Source: Bacteroidota bacterium (GTDB lineage: Bacteria; Bacteroidota; Bacteroidia; 2-12-FULL-35-15). Taken from it: a stretch of DNA of 64,000 nucleotides. The DNA lies in the NCBI GenBank assembly GCA_947504725.1, contig CANNHN010000007.1:62001-126000 (forward strand), read 5' to 3'. The notes under the pieces were generated by a model, which had not been told where the DNA came from, made no database searches, and worked only from the letters and a program-made list of their open reading frames with translations. Positions 1-64,000 of this stretch are shown one piece after another (the stretch's first letter is position 1; the number at the start of each line of letters is the position of its first letter). Position numbers and translations under genes: made by a program.

Positions 1-1
1 T

Positions 2-238
2 GATGTTTGGGTAGAAGATCATGTTACTGGCGAAAAGGTGAAAGCGAATGAAGCCATTTATACATTTGTAGCAGTTGATCAAAATGGTTCACCTTTGCCA
101 GTTCCAGAAGTTATTCCAGAAACAGAAGTAGAGAAAGATCGTTACGATGGAGCTTTGCGCAGAAGACAATTGAGTTTGATATTGGCTGGTAAAATGAAAC
201 CAAGTGATGCTACGGAGTTGAAAGCGTTATTTGCATAA
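2..238 (+). CDS. Acyl-CoA thioesterase (hotdog fold), C-terminal part; gene begins before the window
   Basis: Frame is open from base 2 (DVWVEDHVTGEKVKANEAIYTFVAVDQNG...), resembling the YciA/acyl-CoA hydrolase C-terminus; stop at 238. Confidence 0.7.
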   Translation, partial: DVWVEDHVTGEKVKANEAIYTFVAVDQNGSPLPVPEVIPETEVEKDRYDGALRRRQLSLILAGKMKPSDATELKALFA

Positions 239-292
239 ATTTTATTGCAGATCAAGTGAAGGATTGTCAATGAATCAAAATGTTTGTTTGTT

Positions 293-374
293 GTCATTTC
301 GAGCGAAGTCGAGAAATCTATCATGAATTGTATTTAATGGCTAGTTAGTTTTCTCCGCTTCGGTCGGAAGGACA
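293..374. repeat. Inverted pair of REP-like sequences
   Basis: tgtcatttcgagcgaagtcgagaaa (~292-316) versus the reverse complement of tttctccgcttcggtcggaaggaca (350-374): about 20/25 identical. Confidence 0.6.
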
Positions 375-408
375 TAGTAGAGTGAAAGAGAGATAGTTTT
401 TTAATTTT

Positions 409-438
409 ATCTGCGTTTATCAGCGAAATCTGCGTGCC
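409..438. repeat. Interspersed repeat unit (atctgcgtttatcagcgaaatctgcgtgcc)
   Basis: Shares the atcagcgaaa.tc.g core with the repeat at 13594-13634. Confidence 0.4.
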
Positions 439-453
439 ACTTTTTTATTAGGA

Positions 454-1410
454 CTAAAATTCCCCTTCATCAATCTCGGTCATGCATTTAAAATGCCCTT
501 TCGGACATTTGTCATATCCGATTTTTGAGCAGGGTCTGCAGGATAGATTTTTTACCTCCACCATTTTTGATTTCGAATCGGGTAGGTAAGGAGTAAACCC
601 AAAACTTGGAACGGTGTTTCCCCAAACAGAAATAATTTCTTTTTTGAAAGCTGCGGCAATGTGCATCAAGCCCGTGTCGTGTGAAATTATTTTCGATGCT
701 TGTTTTATAATCGATGCAGATTGATTTAAATTATATTTTCCGCATGCATTGTAAATGTTGCTTCCTAAAGTATTTTCAATTTCTTCTGCTCTAGCAACAT
801 CTTCTTTCCCGCCTAACAAAATAATGGGTTTGTTGATTTTTTTGCAAATGGAAATTATTTTTTCAGTTGGTAATTGCTTGGTGAAATGTTTTGCTCCAAT
901 TACAAAGCCAATGTATCCGTTTTGGTGAGAAGTTGGAAGTGACGCAATATTAACTTCATCTTTTTCAGGAATAAAGTAATCTAATCCTTTGTTATCATTC
1001 TTAATACCAAGCTGTGTAGTCGTATCCATGTAGCGATCTACTATATGAGCTTTGGGCATGTTGTCGATTTTAAAATTCACCAAAACCCACTTTTTGAAAT
1101 TTAATTTTGAAAAAGTAGAGGAAGGTTTGCTTAAAGCATTTTTTGTTTGAATTGAGCGAATGTTATTGTGCAAATCAATTACAAAATCAAAATTTTCTTT
1201 TTGTAATTCTGGAATTACTTCTTTCACATCCTTTTCAATTGTGTGGATTTTGGTTATATGCGGATTGTTCTCTAAAATACTTTTGAAAGCTGTTTTAGTA
1301 AGGTAATGGATTTCATACTCCGGTTTCTGTTCTTTGATACAGCGTATTACAGGCGTAGTTAAAACGATATCGCCAATAGAACTAAAACGTATGATGAGTA
1401 TTTTTTTCAA
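454..1410 (-). CDS. Glycosyltransferase family 9 (heptosyltransferase-like)
   Basis: KKILIIRFSSIGDIVLTTPVIR start; SHDTGLMHIAAAF motif. Confidence 0.85.
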   Translation of the reverse strand: MKKILIIRFSSIGDIVLTTPVIRCIKEQKPEYEIHYLTKTAFKSILENNPHITKIHTIEKDVKEVIPELQKENFDFVIDLHNNIRSIQTKNALSKPSSTFSKLNFKKWVLVNFKIDNMPKAHIVDRYMDTTTQLGIKNDNKGLDYFIPEKDEVNIASLPTSHQNGYIGFVIGAKHFTKQLPTEKIISICKKINKPIILLGGKEDVARAEEIENTLGSNIYNACGKYNLNQSASIIKQASKIISHDTGLMHIAAAFKKEIISVWGNTVPSFGFTPYLPDSKSKMVEVKNLSCRPCSKIGYDKCPKGHFKCMTEIDEGEF

Positions 1411-1422
1411 GATTGTGATGGT

Positions 1423-2895
1423 CTACTCTTGTATCGACCAAGTAGCACCATCTTTTGTGTCCTTAATGGTGATGTTGACTTTATTTAAATCATCGCGCAA
1501 TTTATCAGATGCAGCAAAGTCTTTTTTTGCTTTTACATCTTTTCTAATTTCTAAAATAACTTCCATCACACCTTGTAATGCTTTATCGCTTGTTGAATTT
1601 GAATTTTCTGATTTCAATCCCATTACATCAAAAGCAAAGTCGTGCATTAATTTTTTTAGCATTGCTAAATCATCCGCAGTAATTGTTTCCTTGCCATCAT
1701 TAACCGAATTGATGATTCTAGATCCTTCAAATAAATTTGCAATTAAAATAGGCGAATTAAAATCATCGTTCATTGCATTAAAACATTCTTGTTCCAATTC
1801 TTTAATGTTAGAAGTGGAAGTAGCCGATGGTTTTAAATTATCTAAAAGTTTTATAGAAGCAATTAAACGAGCAAACCCTTTTTCGGATGCTTGTAATGCT
1901 TCGTTTGAAAAATCAAGTGTACTTCTATAATGTGTTTGCATCATAAAAAAACGAACAGCCATTGGACTATATCCTTTTTCTAATAGCGGATGATCACCAG
2001 TGAATAATTCGCCTGGTAAAAATCCATTGCCAGCAGACTTTGACATACGTACACCATTTACTGTAAGCATATTTGTATGCATCCAATAATTTACCGGAGC
2101 CTTGTTATTGCATGCTTGTGATTGAGCAATTTCATTCGTGTGGTGTGTTGCTTGCAAATCCATTCCTCCTCCGTGAATGTCAAATGTTTCGCCTAAATAT
2201 TTACTACTCATTGCTGAACATTCAATGTGCCAACCTGGAAATCCCCATCCCCAAGGAGAAGGCCATTTCATCAATGTTTCTGGTTTAGCAGCAATCCACA
2301 ATGCAAAATCTAATCTTCCTTTTTTCTCATCTTGTCCGATTAACTCACGAGTGCCTTCCAACAGTTCTTCCAACTTGCGATTGGTTAATTGTCCGTATGA
2401 AAATTCCTTGTTATACTTTTCTACATCAAAATAAACAGTCCCGTTTTTTTCATAAGCATAACCTTTTTCAATGATTGTTTTAATCATTTCTACTTGCTCA
2501 CAAATATGTCCAGTTGCAGTTGGTTCAATGCTAGGAGGTAATGCATTTACTTCGCGCATAACGTCATGAAAACCAAGTGTGTACTTCTGAACAATTTCCA
2601 TTGGTTCCAATTGTTCTAGTTTTGCTTTTTTTGCAAACTTATCATCGCCTTCATCTCTATCGCCTTCCAAATGTCCAGCATCCGTGATATTGCGCACGTA
2701 TCGAACTTTAAACCCTAAAAACAATAAGTAACGATAAATTAAATCAAAAGAAATAAAAGTGCGACAGTTTCCTAAATGCACATCGCTATATACGGTTGGT
2801 CCACAAACATACAATCCAACTCTTCCTGGAGTAATAGGAGTGAATTTTTCTTTCGTTCGGGAAAGGGTGTTATAAATTATTAGATTATTTTGCAT
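1423..2895 (-). CDS. cysS: Cysteine--tRNA ligase
   Basis: YVCGPTVYSDVHLGNCRTFISFD, GWHIECSAMS, RMSKSAGN (KMSKS-like). Confidence 0.97.
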   Translation of the reverse strand: MQNNLIIYNTLSRTKEKFTPITPGRVGLYVCGPTVYSDVHLGNCRTFISFDLIYRYLLFLGFKVRYVRNITDAGHLEGDRDEGDDKFAKKAKLEQLEPMEIVQKYTLGFHDVMREVNALPPSIEPTATGHICEQVEMIKTIIEKGYAYEKNGTVYFDVEKYNKEFSYGQLTNRKLEELLEGTRELIGQDEKKGRLDFALWIAAKPETLMKWPSPWGWGFPGWHIECSAMSSKYLGETFDIHGGGMDLQATHHTNEIAQSQACNNKAPVNYWMHTNMLTVNGVRMSKSAGNGFLPGELFTGDHPLLEKGYSPMAVRFFMMQTHYRSTLDFSNEALQASEKGFARLIASIKLLDNLKPSATSTSNIKELEQECFNAMNDDFNSPILIANLFEGSRIINSVNDGKETITADDLAMLKKLMHDFAFDVMGLKSENSNSTSDKALQGVMEVILEIRKDVKAKKDFAASDKLRDDLNKVNITIKDTKDGATWSIQE

Positions 2896-2908
2896 ACTAT
2901 ACTAAATG

Positions 2909-2938
2909 AAAAAGGACTTATGAGATTTTCATAAGTCC
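2909..2938 (-). terminator. Rho-independent terminator between the 2981-3850 gene and cysS
   Basis: Minus strand GGACTTATGA-AAATC-TCATAAGTCC followed by TTTTT. Confidence 0.75.
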
Positions 2939-2980
2939 AAAGATATTAAGATTTCGTAGGTTTTACGATATGTGTCTAAT

Positions 2981-3850
2981 TTAATCTTCCATAACTGCAT
3001 CGCCAACGTATTTCCCGCCTTTGTATACAGCAATTCTAGTTAAGATACCATCTGAGTCATAAGAGTATACTTTGCCATCAATCATACGATTTTTACCAAA
3101 ATTACCATCTTTAGAAACTTGTTTATTTGAGTTATAAAGTTTCCAATATCCTTCTCCGTTAAATTTACCAATATTTACGGTTTCATTTTTAGAAACAACA
3201 ACTGGAGGTGATTCAGCTTTTACTTCAGGAGTAGCTTTTACAATTGGTTTTTTTGGAGCAAAAGTTTTAACAGATGCTATATCCAATGTTCCACCATTAA
3301 AGTTTTTCTCAGATTTGATGTCGCCATTTTCATGGAATTCTTTAAGAACACCAGCTTCTTTTCCTTCTGCCCAGTTTCCTTCAATCATTACCTGACCATT
3401 CTCGTAAAAATATTCCTGTTTTCCTTCGCGCTTTCCAGTAGTGTTAAATTTGAAAGCTTGTTGAACTTGGCCGTTATCATAATATAACTTATAATCTCCA
3501 ACCCAACGGTTGTTTTTCCAAAGTCCTTCTTCTTTAATCTTACCATTTTCATGATACATTTTAGCGTATCCGTTAGGGCGATTGTTTTCGTAAGTTACAA
3601 CACTCTTTATATTAGTGTTACAATAATATTCTTTCCAAGGACCAGTTTTCTTACTATCTAAGTATTTTCCTTCTTCTACTTTTTGGTCATCTTTAAAACA
3701 TTCTTTATGAACATCCTTATTAAGGATAATCCATTTTCCTTGTTTCTTGCCATTTGCATCCGTGAAGTTTGTAGTATCTTTTCCTACAGACGACTGTGCA
3801 ACAACAATATTACCAGCTACAAAAAATAATATTAAGAAAGCCTTTTTCAT
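2981..3850 (-). CDS. Secreted MORN-repeat / YwqK-family protein
   Basis: Signal peptide; repeated YHENGKIKEEGLW / YYDNGQVQ / YENGQVMIEGNW units. Confidence 0.75.
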   Translation of the reverse strand: MKKAFLILFFVAGNIVVAQSSVGKDTTNFTDANGKKQGKWIILNKDVHKECFKDDQKVEEGKYLDSKKTGPWKEYYCNTNIKSVVTYENNRPNGYAKMYHENGKIKEEGLWKNNRWVGDYKLYYDNGQVQQAFKFNTTGKREGKQEYFYENGQVMIEGNWAEGKEAGVLKEFHENGDIKSEKNFNGGTLDIASVKTFAPKKPIVKATPEVKAESPPVVVSKNETVNIGKFNGEGYWKLYNSNKQVSKDGNFGKNRMIDGKVYSYDSDGILTRIAVYKGGKYVGDAVMED

Positions 3851-4025
3851 TGTATATGTAGTATCTTTTGAAATTCTACGTTAAATTTATAACAAATCTT
3901 TTACACTTAAATCAACTTTTAGACCAACTAAAAAATTTCTTCGACAGATTTGAATCAACAATATCTAATAGCCTATATATTTCTACTTTCTACGCTTGAT
4001 ATGTAAGAAAGTTACAGATTTTAAA

Positions 4026-4961
4026 TTATTTTTTTAAATTTTTTAGCATATCGTTCGTCATGCCCGTTAAATCGTACTCTGGCTTCCATCCCCAATCTTT
4101 TCCTGCCTCACTAGAATCAATACTTTTGGGCCAACTATCAGCAATCTGCTGACGGGAATCTGGTTTATAAGAAATACTGAAATTGGGGATATGTTTCTTG
4201 ATTTCTAATGCAATTTCCTTGGGAGAAAAGCTAAAACCTGACAAATTATAACTCGAGCGTATTTTAACTTTCTGAGAATCAGCATGCATAATACCTATTG
4301 TTGCTTTTATCGCATCTGGCATATACATCATTGGTAAAGTGGTGTTTTCTGACAAAAAACACTCGTAACTACCTGATTTTAAGGCTTCATGGAAAATGTG
4401 AACAGCATAATCTGTTGTTCCACCACCGGGTGCCGACTTCCATCCAATTAGTCCTGGATACCTCAAACTTCTCACATCAACACCATACTTATTATAATAA
4501 TACTCGCACCATCTTTCACCCGCCTGTTTACTTATTCCGTATACCGTACTTGGTTCCATAATTGTAAATTGAGGGGTATTGATGCTTGGGGTATTCGGAC
4601 CAAAAACCGCAATTGAACTTGGCCAGTATATTTTTTGAATAATCTTTTCTTTTGCTAAATCAAGGACATTGAACAAGCCTTGCATATTGAGATCCCAACC
4701 AAATTTGGGCATTTTTTCAGCTGTAGCCGATAGAAGTGCTGCCAATAAATAAATCTGATTGATCTTGTGGCGCTTTACAATTTCTAAAAGACCTTGGGCA
4801 TTCATTACATCTATGACTTCAAACGGACCTTCTTTTGCTTGCTCAGTGACTTTCACATCCGAAGCTACCACATTATCAATACCGTATATATCTCTCAGAT
4901 TTTGAACCAACTCCGTACCAATTTGTCCGGATGAACCAATTACTAATATTTTATCACTCAT
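4026..4961 (-). CDS. NAD-dependent epimerase/dehydratase (threonine 3-dehydrogenase-like SDR)
   Basis: ILVIGSSGQIGTELVQNL Rossmann motif; YGISKQAGE. Confidence 0.8.
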   Translation of the reverse strand: MSDKILVIGSSGQIGTELVQNLRDIYGIDNVVASDVKVTEQAKEGPFEVIDVMNAQGLLEIVKRHKINQIYLLAALLSATAEKMPKFGWDLNMQGLFNVLDLAKEKIIQKIYWPSSIAVFGPNTPSINTPQFTIMEPSTVYGISKQAGERWCEYYYNKYGVDVRSLRYPGLIGWKSAPGGGTTDYAVHIFHEALKSGSYECFLSENTTLPMMYMPDAIKATIGIMHADSQKVKIRSSYNLSGFSFSPKEIALEIKKHIPNFSISYKPDSRQQIADSWPKSIDSSEAGKDWGWKPEYDLTGMTNDMLKNLKK

Positions 4962-5124
4962 TCGTATTATTTATATAGAATTGAAAGGCTAAATATCCTT
5001 AATTAATTTTAAAATCAAAATAATTTCTTGATTAATTGTTTCTAGGCAATTCTTTATATGATGCAAGTCATTTTCAATTCTATAGAATAATGTACCTTTG
5101 TCCCGATTTTAAACCCTCGACACT

Positions 5125-6171
5125 ATGTTACTGCAAAACAGAGTTAACAAAAAGGAGCTTAAAAAACGAATTCAGGAAGAAACCATTAAACGGATTACTG
5201 TTTCGTTTTACCGCTACGTAATTATTGACAATCCTCAAGAACTTCGCGATTCTTTATTTGAGCAATGGAATGCTCTGAAAATTCTAGGCCGAATTTATTT
5301 GGCTCATGAAGGAATTAATGCACAAATGTGTGTGCCCGAAGAAAATTGGGAGGTCTTTTCATACAACCTTCATCATAATCCATTATTTGCTGGAATACCA
5401 TTTAAGATTGCAATTGAAGATGATGGCAAATCGTTTTACAAACTAACGGTGAAAGTCCGCCCGAAAATTGTTGCTGATGGTTTGGATGATAATGCTTTTG
5501 ATGTAACCAATGTTGGAAATCATTTAACAGCAAAAGAATTTAATGACGCAATGGAAAATCCGGAGACGATTATTGTGGATATGCGTAACCATTATGAAAG
5601 TGAAGTAGGGAAATTTGTGGGAGCCATTACACCTGATGCCGATACCTTTCGTGAAGAATTACCGATGGTGATTGAAGAGTTGAAAGATAAAAAAGACAAA
5701 AAGATAATTATGTATTGCACTGGTGGTGTGCGTTGTGAAAAAGCAAGTGCATATTTAAAACACCACGGCTTTAAAGATGTGAATCAATTGCACGGTGGTG
5801 TGATTGATTATGTGCGACAAATAAAAGCAGAAGGATTGGAATCTAAATTCATTGGAAAGAATTTTGTGTTTGATGAAAGAGTTGGCGAAAGAATTACAGA
5901 TGATGTAATTGCGCAATGTCATCAGTGCGGAGCGGCATGTGATAATCATGTGAACTGTGCAAATGATGATTGTCATTTACTATTTATACAATGCGATGCC
6001 TGTGCCGAAAAAATGAAAGGCTGCTGCACTCCCGAATGTGTTCACATTGCATCTTTACCTGTTGAAGAACAAAGAGCAATTCGCAAAGGAAGAAAAAAAG
6101 AAGATTGCCTATCTGTATATAAAAGCAGATTGCGTCCGAATTTGAAAGAGTTGTTGAAAGGGAAAGTTTAA
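5125..6171 (+). CDS. trhO: Rhodanese-domain tRNA uridine(34) hydroxylase, TrhO/UPF0176 family
   Basis: Rhodanese loop MYCTGGVRCEKAS; Cys-rich C-terminus CHQCGAACDNHVNC...CCTPEC. Confidence 0.85.
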   Translation: MLLQNRVNKKELKKRIQEETIKRITVSFYRYVIIDNPQELRDSLFEQWNALKILGRIYLAHEGINAQMCVPEENWEVFSYNLHHNPLFAGIPFKIAIEDDGKSFYKLTVKVRPKIVADGLDDNAFDVTNVGNHLTAKEFNDAMENPETIIVDMRNHYESEVGKFVGAITPDADTFREELPMVIEELKDKKDKKIIMYCTGGVRCEKASAYLKHHGFKDVNQLHGGVIDYVRQIKAEGLESKFIGKNFVFDERVGERITDDVIAQCHQCGAACDNHVNCANDDCHLLFIQCDACAEKMKGCCTPECVHIASLPVEEQRAIRKGRKKEDCLSVYKSRLRPNLKELLKGKV

Positions 6172-6223
6172 TTAAAACTAGTTAATAGTGAATGGTAATT
6201 AAGATGTATTTTAAATGAAATTT

Positions 6224-6262
6224 TTCCATTTCCCATTTTCCATTTTCCATTATCCATTATCC
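6224..6262. repeat. Short degenerate tandem repeat (ccatttt/ccattat)
   Basis: ttccatttcccattttccattttccattatccattatcc. Confidence 0.6.
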
Positions 6263-6287
6263 CTATCTTAGCACAAAACAAAATTCA

Positions 6288-8711
6288 GTGCACCGTTCAC
6301 TCTTAACCATTTTCCTTTTAACTATTTTCTTCCCGCTCTCGGCTCAATACACCGTTGAAGGAAAAGTCCTTGATGCATCCGGAAAACAAGCACTTGCCTT
6401 TGTAAATATTGGTATTGTCGGCACGCAGAATACCACTTCGTCAGACATTGACGGTAAATTTAAACTCAACTCTTCTGAACCAATCCTTGGTATTGTATTC
6501 ACTTACGTTGGTTACGAATCATATAAGTATACCCTAGGCAATGAAAAAGAAATAATCGTGAAGATGAAAAAGAAAACGGTTGACCTTTCTGAAGTGGTTG
6601 TTCGTCCTGGTGAAAATCCTGCGCACCGCATCATCAAACTTGCTACAAAAAATCGCGATAAAAATAATCCAGATAAAATCCAAAGTTATACTTGTACTAC
6701 TTATAGCAAAACCTATTGGGATTTAGTTTACAATAAGGATGAGGTGAAGGATAAAAAAGATTCTCTGGCAACGGATTCATTAAAATCGAGGTTGAGAGTT
6801 TATTCTGAAAATTCACACATGTTGATGATGGAAGATGTGAAAGAAAGAAAGTATTTATATCCTGGAAACCTGAATGAAAAAGTGGTTGCCAACAAAGTCT
6901 CCGGTTTTAAGAATCCATCTTTTACGCTTTCTTCATCCGATTTACAACCGTTTAGTTTTTACGATGATTATTTTCCAATACTCGGAAAAGACTACCTGAA
7001 CCCAATTTCAGGAGGAAGTACAAGCAAATATTTCTTTGCCATTGAAGATACTTTGTTTGTCGGAAATGATTCTGTTTATATTATTTCTTTTCGTCCTTTA
7101 AAAGGAAAAAACTTCGAAGCATTGGAAGGTGTTTTGTATATCAACACAAATGGTTATGCCATTCAAAATGTGATTGCGGCTCCGTATGAAAAAAGTTTAG
7201 TGGATATTAAAATTCAACAGCAATATAAATTTATTGAAGGGAAGCAATGGTTTCCTGATCAACTGAATTATGAATTGCACTATAAAAAATATCCAACAAA
7301 ATACATCGGAATGAAGTTGATCGGAAAAAGTTATATCACCGATGTAAAATTAAATGCAGATTTAAAGAAAAAAGATTTCGGCTTCGAAACGCTTGTAATA
7401 GAGCCCAATGCAACGCGAAAGGATAAATCCTATTGGGAATCACATCGAATAGATTCACTTGATAGTAAAGAGCAGAAAACGTATAAAGTGATTGATAGTC
7501 TCGGTAAAAAACAAAAGTTTGATGCTGTGCTAAAAGTATTTGAAGGGTTAACCACTTTGCAACTTCCAATCGGACCAATTAGTATAGATTTGAATAAAAT
7601 TTTAGGGTTTAACGATTATGAAATCATCAGAGGTGGAGTTGGTTTGCATACAAATGATCGATTAACGCGTTGGGGAAATGTAGGTGGGTATATTGCGTAT
7701 GGTTATAAAGATTCGATTACAAAATTTGGTTTCGATGCAAAGATTTTTCTGAAAAAGAGTAGTAAGGACTATTACATCAAAGCCTTGTATTCAAGGGATA
7801 TTGCCGAGCCTGGTAAAACGCAATATTTTTATACGAAATATAATTTCAACCGGAATCAAATGACTTCCAGGATGGATTACATGGAACAAAAAGAAGTCTC
7901 CGTAAATTTCAGAGCGTTCAAATATTTAACAACAAATGTTGCATTGAACGAAAGTTTTAGAATCCCGAAATACAATTATATGTTTTTGCCAGTGAAAGAT
8001 GATTCAACTTTTACATCCATCGATTTTAAATCAACAGAGATAAGAATAAAAGGAAGATATGCATACAAAGAAAAGTTTGTGCAATCTTTTGGACAACTAT
8101 TGTCAGACGGAACAGATTTTCCAGTTATTTATTTTGCATTTACTAAAGGGTTGGATTTAAATACTCCAACCGCAAAATACGATTATAACAAAGTTTCGTT
8201 AGGAATAGAAAAATCATTTCTGATTAAAAACTTAGGTCGCACCAAATTTTTATTAGAAGGTGGATTTATGCAAGGCAATGTTCCTTATTCGTATTTATTC
8301 AACGGAAATGGAAGCAATGCAAAAGGAAATTTTATTTATGTAGAAAACACTTTTCAAACAATGGGGTTGTATGAATTTGTTTCCGATAAATATGTGAATT
8401 TATTTTTCTCCCATAATTTCGGTTCACTCTTATTTAAACGACCGAAATTCAAACCACAGTTTGTCGTTTTCACCAATGCGGGAATTGGAAGTTTAGAAAA
8501 CCGTGAACAGCATTCACATTTGGGTTTTAAAACCATGGAAAAGGGCTTTTATGAGAGTGGTTTGTTAATCAATAATATAGTGCGTATTAACTATTACAAC
8601 ATTGTTTATCTAGGTTTGGGTGGAGGTGCTTTTATGCGTTATGGAGCTTATGCAGAGCCACAAGCAGAGAAAAATGTAACGTATAAACTCTCGTTGGTTA
8701 TTACATTCTAA
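6288..8711 (+). CDS. DUF5686-type outer membrane protein with carboxypeptidase-regulatory-like N-terminus (GTG start)
   Basis: Signal peptide; VEGKVLDASGKQALAFVNIGIVGTQNTTSSDIDGKF; ends in F preceding the stop. Confidence 0.75.
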   Translation: MHRSLLTIFLLTIFFPLSAQYTVEGKVLDASGKQALAFVNIGIVGTQNTTSSDIDGKFKLNSSEPILGIVFTYVGYESYKYTLGNEKEIIVKMKKKTVDLSEVVVRPGENPAHRIIKLATKNRDKNNPDKIQSYTCTTYSKTYWDLVYNKDEVKDKKDSLATDSLKSRLRVYSENSHMLMMEDVKERKYLYPGNLNEKVVANKVSGFKNPSFTLSSSDLQPFSFYDDYFPILGKDYLNPISGGSTSKYFFAIEDTLFVGNDSVYIISFRPLKGKNFEALEGVLYINTNGYAIQNVIAAPYEKSLVDIKIQQQYKFIEGKQWFPDQLNYELHYKKYPTKYIGMKLIGKSYITDVKLNADLKKKDFGFETLVIEPNATRKDKSYWESHRIDSLDSKEQKTYKVIDSLGKKQKFDAVLKVFEGLTTLQLPIGPISIDLNKILGFNDYEIIRGGVGLHTNDRLTRWGNVGGYIAYGYKDSITKFGFDAKIFLKKSSKDYYIKALYSRDIAEPGKTQYFYTKYNFNRNQMTSRMDYMEQKEVSVNFRAFKYLTTNVALNESFRIPKYNYMFLPVKDDSTFTSIDFKSTEIRIKGRYAYKEKFVQSFGQLLSDGTDFPVIYFAFTKGLDLNTPTAKYDYNKVSLGIEKSFLIKNLGRTKFLLEGGFMQGNVPYSYLFNGNGSNAKGNFIYVENTFQTMGLYEFVSDKYVNLFFSHNFGSLLFKRPKFKPQFVVFTNAGIGSLENREQHSHLGFKTMEKGFYESGLLINNIVRINYYNIVYLGLGGGAFMRYGAYAEPQAEKNVTYKLSLVITF

Positions 8712-8795
8712 TGGTTTTCATATAATATCCTGTTGTTTCTCCTTTGTCAGTATGCATATTATGATTAATTTCGGGGTGAAATCGATTTTATCAAT

Positions 8796-11228
8796 ATGTG
8801 GACATTTATTGCGCGTTTTATTTTAAGAAATAGGTTAGCCATCATCGCTGTGCTATTAGGCTTAACCGTATTTTTCGGTTTTTATGCAGTAAAAGCTGAG
8901 CTTTCTTATGAAGCACCCAATCTTTTGCCAGCTCACGATACTACTGCGGTTGAATACAAAAAATTCAAAAAACGCTTTGGTCAAGATGGAGCTGTAATGG
9001 TTCTTGGGATTTCTGATAGCACATTGTATAACGTTAAAAATTTTAACGAGTGGTATGATTTAGGAGATCGATTGAAGGATGTTTTGGGAGTGAAAGCCGT
9101 TTTATCAGTTGCTCGTTTACAAACACTTAAGAAAAACGATAGCCTCCAAAAATTTGAAAACTTTCCCATCCTTTCGCGTAAACCATTAACTCAATCAGAA
9201 GTTGATAGCGTAAAACAAATAATTTACGATCTCCCTTTTTATAAAGGAATTATTTATAATGATACAGCTCATGCCACCTTGATGGCAATTACATTCGACA
9301 ATAAATTATTGAACACCAAAACGCGTTTGGAAATTGTTGATTCAATAAAAGTGCAAGTCGATAAATTTATTGCCAACACAAATATCGAAGTTCGTTATTC
9401 CGGAATGCCATACATCAGAACTGCCGTAGCGCGAATGATTCAGGGCGAAACTAAATTGTTTACAGTTCTCGCATTATTGGTGACGGCAATTATTTTGATG
9501 TTGTTTTTTAGATCTTTTTTGCCAGTAGTATTCTCGCTCGTAGTTGTTTTTATCGGTGTAGTTTGGTCGGTGGGAATACTTGTACTCTGTGGTTATCAAG
9601 TTTCTGTACTTACAGGTTTAATTCCTCCTTTATTAATTGTAATTGGTGTTCCCAACTGTATTTTATTACTCAATAAATATCATACGGAATATAAAATACA
9701 TAATAATAAAATGAAGGCTTTGTCGCGTTCCATCGAAAAAGTTGGCATCTCTTTATTTATGGCAAACATTACAACATCCATTGGATTTGCAGTGTTTTGT
9801 TCTACCGATAGTAAACCATTATTCGAATTTGGATTGATCTCTTCATTGAGTGTAATGCTTACGTACATTGTTTCTTTAATGTTAGTTCCTATTGTGTTTA
9901 GTTATTTGCCATCACCTTCAGTTAAGCACATAAAACATTTGCAAAGCAAAGGACTTACCAAAATTTTACAAAAAATTGATTATTGGGTGCATCACTATCG
10001 TCCTAGAATTTATGCTATCGTAATAGTTGTTGTGATAATTGCTATTTATGGAATTACTAAAGTATTGCCACTCGGATATATCGTTGATGATTTGCCAAAA
10101 GGTGATCCTATTCTTGTAGACATGCGTTATTTTGAAAAAAATTATAACGGTGTACTTCCCTTTGAAATTTCTATCGACACTAAAAAACCAAACGGAGTGT
10201 TTGCTGATGGTGGACGAACATTGTACAAAATAAATAAGCTTCAAAAATTGTTTATGCAAGATTCAATTTTTTCAAAAGCAGTTTCTGTAGTTGAAGGAAT
10301 TAAATTTTTCAATCAAGCTTATAACGATGGAAATAAAAAAGATTATCGTTTACCTGGTGCTATGGATTTGCAAAAATTGGCAGATTTTGCTAAGGCGGAT
10401 GCCGAAGGTAAATCGAGTCAGTTTTCTTCATTTATTGATAGTACGAAGCAATTTACTCGTGTCAGCGTTCAAATGAAAGATGTTGGGTCTATTGAGTTGT
10501 TGAAAGTGTTGAAGCGTTTGCAGCCTCGTATTGATAGTGTTTTTAATTATGATTATGAAAAAGAAGAATGGCTTCCTGAATATAAAAACTATAAAATCTC
10601 AATCACAGGAAATAGTATGATCTTTTTGCATGGGAATAAATTTTTAGTAAAGAATTTATTGGAAAGCGTATTGCTTGCCGTTTTATTAATTGCAATTGTT
10701 TTATATACTTTGTTCATGTCGCCACGAATGATTTTAATTTCAGTTGTTCCAAGTTTAATTCCATTATTGATTACAGCAGGAATTATGGGATACTTTCATA
10801 TTTACATTAAGCCAAGTACAATTTTAGTTTACAGCATTGCATTTGGAATTGCATCCGATGGAACATTGTATTTTTTGACAAAGTACCGACAGGAAATGAA
10901 AAGCGGACATACTAGCATTTCAAAAGCCGTTTCTTCTACAATTAAGGAAACAGGCGTGAGTATGATATACACCGCCATTATTTTGTTCTGCGGATTCGGA
11001 ATATTTGCGGCATCAAAGTTTGGTGGAACAGCAGCATTGGGGATTTTAATTTCTGTAACATTATTAATTGCTTATTGCTCAAATTTAATTTTGTTACCAT
11101 GCTTTTTATTATCCTTAGAAAAACGATTAACCAACAAAGCATTTTTACAAGATCCTTTGATTGAAGTATATGATGAAGAAGAGGACATTGATTTGAATGA
11201 ATTGACTATTGGTGGGAAGAAGAAGTAA
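8796..11228 (+). CDS. MMPL/RND-family transporter
   Basis: Two repeated multi-TM blocks separated by large periplasmic loops. Confidence 0.85.
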   Translation: MWTFIARFILRNRLAIIAVLLGLTVFFGFYAVKAELSYEAPNLLPAHDTTAVEYKKFKKRFGQDGAVMVLGISDSTLYNVKNFNEWYDLGDRLKDVLGVKAVLSVARLQTLKKNDSLQKFENFPILSRKPLTQSEVDSVKQIIYDLPFYKGIIYNDTAHATLMAITFDNKLLNTKTRLEIVDSIKVQVDKFIANTNIEVRYSGMPYIRTAVARMIQGETKLFTVLALLVTAIILMLFFRSFLPVVFSLVVVFIGVVWSVGILVLCGYQVSVLTGLIPPLLIVIGVPNCILLLNKYHTEYKIHNNKMKALSRSIEKVGISLFMANITTSIGFAVFCSTDSKPLFEFGLISSLSVMLTYIVSLMLVPIVFSYLPSPSVKHIKHLQSKGLTKILQKIDYWVHHYRPRIYAIVIVVVIIAIYGITKVLPLGYIVDDLPKGDPILVDMRYFEKNYNGVLPFEISIDTKKPNGVFADGGRTLYKINKLQKLFMQDSIFSKAVSVVEGIKFFNQAYNDGNKKDYRLPGAMDLQKLADFAKADAEGKSSQFSSFIDSTKQFTRVSVQMKDVGSIELLKVLKRLQPRIDSVFNYDYEKEEWLPEYKNYKISITGNSMIFLHGNKFLVKNLLESVLLAVLLIAIVLYTLFMSPRMILISVVPSLIPLLITAGIMGYFHIYIKPSTILVYSIAFGIASDGTLYFLTKYRQEMKSGHTSISKAVSSTIKETGVSMIYTAIILFCGFGIFAASKFGGTAALGILISVTLLIAYCSNLILLPCFLLSLEKRLTNKAFLQDPLIEVYDEEEDIDLNELTIGGKKK

Positions 11229-11261
11229 TTTGAGAATTGAAAAAATAAAAATTAATTAAAT

Positions 11262-12125
11262 ATGAAGGGAATTATTTTAGCTGGCGGCTCCGGCACACGA
11301 TTACATCCTTTAACTCTTGCTGTTAGTAAGCAACTAATGCCTGTGTATGATAAACCAATGATTTATTATCCCTTATCTGTTTTGATGATGGCTGGCATTT
11401 CTGAAGTGTTGATTATTTCTACACCGCACGATCTTCCTCAATTTGAAAGATTGCTTGGTGACGGAAAAAATTTGGGATGTAAATTTTCTTACGCTGTTCA
11501 GGAAATTCCAAATGGACTTGCTCAAGCATTTGTGATTGGCGAAAAATTTATTGGGAACGATAAAGTAGCGCTAGTATTGGGTGATAATATTTTTTACGGA
11601 GCGGGATTAGGAAGATTGTTGCAAGCTCACCAAAATCCAGAAGGAGGAGTTGTTTTTGCATATCACGTTTCAGACCCTGAACGTTATGGTGTTGTTGAGT
11701 TTGATGCAAACGGAAAAGCCATATCAATTGAGGAAAAGCCTGCAAAACCAAAATCAAATTATGCCGTTCCTGGATTGTATTTTTATGATAACAGCGTAGT
11801 GCAAGTTGCAAAAACATTAAAACCAAGTGCACGAGGTGAATATGAAATCACGGATGTAAATAAATACTATTTACAAGCTGGGAAATTAAAAGTTGGTATT
11901 TTGGATAGAGGAACAGCTTGGTTGGATACAGGAACATTTGCTTCCTTAACTCAAGCCGGACAGTTTGTTCAGGTAATTGAAGAACGCCAAGGTTTAAGTA
12001 TAGGTTGTATTGAAGAGGTTGCGTATAGAATGGGATATATTAATAAAGAACAGTTGAAAAAAATTGCAGAACCATTATTAAAAAGTGGTTATGGAACTTA
12101 TTTGATGAAAGTAGCGGAACAATAA
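11262..12125 (+). CDS. rfbA: Glucose-1-phosphate thymidylyltransferase
   Basis: [39 protein letters not shown]. Confidence 0.97.
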
Positions 12126-13105
12126 TGAACTCAATTGCCACATACCAACAACAAATTGAAGACGCTTTAAAAGACAAGAAATATGGTTCCAATCCGAAAG
12201 AATTGTATGAACCGATTTCGTATATCATGTCTTTAGGTGGAAAAAGATTACGTCCCGTTTTAGTATTTATAGCAACAGATATTTTTGATGGAGATGCATC
12301 CAAAGCGCTTCATCCCGCATTAGCGATAGAACTGTTTCATAATTTTACTTTGGTGCATGACGACTTAATGGACAAAGCGCCATTGAGAAGAAGTCAACCA
12401 ACTGTTCATGAAAAATGGAACAATAACATTGCAATTTTGAGTGGCGATGCAATGATGGTGAGAGCGTATCAAGAACTATGTCTGGCAGATACAACAATGC
12501 TTCCGCAGCTGTTAGAGATTTTCAGCGATACGGCTGTGAAAGTTTGTGAAGGACAACAATACGATATGAATTACGAAACAATGACAAAAGTTTCAATTCA
12601 GCAATACATTAAGATGATTGAATTGAAAACGGCTGTGCTGTTGGGTGGAGCATTAAAAATTGGAGCCTTGATTGGTAAAGCGCGTGAAGAAGATGCACAA
12701 CGGTTATATGATTTTGGAAAACACATTGGAATTGCATTTCAATTACAAGATGATATTTTAGATGTGTATGCAGATGCGGCAAAATTTGGAAAGCAAAAAG
12801 GTGGCGACATCATTGCAAATAAAAAAACATACCTGCTTCTCAAAGCCATAGAAATGGCTGAGAGTAATCGATACCTGAAAGAAGAATTACATCAATGGAT
12901 TGCCGCTCCACAGTTTGATGCAAAAGAAAAAGTGGAAGCAGTGATTAATATTTACAACTTTTTAAATGTAAAAGAATTAGCAAGAACAGAAATGCAAAAA
13001 CATTATGAACTTGCTTTAACTTTCTTAAAAGATATTCCAGTTGCAGAAGATAAAAAACAAAGTTTGATAAATTTTGCAGAGAGTCTGATGGTTAGAGAAA
13101 TGTAA
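12125..13105 (+). CDS. Polyprenyl synthetase
   Basis: GGKRLRPVL, LVHDDLMD, FQLQDDILDV (both Asp-rich motifs). Confidence 0.93.
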   Translation: MNSIATYQQQIEDALKDKKYGSNPKELYEPISYIMSLGGKRLRPVLVFIATDIFDGDASKALHPALAIELFHNFTLVHDDLMDKAPLRRSQPTVHEKWNNNIAILSGDAMMVRAYQELCLADTTMLPQLLEIFSDTAVKVCEGQQYDMNYETMTKVSIQQYIKMIELKTAVLLGGALKIGALIGKAREEDAQRLYDFGKHIGIAFQLQDDILDVYADAAKFGKQKGGDIIANKKTYLLLKAIEMAESNRYLKEELHQWIAAPQFDAKEKVEAVINIYNFLNVKELARTEMQKHYELALTFLKDIPVAEDKKQSLINFAESLMVREM

Positions 13106-13115
13106 CCCATAATTT

Positions 13116-13439
13116 ATGATTTACGACAAGCACATATTCATCTGCGTCAACCAACGTGCTACTGAAGCTCCGAGAAAAAGTTGCGGAGAAGCACACGGAA
13201 TGGAGATTGTAGATGCCTTCAAGAAAAAATTAAAAGAATTAAATCTTCCCATAAAACTTCGTGCACAAAAAGCAGGTTGTTTGGATATTTGTGATTTCGG
13301 ACAAACAATTGTGGTTTATCCTGAAGGCGTTTTTTATGTTGGAGTGGAATTGAGTGATGTGGATGAAATCATCAATGAACATATTGTAAATGATAGAGTG
13401 GTGGAGAGATTGAGGTTGGAGAACGTCCGCAAAAAATGA
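13116..13439 (+). CDS. (2Fe-2S) ferredoxin, thioredoxin-like
   Basis: HIFICVNQRATEAPRKSCGE...KAGCLDICDFGQTIVVYPEGVFY. Confidence 0.8.
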   Translation: MIYDKHIFICVNQRATEAPRKSCGEAHGMEIVDAFKKKLKELNLPIKLRAQKAGCLDICDFGQTIVVYPEGVFYVGVELSDVDEIINEHIVNDRVVERLRLENVRKK

Positions 13440-13638
13440 TGGAACGCGGATGACGCGGAAAAAAAGGGTTGTCACGGATTTTTTATTTATTAGGGCGTGT
13501 GATTGATCACGGATTTTTATTGCCTTTGGCAATCTGTTATGTTTAAATAATATTTCAAAAAAGTAAATCTATGCACTACTCATCATAAAATTTTATCAGC
13601 GAAAATCCGTTTTTTCCGCGTCATCCGCGTTCCATCAT
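13436..13638. repeat. Intergenic palindromic element with 29-bp perfect terminal inverted repeats
   Basis: 13436-13464 atgatggaacgcggatgacgcggaaaaaa is the exact reverse complement of 13610-13638 ttttttccgcgtcatccgcgttccatcat. Confidence 0.85.
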
Positions 13639-13995
13639 ATGAATTTCACCGACCTCACTCCATATTTCAATAAACTAGATATCATAAAAGATACAGCTGC
13701 TCAAATAATCAAAGATTTTGAAATGTTTGGGATGGAAGTGAAATTTTCCGGTAATGCATACAATGCGTATGAAGAATTATTTGATCAGGTAGAACCGCAC
13801 ATCAAAAAAATGGTCGATACCAACCGTCAAAAATTTCTTGGGATTTTATATCGAATAGATTTAAGTGACGAACAGATTCAAAAAGCAGTTAACTCCAATT
13901 CAACGGAGCCTTTTTCGTTAATTGTAACCGACCTCATTATTAAAAGGGAACTCCAAAAAGTGGTCATCCGCAACCATTATAAGTCGCGCCAGTAA
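13639..13995 (+). CDS. Conserved hypothetical protein
   Basis: Open 118-codon ORF in a co-directional gene series. Confidence 0.6.
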   Translation: MNFTDLTPYFNKLDIIKDTAAQIIKDFEMFGMEVKFSGNAYNAYEELFDQVEPHIKKMVDTNRQKFLGILYRIDLSDEQIQKAVNSNSTEPFSLIVTDLIIKRELQKVVIRNHYKSRQ

Positions 13996-14125
13996 AGGCT
14001 TTTTTCTTATTCTCAATAATATTTGGATTTCTTCTCAATTTTTTACAATTTAGGGCTCTTATTGCGTTTTTTAGGAGCTTATAGACTCATATTTATACTG
14101 TTTAATAAATTAAAAAGATTGAATA

Positions 14126-15925
14126 TTGGAACCAACGAACATTAATAATCCGGAATACTTCCACAAAGTGGTAGATTGTCAGCATGCTTGTCCTGCGCAC
14201 ACTCCAGTGCCAGAATACATTCGATTAATTGCTGAAGAAAAATATACTGAAGCGTATATGATAAACTGGGATTCAAATGTATTCCCAGGAGTTTTGGGCC
14301 GTACATGTGATAGACCATGTGAGCCAGCTTGTCGCAGAGGTAGAATTGATGGGCAGGATGAAGAGCCAGTAGCAATTTGTCGTTTAAAGCGTGTTGCTGC
14401 TGACAATAAAGGAGATGTGAAAAGCTTAATGCCACAAGGTCCTTTCAAGCCTAATGGTAAAAAAATTGCTTTGATAGGTGCTGGTCCAGCTTCTTTAACA
14501 GTTGCTCGTGATTTAGCTCCACTTGGATATGAAATTCATTTATATGATGAACAAAAATTGGGCGGTGGATTTATGCGTAGTCAAATTCCTTCTTTCCGTT
14601 TGCCAGAAACAGTATTAAACGAAGAAGTAAATTATATTTTAGATTTAGGAATTCACACACATTTTAATCACTATGTAAAAAGTTTAAAAGATACTTTGGC
14701 GAATGGTTATGATGCAGTTTTTGTTGGATCGGGTGCTCCTAAAGGTCGCGATTTAGATATTCCTGGCAGAAAAGAAGGAGCATCAAATATTCATATTGGA
14801 ATCAATTGGTTGGCAAATGTTGCATTTGAACATACCGCTAAAATTGGTAAAAAAGTAATTGTGTTGGGTGGTGGAAATACTGCAATGGATTGTTGTAGAA
14901 CAGCTCGCAGATTAGGCGGTAATGATGTGAAAGTTGTTGTTCGTAGTCCTTTTGCAGAGATGAAAGCTTCGCCTTGGGAAAAAGAAGATGCAGCTCACGA
15001 GGATATTCCAATCATTGATAACCATGTTCCAAAATCATTTGTAGTAGAAAATGGAGTTCTGAAAGGAATGATGTTTGAAAAAGTTGTTGCTGAATATGAC
15101 AAAGAAGGGAAACGTAAATTAGTTCCAGTTGGTGGACCAGATATTTTTATTGAAGCAGATGATGTATTGATTGCTGTTGGGCAAGAAAATAGTTACCCAT
15201 GGATTGAACGCGATTTAGGAATTGATTTTGATAAATGGGAGATGCCAATAGTGAATGAAGTAACTTTTGTTTCTTCTAATCCTAAAGTGTTTTTTGGTGG
15301 CGATGCTGCTTGGGGACCTAAAAACGTAATTACTGCTGTTGCTCATGGACACCAAGCTGCTATATCAATGGATTTATTTTGCAGAGGCGAAAGCATGACT
15401 GTTCGTCCTTCACCTTTCGTGAATTTGGTTTCTCAAAAAATGGGAATTCATGAATGGGCTTATGATAGCGCTGTTGTTAATGATGAGAGATATGTTGTTC
15501 CACAAGCAGAAAAAAAAGTAACACTTAGCAATCGTAAAAAAGAAGTTGAGCTAGGGTTTAGTGGCATCACAGGTTTTAAAGAAGCACAGCGTTGTTTAAA
15601 TTGTGATATACAAACTGTTTTTACAACAGACAAATGTATTGAGTGCGATGCATGTATGGATGTTTGTCCAACGGCATGTATTTCATTTACAGATAATGCT
15701 GATGAATCAGATTTGCGTAACATGTTAAAAATGCCTGCATTAAATAAATCACAAGATTTATATGTTTCAGAACCATTAAAAACAAAACGAGTAATGGTAA
15801 AAGATGAAAACGTTTGTTTGCATTGCGGTTTGTGTGCTGAACGATGTCCTACTTCAGCATGGGACATGCAGAAATTCTTTTACAATGTAACAAAAGCGCA
15901 TACGGGTTGTAGCTCACATAAATAG
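14126..15925 (+). CDS. NAD(P)/FAD-dependent oxidoreductase (glutamate synthase small-subunit-like) with C-terminal 4Fe-4S domains; TTG start
   Basis: GAGPASLTVARDLAPLGYEIHLYDE; CIECDACMDVCPT and CLHCGLCAERCPT. Confidence 0.88.
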   Translation: MEPTNINNPEYFHKVVDCQHACPAHTPVPEYIRLIAEEKYTEAYMINWDSNVFPGVLGRTCDRPCEPACRRGRIDGQDEEPVAICRLKRVAADNKGDVKSLMPQGPFKPNGKKIALIGAGPASLTVARDLAPLGYEIHLYDEQKLGGGFMRSQIPSFRLPETVLNEEVNYILDLGIHTHFNHYVKSLKDTLANGYDAVFVGSGAPKGRDLDIPGRKEGASNIHIGINWLANVAFEHTAKIGKKVIVLGGGNTAMDCCRTARRLGGNDVKVVVRSPFAEMKASPWEKEDAAHEDIPIIDNHVPKSFVVENGVLKGMMFEKVVAEYDKEGKRKLVPVGGPDIFIEADDVLIAVGQENSYPWIERDLGIDFDKWEMPIVNEVTFVSSNPKVFFGGDAAWGPKNVITAVAHGHQAAISMDLFCRGESMTVRPSPFVNLVSQKMGIHEWAYDSAVVNDERYVVPQAEKKVTLSNRKKEVELGFSGITGFKEAQRCLNCDIQTVFTTDKCIECDACMDVCPTACISFTDNADESDLRNMLKMPALNKSQDLYVSEPLKTKRVMVKDENVCLHCGLCAERCPTSAWDMQKFFYNVTKAHTGCSSHK

Positions 15926-16005
15926 TCAAAAGACAATTTTTGCAATAGACAAATAAAAAATAAAAAAATGACTCGAGTGGGTCGAACAATAAAGAATAGA
16001 AGATT

Positions 16006-18144
16006 ATGGCAGCTAAGAAAGATAAAATAAATGATTTTGTAATTCGTTTCGCGAATGTAAATGGAACGGGTTCGGCAAGTGCAAATTTCCTTTTCACAAA
16101 AGCTATTTTCAGAATGGGGATTCCTGTGACTCCAAAAAATATTTTCCCCTCTAACATTCAAGGATTACCAACTTGGTATGAAGTGCGTGTGAATGAAAAA
16201 GGATATTTAGGTAGAAGAGAAGGAATTGATTTGATGGTTGCAGTAAATCCTCAAAGTATGTTAAAGGATGTGAAAGATGTTCGTGCTGGAGGATATTTTA
16301 TGTACGATAGTTCGAAACCTTTACATAAAGAATATATCCGTGAGGATATTACTTATTTAGGAATTCCATTGATGCAAATGTGCAATGAAGCATACACGGA
16401 TGCTCGTCAGCGACAATTATTTAAAAACATTATTTATGTAGGCGCATTGGCTGCATTGTTCGATATCGAATTTAATGTGTTGGAAGATTTACTTGCCGAA
16501 CAATTTAAAGGAAAAGAAAAATTAATTCCTGCAAACGTAAAAGCATTAAAATTAGGAGTTGACTATGTTCATGCAAATTTTAAATATCCTTTAGAGTATA
16601 GAGTAGAGAGACGAAATTTGTTGAAAGATAAGATTTTGATGGAAGGAAATGCTGCTTGTGGATTAGGGGCGGTTTATGCAGGAGCAACAGTTGCTGGATG
16701 GTATCCAATCACTCCTTCTACCTCAGTTATTGAAGCTTTTATGGATTATTCGGATGAATTTCGAATCGATAAAATTACTGGAAAAAGAAATGTAGCGATT
16801 CTTCAAGCTGAGGATGAATTATCGGCAATAGGAATGGTAATCGGTGCAAATTGGAATGGTGCTCGCGCATTTACATCTACTAGCGGACCTGGTCTTTCAT
16901 TAATGAATGAATTTTTAGGCTTAGCTTATTTTGCTGAAATACCTACGGTATTAGTTGATGTACAACGTACTGGTCCTTCTACTGGAATGCCAACACGGAC
17001 TCAGCAATCTGATATTTTAGAAGCTGCATATGCTTCTCACGGGGATACAAAACATGTTTTATTATTCCCTTCCACACCAAAAGAATGTTTTGATTGTATG
17101 TTAGATGCCTTTGATTTGTCAGAAGAATTACAAACTCCTGTAATTGTCATGACAGATTTGGATTTAGGAATGAATGATCACGTTTCTCCTCCATTAACAT
17201 TTGATGACAAGCGTGAATATAAAAGAGGAAAAGTTTTGGATGCGGAAGCGTTAGAGAAAATTGAAAAATTTGGACGTTACTTGGATGTAGATAAAGATGG
17301 AATTACGTATCGTACACTTCCTGGGACACATCCTTCTAAAGGTTCGTTTTTTACTCGAGGAACTTCACGCGATGAATATGCGACTTATACAGAAGATAGC
17401 GCAGCATATCAGCGTAACATGGATCGCTTAACACGTAAGTGGAATACTGCAAAAAAAATAGTGCCTTCCCCTCAAGTGTATAAGAAAAAGAATGAATCAA
17501 AAAATGGAATTTTATTTTTTGGAACATCTCAATACGCTGCTGAAGAAGCAATGGATGTATTGAAATCAGAAAAAATAATTGTTGATGCAATTCGCGTTAG
17601 AGCTTTTCCTTTTACAAAAGAGGTAGAAGATTTTATTAATTCACATGATAAAGTATTTGTGATTGAGCAAAATCGTGATGCACAAATGAGAAGTTTGTTA
17701 ATGATAGAAATGGATGCTGAGCCTAAAAAATTGGTTTCTGTTTTGAACTATGATGGAATGCCAATTACGGCTGACAATATTTTAAATCAGGTAAAAACTA
17801 ATTTATCATCTAAGGGATTAGGTAGTAAGGCTGCAGCGAAGAAGCCAGTTGTATTGAAAGTAGTAGAGTCAAAAAAAGTTGCTCCGAAAAAGAAAGTAGT
17901 TGCAAAGAAAAAGACAGTAAAAAAAGAAGTTGCTAAAAAGAAAGTTGCTCCTAAGAAGAAATTAGTTGCAACGAAAAAGGTTGTGAAGAAAGTGCTTGCT
18001 AAAAAGAAAGTAACTCCGAAAAAGAAAATAGCTGCGAAGAAGAAAAGCAATATAAAAGTGGTTGCAAAAAAGAAAGTTGCAACTAAAAAGAAAGTAGTTG
18101 CAAAAAAGAGTAACTTCAAGAAAGCAACTAAAAAAAGAAAATAA
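16006..18144 (+). CDS. korA: 2-oxoacid:acceptor oxidoreductase, fused gamma-alpha subunit, with Lys-rich C-terminal tail
   Basis: NVNGTGSASANFLFTKA gamma domain; GWYPITPSTSVIEAFMDY alpha domain; last ~90 aa low-complexity Lys/Ala/Val. Confidence 0.9.
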   Translation: MAAKKDKINDFVIRFANVNGTGSASANFLFTKAIFRMGIPVTPKNIFPSNIQGLPTWYEVRVNEKGYLGRREGIDLMVAVNPQSMLKDVKDVRAGGYFMYDSSKPLHKEYIREDITYLGIPLMQMCNEAYTDARQRQLFKNIIYVGALAALFDIEFNVLEDLLAEQFKGKEKLIPANVKALKLGVDYVHANFKYPLEYRVERRNLLKDKILMEGNAACGLGAVYAGATVAGWYPITPSTSVIEAFMDYSDEFRIDKITGKRNVAILQAEDELSAIGMVIGANWNGARAFTSTSGPGLSLMNEFLGLAYFAEIPTVLVDVQRTGPSTGMPTRTQQSDILEAAYASHGDTKHVLLFPSTPKECFDCMLDAFDLSEELQTPVIVMTDLDLGMNDHVSPPLTFDDKREYKRGKVLDAEALEKIEKFGRYLDVDKDGITYRTLPGTHPSKGSFFTRGTSRDEYATYTEDSAAYQRNMDRLTRKWNTAKKIVPSPQVYKKKNESKNGILFFGTSQYAAEEAMDVLKSEKIIVDAIRVRAFPFTKEVEDFINSHDKVFVIEQNRDAQMRSLLMIEMDAEPKKLVSVLNYDGMPITADNILNQVKTNLSSKGLGSKAAAKKPVVLKVVESKKVAPKKKVVAKKKTVKKEVAKKKVAPKKKLVATKKVVKKVLAKKKVTPKKKIAAKKKSNIKVVAKKKVATKKKVVAKKSNFKKATKKRK

Positions 18145-18182
18145 TTTTAAGAAACGTAACAGCAAAAAAAGTCTAGATTATT

Positions 18183-19235
18183 ATGACATATATTCGTCCA
18201 AAATTTCGTCATCCTGAATTGCCAAAAAACAAATTAGGATATTCTGTTGATTATTATGAAGGTGCTCTTTCTACGCTTTGTGCGGGTTGTGGACATGATT
18301 CAATTTCTGCAGGAATTATTCAAGCAGCATTTGAATTGAATATTGAGCCACATAAATTGGCTAAGCTTTCAGGAATTGGATGTTCATCTAAAACGCCAGC
18401 ATATTTTTTAAGTAACTCTCATGGATTTAATTCAGTTCACGGAAGAATGCCATCGGTTGCAACTGGAGCAAATTTGGCAAATCGTGATTTAACTTATTTC
18501 GGTGTTTCTGGTGATGGCGATACGGCTAGTATCGGTATGGGACAATTTGTGCATGCTATAAGAAGATCTTTGAACATGACTTATATTGTGATGAACAATG
18601 GATGTTATGGACTTACAAAAGGACAAGATTCTGCTACAGCAGATCAGGGTTCAAAAAATAAGAGTGGTAATGTCAACTTATTTGAGTCAATTGATTTAGC
18701 AAGTTTAGCTATTGAGCTAGGTGCAACATTTGTAGCGCAAAGTTTTTCTGGCGACAAATCACAATTAGTTCCATTAATCAAGGCAGCAATGAATCACCCA
18801 GGTTTTGCATTCATCAATGTGATTTCTCCATGTGTAACATTTAATAACAACATGGGTTCTACAAAATCTTACGATTATGTTCGTGAGCACGTAGAGGCAA
18901 CAGCAACAATAGATTTTGTTCCAGAAATGCAAGAGATTAGTGTGGAATACGGAAAAGGAAAACAGAAGCAAGTAGTTATGCACGATGGTTCTGTTATTCA
19001 ATTGCATAAATTATCTGAAGATTGGGATCCACTTGATAGACAATCTGCAATGAATGCCGTTTTGAATTCAAAGGCAAAAAACGAAATTTTAACAGGATTG
19101 TTATATGTAAATCCTGATGCTCACGATTTACATCACATGATAAATACTTCTGATAGAGCATTAAATTCGTTGACAAAAGCTGAGCTTTGTCCAGGTTCTG
19201 AAATGTTAGTTGATATTAATTCAGGATTGAGATAA
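18183..19235 (+). CDS. korB: 2-oxoacid:ferredoxin oxidoreductase beta subunit
   Basis: LCAGCGHDSI, GIGCSSKTP, GDGDTASIGMGQ TPP motif. Confidence 0.93.
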   Translation: MTYIRPKFRHPELPKNKLGYSVDYYEGALSTLCAGCGHDSISAGIIQAAFELNIEPHKLAKLSGIGCSSKTPAYFLSNSHGFNSVHGRMPSVATGANLANRDLTYFGVSGDGDTASIGMGQFVHAIRRSLNMTYIVMNNGCYGLTKGQDSATADQGSKNKSGNVNLFESIDLASLAIELGATFVAQSFSGDKSQLVPLIKAAMNHPGFAFINVISPCVTFNNNMGSTKSYDYVREHVEATATIDFVPEMQEISVEYGKGKQKQVVMHDGSVIQLHKLSEDWDPLDRQSAMNAVLNSKAKNEILTGLLYVNPDAHDLHHMINTSDRALNSLTKAELCPGSEMLVDINSGLR

Positions 19236-19423
19236 TCCTTTTTTAATCATAATCGTAGCGTTAATTAATTGCAATAAGCATTAATCTTTTAGTTTGATTT
19301 TCTGTATCTTTCTAATATTGAGTCGTTTGTGGCTTTCTTTTTGGTTAGAATGGTATTTTTTCTACTTCCATTTTCTCTTTTAAATGATTAATTTTGCGGT
19401 CGTAAAATCAGCACGGACGTATC

Positions 19424-22168
19424 ATGGAAAAGTATTCCTATTTGAGTAATGCACACATCTCTTCAATAGAAGATTTATTTCAAGATTATTTGAAAGACAA
19501 TACTTCTGTAGATTTCGGTTGGCAAAAGTTTTTTGAAGGATTTGAATTTGCTCGCAAAAATTATGAAGATAAAGGTGAAATTCCATTAAACGTAAAAAAG
19601 GAATTTAATGTAATAAATCTTATCAATGGTTACCGAACGCGCGGTCATTTATTTACCCAAACAAATCCTGTTCGAGAAAGAAGACAATATCAACCGAATC
19701 TGGATGTTGAAAATTTCGAATTAGAACAACTTGATTTAGAAACGATTTTTCATGCAGGAACACAAATTGGAATTGGACCCGCAAAATTGAAAGATATTAT
19801 TGCACACTTGGAACAAACCTATTGTTTGTCCATTGGTGCAGAATATATGTACATCCGTACTCCTGAAATCGTTAATTGGTTGCAGGAGAAAATGGAAACG
19901 ACTAAAAACACTCCAAACTTTTTGGCGCACGATAAGTTGATGATTTTACATAAGTTGAATCAAGCAGTATTATTCGAAAATTTTTTACATACAAAATTTG
20001 TTGGACAAAAGCGTTTTTCGTTAGAAGGTGCCGAAGCCACAATTCCTGCATTAGATGCCGTTTGTGAACTTGGTGCTGATATGGGAATAAAGGATTTTAT
20101 TATTGGAATGGCGCATCGGGGTCGTTTAAATATTCTAACCAACATATTAAATAAAAAGTACGAAGATATTTTTTCGGAGTTTGAAGGTTTTTTATCTGAA
20201 GAAGCAGATTTTGATGGTGATGTTAAATACCATCAAGGATATTCAAGTGATAGAATTAGTGATCATGGTAATGCTTTCCATATTAGTTTAACACCTAATC
20301 CATCCCACCTAGAAGCAGTTAATCCAGTAGTTGAAGGAATAGCACGCGCAAAAATTGACAATTTTCATAACGGAGACTATAAAAAAGTCTGTCCGATTAT
20401 TATTCATGGAGATGCTGCAATTGCTGGACAAGGTATCGTTTATGAAGTGTTGCAAATGAGTCAGCTCGATGGTTATAAAACGGGTGGAACGGTTCATTTG
20501 GTAATTAATAATCAAGTAGGATTCACAACCAATTACCATGATGCTCGTTCGAGTACATACTGTACTGATGTTGCAAAAACAGTGCTTTCACCCGTCTTTC
20601 ACGTAAATGGAGACGATGTAGAAGCGTTAGTTTTTACAGTTAAAATGGCAATGGAGTTCCGTCAAAAATTTCAGCGTGATGTATTTATTGATGTTTTGTG
20701 TTACCGTAAATATGGGCATAACGAAGGAGATGAACCACGTTTCACGCAGCCTTTATTGTATAAAGCAATTGCTGCTCATCCAAATCCGAGAGAAATTTAT
20801 GTACAACAATTAATTTCAAGAGGTGATATTGATTTAGAGTTTGCAAAAGAAACGGAAAAGAATTTTAAAGAGCTTTTACAAGAAGAGCTAGATAAAGCTA
20901 AAAAATCTGGTAAAACAAAAGTCACTTCGTTTTTGAAAAGTCAATGGACAGGAATGAAGATGGCTGAAAATAATGCTTTTGATAAATCACCCGATACGTC
21001 AATTGACAAGAAAACTTTTCTAGAGATTGCTAAAAAAACGACAGAGTTACCAAAAGACAAAAAGTTTTTTAATAAAATTCAAAAGTTATTCGATGATCGC
21101 TCTGCAATGATTACGAATGACAATTATGATTGGGCAATGGGCGAATTAATGGCTTATGCTTCGTTGATGAAAGATGGACACGATGTTAGATTCAGTGGAC
21201 AAGATGTTGAACGAGGTACATTCTCTCATCGTCACGCAGTTGTAAAATTTGAGGATTCAGAAGAGGAATATACTCCTTTGAATAATTTCGGAGCAAAAGG
21301 GAAACTAAGTATTTACAATTCATTGTTATCAGAATATGGTGTGTTAGGATTTGAATTTGGGTACTCTTTAACTGCTCCAAATGCATTGACAATTTGGGAG
21401 GCTCAATTTGGTGATTTCTTTAACGGAGCACAAATTGTAATAGATCAGTTTATCACTTCTGCGGAAGCGAAGTGGAGAAGAATGAGTGGTTTGGTAATGC
21501 TTCTTCCCCACGGATACGAAGGAATGGGCCCTGAACATTCAAGTGCGAGGATGGAACGTTTTTTACAACAATGCGCTGGAAACAATATGCAGTTAGTGAA
21601 TTGCACTACTCCTGCAAATCAATTTCATGTTTTACGTAGACAACTTATAAGAGATTTTAGAAAACCGTTGATTTGTTTCACGCCTAAAAAATTGCTTCGT
21701 TATCCATCGTGTGTTTCTTCGATAAAAGATTTTACTTCAGGTGGATTTCAGGAAGTAATTGATGATACTTCTGCAAATGCAAAAGGTGTAAAAAAAGTTG
21801 TTTTTTGTTCTGGTAAAATTTATTACGATTTGATTGAAGGAAAACAAAAAGTGGAAGCAGATGATGTTGCAATTGTAAGAATAGAACAATTGTATCCTTT
21901 TCCTGCAAAACAGATTGGAGCAATTATTGAAAAATATAAAACAGCTACAGATTTTGTTTGGGCTCAAGAAGAACCAGAAAATATGGGCGCTTGGGCTCAT
22001 ATGATGCGTTTCTTTTTAAAGTATCCTGAAACAAAAGTTGTCACCTTAAAATATGTAGGAAGAGCAGAAAGCTCTAGCCCTGCAACAGGTTTCTCTAAAT
22101 CACACGGAGAGCAACAACAAAGAATTATTGATGCGATAGTATCCCGTCAAATGATAACTAAAGACTAA
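19424..22168 (+). CDS. sucA: 2-oxoglutarate dehydrogenase E1
   Basis: [45 protein letters not shown]. Confidence 0.97.
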
Positions 22169-22172
22169 AATT

Positions 22173-23405
22173 ATGGCAATAGTAGAAATGAAAGTACCGA
22201 GTCCTGGTGAATCCATTACAGAAGTGGTGATTGCACGTTGGTTGAAAAAGGATGGAGACTATGTTGAAAAGGATGAAGAAGTAGCCGAAGTAGATTCAGA
22301 TAAAGCAACTTTAACAATTAATGCTGAAGAAGCTGGTGCAATTAAATTAATGGCTTCTGAAGGAGATACAGTTAGAGTTGGACAGGTAGTTTGTTCGGTT
22401 GATACAAGTGCTAAAGCTCCTGAGAAAAAAAGTGTAGAAGCAAAAGCTAAAGTTGTTGCTGAATCAAAACCTGTAGCGGAAGTTGTTGCTACAAAAAAGG
22501 AAACAGAAAAATCTTCTGAAAAAGTAAATTCTACTCCATTAGCAAAAAATATAATGGTGGAAAATAAAATTCCAGCGAATAAAGTTGCTGGTTCTGGACC
22601 GGGAGGTCGTATCATGAAAGCGGATGTTTTAAATTTACTTTCTGCTGGATTTGATTCAAAATCTTCTTTAGGAGAAAGAACAACCGAGCGTTCTAAAATG
22701 TCACCTTTGCGTAAAAAATTAGCACAACGCTTAGTTGCTGTAAAAAATGAGACAGCAATGTTGACTACTTTTAATGAAGTGGATATGAGTGCGATTTATG
22801 CTATGCGTGCAAAATATAAAGACAAGTTTAAAGAAGTATATGGAACAAATTTAGGTTTCATGAGTTTCTTTACAAAAGCTGTAACGGAAGCATTAAATTT
22901 ATTTCCTGCAGTAAACGCAATGATTGATGGAGAAGAAATTGTTTACCACAAATATGCTGATATTGGTATTGCTGTTAGTGCTCCGAAAGGACTAGTTGTT
23001 CCTGTAGTAAGAAATGCGGAGCAAATGAGTTTAGCAGAAATAGAAATTGCGATTAAAAATTTAGCATTAAAAGCAAGAGATAATAAAATCACATTAGATG
23101 ACATGACAGGTGGAACTTTTACAATTACCAATGGTGGTGTATTTGGTTCAATGATGAGTACTCCAATTATTAACCCTCCTCAAAGCGCAATTTTAGGAAT
23201 GCACAATGTGGTTGATCGTCCAGTTGCAGTTAACGGACAAGTAGTTATTCGGCCAATGATGTACGTTGCACTTTCTTATGATCATAGAATAATTGATGGT
23301 CGTGAATCAGTTGGTTTCCTTGTAAAGGTAAAAGAGATGTTAGAAAATCCTACGAAGATGCTGTTTGGTGGAAAAGATCCGAATGAAATTGTATTAGGAT
23401 TGTAA
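22173..23405 (+). CDS. sucB: Dihydrolipoyllysine succinyltransferase (OGDH E2)
   Basis: Lipoyl domain [27 protein letters not shown]. Confidence 0.96.
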
Positions 23406-23431
23406 ATGAATCTATATAAAAGTCCTTAATT

Positions 23432-23463
23432 AAAATTCTTCTCTTAATGGAAGAATTTTTTTT
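23432..23463 (+). terminator. Terminator after sucB
   Basis: AAAATTCTTC-tcttaatg-GAAGAATTTT followed by T tract. Confidence 0.75.
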
Positions 23464-23599
23464 GCCCTGAAATAGCTTATTCTATTGAAAAAGGTAAAAT
23501 AATTAAAATAATTTTGGAAATAATAAAAAAATTGTATCACATTTGCATCGCAATAAAATAATAATTCAAATAAGTTTTAATCTTTTACACTTAAAAGAA

Positions 23600-23734
23600 A
23601 TGAAAAAAGTAAAGTTGTCTTTCGACTTCCTTTCAGCAGCTGACAAGATGTTCAGCATGGTTGCTGTTTTGTTTATATCTAAGATGGTTGCCTCTCCTGT
23701 TGCCATCAGAATCCCTTATTGCCCGAGACGTTAA
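23600..23734 (+). CDS. Candidate leader peptide of the arg operon (44 aa, ends RIPYCPRR)
   Basis: ATG..TAA MKKVKLSFDFLSAADKMFSMVAVLFISKMVASPVAIRIPYCPRR, immediately 5' of the arg operon; three Arg codons among the last eight. Confidence 0.5.
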   Translation: MKKVKLSFDFLSAADKMFSMVAVLFISKMVASPVAIRIPYCPRR

Positions 23735-23856
23735 GTCGTACAATCTAATCCGACCCCTTACGTAGAGGTCATTTTCCAAAACTTTATTTAATATTTCAAG
23801 AGCACGGTTTCCTTGTGTTGTCGTTCTCTTTATGTTTCATTCTTAAATTTTTACTG

Positions 23857-24531
23857 ATGGAAAAATCAGTAGTTAAGGTGTTTGTTGCCAATGAGCAGCA
23901 TACATCCTACTCGCAAATTATTTGTGATGAAATGGAAGCGTCTGCAAAGGCCCGTGGTACGGGTATAGCAAAGCGTTCTTCCGATTACATCATTAACAAA
24001 ATGCTGGAAGGCAAAGCGGTAATCGCTTTAACAAATTCTGGTACTTGGGCTGGGTTCTGCTATATCGAAACTTGGAGTCATGGCAACTATGTGGCTAACT
24101 CGGGATTGATTGTCGCTCCCGAATTTCGTAAAAGCGGATTGGCACGAGAAATTAAAAGAAAAATTTTCGAATTATCACGTAAAAAATATCCTCATGCTAA
24201 GATATTTGGGTTGACCACAGGTTTGGCGGTGATGAAAATAAATTCGGAATTGGGTTATGAACCTGTTACTTATTCTGAATTAACCCAAGATGATGCATTT
24301 TGGAAAGGTTGTCAAAGTTGTGTGAATTTTGAAATTCTAAAAAGTAAAGAACGGAAGAACTGTATGTGCACTGCAATGTTGTTTCATCCTGAAGAAAATA
24401 GAAAAAAATGGGATTTTTCAAAAAATTCAAAATTGTATGAACGTTTTATGCGAATCAAACAGCATAAACTGTTTAACTTTTTTAAGAAACAAGCAGTTAA
24501 AAAATTAGTAAAATCTGTATTAACATTTTAA
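23857..24531 (+). CDS. GNAT acyltransferase, probable N-acylglutamate synthase of the arg pathway
   Basis: NSGLIVAPEFRKSGLAREIKRKIFELS acetyl-CoA motif; first gene of the arg operon; ATG at 23857 preferred to the upstream start at 23815. Confidence 0.75.
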   Translation: MEKSVVKVFVANEQHTSYSQIICDEMEASAKARGTGIAKRSSDYIINKMLEGKAVIALTNSGTWAGFCYIETWSHGNYVANSGLIVAPEFRKSGLAREIKRKIFELSRKKYPHAKIFGLTTGLAVMKINSELGYEPVTYSELTQDDAFWKGCQSCVNFEILKSKERKNCMCTAMLFHPEENRKKWDFSKNSKLYERFMRIKQHKLFNFFKKQAVKKLVKSVLTF

Positions 24532-24533
24532 TT

Positions 24534-25727
24534 ATGAAAAAGAAAGTTGTTTTAGCATTTAGCGGAGGATTGGATACATCCTATTGTGCCATCTATTTAT
24601 CAAACGAATTAAATCTTGAAGTGCATGCCGTGATTGTAAACACTGGAGGGTTTAACAAAGACGAATTGTTCGATATTGAAAATAAGGCGAAGCAGTTGGG
24701 CGTTGATTCGTTTCAAGTCATTGACGAAACAAAAAATTATTATGATAGTGTAATTAAATATTTGGTTTTTGGAAATGTGCTGAAAAACAATACCTATCCA
24801 CTTTCGGTTAGTGCTGAGCGTATTTCCCAAGCAACAGCCATTGCCAATTATGCAAAAAAGTTGAATGCTGATTTTGTAGCACATGGTAGCACAGGTGCTG
24901 GCAATGACCAAGTTCGATTTGATGCTATTTTTAATATTCTGATTCCTGAAATAGAAGTGATCACGCCTATTCGTGATAATAAATTATCGAGAGATGAAGA
25001 GATTTCTTTTTTGAAAGAGAATGGAATTTTCATTAATGCTGAAAAGGCAAAGTATAGTATCAATAAAGGAATTTGGGGAACCTCTGTTGGAGGAAAAGAA
25101 ACATTAACCTCGCATTTATCTTTGCCAGAAGATGCTTATCCAAGTCGGGCTACAAAACGTATTGCAATGGAAGTGGAATTGTTTTTTGAAAAAGGAGAAT
25201 TAATTGGAATAGATGGGAGTTTGTATAATCATCCTACAGAAGCCATTCAAGCATTGGAAAAAATTGCATCGCCATATGGAATTGGTCGAGATATCCATGT
25301 AGGCGATACAATCATTGGAATAAAAGGAAGAGTTGGTTTTGAAGCAGCAGCGGCACTAATAACAATAAAAGCTCATCATGCATTAGAAAAGCATACCCTT
25401 ACAAAATTGCAATTGATTATTAAAGATCAGCAAGCAATGTGGTATGGGAACTGGCTTCATGAAGGCTTATTTTTGGATCCAGTGATGCGTGATTTGGAAA
25501 GTTATTTTCAATCGACTCAAAAAAATGTAACTGGAAAAGTGTTTGTGAAGCTAACGCCTTATTTGTTTTCAATCATTGGTATTGAATCAAAGCACGATTT
25601 GATGTCGAACAAATTTGGGAGCTATGGCGAAATGAATAATAGTTGGACTGGTGAAGATGTAAAGGGCTTTACAAAAATTATGAGTAATCAAATGAGTATT
25701 TATCATCAAGTAAATAAAGTAGAATGA
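24534..25727 (+). CDS. argG: Argininosuccinate synthase
   Basis: KVVLAFSGGLDTSYCAIYL; GSTGAGNDQVRFD. Confidence 0.96.
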   Translation: MKKKVVLAFSGGLDTSYCAIYLSNELNLEVHAVIVNTGGFNKDELFDIENKAKQLGVDSFQVIDETKNYYDSVIKYLVFGNVLKNNTYPLSVSAERISQATAIANYAKKLNADFVAHGSTGAGNDQVRFDAIFNILIPEIEVITPIRDNKLSRDEEISFLKENGIFINAEKAKYSINKGIWGTSVGGKETLTSHLSLPEDAYPSRATKRIAMEVELFFEKGELIGIDGSLYNHPTEAIQALEKIASPYGIGRDIHVGDTIIGIKGRVGFEAAAALITIKAHHALEKHTLTKLQLIIKDQQAMWYGNWLHEGLFLDPVMRDLESYFQSTQKNVTGKVFVKLTPYLFSIIGIESKHDLMSNKFGSYGEMNNSWTGEDVKGFTKIMSNQMSIYHQVNKVE

Positions 25728-26689
25728 AAAATATTAAAATTGGAATCGCTGGAGGTGCAGGATATACTGGAGGTGAACTCATTCGGATATTGTTAAATCA
25801 TCCGAATGCAGAGATTGTTTTTGTAAACAGCAAAAGTAAGTCTGGGAATCTTGTTTCTTCGATTCATACAGATTTGATTGGTGATACGCAATTAGCATTT
25901 ACAGATGCAATCTCGAATGATATTGATGTTTTGTTTTTATGTCTAGGACATGGGGAATCAAAAAAGTGGTTAGATGGAAATTCGATAGATTCAAAAATTA
26001 AAATTATTGACTTGAGTCAGGATTACCGAATTGCCAACACCGATTTTGTTTATGGTTTACCAGAGTTGAACAAAGAAGTGATCAAAGAAGCCAATAAAAT
26101 TGCAAATCCAGGTTGTTTTGCTACTTGCATACAGTTGGCACTATTGCCATTAGCAGCAAATGGCTTATTGAAAAACGACATTCATGTTTCTGCAACTACA
26201 GGCTCAACCGGAGCTGGACAAAGTTTGACTGCGACATCTCATTTTAGTTGGCGGCAGAATAATTTAAGTGTGTATAAAGCATTTGAGCATCAACATCTGG
26301 CTGAGATACTACAAAGTTTGAACCAATTACAGAATAGGTTTGATTTTGAAATAAATTTTATCCCACAGAGAGGAAGCTTTACACGAGGAATTTTTGCAAG
26401 TATTTATACAGAATGCAGTTTGACAATTGATCAGATTCAAAAGATCTATGAGCATTTTTATTCAAATCACCCCTTTGTGAAAATCAGTTTGGATTCAATT
26501 GATTTGAAACAAGTGGTCAATACAAATAAATGTTTGTTGCACTTAGAAAAGCACGAAGACAAACTATTGATATCGGCATGTATCGACAATTTGATTAAAG
26601 GAGCATCTGGACAGGCTATTCAAAATATGAATTTAATGTTCGGGCTTGATGAAGAGACGGGATTGAAATTGAAAGCAAACTATTTTTAA
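25724..26689 (+). CDS. argC: N-acetyl-gamma-glutamyl-phosphate reductase
   Basis: GIAGGAGYTGGELIRILLNHP; ANPGCFAT. Confidence 0.96.
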   Translation: MKNIKIGIAGGAGYTGGELIRILLNHPNAEIVFVNSKSKSGNLVSSIHTDLIGDTQLAFTDAISNDIDVLFLCLGHGESKKWLDGNSIDSKIKIIDLSQDYRIANTDFVYGLPELNKEVIKEANKIANPGCFATCIQLALLPLAANGLLKNDIHVSATTGSTGAGQSLTATSHFSWRQNNLSVYKAFEHQHLAEILQSLNQLQNRFDFEINFIPQRGSFTRGIFASIYTECSLTIDQIQKIYEHFYSNHPFVKISLDSIDLKQVVNTNKCLLHLEKHEDKLLISACIDNLIKGASGQAIQNMNLMFGLDEETGLKLKANYF

Positions 26690-26699
26690 AATTATAAAG

Positions 26700-27839
26700 A
26701 TGAAACTATTTGATGTATACCCATTGTTTGACATTGAACCAGTAAAAGCAAAAGGTTCGTTTGTTTGGGATAAAAATGGAATAAAATATTTGGATTTGTA
26801 TGGTGGACATGCTGTAATTTCTATTGGTCATAGTCATCCAACCTATGTTGAAACACTTACTGAGCAATTGAATAAAATTGGATTTTATTCTAATTCAGTT
26901 AAAATCACTATGCAAGAAGAGTTGGCTGAAAAATTAGGCAAGCTTTCTGGCTATTCTAACTATGAATTGTTTTTATGCAATAGCGGAGCTGAGGCTAATG
27001 AAAATGCGTTAAAGCTAGCTTCCTTTCATACGGGAAAGAAGAAGATTATTGCCTTTGGAAAATCATTTCACGGACGTACCTCTTTGGCAGTGGCTACAAC
27101 AGATGATTCTAAAATATTAGCTCCAGTAAATGAAACGGAGAATATTGTTTTTTTACCATTGAATGATGAAAAAGCCTTTGATGAAGCAATGAATAATGAT
27201 GTGTGTGCTGTTATTGTGGAAGGAATTCAAGGAGTAGGTGGTGTGAATATTCCAAGCAATTCATTTCTTAAAAAATTAAAAGATGATTGTGAAAAATTTG
27301 GAGCACTATTAATTTTGGATGAAATACAATCAGGATATGGTCGATCAGGAAAATTCTTCGCTCATCAATACTCGGAAATTCAACCTGATATAATAACAAT
27401 AGCGAAAGGAATGGGAAATGGTTTTCCAGTTGCAGGGGTGTTGATTCATCCTGATATAAAGGCAAAGCATGGAATGTTAGGAACAACCTTTGGAGGTAAT
27501 TATTTAGCATGCACTGCTGCAATTACAGTGTTAGACATAATAGAGGAAGAGGCTTTGATAGATAATGCTTTTAAGATGGGAAATTATTTAATGAATGAAT
27601 TAAAACAAATAGAAGGAGTTAAAGAAGTTCGTGGCTTAGGTTTAATGATTGGTATTGAGTTTTATGAGCCTTGTGGTGAAATAAGAAATCAATTATTATT
27701 TAAACACAAAATATTTACAGGTTCTTCTTCAGATAAAAACACATTAAGAGTTCTTCCTTCATTAACAATAACGAAGGTCGAATTGGATCAATTTTTATAT
27801 GCATTTAAAGCAGTATTATCTAAACAATTAGTGAAATGA
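26700..27839 (+). CDS. argD: Acetylornithine (acylornithine) aminotransferase
   Basis: CNSGAEANENALKLA; LILDEIQSGYGRSGKFFA; GMGNGFPVAGV. Confidence 0.95.
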   Translation: MKLFDVYPLFDIEPVKAKGSFVWDKNGIKYLDLYGGHAVISIGHSHPTYVETLTEQLNKIGFYSNSVKITMQEELAEKLGKLSGYSNYELFLCNSGAEANENALKLASFHTGKKKIIAFGKSFHGRTSLAVATTDDSKILAPVNETENIVFLPLNDEKAFDEAMNNDVCAVIVEGIQGVGGVNIPSNSFLKKLKDDCEKFGALLILDEIQSGYGRSGKFFAHQYSEIQPDIITIAKGMGNGFPVAGVLIHPDIKAKHGMLGTTFGGNYLACTAAITVLDIIEEEALIDNAFKMGNYLMNELKQIEGVKEVRGLGLMIGIEFYEPCGEIRNQLLFKHKIFTGSSSDKNTLRVLPSLTITKVELDQFLYAFKAVLSKQLVK

Positions 27840-27917
27840 AATAGCCCTGTGCAAATTGGTAAAAATTTGAATAATACATGGCTATACCATGTGACAACTT
27901 AAAAAGAATTTAAACAC

Positions 27918-28916
27918 ATGAAATATTATACAACAGTAAATGATATTAAAGACCTTGATGGTTTGATACATGAGGCGATATCGATGAAAAAAAATCCTTT
28001 TGCTTTTTCTGATTTAGGGAAAAATAAAACATTAGGACTCATTTTCTTAAACCCTAGTTTGCGTACACGTTTGAGCACCCAAAAGGCAGCAATAAATTTA
28101 GGGATGAATGTAATGGTTATGAATATTGATAAGGAAGGCTGGGCTTTAGAAATGGAAGATGGGGCAGTAATGAATGGGTCTAGTGTGGAACATGTAAAGG
28201 ATGCAGCGGCTGTTCTCGGACAATATTGTGATGTGATTGGTATTCGTTGTTTTCCTTCTTTACAGAATAGGAAGGATGATTATAGTGAAAAAGTATTATT
28301 GAAATTTATGCAACATTGTAAAGTTCCCGTTGTGAGTTTAGAAAGTGCAACACTTCATCCATTGCAAAGTCTAGCAGATTTGATAACGATAAAACAAAAT
28401 TGGAAGGAAAAAAGGAAGCCCAAAGTAGTATTGACTTGGGCTCCTCATATCAAAGCATTGCCACAAGCTGTTGCGAATTCGTTTAGTGAGTGGATGTGCC
28501 AAGCCGATATGGATTTTACAATTACTCATCCTGCTGGATATGAATTGTGTGAGGATTTTACAAAGGGAGCTAAAATGGAAATGAATCAAAGTAAAGCTTT
28601 GGTAGGCGCTGATTTTGTTTATGTGAAAAACTGGTCGAGTTATAGGGATTATGGAAAAATGTTGCCCGTAGATTCAGATTGGATGCTAACAAATGAAAAA
28701 TTAAAAATTACAAATAATGCTAAAATACTGCATTGTTTGCCCGTTCGAAGAAATGTAGAGTTGAGTGATGAAGTATTAGATGGCAACAACTCTTTGGTGC
28801 TGGAGCAGGCAAGTAATCGTTTGTGGGCTGCACAAGCAGTATTAAAAAAAATGATTGAAAATAAATCGGAACAACTAAATACATTTTTAAAAGGTGAAGA
28901 AATTATACATTATTAA
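27918..28916 (+). CDS. argF': N-acyl-L-ornithine carbamoyltransferase (predicted N-succinylornithine type)
   Basis: FLNPSLRTRLSTQKAAINLGMNV; HPLQSLADLITI; HCLPVRRN; Val at position 90. Confidence 0.93.
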   Translation: MKYYTTVNDIKDLDGLIHEAISMKKNPFAFSDLGKNKTLGLIFLNPSLRTRLSTQKAAINLGMNVMVMNIDKEGWALEMEDGAVMNGSSVEHVKDAAAVLGQYCDVIGIRCFPSLQNRKDDYSEKVLLKFMQHCKVPVVSLESATLHPLQSLADLITIKQNWKEKRKPKVVLTWAPHIKALPQAVANSFSEWMCQADMDFTITHPAGYELCEDFTKGAKMEMNQSKALVGADFVYVKNWSSYRDYGKMLPVDSDWMLTNEKLKITNNAKILHCLPVRRNVELSDEVLDGNNSLVLEQASNRLWAAQAVLKKMIENKSEQLNTFLKGEEIIHY

Positions 28917-29685
28917 AATAGGTGGAAATATTATTGATAATCCAATAGCATTGGAAAAGTTTCTTATGGATTTTTCTAAAATGCAAGGGTTGAAAATATT
29001 GGTTCATGGAGGCGGAAAAGTAGCCAGTGAATTCGCGAAGAAAATGGGAGTTTCGCAAGCAATGGTCAATGGGAGAAGAATTACAGATGCTGAAACATTG
29101 AAAATTACTACCATGGTTTATGCGGGATTAATTAATAAGCAAATTGTTGCTTTGTTGCAATCTCAGCATATGGATGCAATTGGCCTTTGCGGAGCGGATG
29201 CGAATATTATCAAATCCAGTAAGCGCGAGGTTGCGGATATTGATTATGGATTTGTAGGAGATGTTTTGAGTAGCAGTATAAATTCAAATTTGCTTTCTGT
29301 TTTTTTAGAAATGAATTTGGTTCCAGTTTTTTCTGCTATTACACATGATGGAAATGGACAACTATTAAATACGAATGCAGATTCGATAGCTTCTGTTTTA
29401 GCCGTTGCATTGTCTGATAAATATAACGTTCAATTGAATTATTGTTTTGAAAAAAATGGGGTTTTAGAGAATATTGAAGATGAAAATTCGGTAATTAAAA
29501 CAATTACAAAAACTAAATACAAACAACTATTACAAACAGGAATAATTTCCAAAGGAATGATTCCAAAGCTAGACAGCGCATTTTCAGCTATTCAACAGGG
29601 TGTTTGCTCAGTAGTAATAGCAAATGCTGATGAATTAATTAATACAACAAAAAATGAACACGCAGGAACAACACTCATTGCTTAA
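28894..29685 (+). CDS. argB: Acetylglutamate kinase
   Basis: YIIKIGGNII; LVHGGGKVASEF; NADSIASVLAVAL. Confidence 0.93.
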   Translation: MKKLYIIKIGGNIIDNPIALEKFLMDFSKMQGLKILVHGGGKVASEFAKKMGVSQAMVNGRRITDAETLKITTMVYAGLINKQIVALLQSQHMDAIGLCGADANIIKSSKREVADIDYGFVGDVLSSSINSNLLSVFLEMNLVPVFSAITHDGNGQLLNTNADSIASVLAVALSDKYNVQLNYCFEKNGVLENIEDENSVIKTITKTKYKQLLQTGIISKGMIPKLDSAFSAIQQGVCSVVIANADELINTTKNEHAGTTLIA

Positions 29686-30754
29686 TGAAGACAAATTAAT
29701 TGATCAGTCTATAAAAGCAATTGAATTATTGAAAGAGCTCATTCCTATTCCTTCTTTTTCGAAGGAGGAAGGGAAGACAGCAGATTTGATTCAAAAATTT
29801 ATTGAAGCAAACGGAATAGCGACTCATCGCAGGTTAAATAATATTTGGTGTTTTAATAAATATTTTGATGAGACAAAACCAAGCATTCTTTTGAATTCTC
29901 ATCACGATACCGTAAAGCCGAACAATGGTTATACTTTCAATCCATTTGATGCGTTTGTTCTCGATGATAAATTGTTTGGTTTAGGAAGTAATGATGCTGG
30001 AGGAGCTCTGGTTAGTTTGTTAGCTTCGTTTGTCTATTTCTATGAAAGAAACGATTTGAAATATAATTTAATCTACGCAGCAACTGCGGAAGAGGAAATT
30101 TCTGGTCGCAATGGTGTAGAGTTGATCTTGCCAGAATTTGGTGAAATAGAATTTGGTATTGTAGGAGAACCTACGCAAATGCATTTGGCTGTTGCTGAAA
30201 AAGGGTTGATGGTTTTGGATTGTATCGTTTATGGCAAGTCTGGACATGCAGCTAGGGATGAAGGAGAGAATGCCATCTATAAAGCTTTGAAAATAATCAA
30301 TTGGTTTCAGACTTTTCAATTCCCCCAAATATCAGAAACACTCGGCTCCGTAAAAATGACAGTGACTATCATTCAAGCTGGATCGCAGCACAATGTTGTT
30401 CCAGATACTTGTTCTTTTACTGTAGATATTAGAACAACGGATGCCTACACGAATTTGGAAATTCTTAATATCATTAAGAGTCATGTTGATTGTGAGATTG
30501 CACCTCGTTCTTTACGACTAAATTCATCCGCAATTAGTTTAAATCATCCTATAGTGAAAGCAGGAATTGACCTTGGGAGAAATACGTACGGCTCGCCAAC
30601 TAGTTCAGATCAGGCAGTAATGAATTTTCCTTCATTAAAAATGGGACCAGGAGATTCTGCTCGATCGCATACCGCAGATGAATTTATTTATCTGAATGAA
30701 ATAAACGAAGGAATAGAATTGTATATAAAACTGTTAAATGAAATAATTTTTTAA
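29654..30754 (+). CDS. argE: M20 family acylornithine deacylase
   Basis: ILLNSHHDTVKP; GSNDAGGALV; AATAEEEISG. Confidence 0.9.
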   Translation: MNTQEQHSLLNEDKLIDQSIKAIELLKELIPIPSFSKEEGKTADLIQKFIEANGIATHRRLNNIWCFNKYFDETKPSILLNSHHDTVKPNNGYTFNPFDAFVLDDKLFGLGSNDAGGALVSLLASFVYFYERNDLKYNLIYAATAEEEISGRNGVELILPEFGEIEFGIVGEPTQMHLAVAEKGLMVLDCIVYGKSGHAARDEGENAIYKALKIINWFQTFQFPQISETLGSVKMTVTIIQAGSQHNVVPDTCSFTVDIRTTDAYTNLEILNIIKSHVDCEIAPRSLRLNSSAISLNHPIVKAGIDLGRNTYGSPTSSDQAVMNFPSLKMGPGDSARSHTADEFIYLNEINEGIELYIKLLNEIIF

Positions 30755-30758
30755 CGAA

Positions 30759-32054
30759 ATGAAACTCTGGGAAAAAGAAAATAAAATAACTTCCAATGTA
30801 ATTGAAAAGTTTACTGTAGGAAACGATAACGAACTGGATTTAGTTTTAGCTGAATTTGATATAAAGGCTTCCATTGCTCATACACAAATGCTTGAATCTA
30901 TTGGGCTTTTGACGGCCAATGAATTGGAGTTAATTCATTTAGAATTGAAGGATATCCTTTTGGGAATACAAACTGGTGATTTTAGAATCGAACCAGGAAT
31001 AGAAGATATTCATTCGCAAATTGAATGGATGTTGACGCAGCGAATTGGTGAAACTGGTAAAAAAATTCACAGTGGTCGTTCAAGAAATGATCAAGTGTTA
31101 ACGGACATAAAACTGTATTTGCGTTTTGAATTAGTTGAAATTGCTAATAAGACTTTTGAATTATTTAATCGGTTGATTCAGTTAAGTGATACGCATAAAG
31201 ACAAATTAATGCCAGGGTATACGCATTTACAAATTGCTATGCCTTCTTCATTTGGATTGTGGTTTGGCGCTTATGCAGAAAGCCTCGTAGATGATTTGGA
31301 ACTGATTTGTGCGTCATACAATGTGGCAAATAAAAATCCTTTGGGTTCCGGAGCTGGTTTTGGCTCCTCGTTTCCGTTGGATCGTAAAATGACTACTGAT
31401 TTATTAGAATTTGAATCAATGAATTACAATGTGGTGTATGCCCAAATGACGCGTGGTAAAACGGAGAAAATTGTTTCAATGGCTATGGCTTCTATTGCTG
31501 CTACACTTTCTAAATTTGCTTATGATGTTTGTTTGTATATGAGTCAGAATTTTGGATTTATTTCTTTCCCTGATGAATTAACTACAGGAAGTAGCATTAT
31601 GCCTCATAAAAAGAATCCGGATGTATTTGAACTTATTCGCGCAAAATGCAATAAAATTCAAGCTTTGCCCAATGAGCTAATAATTCTAACAAATAATTTG
31701 CCATCTGGATATCATAGGGATATGCAATTGACCAAAGAAAGTTTATTCCCTGCGATTCAAGAACTAAAATCGTGTTTGGAAATGACGGACTTTATGCTGA
31801 CCGAAATTATTGTAAAGGAGAATATTCTCAAGGATGGTATGTATAAATATTTGTTCAGTGTTGAAGCCGTAAATGATGCAGTACTTTCAGGTGTTTCTTT
31901 TCGTGATGCGTATAAGAAAATTGGGAAACAAATTGAAGACGGAAGTTTTGAAACTGTTGGAGACCTGAATCATACCCATATGGGTAGTATAGGGAATCTT
32001 GGTAATGAGGAGATAGTGCAAAAAATGGAAACTATTATGTCTAAGTTAAAATAG
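30759..32054 (+). CDS. argH: Argininosuccinate lyase
   Basis: IHSGRSRNDQVLTDIKLYLR; GSSIMPHKKNPDVFELIR. Confidence 0.96.
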   Translation: MKLWEKENKITSNVIEKFTVGNDNELDLVLAEFDIKASIAHTQMLESIGLLTANELELIHLELKDILLGIQTGDFRIEPGIEDIHSQIEWMLTQRIGETGKKIHSGRSRNDQVLTDIKLYLRFELVEIANKTFELFNRLIQLSDTHKDKLMPGYTHLQIAMPSSFGLWFGAYAESLVDDLELICASYNVANKNPLGSGAGFGSSFPLDRKMTTDLLEFESMNYNVVYAQMTRGKTEKIVSMAMASIAATLSKFAYDVCLYMSQNFGFISFPDELTTGSSIMPHKKNPDVFELIRAKCNKIQALPNELIILTNNLPSGYHRDMQLTKESLFPAIQELKSCLEMTDFMLTEIIVKENILKDGMYKYLFSVEAVNDAVLSGVSFRDAYKKIGKQIEDGSFETVGDLNHTHMGSIGNLGNEEIVQKMETIMSKLK

Positions 32055-32056
32055 AA

Positions 32057-32096
32057 AAGCAGGAACATCCTTTAAAATGTTCCTGCTTAGATTTTT
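32057..32096. terminator. Bidirectional terminator between convergent argH and AsnA-like gene
   Basis: AAGCAGGAACAT-cctttaaa-ATGTTCCTGCTT flanked by A and T tracts. Confidence 0.85.
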
Positions 32097-33048
32097 AAAA
32101 AATTAATTCACTAAATGGTTTTCTGGAAAAAACGGTAGCCTCATCTATGTCTTTTAGTTGACAAATGAACCTCGTCATCCTTTCTACTCCAAAGCCGGCT
32201 CCAGCCGAAGGGACTAATAAACCAGATTTTGCAGCTGATAGGTAGTTCTTGAATACAGTTTTATCTGTACCTGTTTCTTCCATTCGTTTTAATATCTGCT
32301 TATAGTCATATTCTCTTTCTGCACCTGACAGCCCTTCACCAAATCCAAGTGGCCAAATGATATCGTAATTTAAATATGTTCCAGGTTTTGAAGGATCTTC
32401 TCTATCATAGAATTCTCTTTTGTGGTTTAGTAGCCAAAATGGTTCCTTGCAATCAAGCGATTTTTTTATTTCAGCATCATCACCATATTCCTGCTCAAGT
32501 TCTTCTGTTCTATAAACAGCCAATTTTTCATATTCAGGTAGAAGTTGCCCTCTAAGTTTTATCAATATTTCTGGTATTTGTCTATTCAAATAGCTAAATA
32601 AATAGTTGATTAACTCTTCCATGAACCCCATCACGAATTCTTTATTTTTATTGTTGAATTCAAAATCAACTTGGGTGAACTCGAATAAATGTCTTCCTGT
32701 TTCTTGTCTGTCGGCTAATTCTAATCTTACGTTTGGTGAAACAATATAGATGGCAGCTAGTTCTGGATTTGAAACTGCTAGTTGTTTATGAAAAATCATT
32801 GATTTCATTAAGCTCCATTTTTGATTAGCATATTCAATGCTAGCATCAACAACACTATGGTTTAAAGGATCTGTGATTGGTGATAGCATTAAAGGCATCA
32901 TTTGAACTAAGTTTTTTTCAAACATGAATTCGTGCGTTCCTCTAATAATTGCTTGTTGAACTTGCAGGATTTCTTTAATTCCAGGTTTCTGAATTTTTTT
33001 TAGTGCCTCATCAAGCACATTTTTTTTTTCTAAAACGGTTGTTTTCAT
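32095..33048 (-). CDS. Asparagine synthetase A of the AsnRS-related type (class II aaRS catalytic core without anticodon-binding domain)
   Basis: Motif 2 region RQETGRHLFEFTQVDFEF and motif 3 GAGFGVERMTRFICQLKDIDEATVFSRKP; no N-terminal OB domain; next to an AsnC/Lrp regulator. Confidence 0.8.
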   Translation of the reverse strand: MKTTVLEKKNVLDEALKKIQKPGIKEILQVQQAIIRGTHEFMFEKNLVQMMPLMLSPITDPLNHSVVDASIEYANQKWSLMKSMIFHKQLAVSNPELAAIYIVSPNVRLELADRQETGRHLFEFTQVDFEFNNKNKEFVMGFMEELINYLFSYLNRQIPEILIKLRGQLLPEYEKLAVYRTEELEQEYGDDAEIKKSLDCKEPFWLLNHKREFYDREDPSKPGTYLNYDIIWPLGFGEGLSGAEREYDYKQILKRMEETGTDKTVFKNYLSAAKSGLLVPSAGAGFGVERMTRFICQLKDIDEATVFSRKPFSELIF

Positions 33049-33166
33049 TTCATATATATTTTATTAAATTAATTTCTGCAAATCTATAATGGAATCTCAT
33101 TGATTTGTAAAAATGTAATAAAATGGATGAATTATTATGAAAATGGTAATAATTAAGATAAAATAT

Positions 33167-33174
33167 TACATTTG
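33167..33174 (+). promoter_or_regulatory. -7 element TACATTTG of the Lrp/AsnC gene
   Basis: Matches Bacteroidetes TAnnTTTG 22 bp before the ATG; overlaps an inverted repeat arm. Confidence 0.55.
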
Positions 33175-33195
33175 TGTTAAAATAGATTTATAATC

Positions 33196-33675
33196 ATGGC
33201 TCAAAATTATCAACTTGATAAACTGGATAAGCAAATTCTTTCAATGCTCATGAAGGATGCGACCATTCCTTATACTGAAATCGCAAAAGAATTGGTTATT
33301 TCTGCAGGAACGATTCATGTAAGGATGAAAAAATTAATTGACATGGGAGTTGTACTAGGCTCGCATTTTGAGATTAATCCTTCTAAAGTTGGATTTGATG
33401 TCTGTGCTTTTTTGGGCATTTTTTTAGAGAAGGGCTCTGAATACAATGATGCAGTTATACGTTTGAAAAAGGTTCCTGAGGTTGTTGAGCTGCATTATAC
33501 TACTGGAGTATATAGCATGTTTGCGAAAATAGTATGCAGGGATACGCTACATTTGAGAGAAGTGTTAAATGAGCACATTCAAACCATTAAAGGAGTACAA
33601 CGTACAGAAACCTTTATTTCCCTAGAAGAGAGCATAAAACGGCAGGTAGAGATAAAGGATAAACGGCTTCGTTAA
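33196..33675 (+). CDS. Lrp/AsnC family transcriptional regulator
   Basis: LDKLDKQILSMLMKDATIPYTEIAKELVISAGTIHVRMKKL HTH plus RAM domain. Confidence 0.93.
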   Translation: MAQNYQLDKLDKQILSMLMKDATIPYTEIAKELVISAGTIHVRMKKLIDMGVVLGSHFEINPSKVGFDVCAFLGIFLEKGSEYNDAVIRLKKVPEVVELHYTTGVYSMFAKIVCRDTLHLREVLNEHIQTIKGVQRTETFISLEESIKRQVEIKDKRLR

Positions 33676-33694
33676 AATTTATTTTTAAAATAAA

Positions 33695-33727
33695 TTTGGA
33701 TGCTAATAAATTTCTGCATTATCTTTG
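33695..33727 (+). promoter_or_regulatory. Promoter of the aromatic operon: TTTG-N21-TATCTTTG
   Basis: TTTG 33695-33698 and TATCTTTG 33720-33727, Bacteroidetes -33/-7 consensus with expected spacing. Confidence 0.65.
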
Positions 33728-33745
33728 TCACAGATTAAAAACAAA

Positions 33746-33826
33746 ATGACACTACATAATTTATATTTCTTCTTTCCTTTTTATCCGGGTTCTTATACGG
33801 GACACCGCTGGGGAAGTAGTATGTAA
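33746..33826 (+). CDS. Aromatic amino acid leader peptide MTLHNLYFFFPFYPGSYTGHRWGSSM
   Basis: 26 codons, 4 Phe + 3 Tyr + 1 Trp; between promoter and attenuator, 5' of pheA. Confidence 0.85.
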   Translation: MTLHNLYFFFPFYPGSYTGHRWGSSM

Positions 33827-33850
33827 ATTTTAAAACATAGTAATTACTTA

Positions 33851-33888
33851 AAGGCGAGTCCCGATTATATCGGGACTCGCCTTTTTTT
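33851..33888 (+). terminator. Attenuator terminator upstream of pheA
   Basis: AAGGCGAGTCCCGA-TTATA-TCGGGACTCGCCTT, perfect 14-bp stem, continuing T tract. Confidence 0.93.
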
Positions 33889-33916
33889 ATTCAATAACAA
33901 TTTAAACTTAAACAAC

Positions 33917-34747
33917 ATGCGCAATTTTAAAGTAGCAATTTTCGGAACAGTAGCTTCGTACCACGATTTAGCGGCACAGAAATTTTATGGACAAGAAGTA
34001 GATATTATTGAGTGCTTTACTTTTCGCCAATGTTGTGAAATATTAAAAAGGAATGATGCCGACTATGCAGTTATGGCAATTGAAAATTCTTTAGCTGGAA
34101 GCATACTTTCTAATTATAATTTGATTGAAGAATATAAACTTCGGATTATCGGAGAACAATATTTAAAAATTGAATTGAATCTTTTGTCATTGGAAGGAGT
34201 GAAAATGGAAGAGATAGAATATATTCATTCTCACCCTATGGCTCTTGCGCAATGTTCTGCTTTTTTGCTGAAATATCCTCATGTGAAAATTGTTGAACAA
34301 GGCGATACTGCTTCTTGTGTAAAAAATATTCGAGAAAAGAATTTAAGGAACACTGCTGCTATTGCAAATGAATTGTCATCTGTGGTTTATAATGTTCCTA
34401 TTCTGTTTTCAAACATTGAAAATAATACACAGAATTTTACCCGATTCATCATCCTATCTAAAGGCGATTCAAAACCGGAAAGTCCAAACAAAGCTTCAGT
34501 GTGTTTTCGCTTAAAACACGAAGTAGGTTCATTAGCGGATGTTTTAAGTGTTCTGAAAAAGAATGGCGTGACACTTTCTAAAATTCAAAGCGTGCCAGTT
34601 TTTGGGCAACCTCAAGAGTATTCTTTTCATACAGATTTGGAATGGAATGAATATTCTGGGTTTCAAAAAGCTATTAAAAAAATAAAAAATTCCACAAGTT
34701 CTCTTTCTGTTTTGGGAGAATATTTAAAAGCAACAATAAATAATTAA
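33917..34747 (+). CDS. pheA: Prephenate dehydratase
   Basis: AIENSLAGSI; NTQNFTRFIIL; ACT domain KHEVGSLADVLSVLKKNGVTLSKIQS. Confidence 0.94.
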   Translation: MRNFKVAIFGTVASYHDLAAQKFYGQEVDIIECFTFRQCCEILKRNDADYAVMAIENSLAGSILSNYNLIEEYKLRIIGEQYLKIELNLLSLEGVKMEEIEYIHSHPMALAQCSAFLLKYPHVKIVEQGDTASCVKNIREKNLRNTAAIANELSSVVYNVPILFSNIENNTQNFTRFIILSKGDSKPESPNKASVCFRLKHEVGSLADVLSVLKKNGVTLSKIQSVPVFGQPQEYSFHTDLEWNEYSGFQKAIKKIKNSTSSLSVLGEYLKATINN

Positions 34748-34751
34748 AACG

Positions 34752-35837
34752 ATGAAAAAACTACTAGATATAACACCAGTTTGTAATTGGTTGGAGGGTG
34801 CAAAACGACCATTGATGATAGCTGGTCCGTGCAGTGCAGAATCAGAAATTCAAATGCTTACTACAGCAAAAGCGATATCAGCTATTGATGATAAAATTAT
34901 TTTCAGAGCTGGAATTTGGAAGCCAAGAACGCGTCCGAATGCCTTTGAAGGAGTTGGAAGTATAGGATTGCAATGGATGAAAAAAGTGAAAGAGGAAACA
35001 GGAATGTTAACGGCTACTGAAGTTGCAAATACATCTCATGTGGAAGAATGCTTAAAAGCGGGAATTGATATTTTATGGATTGGCGCCCGTACCACAGTTA
35101 ATCCATTTTCTGTTCAAGAAATTGCAAATGCTTTGAAGGGAACTGATATTCCAGTTTTTGTAAAAAATCCTGTTAATCCAGATTTGCAATTATGGATTGG
35201 TGCTTTAGAAAGAATTAATCAAGCTGGAATAACTAAAATAGCAGCGATTCATCGTGGTTTTCATTCTCATTCGGTAACTCCTTTTCGAAATGATCCAAAA
35301 TGGGAAATGGCGATTGAATTGCGAACACTTTGCCCCGAGTTGCCAATTATTTGTGATCCAAGTCATATTTGCGGAAACACAGATTTAATTCCTTACATTT
35401 CTCAAAAGGCTTTGGATATGGATATGCATGGGTTAATGATTGAAACGCATTGTATGCCTTCCATTGCTTTGAGTGATGCTAAACAGCAATTGACTCCAGG
35501 TCAATTGTCTTCTTTGATTGAAAAATTAGTTGTTAGAAAATCAAATTCTGAAAATATTGAGTTCAAATCAAAATTGGAGGAGTTGCGAGAATCAATAAAT
35601 AAAACAGATGATGAATTGTTGCAAATTTTAATGAATAGAATGTTAGTGGCAGAAAAGATTGGCGCCTATAAAAAAGAAAACAAAGTCACTATTTTACAAA
35701 CCAATCGATGGGAGAGCTTATTGAATGAACGCCTAAATAATGCTTCTATGATGGGTTTGAGTGAAAGCTTCGTCCGTTCATTGTATGTGTTGATTCACGA
35801 AGAATCGATACGTAAACAAACTGAAATAATGAATTAA
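34752..35837 (+). CDS. Bifunctional DAHP synthase (KDOPS-like type)/chorismate mutase type II
   Basis: MIAGPCSAESEIQ; FRAGIWKPRTRPNAFEGVG; C-terminal CM LRESINKTDDELLQILMNRMLVAEKIGAYKKE. Confidence 0.94.
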   Translation: MKKLLDITPVCNWLEGAKRPLMIAGPCSAESEIQMLTTAKAISAIDDKIIFRAGIWKPRTRPNAFEGVGSIGLQWMKKVKEETGMLTATEVANTSHVEECLKAGIDILWIGARTTVNPFSVQEIANALKGTDIPVFVKNPVNPDLQLWIGALERINQAGITKIAAIHRGFHSHSVTPFRNDPKWEMAIELRTLCPELPIICDPSHICGNTDLIPYISQKALDMDMHGLMIETHCMPSIALSDAKQQLTPGQLSSLIEKLVVRKSNSENIEFKSKLEELRESINKTDDELLQILMNRMLVAEKIGAYKKENKVTILQTNRWESLLNERLNNASMMGLSESFVRSLYVLIHEESIRKQTEIMN

Positions 35838-35847
35838 TACTAAAAGT

Positions 35848-36645
35848 ATGAAAATTACAATTGTAGGTTGTGGTAATATGGGCTTAATTTATGCTCGTGC
35901 CTTTTTGAAGTATAAAATCGTTTCCAAAGAAAATTTATTATTAGCTGAAAAAAATGAATCTAGGAAACAAGAATTGCTAAAACTAAATATTGGAGAAGTA
36001 TGTGTAGTCAACGATTCACGAATTTCTGCAAGTGATATTGTTATTTTAGCAGTAAAGCCACAGGATTTTAATGAATTGAGTGTTGAGTTAAAACAAGTGC
36101 TCAATAACAATATCATTATTTCTATTATGGCTGGTATGAAATTGGAACGAATTGAAAAAGCTTTGGATCAACGTTTCATTGTTAGGGCAATGCCTAATTC
36201 CCCAGCAGAATTGGGAATGGGAATGACAGCTTTTACAAGTAATAAATCTTTGTCGATTGAGCAAATCCGGAAAGCTGAAAATTTATTGTCTACAACCGGT
36301 AGGACTGTTTTCTTTGAAAATGAAAATTTAATTGATGCCGTTACTGCATTGAGTGGAAGTGGTCCTGCTTATTTTTTCTATTTAGTAAAACATATGGTTG
36401 AGGCAGGAATAAAAATGGGATTTGATCAGCACACTTCGGAAATTTTAGTGAAGCAAACCATGTTAGGTTCTTTTCATTTGCTAAATACAGCAGATAAATC
36501 ATTGGATGAATTAATAAAAGCGGTTGCATCCAAAGGAGGAACAACGGAAGCTGCTCTCAACGTTTTTAATGAAACAGGTGTAGGAGAAAATTTGCAAAAA
36601 GGAATTGTGAAAGCTAGAGATAGAGCAAGTGAGTTGTCGAAATGA
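35848..36645 (+). CDS. proC: Pyrroline-5-carboxylate reductase
   Basis: IVGCGNMGLIYARAF; VRAMPNSPAELGMGMTAF; ALSGSGPAYFFY. Confidence 0.94.
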   Translation: MKITIVGCGNMGLIYARAFLKYKIVSKENLLLAEKNESRKQELLKLNIGEVCVVNDSRISASDIVILAVKPQDFNELSVELKQVLNNNIIISIMAGMKLERIEKALDQRFIVRAMPNSPAELGMGMTAFTSNKSLSIEQIRKAENLLSTTGRTVFFENENLIDAVTALSGSGPAYFFYLVKHMVEAGIKMGFDQHTSEILVKQTMLGSFHLLNTADKSLDELIKAVASKGGTTEAALNVFNETGVGENLQKGIVKARDRASELSK

Positions 36646-36664
36646 TCTATAGCTCTTTCTGTAA

Positions 36665-37449
36665 TTACTTATTGCTAATTACTTTTGGCACAAAAGCTAC
36701 ACTCATCGCATACTTTACCTTTTTACCATTATATTCAGCCGGTTTCCAGTTTTTAATATATTTTTTAAAAACAGCTTCGACTTTTTCATCATAAACATAT
36801 CCTATATTAGATTTACATTTTATATCTCCATTTTCTCCGTTTTTTTCGATGGTATACGATACAACAACCCACGGAACAGGATTGTTTTTGATCTCTTTTT
36901 TTACAATTCGCAATTATTCACTAGAATCATTTTTATGAATTCTTCTTTTTCGGAATAAATTGGAAGTGTTGGAGTTAAAGAATATATCGTATCATTATTT
37001 GTTACATCAAAAGAGACTATTTTTTTGTTGGACGAAGTGTATTTTCTGTAACTATTGTCTGTAGAATATTTCATTTTACAAACAACCTCAAAATAAGCAT
37101 GAGCTTCTTTATTTGTTTTTGCTCCTTCTTTATCTGAATATAGTGTGTCCTTGCTACAGCAGTCTCTCCAAAATAGATCAGAGGATTCTTTGTCATTTAA
37201 AGATGCCGCAAGTCCAATGTCAGAACAATAATCGCCCATTCTATTCAATTTTTTTCTTACTGCAGCTCTATTGTAATAAGTATCTGCGGTAGCTTTTAGT
37301 CTTAAGGATAAGGAAAATAATGAATCTGCGATTACATATTGTCCTTTATTTACAGCAATGTTTCCTGCGTCAAAATATTCTAATGATTTATCAGGTTGTG
37401 CATTTATACTTGAATAGAAAAAGATAAATAAGACAATAATTTTTCTCAT
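36665..37449 (-). pseudogene. Signal-peptide/TPR-like protein with C-terminal TonB domain, split by a frameshift
   Basis: ORFs 36901-37449 and 36665-36913 overlap in different frames; joined ...YSEKEEFIKMILVNNCEL(V)KKEIKNNPVPWVVVSYTIEKNGE...WKPAEYNGKKVKYAMSVAFVP reads as one TonB_C domain. Confidence 0.6.
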
Positions 37450-37482
37450 ATATAGTAATTGTTAATTTTAGTGAACTCTTTT

Positions 37483-38574
37483 TTAAGGTATCGTAAAATC
37501 TATCAATGTATTTACATTCGATGTTCCTAATGCTCCCAATGTCCATGTATTTGTTAGATTGCTGCTCATCCAATCGCCACTGGAAAATGTTCCATCGCCA
37601 TTAGCATCGTATAGTGTATATAAATAATAACTTCCTGGATGCATGTAATTAAATGTAAACGCATTATCGGTAGAAGCTAAAAATACGTAACGCGAACGAT
37701 ATTTTAATTGTCCAGGATTGTAAGTCATTCCACTAAACAATGGTTGAGTAGTAATCATTAAGAAGACTTTTTTAGCAGGATCGGGTGTGTATGTTCCAGC
37801 AAAACTAACGTTCACAGTTGTTTGTCCAAGGTATGGTTGAGATGCTTCGTTGTATGGATCAATCGCTAAATCGGCAGCAGAATAATATATCGCTTCTGTT
37901 CTACTATCAAAAGTTGTAGTAAAATCTTTTACCATTTGTTTTTGAGGAAAACTGAAAGTTGAAATCGCTGCAGCCGCAGAACTGTTGTCTTGTAATTTTG
38001 CTTTCCACAACATATGTGTTTGTGCTGATGGCAAAGAATTATAGACATTCGTATATACATGCATTATCAAACTATCGTCTTTAAAAAGTACATCTGTATA
38101 AACTCTATTTTTACCTGCTTTAAAATCTATGAATCGATAAAAATAATTGTTAACGGTTTCCGAAACGCTATCAATTACTGCATAAGCGATACGTTGTGAA
38201 CCTGCGAATCCTCCTCCGTTACGGAAAGCCATTTTATAACTACCACCATGTTTCACAATGAAAAAGCCCATTAAAATGGTGTTCACCGAATCCAATTCAT
38301 TTTTAGCAGAGACTTGCGCTCCAGAAACGGGACGGAAATCAACAATCCATTCAGGATAGCCACCTAATGGAGTGGATGATGTGACAGGTCCGTTCCAAAT
38401 TCCCGGTAAACGAGATAGAATTTCGAATCCAGCTACAGCGGTGCTTGCATCTATTCCGCCTGTTCCTCCAGTTGTTGGTGGTGCTTCTTCTTCTTCTTTT
38501 TTATCTTTGCAAGATGTAGTAACTACTGAAATTATCAGAGATAGTGCAATGAAAAATTTGGATGTAGTTTTCAT
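37483..38574 (-). CDS. Hypothetical lipoprotein
   Basis: Preferred start MKTTSKFFIALSLIISVVTTSC lipobox; Bacteroidetes lipoprotein export-like acidic stretch after Cys. Confidence 0.7.
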   Translation of the reverse strand: MKTTSKFFIALSLIISVVTTSCKDKKEEEEAPPTTGGTGGIDASTAVAGFEILSRLPGIWNGPVTSSTPLGGYPEWIVDFRPVSGAQVSAKNELDSVNTILMGFFIVKHGGSYKMAFRNGGGFAGSQRIAYAVIDSVSETVNNYFYRFIDFKAGKNRVYTDVLFKDDSLIMHVYTNVYNSLPSAQTHMLWKAKLQDNSSAAAAISTFSFPQKQMVKDFTTTFDSRTEAIYYSAADLAIDPYNEASQPYLGQTTVNVSFAGTYTPDPAKKVFLMITTQPLFSGMTYNPGQLKYRSRYVFLASTDNAFTFNYMHPGSYYLYTLYDANGDGTFSSGDWMSSNLTNTWTLGALGTSNVNTLIDFTIP

Positions 38575-38644
38575 GTTTTGTGTTTGGATACTTAAATATA
38601 GCAAAAAAATCGTTTAAATTTGAAGAATATTAAATCGAAATTAA

Positions 38645-40993
38645 ATGTCGCGTATTACATCCATAGAAGACTATCATAAAGAATACAAAAGAAGTATAGA
38701 AAATCCAGAAGCTTTTTGGGGAGAGCAAGCTGAAGAGTTTGTTTGGCAAAAAAAATGGGACAAAGTGTTGGACTGGAATTTTAATACAGCTGAAACTAAG
38801 TGGTTTGTAGGCGGAAAATTAAACATTACTGAAAATTGTTTGGATAGACATTTACCCGCAAGAGCAAATCAAATAGCATATTATTGGGAACCGAATGAGC
38901 CGAATGAAAAAGCAGTTAAACTTACCTATAAAGAATTACACGAACAAGTTTGTAAATTTTCCAATGTTTTAAAAAAAAACGGAGCAAAAAAAGGAGATCG
39001 TATTTGTATTTATATGCCGATGGTTCCGGAATTAGCAATTGCGGTGTTGGCATGTGCAAGAATTGGTGCTGTGCATTCGGTTGTATTTGGTGGATTTTCT
39101 GCTTCTGCGTTATCTGGTAGAATTCAAGATTGTGATTGTAATATTGTTATTACAAGTGATGGCGCTTATCGAGGAGCAAAAGCAATTCCAATGAAAGAAG
39201 TGGTTAATGAAGCGTTGGAAATTTGTCCTTCTGTGAACAAAGTAATTGTACTAGAACGAACAAACACTGCAATTAAAATGTTAGCTGGTCGTGATGTTTT
39301 TTGGAAAGAAGAAATGAAATCGGCATCTTCGGTATGTGATGCAGAACAAATGGATTCTGAAGACATGTTGTTCATTTTATATACATCTGGATCAACTGGA
39401 AAACCAAAAGGAGTTGTGCATACGTGTGGTGGATATATGGTATATACTGATTATACTTTTAAAAATGTTTTTCAGTATAATAACGACCCATCCCTAACCC
39501 TTCCCAAAGGGAAGGGAGATGCTCCGGGATATTATACCACTGATCCAAATACATTTAAACTTCTAACTGAGTATGCTAAAGAGATGCGAGATAATCCAAC
39601 TTCTGCAGAAAATATGTTGTGGCAATCTTTGCGAACACACAAGGCGGGTTATCATATAAGAAGGCAACATATTATTGGAAAATTTATAGTTGATTTTGTT
39701 TGTTTAGAAAAAAAATTAGTGATAGAAGTGGATGGTGATATACACGATCATCAATTAGAAGAAGATGCTCAGCGCACAGCATTTTTAAAGGAAGAAGGAT
39801 TTGAAGTTGTTCGTTTCAGAAATGAAGAAATATACGATGATGTACATTTCATAAGTTTAAGAATCGAGAATATTTTGGGCAAGAGACAGAGTGTTACAGA
39901 CGGAGAAAATCCCCTTCCCTTTGGGGAGGGCCAGGGTGGGGACGAGGTTTATTGGTGTACAGCAGACATCGGATGGATTACAGGCCATTCTTATATAGTA
40001 TATGCTCCGCTTTTAGCAGGTGCTACTTCTGTGCTGTTTGAAGGAGTTCCCACTTATCCAGATGCAGGAAGATTTTGGCAAATAATTGATAAATATAAAG
40101 TCAATATTTTTTATACGGCTCCAACAGCAATCAGAGCATTGGAAGCAGCTGGGTTGGATTTTGTTAAACCCTATAAATTAGAATCATTGCGAGTGCTTGG
40201 AAGTGTTGGAGAACCAATCAATGAGGAAGCATGGAATTGGTACAACGAAAATATTGGAAAATGTAAATGTCCAATTGTTGATACTTGGTGGCAAACTGAA
40301 ACCGGAGGAATTTTAATTTCACCTCTTGCAGGGATTACGAAGACAAAACCAAGCTTCGCGACTTTGCCATTGCCTGGTGTTCAACCAATTTTAGTTGATG
40401 ATAAAGGAAATGAAATTCTAGGAAATGGAGTGGAAGGAAATTTATGTATTAAATTTCCATGGCCATCAATTATCCGAACTACGTATGGTGATCATGAACG
40501 TTGTAAACAAACTTATTTTTCAACTTATCCAGGATTGTATTTTACTGGTGATGGTTGTAAGCGCGATGAAGATGGTTATTATAGAATTACGGGTAGAGTA
40601 GATGATGTAATGAATGTGAGTGGACATCGCATAGGAACAGCGGAAGTTGAAAGTGCTATTAATATGCATATAGATATCGTAGAATCTGCAGTAGTTGGTT
40701 ATCCTCACGATATAAAAGGACAAGGTATTTATGCGTATGTGATTTGCACTAATAAAAATAAAGATGCAGATACTTTGCGAAAGGAAATTTTAGCGGAAGT
40801 GACAAAAGTGATTGGTCCAATTGCAAAACCTGACAAAATTCAAATAGTGAGTGGTTTGCCCAAAACCCGAAGCGGTAAAATTATGAGAAGAATATTAAGG
40901 AAAGTTGCTGAGGGGGATATGTCAAATTTAGGAGATATTTCTACGCTGCTTGACCCCGCAGTTGTTGATGAAATAAAGGCTGGAGCTATCTAA
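38645..40993 (+). CDS. acs: Acetyl-CoA synthetase interrupted in frame by a DUF559-encoding element
   Basis: LYTSGSTGKPKGVVHT, YWCTADIGWITGHSYIVYAPL, VSGHRIGTAEVESA, KTRSGKIMRRILR; removing the insert leaves ~629 aa, a normal Acs length. Confidence 0.95.
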   Translation: MSRITSIEDYHKEYKRSIENPEAFWGEQAEEFVWQKKWDKVLDWNFNTAETKWFVGGKLNITENCLDRHLPARANQIAYYWEPNEPNEKAVKLTYKELHEQVCKFSNVLKKNGAKKGDRICIYMPMVPELAIAVLACARIGAVHSVVFGGFSASALSGRIQDCDCNIVITSDGAYRGAKAIPMKEVVNEALEICPSVNKVIVLERTNTAIKMLAGRDVFWKEEMKSASSVCDAEQMDSEDMLFILYTSGSTGKPKGVVHTCGGYMVYTDYTFKNVFQYNNDPSLTLPKGKGDAPGYYTTDPNTFKLLTEYAKEMRDNPTSAENMLWQSLRTHKAGYHIRRQHIIGKFIVDFVCLEKKLVIEVDGDIHDHQLEEDAQRTAFLKEEGFEVVRFRNEEIYDDVHFISLRIENILGKRQSVTDGENPLPFGEGQGGDEVYWCTADIGWITGHSYIVYAPLLAGATSVLFEGVPTYPDAGRFWQIIDKYKVNIFYTAPTAIRALEAAGLDFVKPYKLESLRVLGSVGEPINEEAWNWYNENIGKCKCPIVDTWWQTETGGILISPLAGITKTKPSFATLPLPGVQPILVDDKGNEILGNGVEGNLCIKFPWPSIIRTTYGDHERCKQTYFSTYPGLYFTGDGCKRDEDGYYRITGRVDDVMNVSGHRIGTAEVESAINMHIDIVESAVVGYPHDIKGQGIYAYVICTNKNKDADTLRKEILAEVTKVIGPIAKPDKIQIVSGLPKTRSGKIMRRILRKVAEGDMSNLGDISTLLDPAVVDEIKAGAI
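39487..39941. mobile_element. In-frame ~455-bp palindrome-ended element encoding a DUF559 (Vsr-like) nuclease domain
   Basis: TIRs 39487-39517 and 39911-39941; flanking ACGA at 39483-39486 and 39942-39945; encodes EYAKEMRDNPTSAENMLWQSLRTHKAGYHIRRQHIIGKFIVDFVCLEKKLVIEVDGDIHD...FEVVRFRNEEI. Confidence 0.85.
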
Positions 40994-41061
40994 TATCTAA
41001 ATTTTGTTAAAACTTTTATTCTTCCTGAATTTGCCATATCTTCGTTATCTAAAGCAATGCT

Positions 41062-41775
41062 GTGTCAGATAGTCTAGTAATTATACCAACTTATAACGAA
41101 AAGGAAAATGTGGAGCGAATGATTCGCAAAGTATTTTCTTTGACCGTCCCATTTAATTTATTAATTGTTGATGATGGTTCACCCGATGGAACATCTGATA
41201 TTGTTAAAAATCTAATGCAAGAGTTTTCGGGACGATTATTTATTGAAGAACGGAGAGGGAAGTTAGGATTAGGTACTGCATATATTCATGGTTTCAAATG
41301 GGCATTAGAAAAAAAATATGATTATATTTTTGAGATGGATTGTGATTTTTCGCACAATCCAGATGATTTGATTCGACTTCGTGAAGCATGTGTTTCTGGA
41401 GCTGATGTAGCTATTGGTTCACGTTATGTAAAATATGGGAAAGTAGAAAATTGGCCAATAGGAAGAGTCTTGATGTCTTATTTTGCTTCAGTTTATGTTA
41501 GAATGGTTTTATGGGTTCCTATAAAAGATACAACTGCGGGATTTAAATGTTATAGAAAAAAAGTATTAGAGCGTATTAATTTCGATGATATAAAATTTGT
41601 AGGTTATGCTTTTCAAATTGAAATGAAATACACTGCATATAAATTAGGTTTTAAAATTGTGGAAGTCCCAATAACCTTTATTGACAGGATAGAGGGAGCC
41701 TCAAAAATGAGTAAAGGGATATTTAAAGAAGCTTTTTGGGGCGTATTGCAAATGCGATTTAAGAATATAAAATAG
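41062..41775 (+). CDS. Family 2 glycosyltransferase, polyprenol monophosphomannose synthase-like
   Basis: VIIPTYNEKENVERMI; DDGSPDGT; EMDCDFSHNP. Confidence 0.9.
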   Translation: MSDSLVIIPTYNEKENVERMIRKVFSLTVPFNLLIVDDGSPDGTSDIVKNLMQEFSGRLFIEERRGKLGLGTAYIHGFKWALEKKYDYIFEMDCDFSHNPDDLIRLREACVSGADVAIGSRYVKYGKVENWPIGRVLMSYFASVYVRMVLWVPIKDTTAGFKCYRKKVLERINFDDIKFVGYAFQIEMKYTAYKLGFKIVEVPITFIDRIEGASKMSKGIFKEAFWGVLQMRFKNIK

Positions 41776-41806
41776 AGTCCAGAGTGTGAACAGCTGGACT
41801 TTTTTA
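41776..41806 (+). terminator. Terminator after the GT2 gene
   Basis: AGTCCAG-agtgtgaacag-CTGGACT followed by T tract. Confidence 0.75.
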
Positions 41807-41810
41807 TTAG

Positions 41811-43154
41811 ATGAAAATGAAAAAAACACTTTTAAAAAACGTAAACATTGTTAATGAAGGAAAAGTCTTTAAAGGCGATGTATTAATTGAAGGTAAATTT
41901 ATTTCTAAAATCTCGGAATCAGAAATAAATATTGTTGTGGATGTCATTATTGACGGAACAAATCAGTACTTATTTCCTGGATGTATTGATGATCAAGTGC
42001 ATTTTCGTGAGCCTGGATTGACACATAAAGGAGAAATTTATACTGAAGCAAAAGCAGCGGTAGCGGGTGGTGTTACTTCTTATATGGAAATGCCTAATAC
42101 GGTTCCAAATGTATTTACACAAGAATTATTAGAAGATAAATATAAACGTGCTTCGGAAGTTTCTCTTGCGAATTATTCTTTTTTTATGGGTGCTTCCAAT
42201 GATAATTTAGAGGAAGTATTAAAAACAAATTCGAAAAATGTTTGTGGTGTTAAAGTTTTTATGGGTTCATCTACAGGGAATATGTTAGTGGATAGAAAAG
42301 AAACATTGGAAGGCTTGTTTTCAAAATGTAAAATGTTGATTGCTACTCATTGTGAAGATGAAGCAACAGTCAAACACAACATGCAGTTGTATAAAGATAA
42401 GTTCGGAGAAGATATCCCCGTTGAATGTCACCCTTTGATTCGCAATGAAGAAGCTTGTTTCAAGTCGTCATCTTTGGCAGTTGAACTAGCAAAAAAATAC
42501 AATACACGTTTGCATGTTTTACATATTTCTACAGCTAAAGAAATCGAGCTTTTTGATAATAATATTCCTTTAAAAGAAAAAAGAATAACGGCTGAAGCTT
42601 GTATTCATCATTTGTGGTTTTCAGAAGAAGATTATAAAACAAAAGGAAATTTTATCAAGTGGAATCCAGCAGTAAAAAAAGTAAGTGATAGAGATGCCAT
42701 CTTAAAAGCGGTATTGGATAATAAAATTGATGTCATAGCTACAGATCATGCTCCACATACGATTGAAGAGAAAGAGCAATCTTATTTTAAGGCTCCGTCT
42801 GGTGGACCACTTGTTCAGCATTCATTAATTGCAATGATTGAAATGCACAAACAGGGAAAAATTACTCTTGAAAAAATCGCAGAGAAAATGGCACATGCTG
42901 TTGCTGATTGTTTCCAAATTGAAAAACGTGGTTATATCCGTGAAGGTTATTTTGCAGATTTAGTTTTAGTAGATTTAAATACTTCTGAAACTGTTGATAA
43001 ATCAAATATTCTATATAAATGCGGCTGGTCACCGTTTGAAGGAGTTACTTTTCATTCTAAAGTAAAATATACATTTGTAAGTGGCCATTTGGTTTATGAA
43101 AATGGTTTATTTAATGAAGAAATAAAAGGTGAACGTTTAACTTTTGTAAGATAA
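41811..43154 (+). CDS. pyrC: Dihydroorotase
   Basis: FPGCIDDQVHFREPGLTHKGEIYTEAKAAVAGGVTS; VIATDHAPHT. Confidence 0.92.
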   Translation: MKMKKTLLKNVNIVNEGKVFKGDVLIEGKFISKISESEINIVVDVIIDGTNQYLFPGCIDDQVHFREPGLTHKGEIYTEAKAAVAGGVTSYMEMPNTVPNVFTQELLEDKYKRASEVSLANYSFFMGASNDNLEEVLKTNSKNVCGVKVFMGSSTGNMLVDRKETLEGLFSKCKMLIATHCEDEATVKHNMQLYKDKFGEDIPVECHPLIRNEEACFKSSSLAVELAKKYNTRLHVLHISTAKEIELFDNNIPLKEKRITAEACIHHLWFSEEDYKTKGNFIKWNPAVKKVSDRDAILKAVLDNKIDVIATDHAPHTIEEKEQSYFKAPSGGPLVQHSLIAMIEMHKQGKITLEKIAEKMAHAVADCFQIEKRGYIREGYFADLVLVDLNTSETVDKSNILYKCGWSPFEGVTFHSKVKYTFVSGHLVYENGLFNEEIKGERLTFVR

Positions 43155-43161
43155 TATTGAT

Positions 43162-44514
43162 ATGGCAATTTTATACGTCTTACTACGACCATTCGTTTAT
43201 GTTAGTCTAAATACCTATTATCGAATAGATAAAAAAGGTCTCGATAAAATTCCACACAATCAACCTTTCATTCTTGCTCCCAATCATTCCAATGGATTTG
43301 TTGATCCCGTTATTATTCCTGTGTTTATCAGTCAAAAAGTGAGATTTTTTGCTAGAGGTGATGTATTCAAAGGGAAAGTAGCAAAATGGATTTTAAACCA
43401 AATGAATGCTAGTCCGATGTATCGTATGCAAGAAGGATTTGCGGAAATAAAAAAGAATGACAAGTCTTTTGAAGAATGCAGAACATTGTTGACTTCCAAT
43501 AAAGGGATTTTGATTTTTCCAGAAGGTTTATGTGTTCAACAACGAAGAGTACAATCTCTTAAGAAAGGATTATCGCGAATTGCTTTTCAAACATTTGAAT
43601 CTACAAATTATTCGAAAGATATTTTAGTGATTCCTGTTGGTCTTAACTATCAGGCTGCACCAAGATTCAGAAGTAAAGTTTTTATTGATGTTGGTAACCC
43701 AATATCAATTAAAGATTATGAAGAAAAATATAAGTTGGATAAAGTACGAACGATAAACGATTTTACTAAACAGTTAGAAGAAAAGCTAAAGGACAATGTA
43801 TATCACATTGTAAATCCTGATAATGATACTTTAGTTGCCAATATCGAAGAAGTATACACACATCAATTATTAAAAGACAAAGGACTTAATTCTAGTAAAT
43901 TGAATCATCAGTCACTCGCTAGCAAAGAAATAATTGATATTGTTAATGTGCTGGATGTTAGCAGCCCTGAGCTAATTGCTGATTTGAAAATAAAGCTTGA
44001 TTCATATTTCAAGCTTTTAAATTCGAATCAACTTCGTGATCATTTATTAAGAGAAGAGAGTATTAATAAAATGAATTTTGGAACCTTCTTTTTAGAATAT
44101 CTAATTATCTATTTAGGAATGCCAATTTATTTTATTGGTTTGATTTTAAATTTTCCTCCATATTATATTGCTAGAGAGTTTGCGAATAAAAAAGTCAGAA
44201 AGAATGAATTTTATGCATCTTTTAGAGCAAACTTGTCGTTGATCTTTTGGTCTTTCTATTTTGTAATCCAACTCTTAATTGTCGATCTTGTGTTCAGAAA
44301 CTGGTTACTGCTAGGTCTTTTTTCTTTAACTGTAATTGTTTCGGGAATTTTTGTAATCAAATATTATTCAGGTATGAAAAAAATATTTGGTCGTTGGAAA
44401 TTACTTCGCATGGTACGTAAAGATAAAAAGACAGTAGAAAAGTTAATGAATCAACGAAATGAAGTCCTCTCAGCATTGGGACATGGTAAAGAAACGTATT
44501 TATCGTATAAGTAA
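43162..44514 (+). CDS. PlsC-type 1-acyl-sn-glycerol-3-phosphate acyltransferase
   Basis: APNHSNGFVDP (HX4D) and FPEGL motifs; two C-terminal TM segments. Confidence 0.85.
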   Translation: MAILYVLLRPFVYVSLNTYYRIDKKGLDKIPHNQPFILAPNHSNGFVDPVIIPVFISQKVRFFARGDVFKGKVAKWILNQMNASPMYRMQEGFAEIKKNDKSFEECRTLLTSNKGILIFPEGLCVQQRRVQSLKKGLSRIAFQTFESTNYSKDILVIPVGLNYQAAPRFRSKVFIDVGNPISIKDYEEKYKLDKVRTINDFTKQLEEKLKDNVYHIVNPDNDTLVANIEEVYTHQLLKDKGLNSSKLNHQSLASKEIIDIVNVLDVSSPELIADLKIKLDSYFKLLNSNQLRDHLLREESINKMNFGTFFLEYLIIYLGMPIYFIGLILNFPPYYIAREFANKKVRKNEFYASFRANLSLIFWSFYFVIQLLIVDLVFRNWLLLGLFSLTVIVSGIFVIKYYSGMKKIFGRWKLLRMVRKDKKTVEKLMNQRNEVLSALGHGKETYLSYK

Positions 44515-44517
44515 AAA

Positions 44518-44895
44518 TTAATTTCCGTACGGAGAGAATAGAAAATCTACTTCCGTATCTAAATCGTAGAGCATTACAAAGCTTTTTGATTCTTTTATAC
44601 AAAAGGGCTCTATGAGTTGAATCATATTCTTATATCCATCTATAGTTAAATCACAAAAAAATGTTTGTTTGTCCATTGTTAAAATCCCTTCATCTGTTTC
44701 AGAGATGTGGAGGATTAACTTGCAATTGATGTGCTCAATAAAGTCGAGTGTCAGTAAGTCGAGTGAGGAATTATTATTTATTAAATTTATTTGTATAGCT
44801 TCTTTAAATTTTATGGCTTCCGCTTTGTCAAAGTTGTAGAGGCGAATCACATGATCTCCATATTCATTAATTTCATCAAGAAATTCTAATTTCAT
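44518..44895 (-). CDS. Hypothetical protein
   Basis: 125-aa ORF directly downstream of the ferritin-like gene on the same strand. Confidence 0.6.
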   Translation of the reverse strand: MKLEFLDEINEYGDHVIRLYNFDKAEAIKFKEAIQINLINNNSSLDLLTLDFIEHINCKLILHISETDEGILTMDKQTFFCDLTIDGYKNMIQLIEPFCIKESKSFVMLYDLDTEVDFLFSPYGN

Positions 44896-44899
44896 ATTT

Positions 44900-45463
44900 T
44901 TATTTTTTGCAGTATTTTGCTGATTCTTCTATTGAATACTTTTTTTCTAAATCTATGTCGTTAAATCCTTTCTTTTTCCCCCAAGAGAATAACCATTCAA
45001 AAAATGGTAGCATCTTGTTCGTTTTGATTTGTTCTAAAAAGTAGACTTCATGTTCTTTTTCCTTAATGCCCATTTCGTATAGTACTTTGTCGTGTTCTTT
45101 TATACCCAATGAATGAAACATGTGCATCATTCTGAAGTATTCACAAACGTTTCCACTTTCTAGTCGTCCAGCAAAATAGAACGGCATAAACCAACCAATG
45201 ATATAACAGCTTGCAGAAATAATCCTTCCGATCACGTGAAATCGAAATTCATAATATTTTGAAACAGGAATATCGTATTTCTGCATAATTTGTAATACTT
45301 CTTGTCTATGATTCCATTCATCCAATTCAATTTGTCGGATAGCCATTTTTTCTTCTGGATTTTTAACAGCACCCGCATGGCCAATATAAGCAAAAGCAGC
45401 AGCCTTTTCGGCTGAATAAGCCATCTTTAGAAGGTCGACAAGTTCAGGTTGGTTGAGTTTCAT
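44900..45463 (-). CDS. Ferritin-like/COQ7-like putative diiron protein
   Basis: SAEKAAAFAYIGHA, QIELDEWNHR, KEKEHEVYF spaced Glu/His pattern. Confidence 0.65.
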   Translation of the reverse strand: MKLNQPELVDLLKMAYSAEKAAAFAYIGHAGAVKNPEEKMAIRQIELDEWNHRQEVLQIMQKYDIPVSKYYEFRFHVIGRIISASCYIIGWFMPFYFAGRLESGNVCEYFRMMHMFHSLGIKEHDKVLYEMGIKEKEHEVYFLEQIKTNKMLPFFEWLFSWGKKKGFNDIDLEKKYSIEESAKYCKK

Positions 45464-47130
45464 GTGTTATTTTTTATTTCCATGATTTCATGTATCACTT
45501 CTGATTTATTTACTCCATCATATTGAATTATGATGTTTGTATTCTGCTTTTCAATTGTATTTGTTTCATTAAAAACTCGATAATCAAAACTTACTGGGAT
45601 GATGATGTATCTGTATTTGTGATGATTCAAGTTGTGCTCAGCGATTAATTTGCTTTTTTTAGAGCGTTCAATTTCGTCAATATACAGGTTTTGTGGTTTT
45701 ACCTTGTGGTGCAAGTAGTAATCGATGGTGATGAGTTCTTTTAAAATTAGATCATCCGAATAAGCAATAGTAACAAATTCGTGAAGGATATCATAGATGT
45801 CGTTTAATGAGAACTTATGAAAATCTCTTTTTGTTTCAAAATGCAATCCTAATCCTAATAAGAAATCAAAAATGGAATAATTAGCAGTTACATACTTTAA
45901 AGTATGTGGAGCTCTTTTTTTATTCCAATATACTTCAAGGGAATGCTCTACAACTGTTATCTTATGTAGTTCTTCCTTACTCAAGTATTTGCTTTCAATT
46001 ATCTGGTAGGGCGGATTCGGGTCAAATTTAAAACCATGTTGCTCATACTTGTTTCTGAGTGGTGTGCCTTTCAAAAATTTCAAGAATCCCAATTGTAATT
46101 CAGGAGCATATAGTTTAAATACTTCTTCAAAACTATATTTTATATCATCCCAATAATCTAATGCTAGACCAACAATCAAATCAAGGTGCATTTCAATTTT
46201 GTGATCTAATTGTTGAATGATACCTTTTGTTTTTTCGAAATTTTGTTTTCTGCTGACTTCCAAATTTGCTTTTTGATTCACAGTTTGTATCCCGATTTCA
46301 AATCGAAATAATCCTTTAGGAACGTGTTCATCAATGAATTTAATAATATCAGGATGTACAATGTCAGCTGTGATTTCAAATTGAAATACATTTCCGGGTT
46401 GGTGATGTTCTAAAATGAATTTGAAAATATCAATCGTGAAATCTTTTTTGATGTTGAATGTGCGATCTAGAAACTTGATGGTTCTGCCATGCTGCATTAA
46501 ATACAATAAGTTTGACTTTATGTTTTCTATAGGCAGATAACGAACTTTATTATCTAAACTCGCTAAACAAAATTCACATTTGTACGGACAGCCTCGTGAT
46601 GTTTCGATATAACAAACTTTGTTATATAATTCTTCCGTATTGTCATTAATATAGGGGTTGATATTCTCAAACTGTTTAAGATCAAACATTGGAGGTGCTG
46701 GATTTTCGATAGCATTTCCTGTTTTTTTCCAGACTAATCCCGGGACAGTTTCTACGTTTGGAAATTGTGAAATAAATTCCGTAAAAGGGATTTCCCCTTC
46801 ACCAACAATGATGTAATCGATTTCAGGAAGTGCAATGATGTTTTCCCATTCGTAGCTCACCTCTGGTCCACCCAATAATATTTTACAGTTAGGGTTTCGC
46901 TGTTTGATTTTTTTTGCAACTTCTAGTGTGGGTGTAATGTTCCAGATGTAGCAGCTGAATGCTACAACTTCATACTTGCTACAGTAGTCGGCTATTTCAT
47001 CTTTGTCTTCTTTAATGGTAAATTCTTTCCAGCTAAGCCCTTTATTCTCTTTGTTCAATTCGTATAACAAACGAATTGCAAGATTCATATGAATGTATTT
47101 AGCGTTAAGGGTTGTTAGTAGAATTTGCAT
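45460..47130 (-). CDS. B12-binding-domain radical SAM protein (DUF4080-type)
   Basis: LLGGPEVSYEWE B12-binding region; ETSRGCPYKCEFC (CX3CX2C). Confidence 0.88.
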   Translation of the reverse strand: MQILLTTLNAKYIHMNLAIRLLYELNKENKGLSWKEFTIKEDKDEIADYCSKYEVVAFSCYIWNITPTLEVAKKIKQRNPNCKILLGGPEVSYEWENIIALPEIDYIIVGEGEIPFTEFISQFPNVETVPGLVWKKTGNAIENPAPPMFDLKQFENINPYINDNTEELYNKVCYIETSRGCPYKCEFCLASLDNKVRYLPIENIKSNLLYLMQHGRTIKFLDRTFNIKKDFTIDIFKFILEHHQPGNVFQFEITADIVHPDIIKFIDEHVPKGLFRFEIGIQTVNQKANLEVSRKQNFEKTKGIIQQLDHKIEMHLDLIVGLALDYWDDIKYSFEEVFKLYAPELQLGFLKFLKGTPLRNKYEQHGFKFDPNPPYQIIESKYLSKEELHKITVVEHSLEVYWNKKRAPHTLKYVTANYSIFDFLLGLGLHFETKRDFHKFSLNDIYDILHEFVTIAYSDDLILKELITIDYYLHHKVKPQNLYIDEIERSKKSKLIAEHNLNHHKYRYIIIPVSFDYRVFNETNTIEKQNTNIIIQYDGVNKSEVIHEIMEIKNNT

Positions 47131-47140
47131 TTATAATTTT

Positions 47141-48202
47141 TTAACCCTTAACACGATTAAATTTTAAAGCTTTCAGCATCCAATCTGGTAAGGGTTTTGA
47201 AGCATCACGTTTTCGTAGATCTAAATACCAACCTAATTTTTTCATAATTGGAATTTTTTTAGTCTGAACAAATTCTATCAATGCTCCGTCAGGATCTTCG
47301 ATATAACTAAAATGACCTGCTGCTTCTCCCATATCAAAATTTTCGCCACCATCAATTGTGAATGGATGTCCTTTATCAGCACAAAGTTGTTTCATTGCTT
47401 TCTGATCGCTGATGTCGAAACACAAATGGATGAATCCTTGGTCGCCCCATAGACGATTCTCAAATATTTTTTTAGGTGTGCGTTCTAATGTTTTTACCAA
47501 TTCAATTTCACTTGCACCTAATAGTTTGGAAAAAGCTCCAACACGGGGTTTGCTATGTTTTAACAATACACGGTGAACTTTATGCGTACCACTTGGAAAA
47601 GTTTTTAAATCATCAAATGTTCCTTGCTTGTCGTATATAACTGTATCATATCCTAAGATATCAGCATAGAATTTTTTAGATTTTTCTATATCACTTACGC
47701 CAATTATCATTCCTGATGGACCGCCCGTCAATTGCATCCCTTTCCCAAACCAAGAATCACTTTTTACAACTTGGAAAAGATTATTCCATGGATCGCGTAA
47801 ATAAAAAGTATCGTTTCCGTTTGGGTCTTTTACAATTTCGGAAATAAGATTTACATTTTTTGATTTCAGAAATTCATAGGAGCCTTTTACATCGCTGGTT
47901 TTCATTTTAGCACAGTAAAATCCTAAATCGCCTAATTGTATTTCAAAAGAACATGGTTCAGGTTTACGACTTGTGTATTGCCAGATTTCAAATCCACCGC
48001 CACCTTTCAGGTTGATAGCTAAAATAGCATGGCGCATATGTGGTTTTCCTCCAGTGTATGGCAACATTAAATTTGCTTCGGCAGCTTCTTCAAAGATGGG
48101 AATATCCATTCCAAAATGTTTTGCATACCATTTAAAAGCTTCATGCACATTTGGAATTCCAACGCCTACTTGTTGAATTCCTGCTATTGTTACTCTACTC
48201 AT
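47141..48202 (-). CDS. Two-domain VOC (glyoxalase/bleomycin-resistance) protein
   Basis: Repeated VOC motifs ...DPNGNDTFYLRDPWNNLFQVV and YIEDPDGALIEFVQT. Confidence 0.8.
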   Translation of the reverse strand: MSRVTIAGIQQVGVGIPNVHEAFKWYAKHFGMDIPIFEEAAEANLMLPYTGGKPHMRHAILAINLKGGGGFEIWQYTSRKPEPCSFEIQLGDLGFYCAKMKTSDVKGSYEFLKSKNVNLISEIVKDPNGNDTFYLRDPWNNLFQVVKSDSWFGKGMQLTGGPSGMIIGVSDIEKSKKFYADILGYDTVIYDKQGTFDDLKTFPSGTHKVHRVLLKHSKPRVGAFSKLLGASEIELVKTLERTPKKIFENRLWGDQGFIHLCFDISDQKAMKQLCADKGHPFTIDGGENFDMGEAAGHFSYIEDPDGALIEFVQTKKIPIMKKLGWYLDLRKRDASKPLPDWMLKALKFNRVKG

Positions 48203-48253
48203 AATTTATTTGTTTTTCATTATTCATCAGCAAATTATCACATCAGCACATTG

Positions 48254-49051
48254 CTATTCTGGTTTCTGTTTTCGTATTAATCGTGTAAATAAATTCGGAA
48301 AAAAGCGTTTTACCCAAATGGCTCTTAACTCTTTTCCTCCTATAAATATTTCGTACTTATTGTTTTTTACGCCTTTTAAAACTTGTCTCGCACATTCTTC
48401 TGCACTTAAGCCTTTTTCTTGACTTTCGTCCATTTTATTATGTTTTCCGCCATCGCTAGTAATTGCATTGATAGAAATATCTGTTTTAATCTTCCCAGGA
48501 CAAACAAGTAAGACTTTTACATTATCATTAAAAACTTCCATTCGTAAAGCTTCAAAAAAACCATGCAATGCATGTTTAGAAGCAGCATAGGCTGAACGAT
48601 AGAAGAATCCAAATTTCCCAGCGATGCTACTCATTATAATTATATGTCCGCTTTTTTGTTTGATCATATATGGGAGAACACTTTTTGTTAGCGCAATTGT
48701 TCCAAAAAAGTTTGTTTCCATTATTTTTCTGTCGATTTCCAATGGTGTTTCTAAGGTAAGTGAACGCTGACTCATACCACCATTGTTTACAAGGATATCA
48801 ATACGGCCAAATTTATCGATAACAGTTTTTGTTAACTCATTTGTTGTAGAAGTATCAGATAAGTCAAGTGGAAGAATTAAAACATCAGAATCGGGGAGAT
48901 TTAAAGATTTTTGTACACGGTTTAATTCATCCACTCTTCGGGAAGAAAGTACAATTTTTGCTCCTTCAGATGCAAACGCCTTTGCCAATGCTTCTCCAAT
49001 ACCAGAAGAGGCTCCGGTAATCCAAACGATCTTGTTTTTATGGTAACTCAT
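48254..49051 (-). CDS. SDR family oxidoreductase
   Basis: WITGASSGIGEALA; NNGGMSQRS; YAASKHAL. Confidence 0.93.
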   Translation of the reverse strand: MSYHKNKIVWITGASSGIGEALAKAFASEGAKIVLSSRRVDELNRVQKSLNLPDSDVLILPLDLSDTSTTNELTKTVIDKFGRIDILVNNGGMSQRSLTLETPLEIDRKIMETNFFGTIALTKSVLPYMIKQKSGHIIIMSSIAGKFGFFYRSAYAASKHALHGFFEALRMEVFNDNVKVLLVCPGKIKTDISINAITSDGGKHNKMDESQEKGLSAEECARQVLKGVKNNKYEIFIGGKELRAIWVKRFFPNLFTRLIRKQKPE

Positions 49052-49163
49052 TCTTTACAAAAATAGCGTAATTTTTGTATTAAATTTGCGTAATTTTAAA
49101 CAATAATCGAATAGGTTAGTCTTTATAATAAAGGCATTCATATTGAGTTTTAGTATGTAAGAA

Positions 49164-49520
49164 ATGAAAAAAATTATTCTTCTTTTTAGTGTTGTTTTGT
49201 TAGCATCTTGTTCTTCCATTGAGGACAGAGTTGCAATCCCAGATACTGTTTTGGCTCAAGAGAAGATGGCAGAAGTGCTTGTGGATATTCATTTGCTGGA
49301 GGCGTCACTAAATGTGAATGCCTTTAGTAGAGATCAGCAAATCATGAATAGTATTCATCCCGATTCGGATGTTCTGAAAAAAAACAACATTACAAAGGAG
49401 CAATATCAAACTAGTTTTACTTTTTATTCGCAAAATCCAATTCTTCTATCAGAGGTATATAAGCTTGTTTTGAACAATTTGAGTAAGATGCAAGCAGAAG
49501 TAATGACTAAAATCAAATAA
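49164..49520 (+). CDS. DUF4296-like lipoprotein
   Basis: MKKIILLFSVVLLASCSS lipobox; KMAEVLVDIHLLEA. Confidence 0.75.
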   Translation: MKKIILLFSVVLLASCSSIEDRVAIPDTVLAQEKMAEVLVDIHLLEASLNVNAFSRDQQIMNSIHPDSDVLKKNNITKEQYQTSFTFYSQNPILLSEVYKLVLNNLSKMQAEVMTKIK

Positions 49521-49522
49521 TT

Positions 49523-49897
49523 TTAATATTCTCTTTTCTCGATTTGCATGCCAATTAGCTTCGCAATATGATTGGCTTCATCAACGCTTTCTCTGTCGTT
49601 TTTTTCATAGAACCATACAATATCTAGCTTTTTATTTTTTTGAATCACTGATTTACAGCTTTCCAAAAATATAATAAGAAGTTTATTGAAGATGGAGTTG
49701 CAATATTCTATTCTCAGCTCAATTGTTGTAATGTCTTTTGGTTTGGCAAGGTATAAGTCTAGCCAAGCATTTAAGGGTTTAAATAGCTGATAAATATCGT
49801 TGGAATAAGCCCTTCCTGTTAACCTTAAAACACCTGTAGTATGATTGAAATTAATCTCAGGTGTTTCTTTCGTTTTTTCAATAAGTAATACATCCAT
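49523..49897 (-). CDS. SiaC-family (DUF1987) regulatory phosphoprotein
   Basis: TPEINFNHTTGVLRLTGRAYSNDIYQLFKPLNAWLDLY. Confidence 0.8.
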   Translation of the reverse strand: MDVLLIEKTKETPEINFNHTTGVLRLTGRAYSNDIYQLFKPLNAWLDLYLAKPKDITTIELRIEYCNSIFNKLLIIFLESCKSVIQKNKKLDIVWFYEKNDRESVDEANHIAKLIGMQIEKREY

Positions 49898-49949
49898 AAA
49901 TTCAATAATTAGAGTAGCAATGTTCTAATTATAAATGTACGAAAAATAA

Positions 49950-50987
49950 TTATCCTTTTTTCAATGTAAATGAAAAAACGGTGCCAGCCCCCTCGGTACT
50001 CATAACATTAATGGTTTGGTTGTGAGCCTCGATGATGTGTTTTACAATGGCTAAGCCTAATCCAGTGCCGCCTTGGTCGCGGGAACGACTTTTGTCAACC
50101 CTATAAAAACGTTCAAATAAACGAGGTAAATGTTCCTTTTCAATGCCAATTCCATTGTCGGCAACTTCAACCATTATGTTGTCACCAACATCATAAAATC
50201 GAATTTTTGTTTCACCATATTCCTTACCATATTTCACCGAATTCACAATTAAGTTTACAAGAACTTGGCGAATTCTAAACCTATCTGCGTAAACAAAAAT
50301 TGGTTTTGAATCTTCAGGAAGGGTAAGGATAATTCCTTTTGCAGTTGCTTTCATTTCTTGTGCATCTGCAACATCTTTGGCTAGTATAGAAATGTCGAAG
50401 CGTTCTGGTTCAATTTGTAACTCTCCTGTTTCCAGTTGAGAGATGGCTTCTAAGTCATCCACAATGGTAATCATGCGGTCAATACTTCTTTCTGCTCGCT
50501 CTAAGTAATTTCTATTAATCGATGGGTCTTCTAGTCCGCCATCCAATAATGTTAAAACGTATCCTTGTATATTAAAAATGGGCGTTTTTAGTTCGTGTGA
50601 TACATTTCCTAAAAACTCTTTACGATAAACTTCCAGTTTATGTAAACGCTCAATTTCATCTTTTCGATCTTCTGCCCAGCCACGGATTTCTATCTCGAGA
50701 TTTTCAATGCTGTTTTTAGAATAGAGTTCTTGATGATCTTTGATATCAGTTCCTGAACGATAATTTTTTACAGTATTTAATAAACGGTTGATTTTCTTTA
50801 AGATAAATGCATTTGTAAATAAAAGGAACAAAAGCGTAGAAGAAAGTGCTCCAATTAAACCACCTATCGCACCAATTTCTCTTATTCCGTAGTCACTAGG
50901 AAGACAAATATACATTAGGAAATAAATTAGCCCAGATATAAGAATGGCCGCAATTAGTAGTGCAATTTTGGGTGAAATTGATTTCAT
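49950..50987 (-). CDS. Membrane sensor histidine kinase, PhoR-like
   Basis: FLGNVSHELKTPIFNIQGY H-box; ADNGIGIEKEHLPRLFERFYRVDKSRSRDQGGTGLGLAIVKHI. Confidence 0.92.
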   Translation of the reverse strand: MKSISPKIALLIAAILISGLIYFLMYICLPSDYGIREIGAIGGLIGALSSTLLFLLFTNAFILKKINRLLNTVKNYRSGTDIKDHQELYSKNSIENLEIEIRGWAEDRKDEIERLHKLEVYRKEFLGNVSHELKTPIFNIQGYVLTLLDGGLEDPSINRNYLERAERSIDRMITIVDDLEAISQLETGELQIEPERFDISILAKDVADAQEMKATAKGIILTLPEDSKPIFVYADRFRIRQVLVNLIVNSVKYGKEYGETKIRFYDVGDNIMVEVADNGIGIEKEHLPRLFERFYRVDKSRSRDQGGTGLGLAIVKHIIEAHNQTINVMSTEGAGTVFSFTLKKG

Positions 50988-51031
50988 TTAAACAAAGCAA
51001 TTTTGAAATGTCCTACAAGATAGTAAAAAAA

Positions 51032-51721
51032 TTAAAATTCGAACTTGTAGCCTATTCCTTTTACTGTTTTAATAAAATTCTCACCTAATTTTTCACGTAG
51101 TTTTCTTATGTGAACATCAATGGTTCTGTCTCCAACAATTACATCTCCGCCCCAAACTTTATCCAAGATAACGTCTCTAGTAAATACTTTCCCAGGTTTC
51201 GAAGCTAGTAATGCTAGTAATTCAAATTCTTTTTTAGGAAGGTTAATTTCTTTTCCATCTTGAATAATCAAATAGCGTTCTCTATCAATTTTAATTCCGC
51301 CCATATCTACTTTGTCAGTAGATTTATTTGAATCTGAACTTTCTCCACGTCTTAATAAAGCTTTTATTCTACTTATTAAAACTCTTGGTTTGATGGGCTT
51401 GTTGATATAATCATCAGCACCAACATCAAATCCCGCTATTTGTGAATAATCTTCGCTACGTGCAGTTAAAAATGCAATCATCACATCTTTTAATCCTGGA
51501 ATATCTCTTATTTCACGACAGGTTTCTATCCCATCCATATCTGGCATCATTACATCCAAAATTATTAATTGTGGATTTTCTTTTTTTGCCACAGTAACTG
51601 CTTCTTTGCCATTGTTGGCAGTGAATACATTGTATCCTTCTTTCTTAAGGTTATAGCTTAAGAATTCTAAGATATCTGGTTCATCGTCAACCAATAATAT
51701 TTTGTATTCATTATTATTCAT
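51032..51721 (-). CDS. OmpR/PhoB-family response regulator
   Basis: ILLVDDEPDILEFL receiver plus winged-helix C-terminus. Confidence 0.93.
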   Translation of the reverse strand: MNNNEYKILLVDDEPDILEFLSYNLKKEGYNVFTANNGKEAVTVAKKENPQLIILDVMMPDMDGIETCREIRDIPGLKDVMIAFLTARSEDYSQIAGFDVGADDYINKPIKPRVLISRIKALLRRGESSDSNKSTDKVDMGGIKIDRERYLIIQDGKEINLPKKEFELLALLASKPGKVFTRDVILDKVWGGDVIVGDRTIDVHIRKLREKLGENFIKTVKGIGYKFEF

Positions 51722-51905
51722 GTTTTTTGTATTTTAATTCAGGGTAAAGTTCTCTTTTAGCTGTAATAGTGGTGTTAAATCCAAATTAATATAACATTAA
51801 CAAAGGGTAGGGTTTATTTCTTTTACTTAACACTATTTTAATTTTCGGTTAACGATATATTGACTTTCACTCAATTACTTTGTAGTCGAATTAAATGAAT
51901 TTAAA

Positions 51906-54728
51906 ATGAAATTGAAATTTTTTATCACGCTTATTTTTATTGTTGTTACAAAGGTAACGTTTTCTCAAAACTCCAGCATAAAAGGGAAAGTATTAGATGA
52001 AAAAACTGGTGAAACACTACCAGGTGCTTCAGTTGTTATTAAGGGAACAACAATCGGAAGCAATACTGATTTAGATGGAGCATTTTCTATTTCAGGATTA
52101 GCTCCTGGCACTTATTCTGTTCAGTGTCAGATGATTTCATACAATATTAAAACACTTACAGATATTGTTGTAAAATCAGGAGAGCCTACAATTATTACTA
52201 TTTCAATGGGTACAGCCTCCACGGATTTAGGAGTAGTGGAAGTGACTGCTACTGTTAGCAAGGAGACGAATTCAAATTTGTTAAACCTGCAAAAAAATAA
52301 TGCAAGTCTATCTGACGGTATTTCATCAGAAAGCATCAAGCGTTCTCCTGATAAGAGCACAAGCGATGTTATTAAGCGAGTAAGTGGTGCAAGTATTCAG
52401 GATAATAAATTTGTAATCATACGTGGATTAAGTGATAGATACAATACAGCGATGGTAAATGGTTTGCCTTTGCCTTCAACTGAGCCAGATAGAAAAGCTT
52501 TCTCTTTTGATATTTTTCCTTCGAATATGTTGGACAATATGATTATTTATAAAACCGCTAGTCCGGATTTACCAGGAGATTTTGCTGGCGGTGTCGTTCA
52601 AATTAATACTAAGGAAATTCCAGAAGAGAATTTTATTAGTTTATCCGCAGGAGCAGGATACAATTCGCAATCGACCTTCAAAGAATATAAAACCTACGCG
52701 GGAGGGAAAACTGATTGGCTAGGAAAAGACGATGGAACAAGAGTGATGCCTTCGGTGCCCGGAACAGATGAATATATCCTTTTAATTCAAAATGCATCTA
52801 CTCGTTATGAAACAAGTAAGCTGTTCAAAAATGATTGGGCAATTGACACCAAAAAGTCAACTCCATTGGCTCAAAGTTATCAACTATCATTTGGAGCAAA
52901 TACGAAATTATTTAAAAATGATTTTGGTGTAGTTGGTGCATTAACGTATAATAATAGTAGAAAACTACAGATTATCGATCGCGCTGATTTTAATCCAGAT
53001 TTAACGCGTCTTTTTGAATATAGAGACAATGTTTACAGAGAAAATATTTTGTGGGGAGGGATGTTGAATTTTGCATATAAATTGGGAGATAATCATAAAT
53101 TTTCTTTCAAGAATATGTACAGTAGTAATTCTGAAGACGCAGTGATTGAACGGTCTGGTAAAAATGATGATACACAGCAATTCATCAAAGCAAATTCGAT
53201 GCAATTTACAAGTAATAGTCTTTTAACGAGTCAATTGAGTGGCGACCACTTAATTTCTAAATATAAAATTAAAGTAAAATGGGGTGCATCGTATAATAAT
53301 ACAAAAAGAATTGTTCCAAATTTAAGAAGAATGTATTATACTAAAAATGAAATTCCATTTGATGTTTCAGATACATTGTATAATGCTTATGTTCCTGTTG
53401 GCGCTCCTTCAAATGCATTTGCTGGGAAATTTTGGTCTAGATTGGAAGAGAATTTAAGAGCAGCATATTTAGAAGTGGCTATCCCTTTTAACATTTTAAA
53501 GCAAAAGCAATTACTAAAAATTGGAGGGGTTGAACAATTTCGAAGTAGATCATTTGATGCAAGGCTTTTTGGTTACACAGTAAATAATGTTGGATTATTT
53601 GATTGGAGCTTATTGACGAAACCACAAGATCAGTTATTTGCTCCCGAGAATATTGCACCGGATGGTTTTAGATTATCTGAATTAAAAAATCCTGCCAATA
53701 ATTATAATGCAACTTCAAATCTTGCTGCTGGTTATATTATGTTCGACAATATAATTTGGAACAAAATCCGTGTAGTGTGGGGTGGGAGAGTTGAAAATTA
53801 TCATCTGATTTTAAATTCTACATCTTATGGAGGTACTTTAATTAAAGTTGACACCACCTTTTTAGACTTCTTACCTTCACTTAATATTACGTATTCTTTA
53901 ACAGAAAAGATTAATATAAGATTGGCAGGATCGCAAACATTGGCAAGGCCTGAATTTAGAGAGATAGCGCCTTTTTCCTTTTATGATTTTAGTACATCTG
54001 CTGCAGTCATTGGTAATTCAACTTTGGTTGGAACAAATATTACAAATGCAGATTTTAGATTTGAATTTTATCCTGGTGCTGGTCAACTTTTTTCTGCTTC
54101 TGCATTTTATAAAAAGTTTGAAAAACCGATCGAGCAAATTATTGATTTGTCAGCAGGTGCAGGTAGTCGAGCGTATACTTTTCAGAATGCAGTTTCAGCA
54201 ACAAATTATGGTTTTGAGTTGGAGATGCGATTTAAGTTGAATTTGTTGGATTCGCTATTTAACACAAAACAATTTGATTGTTTTACATTTTTCACAAACT
54301 ACACTTTTATTCGATCTCAAATTGATATTTCTAATCAAGCTACGGCTGTTACTGATGATGAAAAACTTCGACCCATGCAAGGGCAATCTCCTTATGTAGT
54401 GAATGTTGGTCTTCAATATTTGAATAGAGAATTGGGGTTAGGTGTAAGTTTATTATATAATAAGATTGGTAGAAGAATATTTTTAGTTGGTTCAAATGGT
54501 TATCTCAATGTTTACGAAGCACCACGTGATTTGTTTGATATTCAAATTAGTCAGAAAATATTCAAAAATGGGGAAGTAAAACTTAATATAAGCGATGTGT
54601 TTAATCAATTGTCCGTTTTCTACCAAGATCAAGATGGATCCAAGAAATTTGAGGCTGATAAAGACACTCAAATTACTGGAATTAGGTTCGGGACCAATTA
54701 CTCGCTTTCATTATCCTATAAATTTTAA
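51906..54728 (+). CDS. TonB-dependent receptor with carboxypeptidase-like N-terminal domain
   Basis: IKGKVLDEKTGETLPGASVVIKGTTIGSNTDLDGAFSISGL; plug domain; C-terminal SLSYKF. Confidence 0.92.
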   Translation: MKLKFFITLIFIVVTKVTFSQNSSIKGKVLDEKTGETLPGASVVIKGTTIGSNTDLDGAFSISGLAPGTYSVQCQMISYNIKTLTDIVVKSGEPTIITISMGTASTDLGVVEVTATVSKETNSNLLNLQKNNASLSDGISSESIKRSPDKSTSDVIKRVSGASIQDNKFVIIRGLSDRYNTAMVNGLPLPSTEPDRKAFSFDIFPSNMLDNMIIYKTASPDLPGDFAGGVVQINTKEIPEENFISLSAGAGYNSQSTFKEYKTYAGGKTDWLGKDDGTRVMPSVPGTDEYILLIQNASTRYETSKLFKNDWAIDTKKSTPLAQSYQLSFGANTKLFKNDFGVVGALTYNNSRKLQIIDRADFNPDLTRLFEYRDNVYRENILWGGMLNFAYKLGDNHKFSFKNMYSSNSEDAVIERSGKNDDTQQFIKANSMQFTSNSLLTSQLSGDHLISKYKIKVKWGASYNNTKRIVPNLRRMYYTKNEIPFDVSDTLYNAYVPVGAPSNAFAGKFWSRLEENLRAAYLEVAIPFNILKQKQLLKIGGVEQFRSRSFDARLFGYTVNNVGLFDWSLLTKPQDQLFAPENIAPDGFRLSELKNPANNYNATSNLAAGYIMFDNIIWNKIRVVWGGRVENYHLILNSTSYGGTLIKVDTTFLDFLPSLNITYSLTEKINIRLAGSQTLARPEFREIAPFSFYDFSTSAAVIGNSTLVGTNITNADFRFEFYPGAGQLFSASAFYKKFEKPIEQIIDLSAGAGSRAYTFQNAVSATNYGFELEMRFKLNLLDSLFNTKQFDCFTFFTNYTFIRSQIDISNQATAVTDDEKLRPMQGQSPYVVNVGLQYLNRELGLGVSLLYNKIGRRIFLVGSNGYLNVYEAPRDLFDIQISQKIFKNGEVKLNISDVFNQLSVFYQDQDGSKKFEADKDTQITGIRFGTNYSLSLSYKF

Positions 54729-54743
54729 TTCCTCTATGATTAT

Positions 54744-54774
54744 AAAGTCACTACTATAAATACGTAGTGACTTT
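54744..54774 (+). terminator. Terminator after the TonB-dependent receptor
   Basis: AAAGTCACTAC...GTAGTGACTTT stem. Confidence 0.6.
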
Positions 54775-54966
54775 GTAATTATGCATAATGTTTATTTTAC
54801 CTTGGTAACCTAAAGGTAAAGCAAGATTCATTTATTCGTAAAGCCGAGATAACACTAACACAAACTTGTGTATATACTTTTACATCGTTTTAATACTACT
54901 CTTAGTCTAATTAAAACGGGTAATGCCGCTTCCCTTAAATACGGTAACAAACAAAAATATTATAAA

Positions 54967-57690
54967 ATGAAAAAAATTTTACTAATGAGCGCAATGATAC
55001 TGGGTGGAATATTCAGTTCAACTGCTCAAGTTACAGTATCAGGTGATATTACAACAAATACTACCTGGACAAAAAACAATATTTATTTATTAACCGGTGG
55101 GTTTGTTTATGTGACAGGAAATTCTACATTAACAATTGAAGCAGGTACTTTAATTAAAGGAAGCGGAGCTGCCTTAGTTATTACTCGTGGTTCAAAAATT
55201 ATTGCAGATGGTACGCAAACAGAACCGATTGTGTTTACTTCTTCTCAACCGGCAGGCTCAAGAGGACCAGGAGATTGGGGAGGCTTGTTACTTTGTGGAA
55301 AAGCGCCAATTAATGATCCAGCTGGCTCTCGAATAGCTGAAGGAGGAATCGACCCAGTTAAAGGATTGTATGGTGGAACTGATCCAAATGATAATTCAGG
55401 TATCGTACGTTATGTTAGGATAGAATATGCAGGTATTTCATTCTTTACAGGAAGTGAAACTAATGGTTTAACGATGGGTGGTGTTGGACTTGGAACTACT
55501 ATTGATTATGTACAAGTAAGTCATGGTGGAGATGATTCTTTTGAGTGGTTTGGTGGTAGTGTGAACTGTAAACATTTAGTTTCACACAGAAGCTTGGACG
55601 ATGAATTCGACACCGATTATGGATTCACTGGAAAAGTTCAATTTGCAGTATCAATAAGAGATTCATTAATTGCGGACGTTTCTCGTTCAAATGGTTTTGA
55701 ATCTGATAATGATGCAACTGGTAGTATTAATGCACCTTTAACTCGTCCAGTATTTTCAAATGTGACTATTTTTGGTCCAAAACGCTTAGCAGCAACTACA
55801 ATAGCTACAAACTATGGAAGAGCGTTACATTTAAGAAGAAGCTCTGCGATTTGTACTTATAATTCAGTTTTTACAGGTTTCCCTACAGGATTGAAAATTG
55901 AAAATGATAATACAGCTTTAAATGCAAAAACAAATTCTATGCAATTTAAAAATAATATTATCGCAGGTTGTACAACTCCTTTAGATTCGGCTGGTCTTAC
56001 CATTATTTGGGGAGCACCTTATGGTTCTATGCTAGGATGGTTTAATTTTGCTGCACATGCAAATTCAATTTTACCAAATAGTATGGATGTTATGGCTGTA
56101 AATCCATATAACTATACAAATCCAAATCTTCTTTTGCAAGCTGCATCTCCTGCATTAACAGGAGCTAGTTTTTCTAGTCCAAATTTGACTGATCCATTTT
56201 TTACCCCTACTGCTTATCGTGGTGCATTTGATGGAACTAATGATTGGACAAAATGTTGGACAAATTTTGATCCTCAAAATACACCTTATACAACAGCAGG
56301 AATTAATTACTTAGCTGTTACAGTTACACCTAGTGGTCCAACTACTTTTTGTGCTGGTGGTTCAGTTACTTTAACTTCTGATGCAACATCTGGAAATGTT
56401 TGGAGCACAACTGCTACAACATCTTCTATCAATGTTACTGCTTCAGGAAATTATTCAGTTACAGTTACTAATGCAGCTGGTTGTATGGTTACAACTCCTG
56501 TAATCGCTGTTACAGTTAATACACTTCCAACTCCAACAGTTACAGCTGGTGGTGCTACTACTTTCTGCGCTGGTGGTTCTGTTACTTTATCAACTGGTGC
56601 ATATAGTTCATATTCTTGGTCAAGTGGAGCAACAACTTCTTCTGCTGTAATTTCTACAGGAGGAAATCAAACTGTTATGGTTACTGACGCAAATGGTTGT
56701 GTTGGAACTTCTGCAATCACTGCAGTTACAGTTAATCCATTGCCTTCTGTTCCAACAATTTCAGCGGGTGGTTCAACTACTTTCTGTACTGGTGGATCGG
56801 TAGTATTAACTTCTAGTTATACAGGCGGAAATGTTTGGTCTACTACTGCAACTACTGATGCTATTACAGTAAACAGTACAGGAAGTTACACTGTAACGCA
56901 AACAGATGTTAACGGTTGTTCATCAACTTCAGCTGCTACAAACGTAAGTGTAAGTAGTGCTCCAACTCCTACAGTTGCAATTACAGGTTCAACGTCACTT
57001 TGTGCTGGACAATCTGTAACATTAATGGCATCAACTTCTGATACCTATTTATGGAGCCCAGGCGGACAAACAACTCAATCTATAGTTGTAACTGCTGCTG
57101 GAACATACAATGTAACTACAACAAATGCAGATCCTTGTGATGGTGTTGGTGTTTCTTCAAATACAGTTGTAACTGTTAGTCCAGTTCCAACAGCTGCTGG
57201 AGCTTTAGGTTCATTAGCAGGAACTGTTGCAACTTTCGCTAACACATCAACAGGTGCAACTTCATATTCTTGGGATTTTGGTGATTTGAGTAGTTCATCA
57301 GCAATGGCACCAGTTCATGCATATGCAACAAACGGAAATTACGTTATTACATTAATTGCTTCTAACGGAACTTGTTCTGATACAATTACATTTAACTTAT
57401 TAGTAAATGTTGGAATTGCTGAAATTCAAACATTAGCAGGTGCTAACTTGTATCCAAATCCAGTTAGTCAAGTAGCTACAATTGATGTGAACTTAAATGA
57501 AGCTACAAACGTTTCAGTTTTTGTTTATGATATCACTGGAAAAGTAGTTGCGAATGTGTTTGACGGACAAATGAATGCTGGAATGACTAGCTTAAAAGTA
57601 GATGTTTCTAATTTAGAAGCTGGAATTTACTTTACAGCGATTGTTTCAAACAATGCAAAGAAAACATTAAAAATGGTTGTTGTTAAATAA
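54967..57690 (+). CDS. T9SS-secreted protein with Ig-like/PKD repeats
   Basis: Preferred start MKKILLMSAMILGGIFSSTAQ; beta-helix-like N-half; 4 Ig-like repeats, PKD domain, C-terminal LYPNPVSQ...GIYFTAIVSNNAKKTLKMVVVK sorting domain. Confidence 0.85.
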   Translation: MKKILLMSAMILGGIFSSTAQVTVSGDITTNTTWTKNNIYLLTGGFVYVTGNSTLTIEAGTLIKGSGAALVITRGSKIIADGTQTEPIVFTSSQPAGSRGPGDWGGLLLCGKAPINDPAGSRIAEGGIDPVKGLYGGTDPNDNSGIVRYVRIEYAGISFFTGSETNGLTMGGVGLGTTIDYVQVSHGGDDSFEWFGGSVNCKHLVSHRSLDDEFDTDYGFTGKVQFAVSIRDSLIADVSRSNGFESDNDATGSINAPLTRPVFSNVTIFGPKRLAATTIATNYGRALHLRRSSAICTYNSVFTGFPTGLKIENDNTALNAKTNSMQFKNNIIAGCTTPLDSAGLTIIWGAPYGSMLGWFNFAAHANSILPNSMDVMAVNPYNYTNPNLLLQAASPALTGASFSSPNLTDPFFTPTAYRGAFDGTNDWTKCWTNFDPQNTPYTTAGINYLAVTVTPSGPTTFCAGGSVTLTSDATSGNVWSTTATTSSINVTASGNYSVTVTNAAGCMVTTPVIAVTVNTLPTPTVTAGGATTFCAGGSVTLSTGAYSSYSWSSGATTSSAVISTGGNQTVMVTDANGCVGTSAITAVTVNPLPSVPTISAGGSTTFCTGGSVVLTSSYTGGNVWSTTATTDAITVNSTGSYTVTQTDVNGCSSTSAATNVSVSSAPTPTVAITGSTSLCAGQSVTLMASTSDTYLWSPGGQTTQSIVVTAAGTYNVTTTNADPCDGVGVSSNTVVTVSPVPTAAGALGSLAGTVATFANTSTGATSYSWDFGDLSSSSAMAPVHAYATNGNYVITLIASNGTCSDTITFNLLVNVGIAEIQTLAGANLYPNPVSQVATIDVNLNEATNVSVFVYDITGKVVANVFDGQMNAGMTSLKVDVSNLEAGIYFTAIVSNNAKKTLKMVVVK

Positions 57691-57713
57691 TAAATTTGAT
57701 TCAGTTTTATAAG

Positions 57714-57747
57714 AACATCCGTAACATTTGTTACGGGTGTTTTTTTT
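57714..57747 (+). terminator. Terminator after the T9SS protein
   Basis: AACATCCGTAAC-attt-GTTACGGGTGTT followed by TTTTTT. Confidence 0.85.
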
Positions 57748-57823
57748 AAAGCATAACAGAATAGTAATAGTTTGTAAAAGTTTAGAAAGTATTACTTCCA
57801 TAAATTTATTCCAAAAAATAACG

Positions 57824-58207
57824 ATGAATACAAATATCAAAATTCTTTTAATTGATGACGAACCAGATATTCTTGAGTTCTTGTCTTATAATTTTCGAAA
57901 AAGTGGTTTTACTTTAGTTACTGCGAATAATGGCATTGAAGGAATACGTCAAGCTACTCTTGAACAACCTCAATTAATTATATCAGATATATTAATGCCG
58001 TTAATGGATGGTATAGAGATGTGTAAAACGCTTCGAAAAATGGAAGCATTTTACAGAATTCCATTTATCTTTCTTACAGCAGTAAGTGACGACTATAAGG
58101 TGCTTTATGCAATGACGTCTGGTGCAGATCAATTTATTTCGAAACCTATTCGATACGAATATTTATTGTCAATGGTGAATCAATTAATGGAAGAAAAGGC
58201 TGCCTAG
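57824..58207 (+). CDS. Stand-alone receiver domain response regulator
   Basis: MNTNIKILLIDDEPDILEFLSYNF; conserved D (ISDILMP), T (FLTAV), K (SKPI). Confidence 0.88.
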   Translation: MNTNIKILLIDDEPDILEFLSYNFRKSGFTLVTANNGIEGIRQATLEQPQLIISDILMPLMDGIEMCKTLRKMEAFYRIPFIFLTAVSDDYKVLYAMTSGADQFISKPIRYEYLLSMVNQLMEEKAA

Positions 58208-58547
58208 TCTCTTCTTTTGTTCTTGCTTTTAAAGAATGCTCGAAATATTCATTTTCTGATTTTTATTAGTTTTGGCTCTGTTTATTTAAAAGTCAATTTT
58301 GAAGTTTGGATATGCATGTAAATTAATTTGTTCACTTCTTCGCACTGAATTTTAAATATTCCTTAATTATTACGTAATGCCTTCTTGATATCACCACACT
58401 ATTTTTGTGCTGTGATATGTTTTATATATTATAGATATTTATGAGTTATGAGATAATCATAGTTCATTTCTTAAACGAAGCCATAAGCTTTATCAGCATT
58501 CTACCCCCTTTATTTTTCTCCTTTTTAACAATTAAATATATACTAAA

Positions 58548-58673
58548 ATGAAAACAATTTTATTTTGGTTTCAGGCTCTTATAATTAGAGTTTTAATGAA
58601 ACAACTGTCTGCATTATACTCTCCTTTTAAGTCTAACAGGCTGAAAGAAGATGAAACGTATTCTATTGTTTAA
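58548..58673 (+). CDS. Possible 41-aa small protein
   Basis: MKTILFWFQALIIRVLMKQLSALYSPFKSNRLKEDETYSIV, 3 bp upstream of the metallophosphatase start. Confidence 0.3.
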   Translation: MKTILFWFQALIIRVLMKQLSALYSPFKSNRLKEDETYSIV

Positions 58674-58676
58674 AAT

Positions 58677-59531
58677 ATGAAAATAAAAAAACGCGAAGTC
58701 GATGTCGTTGTAATCTCAGATATTCATTTGGGAACATATGGCTGTCATGCAAAAGAATTGTTGCAATACTTGAAAAGTATTAAGCCTAAAAAAATAATTT
58801 TGAATGGCGACATTATCGACATTTGGCAGTTTAATAAGCGATATTGGCCTTCTAGTCACATGCAAGTGATAAAACATATAACCGGATTAATCGCGAAAGA
58901 CGTTAAAGTATATTATGTAACCGGTAATCATGATGAGATGCTTCGAAAATTCGTAGGATTTAAAATGGGGTCGTTGAAAATAGTTAATAAAGTAATTTTA
59001 AACATTGATGGGAAGAAGGCTTGGATTTTTCATGGTGACGTATTTGATGTAACTATGAAACATGCAAAATGGCTGGCAAAATTAGGTGCAGCAGGATACG
59101 ATACATTAATCTTAATTAACCGTGCAGTAAATTTCATTTCACAAAAAATGGGAAGAGGAAAAATCTCTCTTTCTAAAAAGATCAAGAACAGTGTGAAGGG
59201 AGCAGTTAAATTTATTAATGCTTTTGAGCAAACTGCTGCAGATATTGGAATTTCAAATGATTATGATTTTGTTATTTGTGGTCATATTCATCAGCCTGAA
59301 ATCAGAGAAATAAAAAATGATAAAGGCTCAATCACTTATCTAAACTCAGGAGATTGGATTGAAAACTTAACTTCCTTGGAATACAATGATGGAAGCTGGA
59401 GTATCTATAAATATCATGAGGATCTTATTGCTCAATCAATAGATCTTTCAGATAAAAATTATGTAAACTTAAACAAGGTTCAGCTTTTTGAAAATTTAGT
59501 TGAAGAATTTAATCTAATGAAACGTGCTTAA
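58677..59531 (+). CDS. LpxH-like metallophosphoesterase (UDP-2,3-diacylglucosamine diphosphatase family)
   Basis: VVISDIHLGTYG; NGDIIDIW; VTGNHDE; FHGDVFD; CGHIHQPE. Confidence 0.85.
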   Translation: MKIKKREVDVVVISDIHLGTYGCHAKELLQYLKSIKPKKIILNGDIIDIWQFNKRYWPSSHMQVIKHITGLIAKDVKVYYVTGNHDEMLRKFVGFKMGSLKIVNKVILNIDGKKAWIFHGDVFDVTMKHAKWLAKLGAAGYDTLILINRAVNFISQKMGRGKISLSKKIKNSVKGAVKFINAFEQTAADIGISNDYDFVICGHIHQPEIREIKNDKGSITYLNSGDWIENLTSLEYNDGSWSIYKYHEDLIAQSIDLSDKNYVNLNKVQLFENLVEEFNLMKRA

Positions 59532-59542
59532 AAAAATTATCT

Positions 59543-60589
59543 ATGAAAATATTATACGCTATACAAGGCACTGGAAACGGACATTTAAGTCGCGCCAGAG
59601 ATATTGTTCCGATCCTTCAGAAAAAAGGAGAGGTCGACATCTTAGTGAGTGGAATTCAAGCGGATGTAAGTTTGCCTTTTCCAATTAAATATCAATTAAA
59701 AGGTTTGAGTTTTGTTTTTGGAAAAAAAGGTGGCGTTGACATTGTGAGCACTTATTTAAAAATGGATACTCGCGAATTATTAAAGGACATTGAAAAAATT
59801 CCAATTGAGGAGTACGATTTAATTATTAATGATTTTGAACCAGTAACTGCTTGGGCTTGCAAACAAAAAGGATTGCCTTGTATTTCCTTAAGCCACCAAT
59901 GCGCTGTACTTTCGAAAAATGCCCCTAAGCCTAAAAAGAAAGATCCACTCGGGAGAACGGTATTAAAATATTATGCACCTACTACATCTCAGTACGGGTT
60001 TCATTTCTCCAATTTCGATAAAAATATTTTTACACCAGTAATTCGTCAAGAGATTCGGGAATTAAAACCTACAAACAATCGACACTATACCGTTTATTTG
60101 CCAGCTTATGATGATGCACGTTTGTTGGAGAATTTGAAAAATTTTAAAACAATTCAATGGGAGGTTTTTAGTAAGCACAATAAAAAAATAATTGTAGAGG
60201 ATAATGTCATTATTCGTCCAATCAGCAATGAGGCGTTTATAAAAAGTATGGCAACCTGTGCTGGAGTATTGTGTGGTGCAGGTTTTGAAACTCCAGCTGA
60301 GGCTCTTTTTCTTAAAAAGAAATTGCTTGTGATTCCTATGAAAACTCAATACGAACAACAATGCAATGCAGCAGCTTTAAAAGTGATGGGTGTTCCAGTA
60401 ATAAAAAGTTTAAAGAAAAAACATCATGCGGTGATAAAAGACTGGATAGAATATGGGAAAATTATTCCAGTTGATTATCCAGATATTACCGAACAAATTA
60501 TTAACACACTTATTACAAGTCATTACCGTAAAAAAATCTATGTGCCGGATTTTAAATGGGAAGAGTCGAGTCATCTTGCTCGTGTATAA
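59543..60589 (+). CDS. Glycosyltransferase, GT28/MJ1255-like
   Basis: ILYAIQGTGNGHLSRARDI; GVLCGAGFETPAEALFLKKKLLVIPMKTQYEQQCNA. Confidence 0.85.
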   Translation: MKILYAIQGTGNGHLSRARDIVPILQKKGEVDILVSGIQADVSLPFPIKYQLKGLSFVFGKKGGVDIVSTYLKMDTRELLKDIEKIPIEEYDLIINDFEPVTAWACKQKGLPCISLSHQCAVLSKNAPKPKKKDPLGRTVLKYYAPTTSQYGFHFSNFDKNIFTPVIRQEIRELKPTNNRHYTVYLPAYDDARLLENLKNFKTIQWEVFSKHNKKIIVEDNVIIRPISNEAFIKSMATCAGVLCGAGFETPAEALFLKKKLLVIPMKTQYEQQCNAAALKVMGVPVIKSLKKKHHAVIKDWIEYGKIIPVDYPDITEQIINTLITSHYRKKIYVPDFKWEESSHLARV

Positions 60590-60606
60590 ATTTTCTCTGC
60601 CATTTT

Positions 60607-61938
60607 ATGTTTGATAAAAAACAATTCGGGAATGATTTCAAATGGGGCGTTTCAACTGCCGCTTACCAAATAGAAGGTGCTCATCTTTCTGATGGGAAAG
60701 GACATTCTATTTGGGATAAATTCTCTAATCAACCAAAAAAAATATTTAAAGGTCATAATGGCAATCATGCTTGCGATTTTTATAATAAATATCGAGATGA
60801 TTTACAGTTGATGAAATATCTAAATATTCCCAACTTTCGTTTTTCATTAGCTTGGTCACGAATTCTTCCAAATGGAACTGGACATGCTAATCAAAAAGGA
60901 ATAGATTTCTATAATAAATTAATTGATCAATCATTAGAGTTTGGGATTGAACCTTGGGTAACTTTATATCATTGGGATTTGCCACAAGCACTCGAAAATA
61001 AAGGCGGTTGGACGAATAGAGAAGTAGTTGGTTGGTTTTCTGATTATGCTGAGTTGTGTGCAAAACAATTTGGCGACAGAGTTAAAAATTGGATGGTCTT
61101 GAATGAACCAATGGTTTTTACTGGAGCAGGATATTTTTTAGGTGTTCATGCCCCAGGGAGAAAAGGTCTCCGAAATTTCATTCCTGCAGTTCATCATGCT
61201 GCACTTTCTCAATCTGTTATAGCAAAGATTATTAAAGACATTTGTCCATTATCTAATGTCGGAACAACTTTTTCTTGTTCTCATTTAGAACCCAATACAA
61301 GTTCAGATAAAGATAGATTAGCAACCATCAAAGTGGATGCATTGATCAACAGACTCTTTATTGAACCATCATTAGGATTAGGTTATCCTACGTCTGATAT
61401 AAAGTTATTGGATAGAATTTATAAATATTTTTTGCCGAATGACGAGCATTTATTGAAACATGATTTTGATTTTGTTGGAATCCAAAATTACACGCGTGAA
61501 ATAGTTACACATTCTTATTTCGTACCATTATTGAATGCTAAATTTATAAAAGCTGAAAAAAGAAAAGTTCCAATTACTCTAATGAATTGGGAGGTTTATC
61601 CGGATGCTCTTTATCAGATTTTAAAAAAATACAGCGCCTATCCTCAAATTAAAAAAATTATTGTTACAGAAAATGGCGCAGCATTTCATGACACTATTTT
61701 TGACGGTAAGGTAAACGATGAATTAAGGACAAGCTATCTGAAAAGCCATATCGGGGAGGTTCTTCGTGCAAAAAACGATGGCGTGAATGTAGGTGGTTAT
61801 TTTGTGTGGACATTTACAGACAATTTTGAATGGGCCGAAGGATTTTACCCCAGATTCGGTTTAGTGCATACAAATTTTAAGACTCAAGAGCGTACTGTTA
61901 AGCAATCAGGATACTGGTATAAAGAATTTCTGCAATAA
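60607..61938 (+). CDS. Glycoside hydrolase family 1 beta-glucosidase
   Basis: FKWGVSTAAYQIEGA; NEPMVFTGAGY; IIVTENGAAF; preferred ATG 60607. Confidence 0.93.
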   Translation: MFDKKQFGNDFKWGVSTAAYQIEGAHLSDGKGHSIWDKFSNQPKKIFKGHNGNHACDFYNKYRDDLQLMKYLNIPNFRFSLAWSRILPNGTGHANQKGIDFYNKLIDQSLEFGIEPWVTLYHWDLPQALENKGGWTNREVVGWFSDYAELCAKQFGDRVKNWMVLNEPMVFTGAGYFLGVHAPGRKGLRNFIPAVHHAALSQSVIAKIIKDICPLSNVGTTFSCSHLEPNTSSDKDRLATIKVDALINRLFIEPSLGLGYPTSDIKLLDRIYKYFLPNDEHLLKHDFDFVGIQNYTREIVTHSYFVPLLNAKFIKAEKRKVPITLMNWEVYPDALYQILKKYSAYPQIKKIIVTENGAAFHDTIFDGKVNDELRTSYLKSHIGEVLRAKNDGVNVGGYFVWTFTDNFEWAEGFYPRFGLVHTNFKTQERTVKQSGYWYKEFLQ

Positions 61939-61944
61939 AATAGC

Positions 61945-62871
61945 CTATAGCTCAACACCCAAAACTAAAACATCATCTGTTTGTTCTACATTTCCCTTCC
62001 ACTCATGAAACATTCGTTCCAATTCTAATTGTTGTGTTTGCATGGAAAGCTTTGCGGTTTTTAATAAAGTAGACTTGAATTTTTTTGTCATAAATTTTTT
62101 ATCGTTCGGCCCACCGAACTGATCAGCATAGCCATCACTGCAGAGGTAAAGTCTGTCACCTTTCTTAAAATTCATACTTTGACTTTCATATCTTCTAATC
62201 GATTCAAGATTCATTCCTCCAATTGGATAATGTGAACCTTCCAAACTTGTGAAATCGTTTTTGGAGATATGATACAAAGGGCGCAGTGCTCCGGCATAGG
62301 TTAAAAATTTTGTATCATAATCTATGCAACATAGTGAAATATCCATCCCGTCAAACGGACGCTTGTCTTCATCTATCAAGTCGTTAGAATAATCAAATGC
62401 TTTTTTTAGTTTATGATCTAAGCGCTGAAGAATGTATGATACATCTGTGTTCTTTTCTTCTATGATAATTTGATTTAATAAGTTGATTCCCAATACTGAC
62501 ATAAATGCACCAGGTATTCCATGTCCTGTGCAATCTACTACAGCAATTATTGTTTTGTTTTCCATTTTTGTAAACCAATAAAAATCACCACTTACAATAT
62601 CTTTTGGTTTGAACAAAATAAATGACTCAGAAAAAAGTCGAAACAAGTGTTTTTCTTTTAACATCATTCCTTCTTGAATTCTTTTAGCATAAATGATACT
62701 ATCATTTAACTCATTGCTTTTTATAGTTTTGATTTTTTCTTTGAGTGCAATCGTCTCTTCAATTTCATAAACTTCTCTAATGGAATCCGTCTGAAATAGT
62801 TTATTAGCAATTGTTTTAAGGAAATAATTGTATTTATGAAAACTGTTTTTGGATGCGAGTACTTGCGTCAT
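61945..62871 (-). CDS. SpoIIE-like PP2C serine phosphatase
   Basis: FKPKDIVSGDFYWF; AVVDCTGHGIPGAFMSVLG; LYLCSDGYADQFGG. Confidence 0.9.
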   Translation of the reverse strand: MTQVLASKNSFHKYNYFLKTIANKLFQTDSIREVYEIEETIALKEKIKTIKSNELNDSIIYAKRIQEGMMLKEKHLFRLFSESFILFKPKDIVSGDFYWFTKMENKTIIAVVDCTGHGIPGAFMSVLGINLLNQIIIEEKNTDVSYILQRLDHKLKKAFDYSNDLIDEDKRPFDGMDISLCCIDYDTKFLTYAGALRPLYHISKNDFTSLEGSHYPIGGMNLESIRRYESQSMNFKKGDRLYLCSDGYADQFGGPNDKKFMTKKFKSTLLKTAKLSMQTQQLELERMFHEWKGNVEQTDDVLVLGVEL

Positions 62872-63285
62872 ATGTCTTTCTTGTTTGGATACAATGTTAC
62901 GGAAACACCTAATTATAGTTGTGTTTGAGGTATGAAGAAATTGTTAATATAGAGAAAGAGAAAAAAATAAACACTAACACTTGTAAATTGTCGACCAAAT
63001 CATATTCTTGAATGTCCTTTTAATATTGTGATGTAAGCGTAATGATTTTTTAATTCTCTTTTCTTTTGTTATAACAATTGTTTTGAGTTAAAACTGTTTT
63101 TAAAATATTTGAATGTAATATATTTAGATTGAATTTTTGTTTTTTAACATTGATAACATTATCTGTGCTTTTTGTTTCTTTTGTTTTTACACTGCAGTAA
63201 GATTAGTAAGCATTGCATAATACTCAGCTATCATTTAAATAAACTTGTCTTATCACTTTTGTTGCGAAACTAAATAGTAAAAAAC

Positions 63286-64000
63286 ATGAAAAAATCGTAC
63301 ATGAATTTGTTGAAGAAGTTATGCCTAACTTTTGGGCTTATGGGTTGTGTAATTACTGCACAGGCAGGACCTGGATTAATAATATCTGAATTTTTTGTTA
63401 ATCCTTCGGGAACAGATTCTCCATTTGAGTGGGTAGAATTTAGAGCTACAAAATTTATAAACTTTGCAGTTACTCCTTATAGTGTAGTAATTGCTAACAA
63501 TGGAACTGCAACAACAGCAGGTTGGATATCAGGTGGTGTGTTAACCTATGGTTTTAATATTAATACGGGAACGGTAAATCCTGGAGATGTTGTATATGTT
63601 GGTGGTTCATCCATGACACCTACAGGAGTTAAGTTAAGAGCAATCAATACATTAACAACTGGAGGTGATGGATTTGGAAGTTCTTCTTCAGGTCCTTTTG
63701 GAAATGGTGGAGCAAATGCTGATGGGATTGCAGTTTTTGATGCAGACATATCTACACTAACAAATTCTTCTGTTCCAATTGATGCTATTTTTTATGGAGC
63801 TGGTGTTGGAACAGCATTAGTAAATGCAGGAGTAGATGGTTATCAATTACCTATAAGCGATATGTATCCTGGTGGAAAAATACAAACTGGAAGTTTTGTT
63901 GCTGTTGATCCTACTTCATCGGGTGTCACAGTTGTTGCTACCGGAACTTTTGATACTTTAGTTAATGCATATACAGCAAACAGAACGTGGGCTATCGGTG
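63286..64000 (+). CDS. Secreted lamin-tail-domain-like protein, truncated by window end
   Basis: MKKSYMNLLKKLCLTFGLMGCVITAQAGPGLIISEFFVNPSGTDSPFEWVEF; open to the last base. Confidence 0.75.
   Translation, partial: MKKSYMNLLKKLCLTFGLMGCVITAQAGPGLIISEFFVNPSGTDSPFEWVEFRATKFINFAVTPYSVVIANNGTATTAGWISGGVLTYGFNINTGTVNPGDVVYVGGSSMTPTGVKLRAINTLTTGGDGFGSSSSGPFGNGGANADGIAVFDADISTLTNSSVPIDAIFYGAGVGTALVNAGVDGYQLPISDMYPGGKIQTGSFVAVDPTSSGVTVVATGTFDTLVNAYTANRTWAIG

Follow-up and report, generated by a model that had tools for sequence, protein, structure and literature searches.

The region preceding pheA in the genome of a Bacteroidota bacterium (GCA_947504725.1) most probably carries a ribosome-mediated transcription attenuator, which would control the pheA-DAHPS/CM-proC genes by sensing charged tRNA-Phe and tRNA-Tyr; judging from the sequence comparisons described below, we estimate the probability of this reading at about 93%. 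The region belongs to a stretch of 64,000 nt (contig CANNHN010000007.1, positions 62,001-126,000 of the forward strand), hereafter called the window, within which its features are numbered; all of them lie on the plus strand.

Organization and predicted folding of the pheA leader

The first structural gene, pheA (33917-34747), encodes a prephenate dehydratase (PDT; Pfam PF00800, E 1.6e-52) and is followed by a gene for a DAHP synthase-chorismate mutase fusion (DAHPS/CM, 34752-35837; DAHP_synth_1 and CM_2, PF00793 and PF01817) and by proC, coding for pyrroline-5-carboxylate reductase (P5CR, 35848-36645; PF14748/PF03807). Since the gaps before the second and third genes amount to only 4 and 10 nt, respectively, the three genes probably constitute one operon. 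The DAHPS/CM gene is next after pheA in relatives too, and proC is the third gene in L003-L007 and L017 as well (L numbers are locus labels). Further downstream in the window (38645-40993), an acetyl-CoA-synthetase-like ORF of 782 aa was seen by eye to hold an in-frame DUF559-type endonuclease-like stretch, ENMLWQSLRTHKAGYHIRRQHIIGKFIVDFVCLEKKLVIEVDGDIHD, which may be a repeat or mobile element that has inserted there.

Direct reading of the sequence upstream of pheA revealed a promoter-like motif of the Bacteroidota type, TTTG-N21-TATCTTTG (33695-33727), with TTTG at 33695-33698 and TATCTTTG at 33720-33727, exactly where a preliminary description of this DNA had located it; all six near relatives share TATCTTTG and, of the -33 element, the TTG. 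A scan with the sigma-70 consensus was set aside, being a poor fit to a Bacteroidota-type promoter such as that at 33695-33727. The motif is followed by the 26-codon Phe/Tyr-rich ORF reported in the same description, MTLHNLYFFFPFYPGSYTGHRWGSSM (33746-33826, from the ATG at 33746 to the end of the TAA), which includes the control codons Tyr-Phe-Phe-Phe-Pro-Phe-Tyr (YFFFPFY) at 33764-33784 and an additional Tyr codon at 33794-33796. The residues thus presumably sensed match the operon, whose DAHPS/CM feeds both Phe and Tyr.

Terminator scanning and folding placed an intrinsic terminator at 33850-33884, kept in near relatives and consisting of a stem of 16 uninterrupted pairs, a 3-nt loop (TAT) and a T run; the scan found this one terminator vs 0.4 expected per shuffle. 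The stem had been described as a perfect one of 14 bp with a T tract: its perfection and the tract stand, whereas its length is 16 bp. When the query was matched against the organism's own genome, the second hit at the DNA level was the terminator palindrome itself on the opposite strand. The 5' arm of the terminator is at the same time the 3' strand of the proposed antiterminator, whose segments lie exactly where described: the 5' strand at 33798-33808, composed of CGGGAC (33798-33803) and CGC (33806-33808), pairs with 33854-33863, i.e., with GTCCCG (33858-33863) and GCG (33854-33856). Together with a middle helix, AAGUAGUAUGU / ACAUAGUAAUUACUU (33814-33849), which is seen in the fold only and is less conserved in relatives, this pairing forms the minimum free energy (MFE) structure, about -21 kcal/mol, once the terminator 3' arm is omitted. 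Taken alone, the window sequence forms an antiterminator no better than shuffles do (z = -0.6); the argument for this fold is therefore a comparative one, based on swapping arms across families (next section).

Folding of the leader RNA, which the preliminary description had proposed as a check, was run on 33735-33895 and gave -48.4 kcal/mol (z = -6.7, largely from the terminator). Besides the terminator, the full-length MFE structure contains a protector helix of the 1:2 type (33758-33829), which the earlier description did not have: in it, 33758-33778 is paired to 33810-33829 around a small hairpin holding the antiterminator strand, so that the Phe codons are covered and this strand is kept tied up. 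When a ribosome was simulated by masking the leader up to 33796 (stall), 33797-33866 folded as the antiterminator (-21.3 kcal/mol), and with the mask extended to 33838 (ribosome at the stop) the remainder folded as the terminator (-28.7 kcal/mol).

These elements are the ones by which an attenuator is recognized: a short upstream ORF with clustered codons for the end product of the operon, an intrinsic terminator between this ORF and the first structural gene, an antiterminator that excludes the terminator and is conserved by covariation, a protector (1:2) helix in the window MFE and, as far as spacing tells, an antiterminator strand that is free at the stall and covered at the stop. The mechanism of trpL/pheL attenuation, being established, can serve as a model for how the leader would be translated and where its transcript would start, for how ribosomes would stall and how efficiently the terminator would act, and for how the operon would respond when Phe or Tyr runs short. 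Transcription would start just after TATCTTTG, and a ribosome would enter the leader ORF; Shine-Dalgarno sequences are rarely used in Bacteroidota. A shortage of Phe-tRNA or Tyr-tRNA would stall the ribosome in YFFFPFY, where it would disrupt the protector helix and leave 33798-33808 free to pair with the emerging terminator 5' arm, in which case no terminator would form and transcription would read through into pheA. When both tRNAs are plentiful, the ribosome would reach the stop codon (33824-33826) and cover the antiterminator strand, and the terminator would then end transcription before pheA. A leader without a ribosome would form the protector helix, with termination expected too. Of the two structures the terminator is finally the more stable, which is true of other attenuators as well; the decision would therefore have to fall while the RNA is still being transcribed.

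Conservation of the leader among pheA loci

Equivalents of the leader ORF were detected in L003-L007, L014, L017 and about 80 more pheA loci. In five near-relative loci with pheA genes 76-80% identical, the promoter motif, the Phe/Tyr run (FFF(P)FY, the Phe run itself being present in all near relatives), the antiterminator strand with its pairing and the terminator are all kept; a lack of conservation of the peptide or of the alternative pairing in relatives was what the preliminary description had named beforehand as grounds for refutation, and the outcome favours its reading. The leader stays with pheA despite a differing upstream gene, which is lrp in L003, L004 and L006, and argH in L005, L007 and L017. 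Two loci of the same genus (L015 and L016), where pheA has no neighbouring DAHPS/CM match, showed no leader. As a separate observation, a pheA match at the sensitivity used was obtained in only 10 of 36 same-genus genomes, two of which (G024 and G029) have clearly divergent copies.

The near relatives also bear on the question of whether the product of the short ORF is a small protein with a function of its own, besides or instead of sensing. The N-terminal half of the peptide is similar among them, as such a protein would be. In L003, L004 and L006, however, a deletion of 1 nt just after the Phe/Tyr run puts the remaining peptide in another frame, SIRDTAGRVVCK replacing SYTGHRWGSSM, and Phe/Tyr richness is all that the peptides have in common across the class, which makes a small protein very unlikely. 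As the frame shifts while the RNA is almost unchanged, the deletion suggests that selection acts on the RNA and the control codons rather than on the peptide's C-terminal half.

For a class-wide comparison, the upstream regions of 118 pheA loci with 21 family labels (those of the search tool) were analyzed with a detector that required an ORF starting with ATG, 8-48 codons long, with a stretch dense in Phe/Tyr/Trp and an end near a terminator. At a density of 4 in 10 codons, 89 of the 118 loci were positive, as compared with 4 of 590 dinucleotide shuffles and 3 of 118 reverse complements; at 5 or more in 10 codons the respective values were 89/118, 0/590 and 1/118, and a first version of the detector, with alternative starts allowed, had given 90/118. 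The leaders, exemplified by MTTFATYFFFFFYYFYFSNEVKREVVCARYVR and MKRFNTYFWFYYYFFKALPGFERVAVCC, consist of Phe and Tyr by 35%, and 47 out of 90 have TANNTTTG no more than 60 nt upstream of the ATG (120 of 1800 shuffles, or 6.7%). Of the 118 loci, 28 gave no leader with this detector, at least two of them (L034 and L037) visibly possessing one. Upstream of pheA in L036, two Phe/Tyr attenuators, MNTTTKYFFFNYFYFKQ and MMQNNYFLFYYFHFCHQRE, stand in tandem, each with its own terminator.

This frequency should be set against an alternative in which the short ORF arose by chance and the hairpin serves only to end transcription of the upstream gene. The upstream gene in the window is lrp (an Lrp/AsnC regulator by Pfam), which lies on the same strand and ends at 33675, and the hairpin is indeed the first terminator after it. 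Yet the promoter-like motif is situated between lrp and the hairpin, the leader persists where argH takes the place of lrp, and Phe/Tyr-dense ORFs are found at most pheA loci and in under 1% of the shuffles; this explanation thus appears extremely improbable.

Specificity of the antiterminator was evaluated by pairing the leader strand of each of 90 leaders with its own terminator arm, which yielded -13.7 kcal/mol on average as against -8.9 when the arms were swapped between families. When each of the 21 family labels contributed a single locus, the only way in which relatedness within families was handled, self pairing scored better than every one of the 2000 permutations, and did so in all 10 draws. 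The terminator/antiterminator covariation that the preliminary description had wished to see examined is thereby borne out, most of the pheA loci sampled from the class retaining the pairing with sequences that differ. The antiterminator strand starts 6-15 nt past the last control codon in 96% of cases (median 10) vs 22% in shuffles, and the leader stop is near this strand in all leaders; a spacing of 6-15 nt agrees with how far a stalled ribosome extends downstream. Pairing of the protector type is in excess class-wide (mean z -2.4), with p<=0.05 in 64% of the leaders rather than in every one. Taken together, the comparisons establish, at the level of sequence, the conservation, covariation, alternative pairings and spacing of the leader elements.

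Alternative pairings in a structured 5' leader would also be expected of an aptamer-type riboswitch, a T-box or a protein-bound leader sensing Phe, the ORF then being incidental. No Rfam family matched the leader at gathering score, the weak sub-threshold matches being to unrelated families, and what the class has in common is its Phe/Tyr codons, spacing and pairing rather than any RNA sequence or fold, so that sensing of this kind seems exceedingly unlikely. The constant spacing of 10 nt offers a rule for finding further leaders of the present kind, which annotation misses because ORF callers pass over such short frames and Rfam does not contain them.

Leaders at other operons of the genome

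A scan of 1.28 Mb of the organism's own genome, the window included, revealed no other Phe/Tyr/Trp-dense ORF accompanied by a terminator and a close-spaced antiterminator. The scan did yield further leaders built in the same way. A His leader, MKMTTMLYIHHHHTCSKGKQRVYCVF (MKMTTMLYIHHHHTC..), with a terminator precedes hisG (L186:1140-1290), and a Trp leader, MKNQLLNNMWWWSYSLRTA, with a terminator precedes trpE (L147:18814-18935). On the minus strand at L190:3480-3710, tandem attenuator-like units, MKTQNLYIVVIIQTL and MKNTILLVVIIIHSPG, carry Ile/Val runs (YIVVII and LLVVIII) and stand before an ilvE-like gene, identified by eye only, upstream of ilvD.

The tandem arrangement is, along with leaders rich in both Met and Cys, the less expected part of our findings. 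The latter, MNNNFTYTLTTSNSPMMCCMMCA and ..TMCMCCMMYLRMRK.., likewise occur as tandem attenuator-like units (L183:10970-11400; C2 of the same genome, about 367.4-367.8 kb), with the runs MMCCMMC and MCMCCMM and close-spaced antiterminators, followed by a run of genes for sulfite reductase, siroheme, PAPS reductase and homoserine dehydrogenase. Similar Met/Cys leaders, often paired, were found before the same gene of the sulfite-reductase operon in 17 of 30 loci and in none of 300 shuffles. Mixed leaders of this composition had no earlier description in the literature searched; polycysteine attenuators have reportedly been described in mycobacteria (work attributed to Canestrari, 2020). Considering these observations, it seems likely that Bacteroidia use leader-peptide attenuation generally for amino-acid and sulfur assimilation operons, with Phe and Tyr sensed at pheA in most lineages, tandems at pheA (L036) and ilvE/ilvD, and mixed Met/Cys leaders before sulfite reductase.

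Relation to known attenuators

The mechanism as such is already textbook, a label which the preliminary description had fairly applied; according to the present comparison, it is widespread at pheA across a bacterial group for which accounts of it are few. The pheA leader also furnishes a concrete case for translation-transcription coupling as a means of controlling amino-acid synthesis in Bacteroidota. Within the literature searched, leader-peptide attenuation is sparsely documented in this phylum: little was found beyond two studies (PMC9723704, PMC7366714), and Bacteroidetes are not mentioned by Naville and Gautheret (2010). The map of B. thetaiotaomicron mentions in passing short ORFs that resemble leaders (PMC7366714). 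The main text of the Flavobacterium psychrophilum transcriptome study reports that pheA and hisG are preceded by structured 5' elements and that there are strong clues for leader-peptide attenuation upstream of amino-acid operons, the pheA element recurring in other Flavobacteriaceae without an Rfam hit (PMC9723704). This element resembles the window leader in belonging to the same phylum and the same gene; that main text gives neither a peptide nor a pairing for it (PMC9723704).

With the attenuators of the trpL/hisL type in Proteobacteria, the window leader shares its logic and the 1:2 / 2:3 / 3:4 architecture, and it differs from them in lineage and sequence. Comparative work on such attenuators is said to have been done by Vitreschak (2004) and Lopatovskaya (2010), and the survey of the latter may already cover Bacteroidetes.

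Among the closest counterparts are the enterobacterial pheL-pheA and pheM-pheST systems, in which a leader with a Phe run is combined with a competing antiterminator and an intrinsic terminator. The likeness to them, drawn already in the preliminary description, holds for the mechanism but not for membership, as the Rfam covariance model Phe_leader gave no match at gathering score and none was listed at E<=5. In contrast to the enterobacterial leaders, that of the window mixes Tyr with Phe codons and is unrelated in sequence, its promoter is of the Bacteroidota type, and its operon adds DAHPS/CM and proC. In common with them it has a short leader containing several Phe codons in a row and an antiterminator opposed to an intrinsic terminator, and its target, pheA, is the same as in pheL-pheA.
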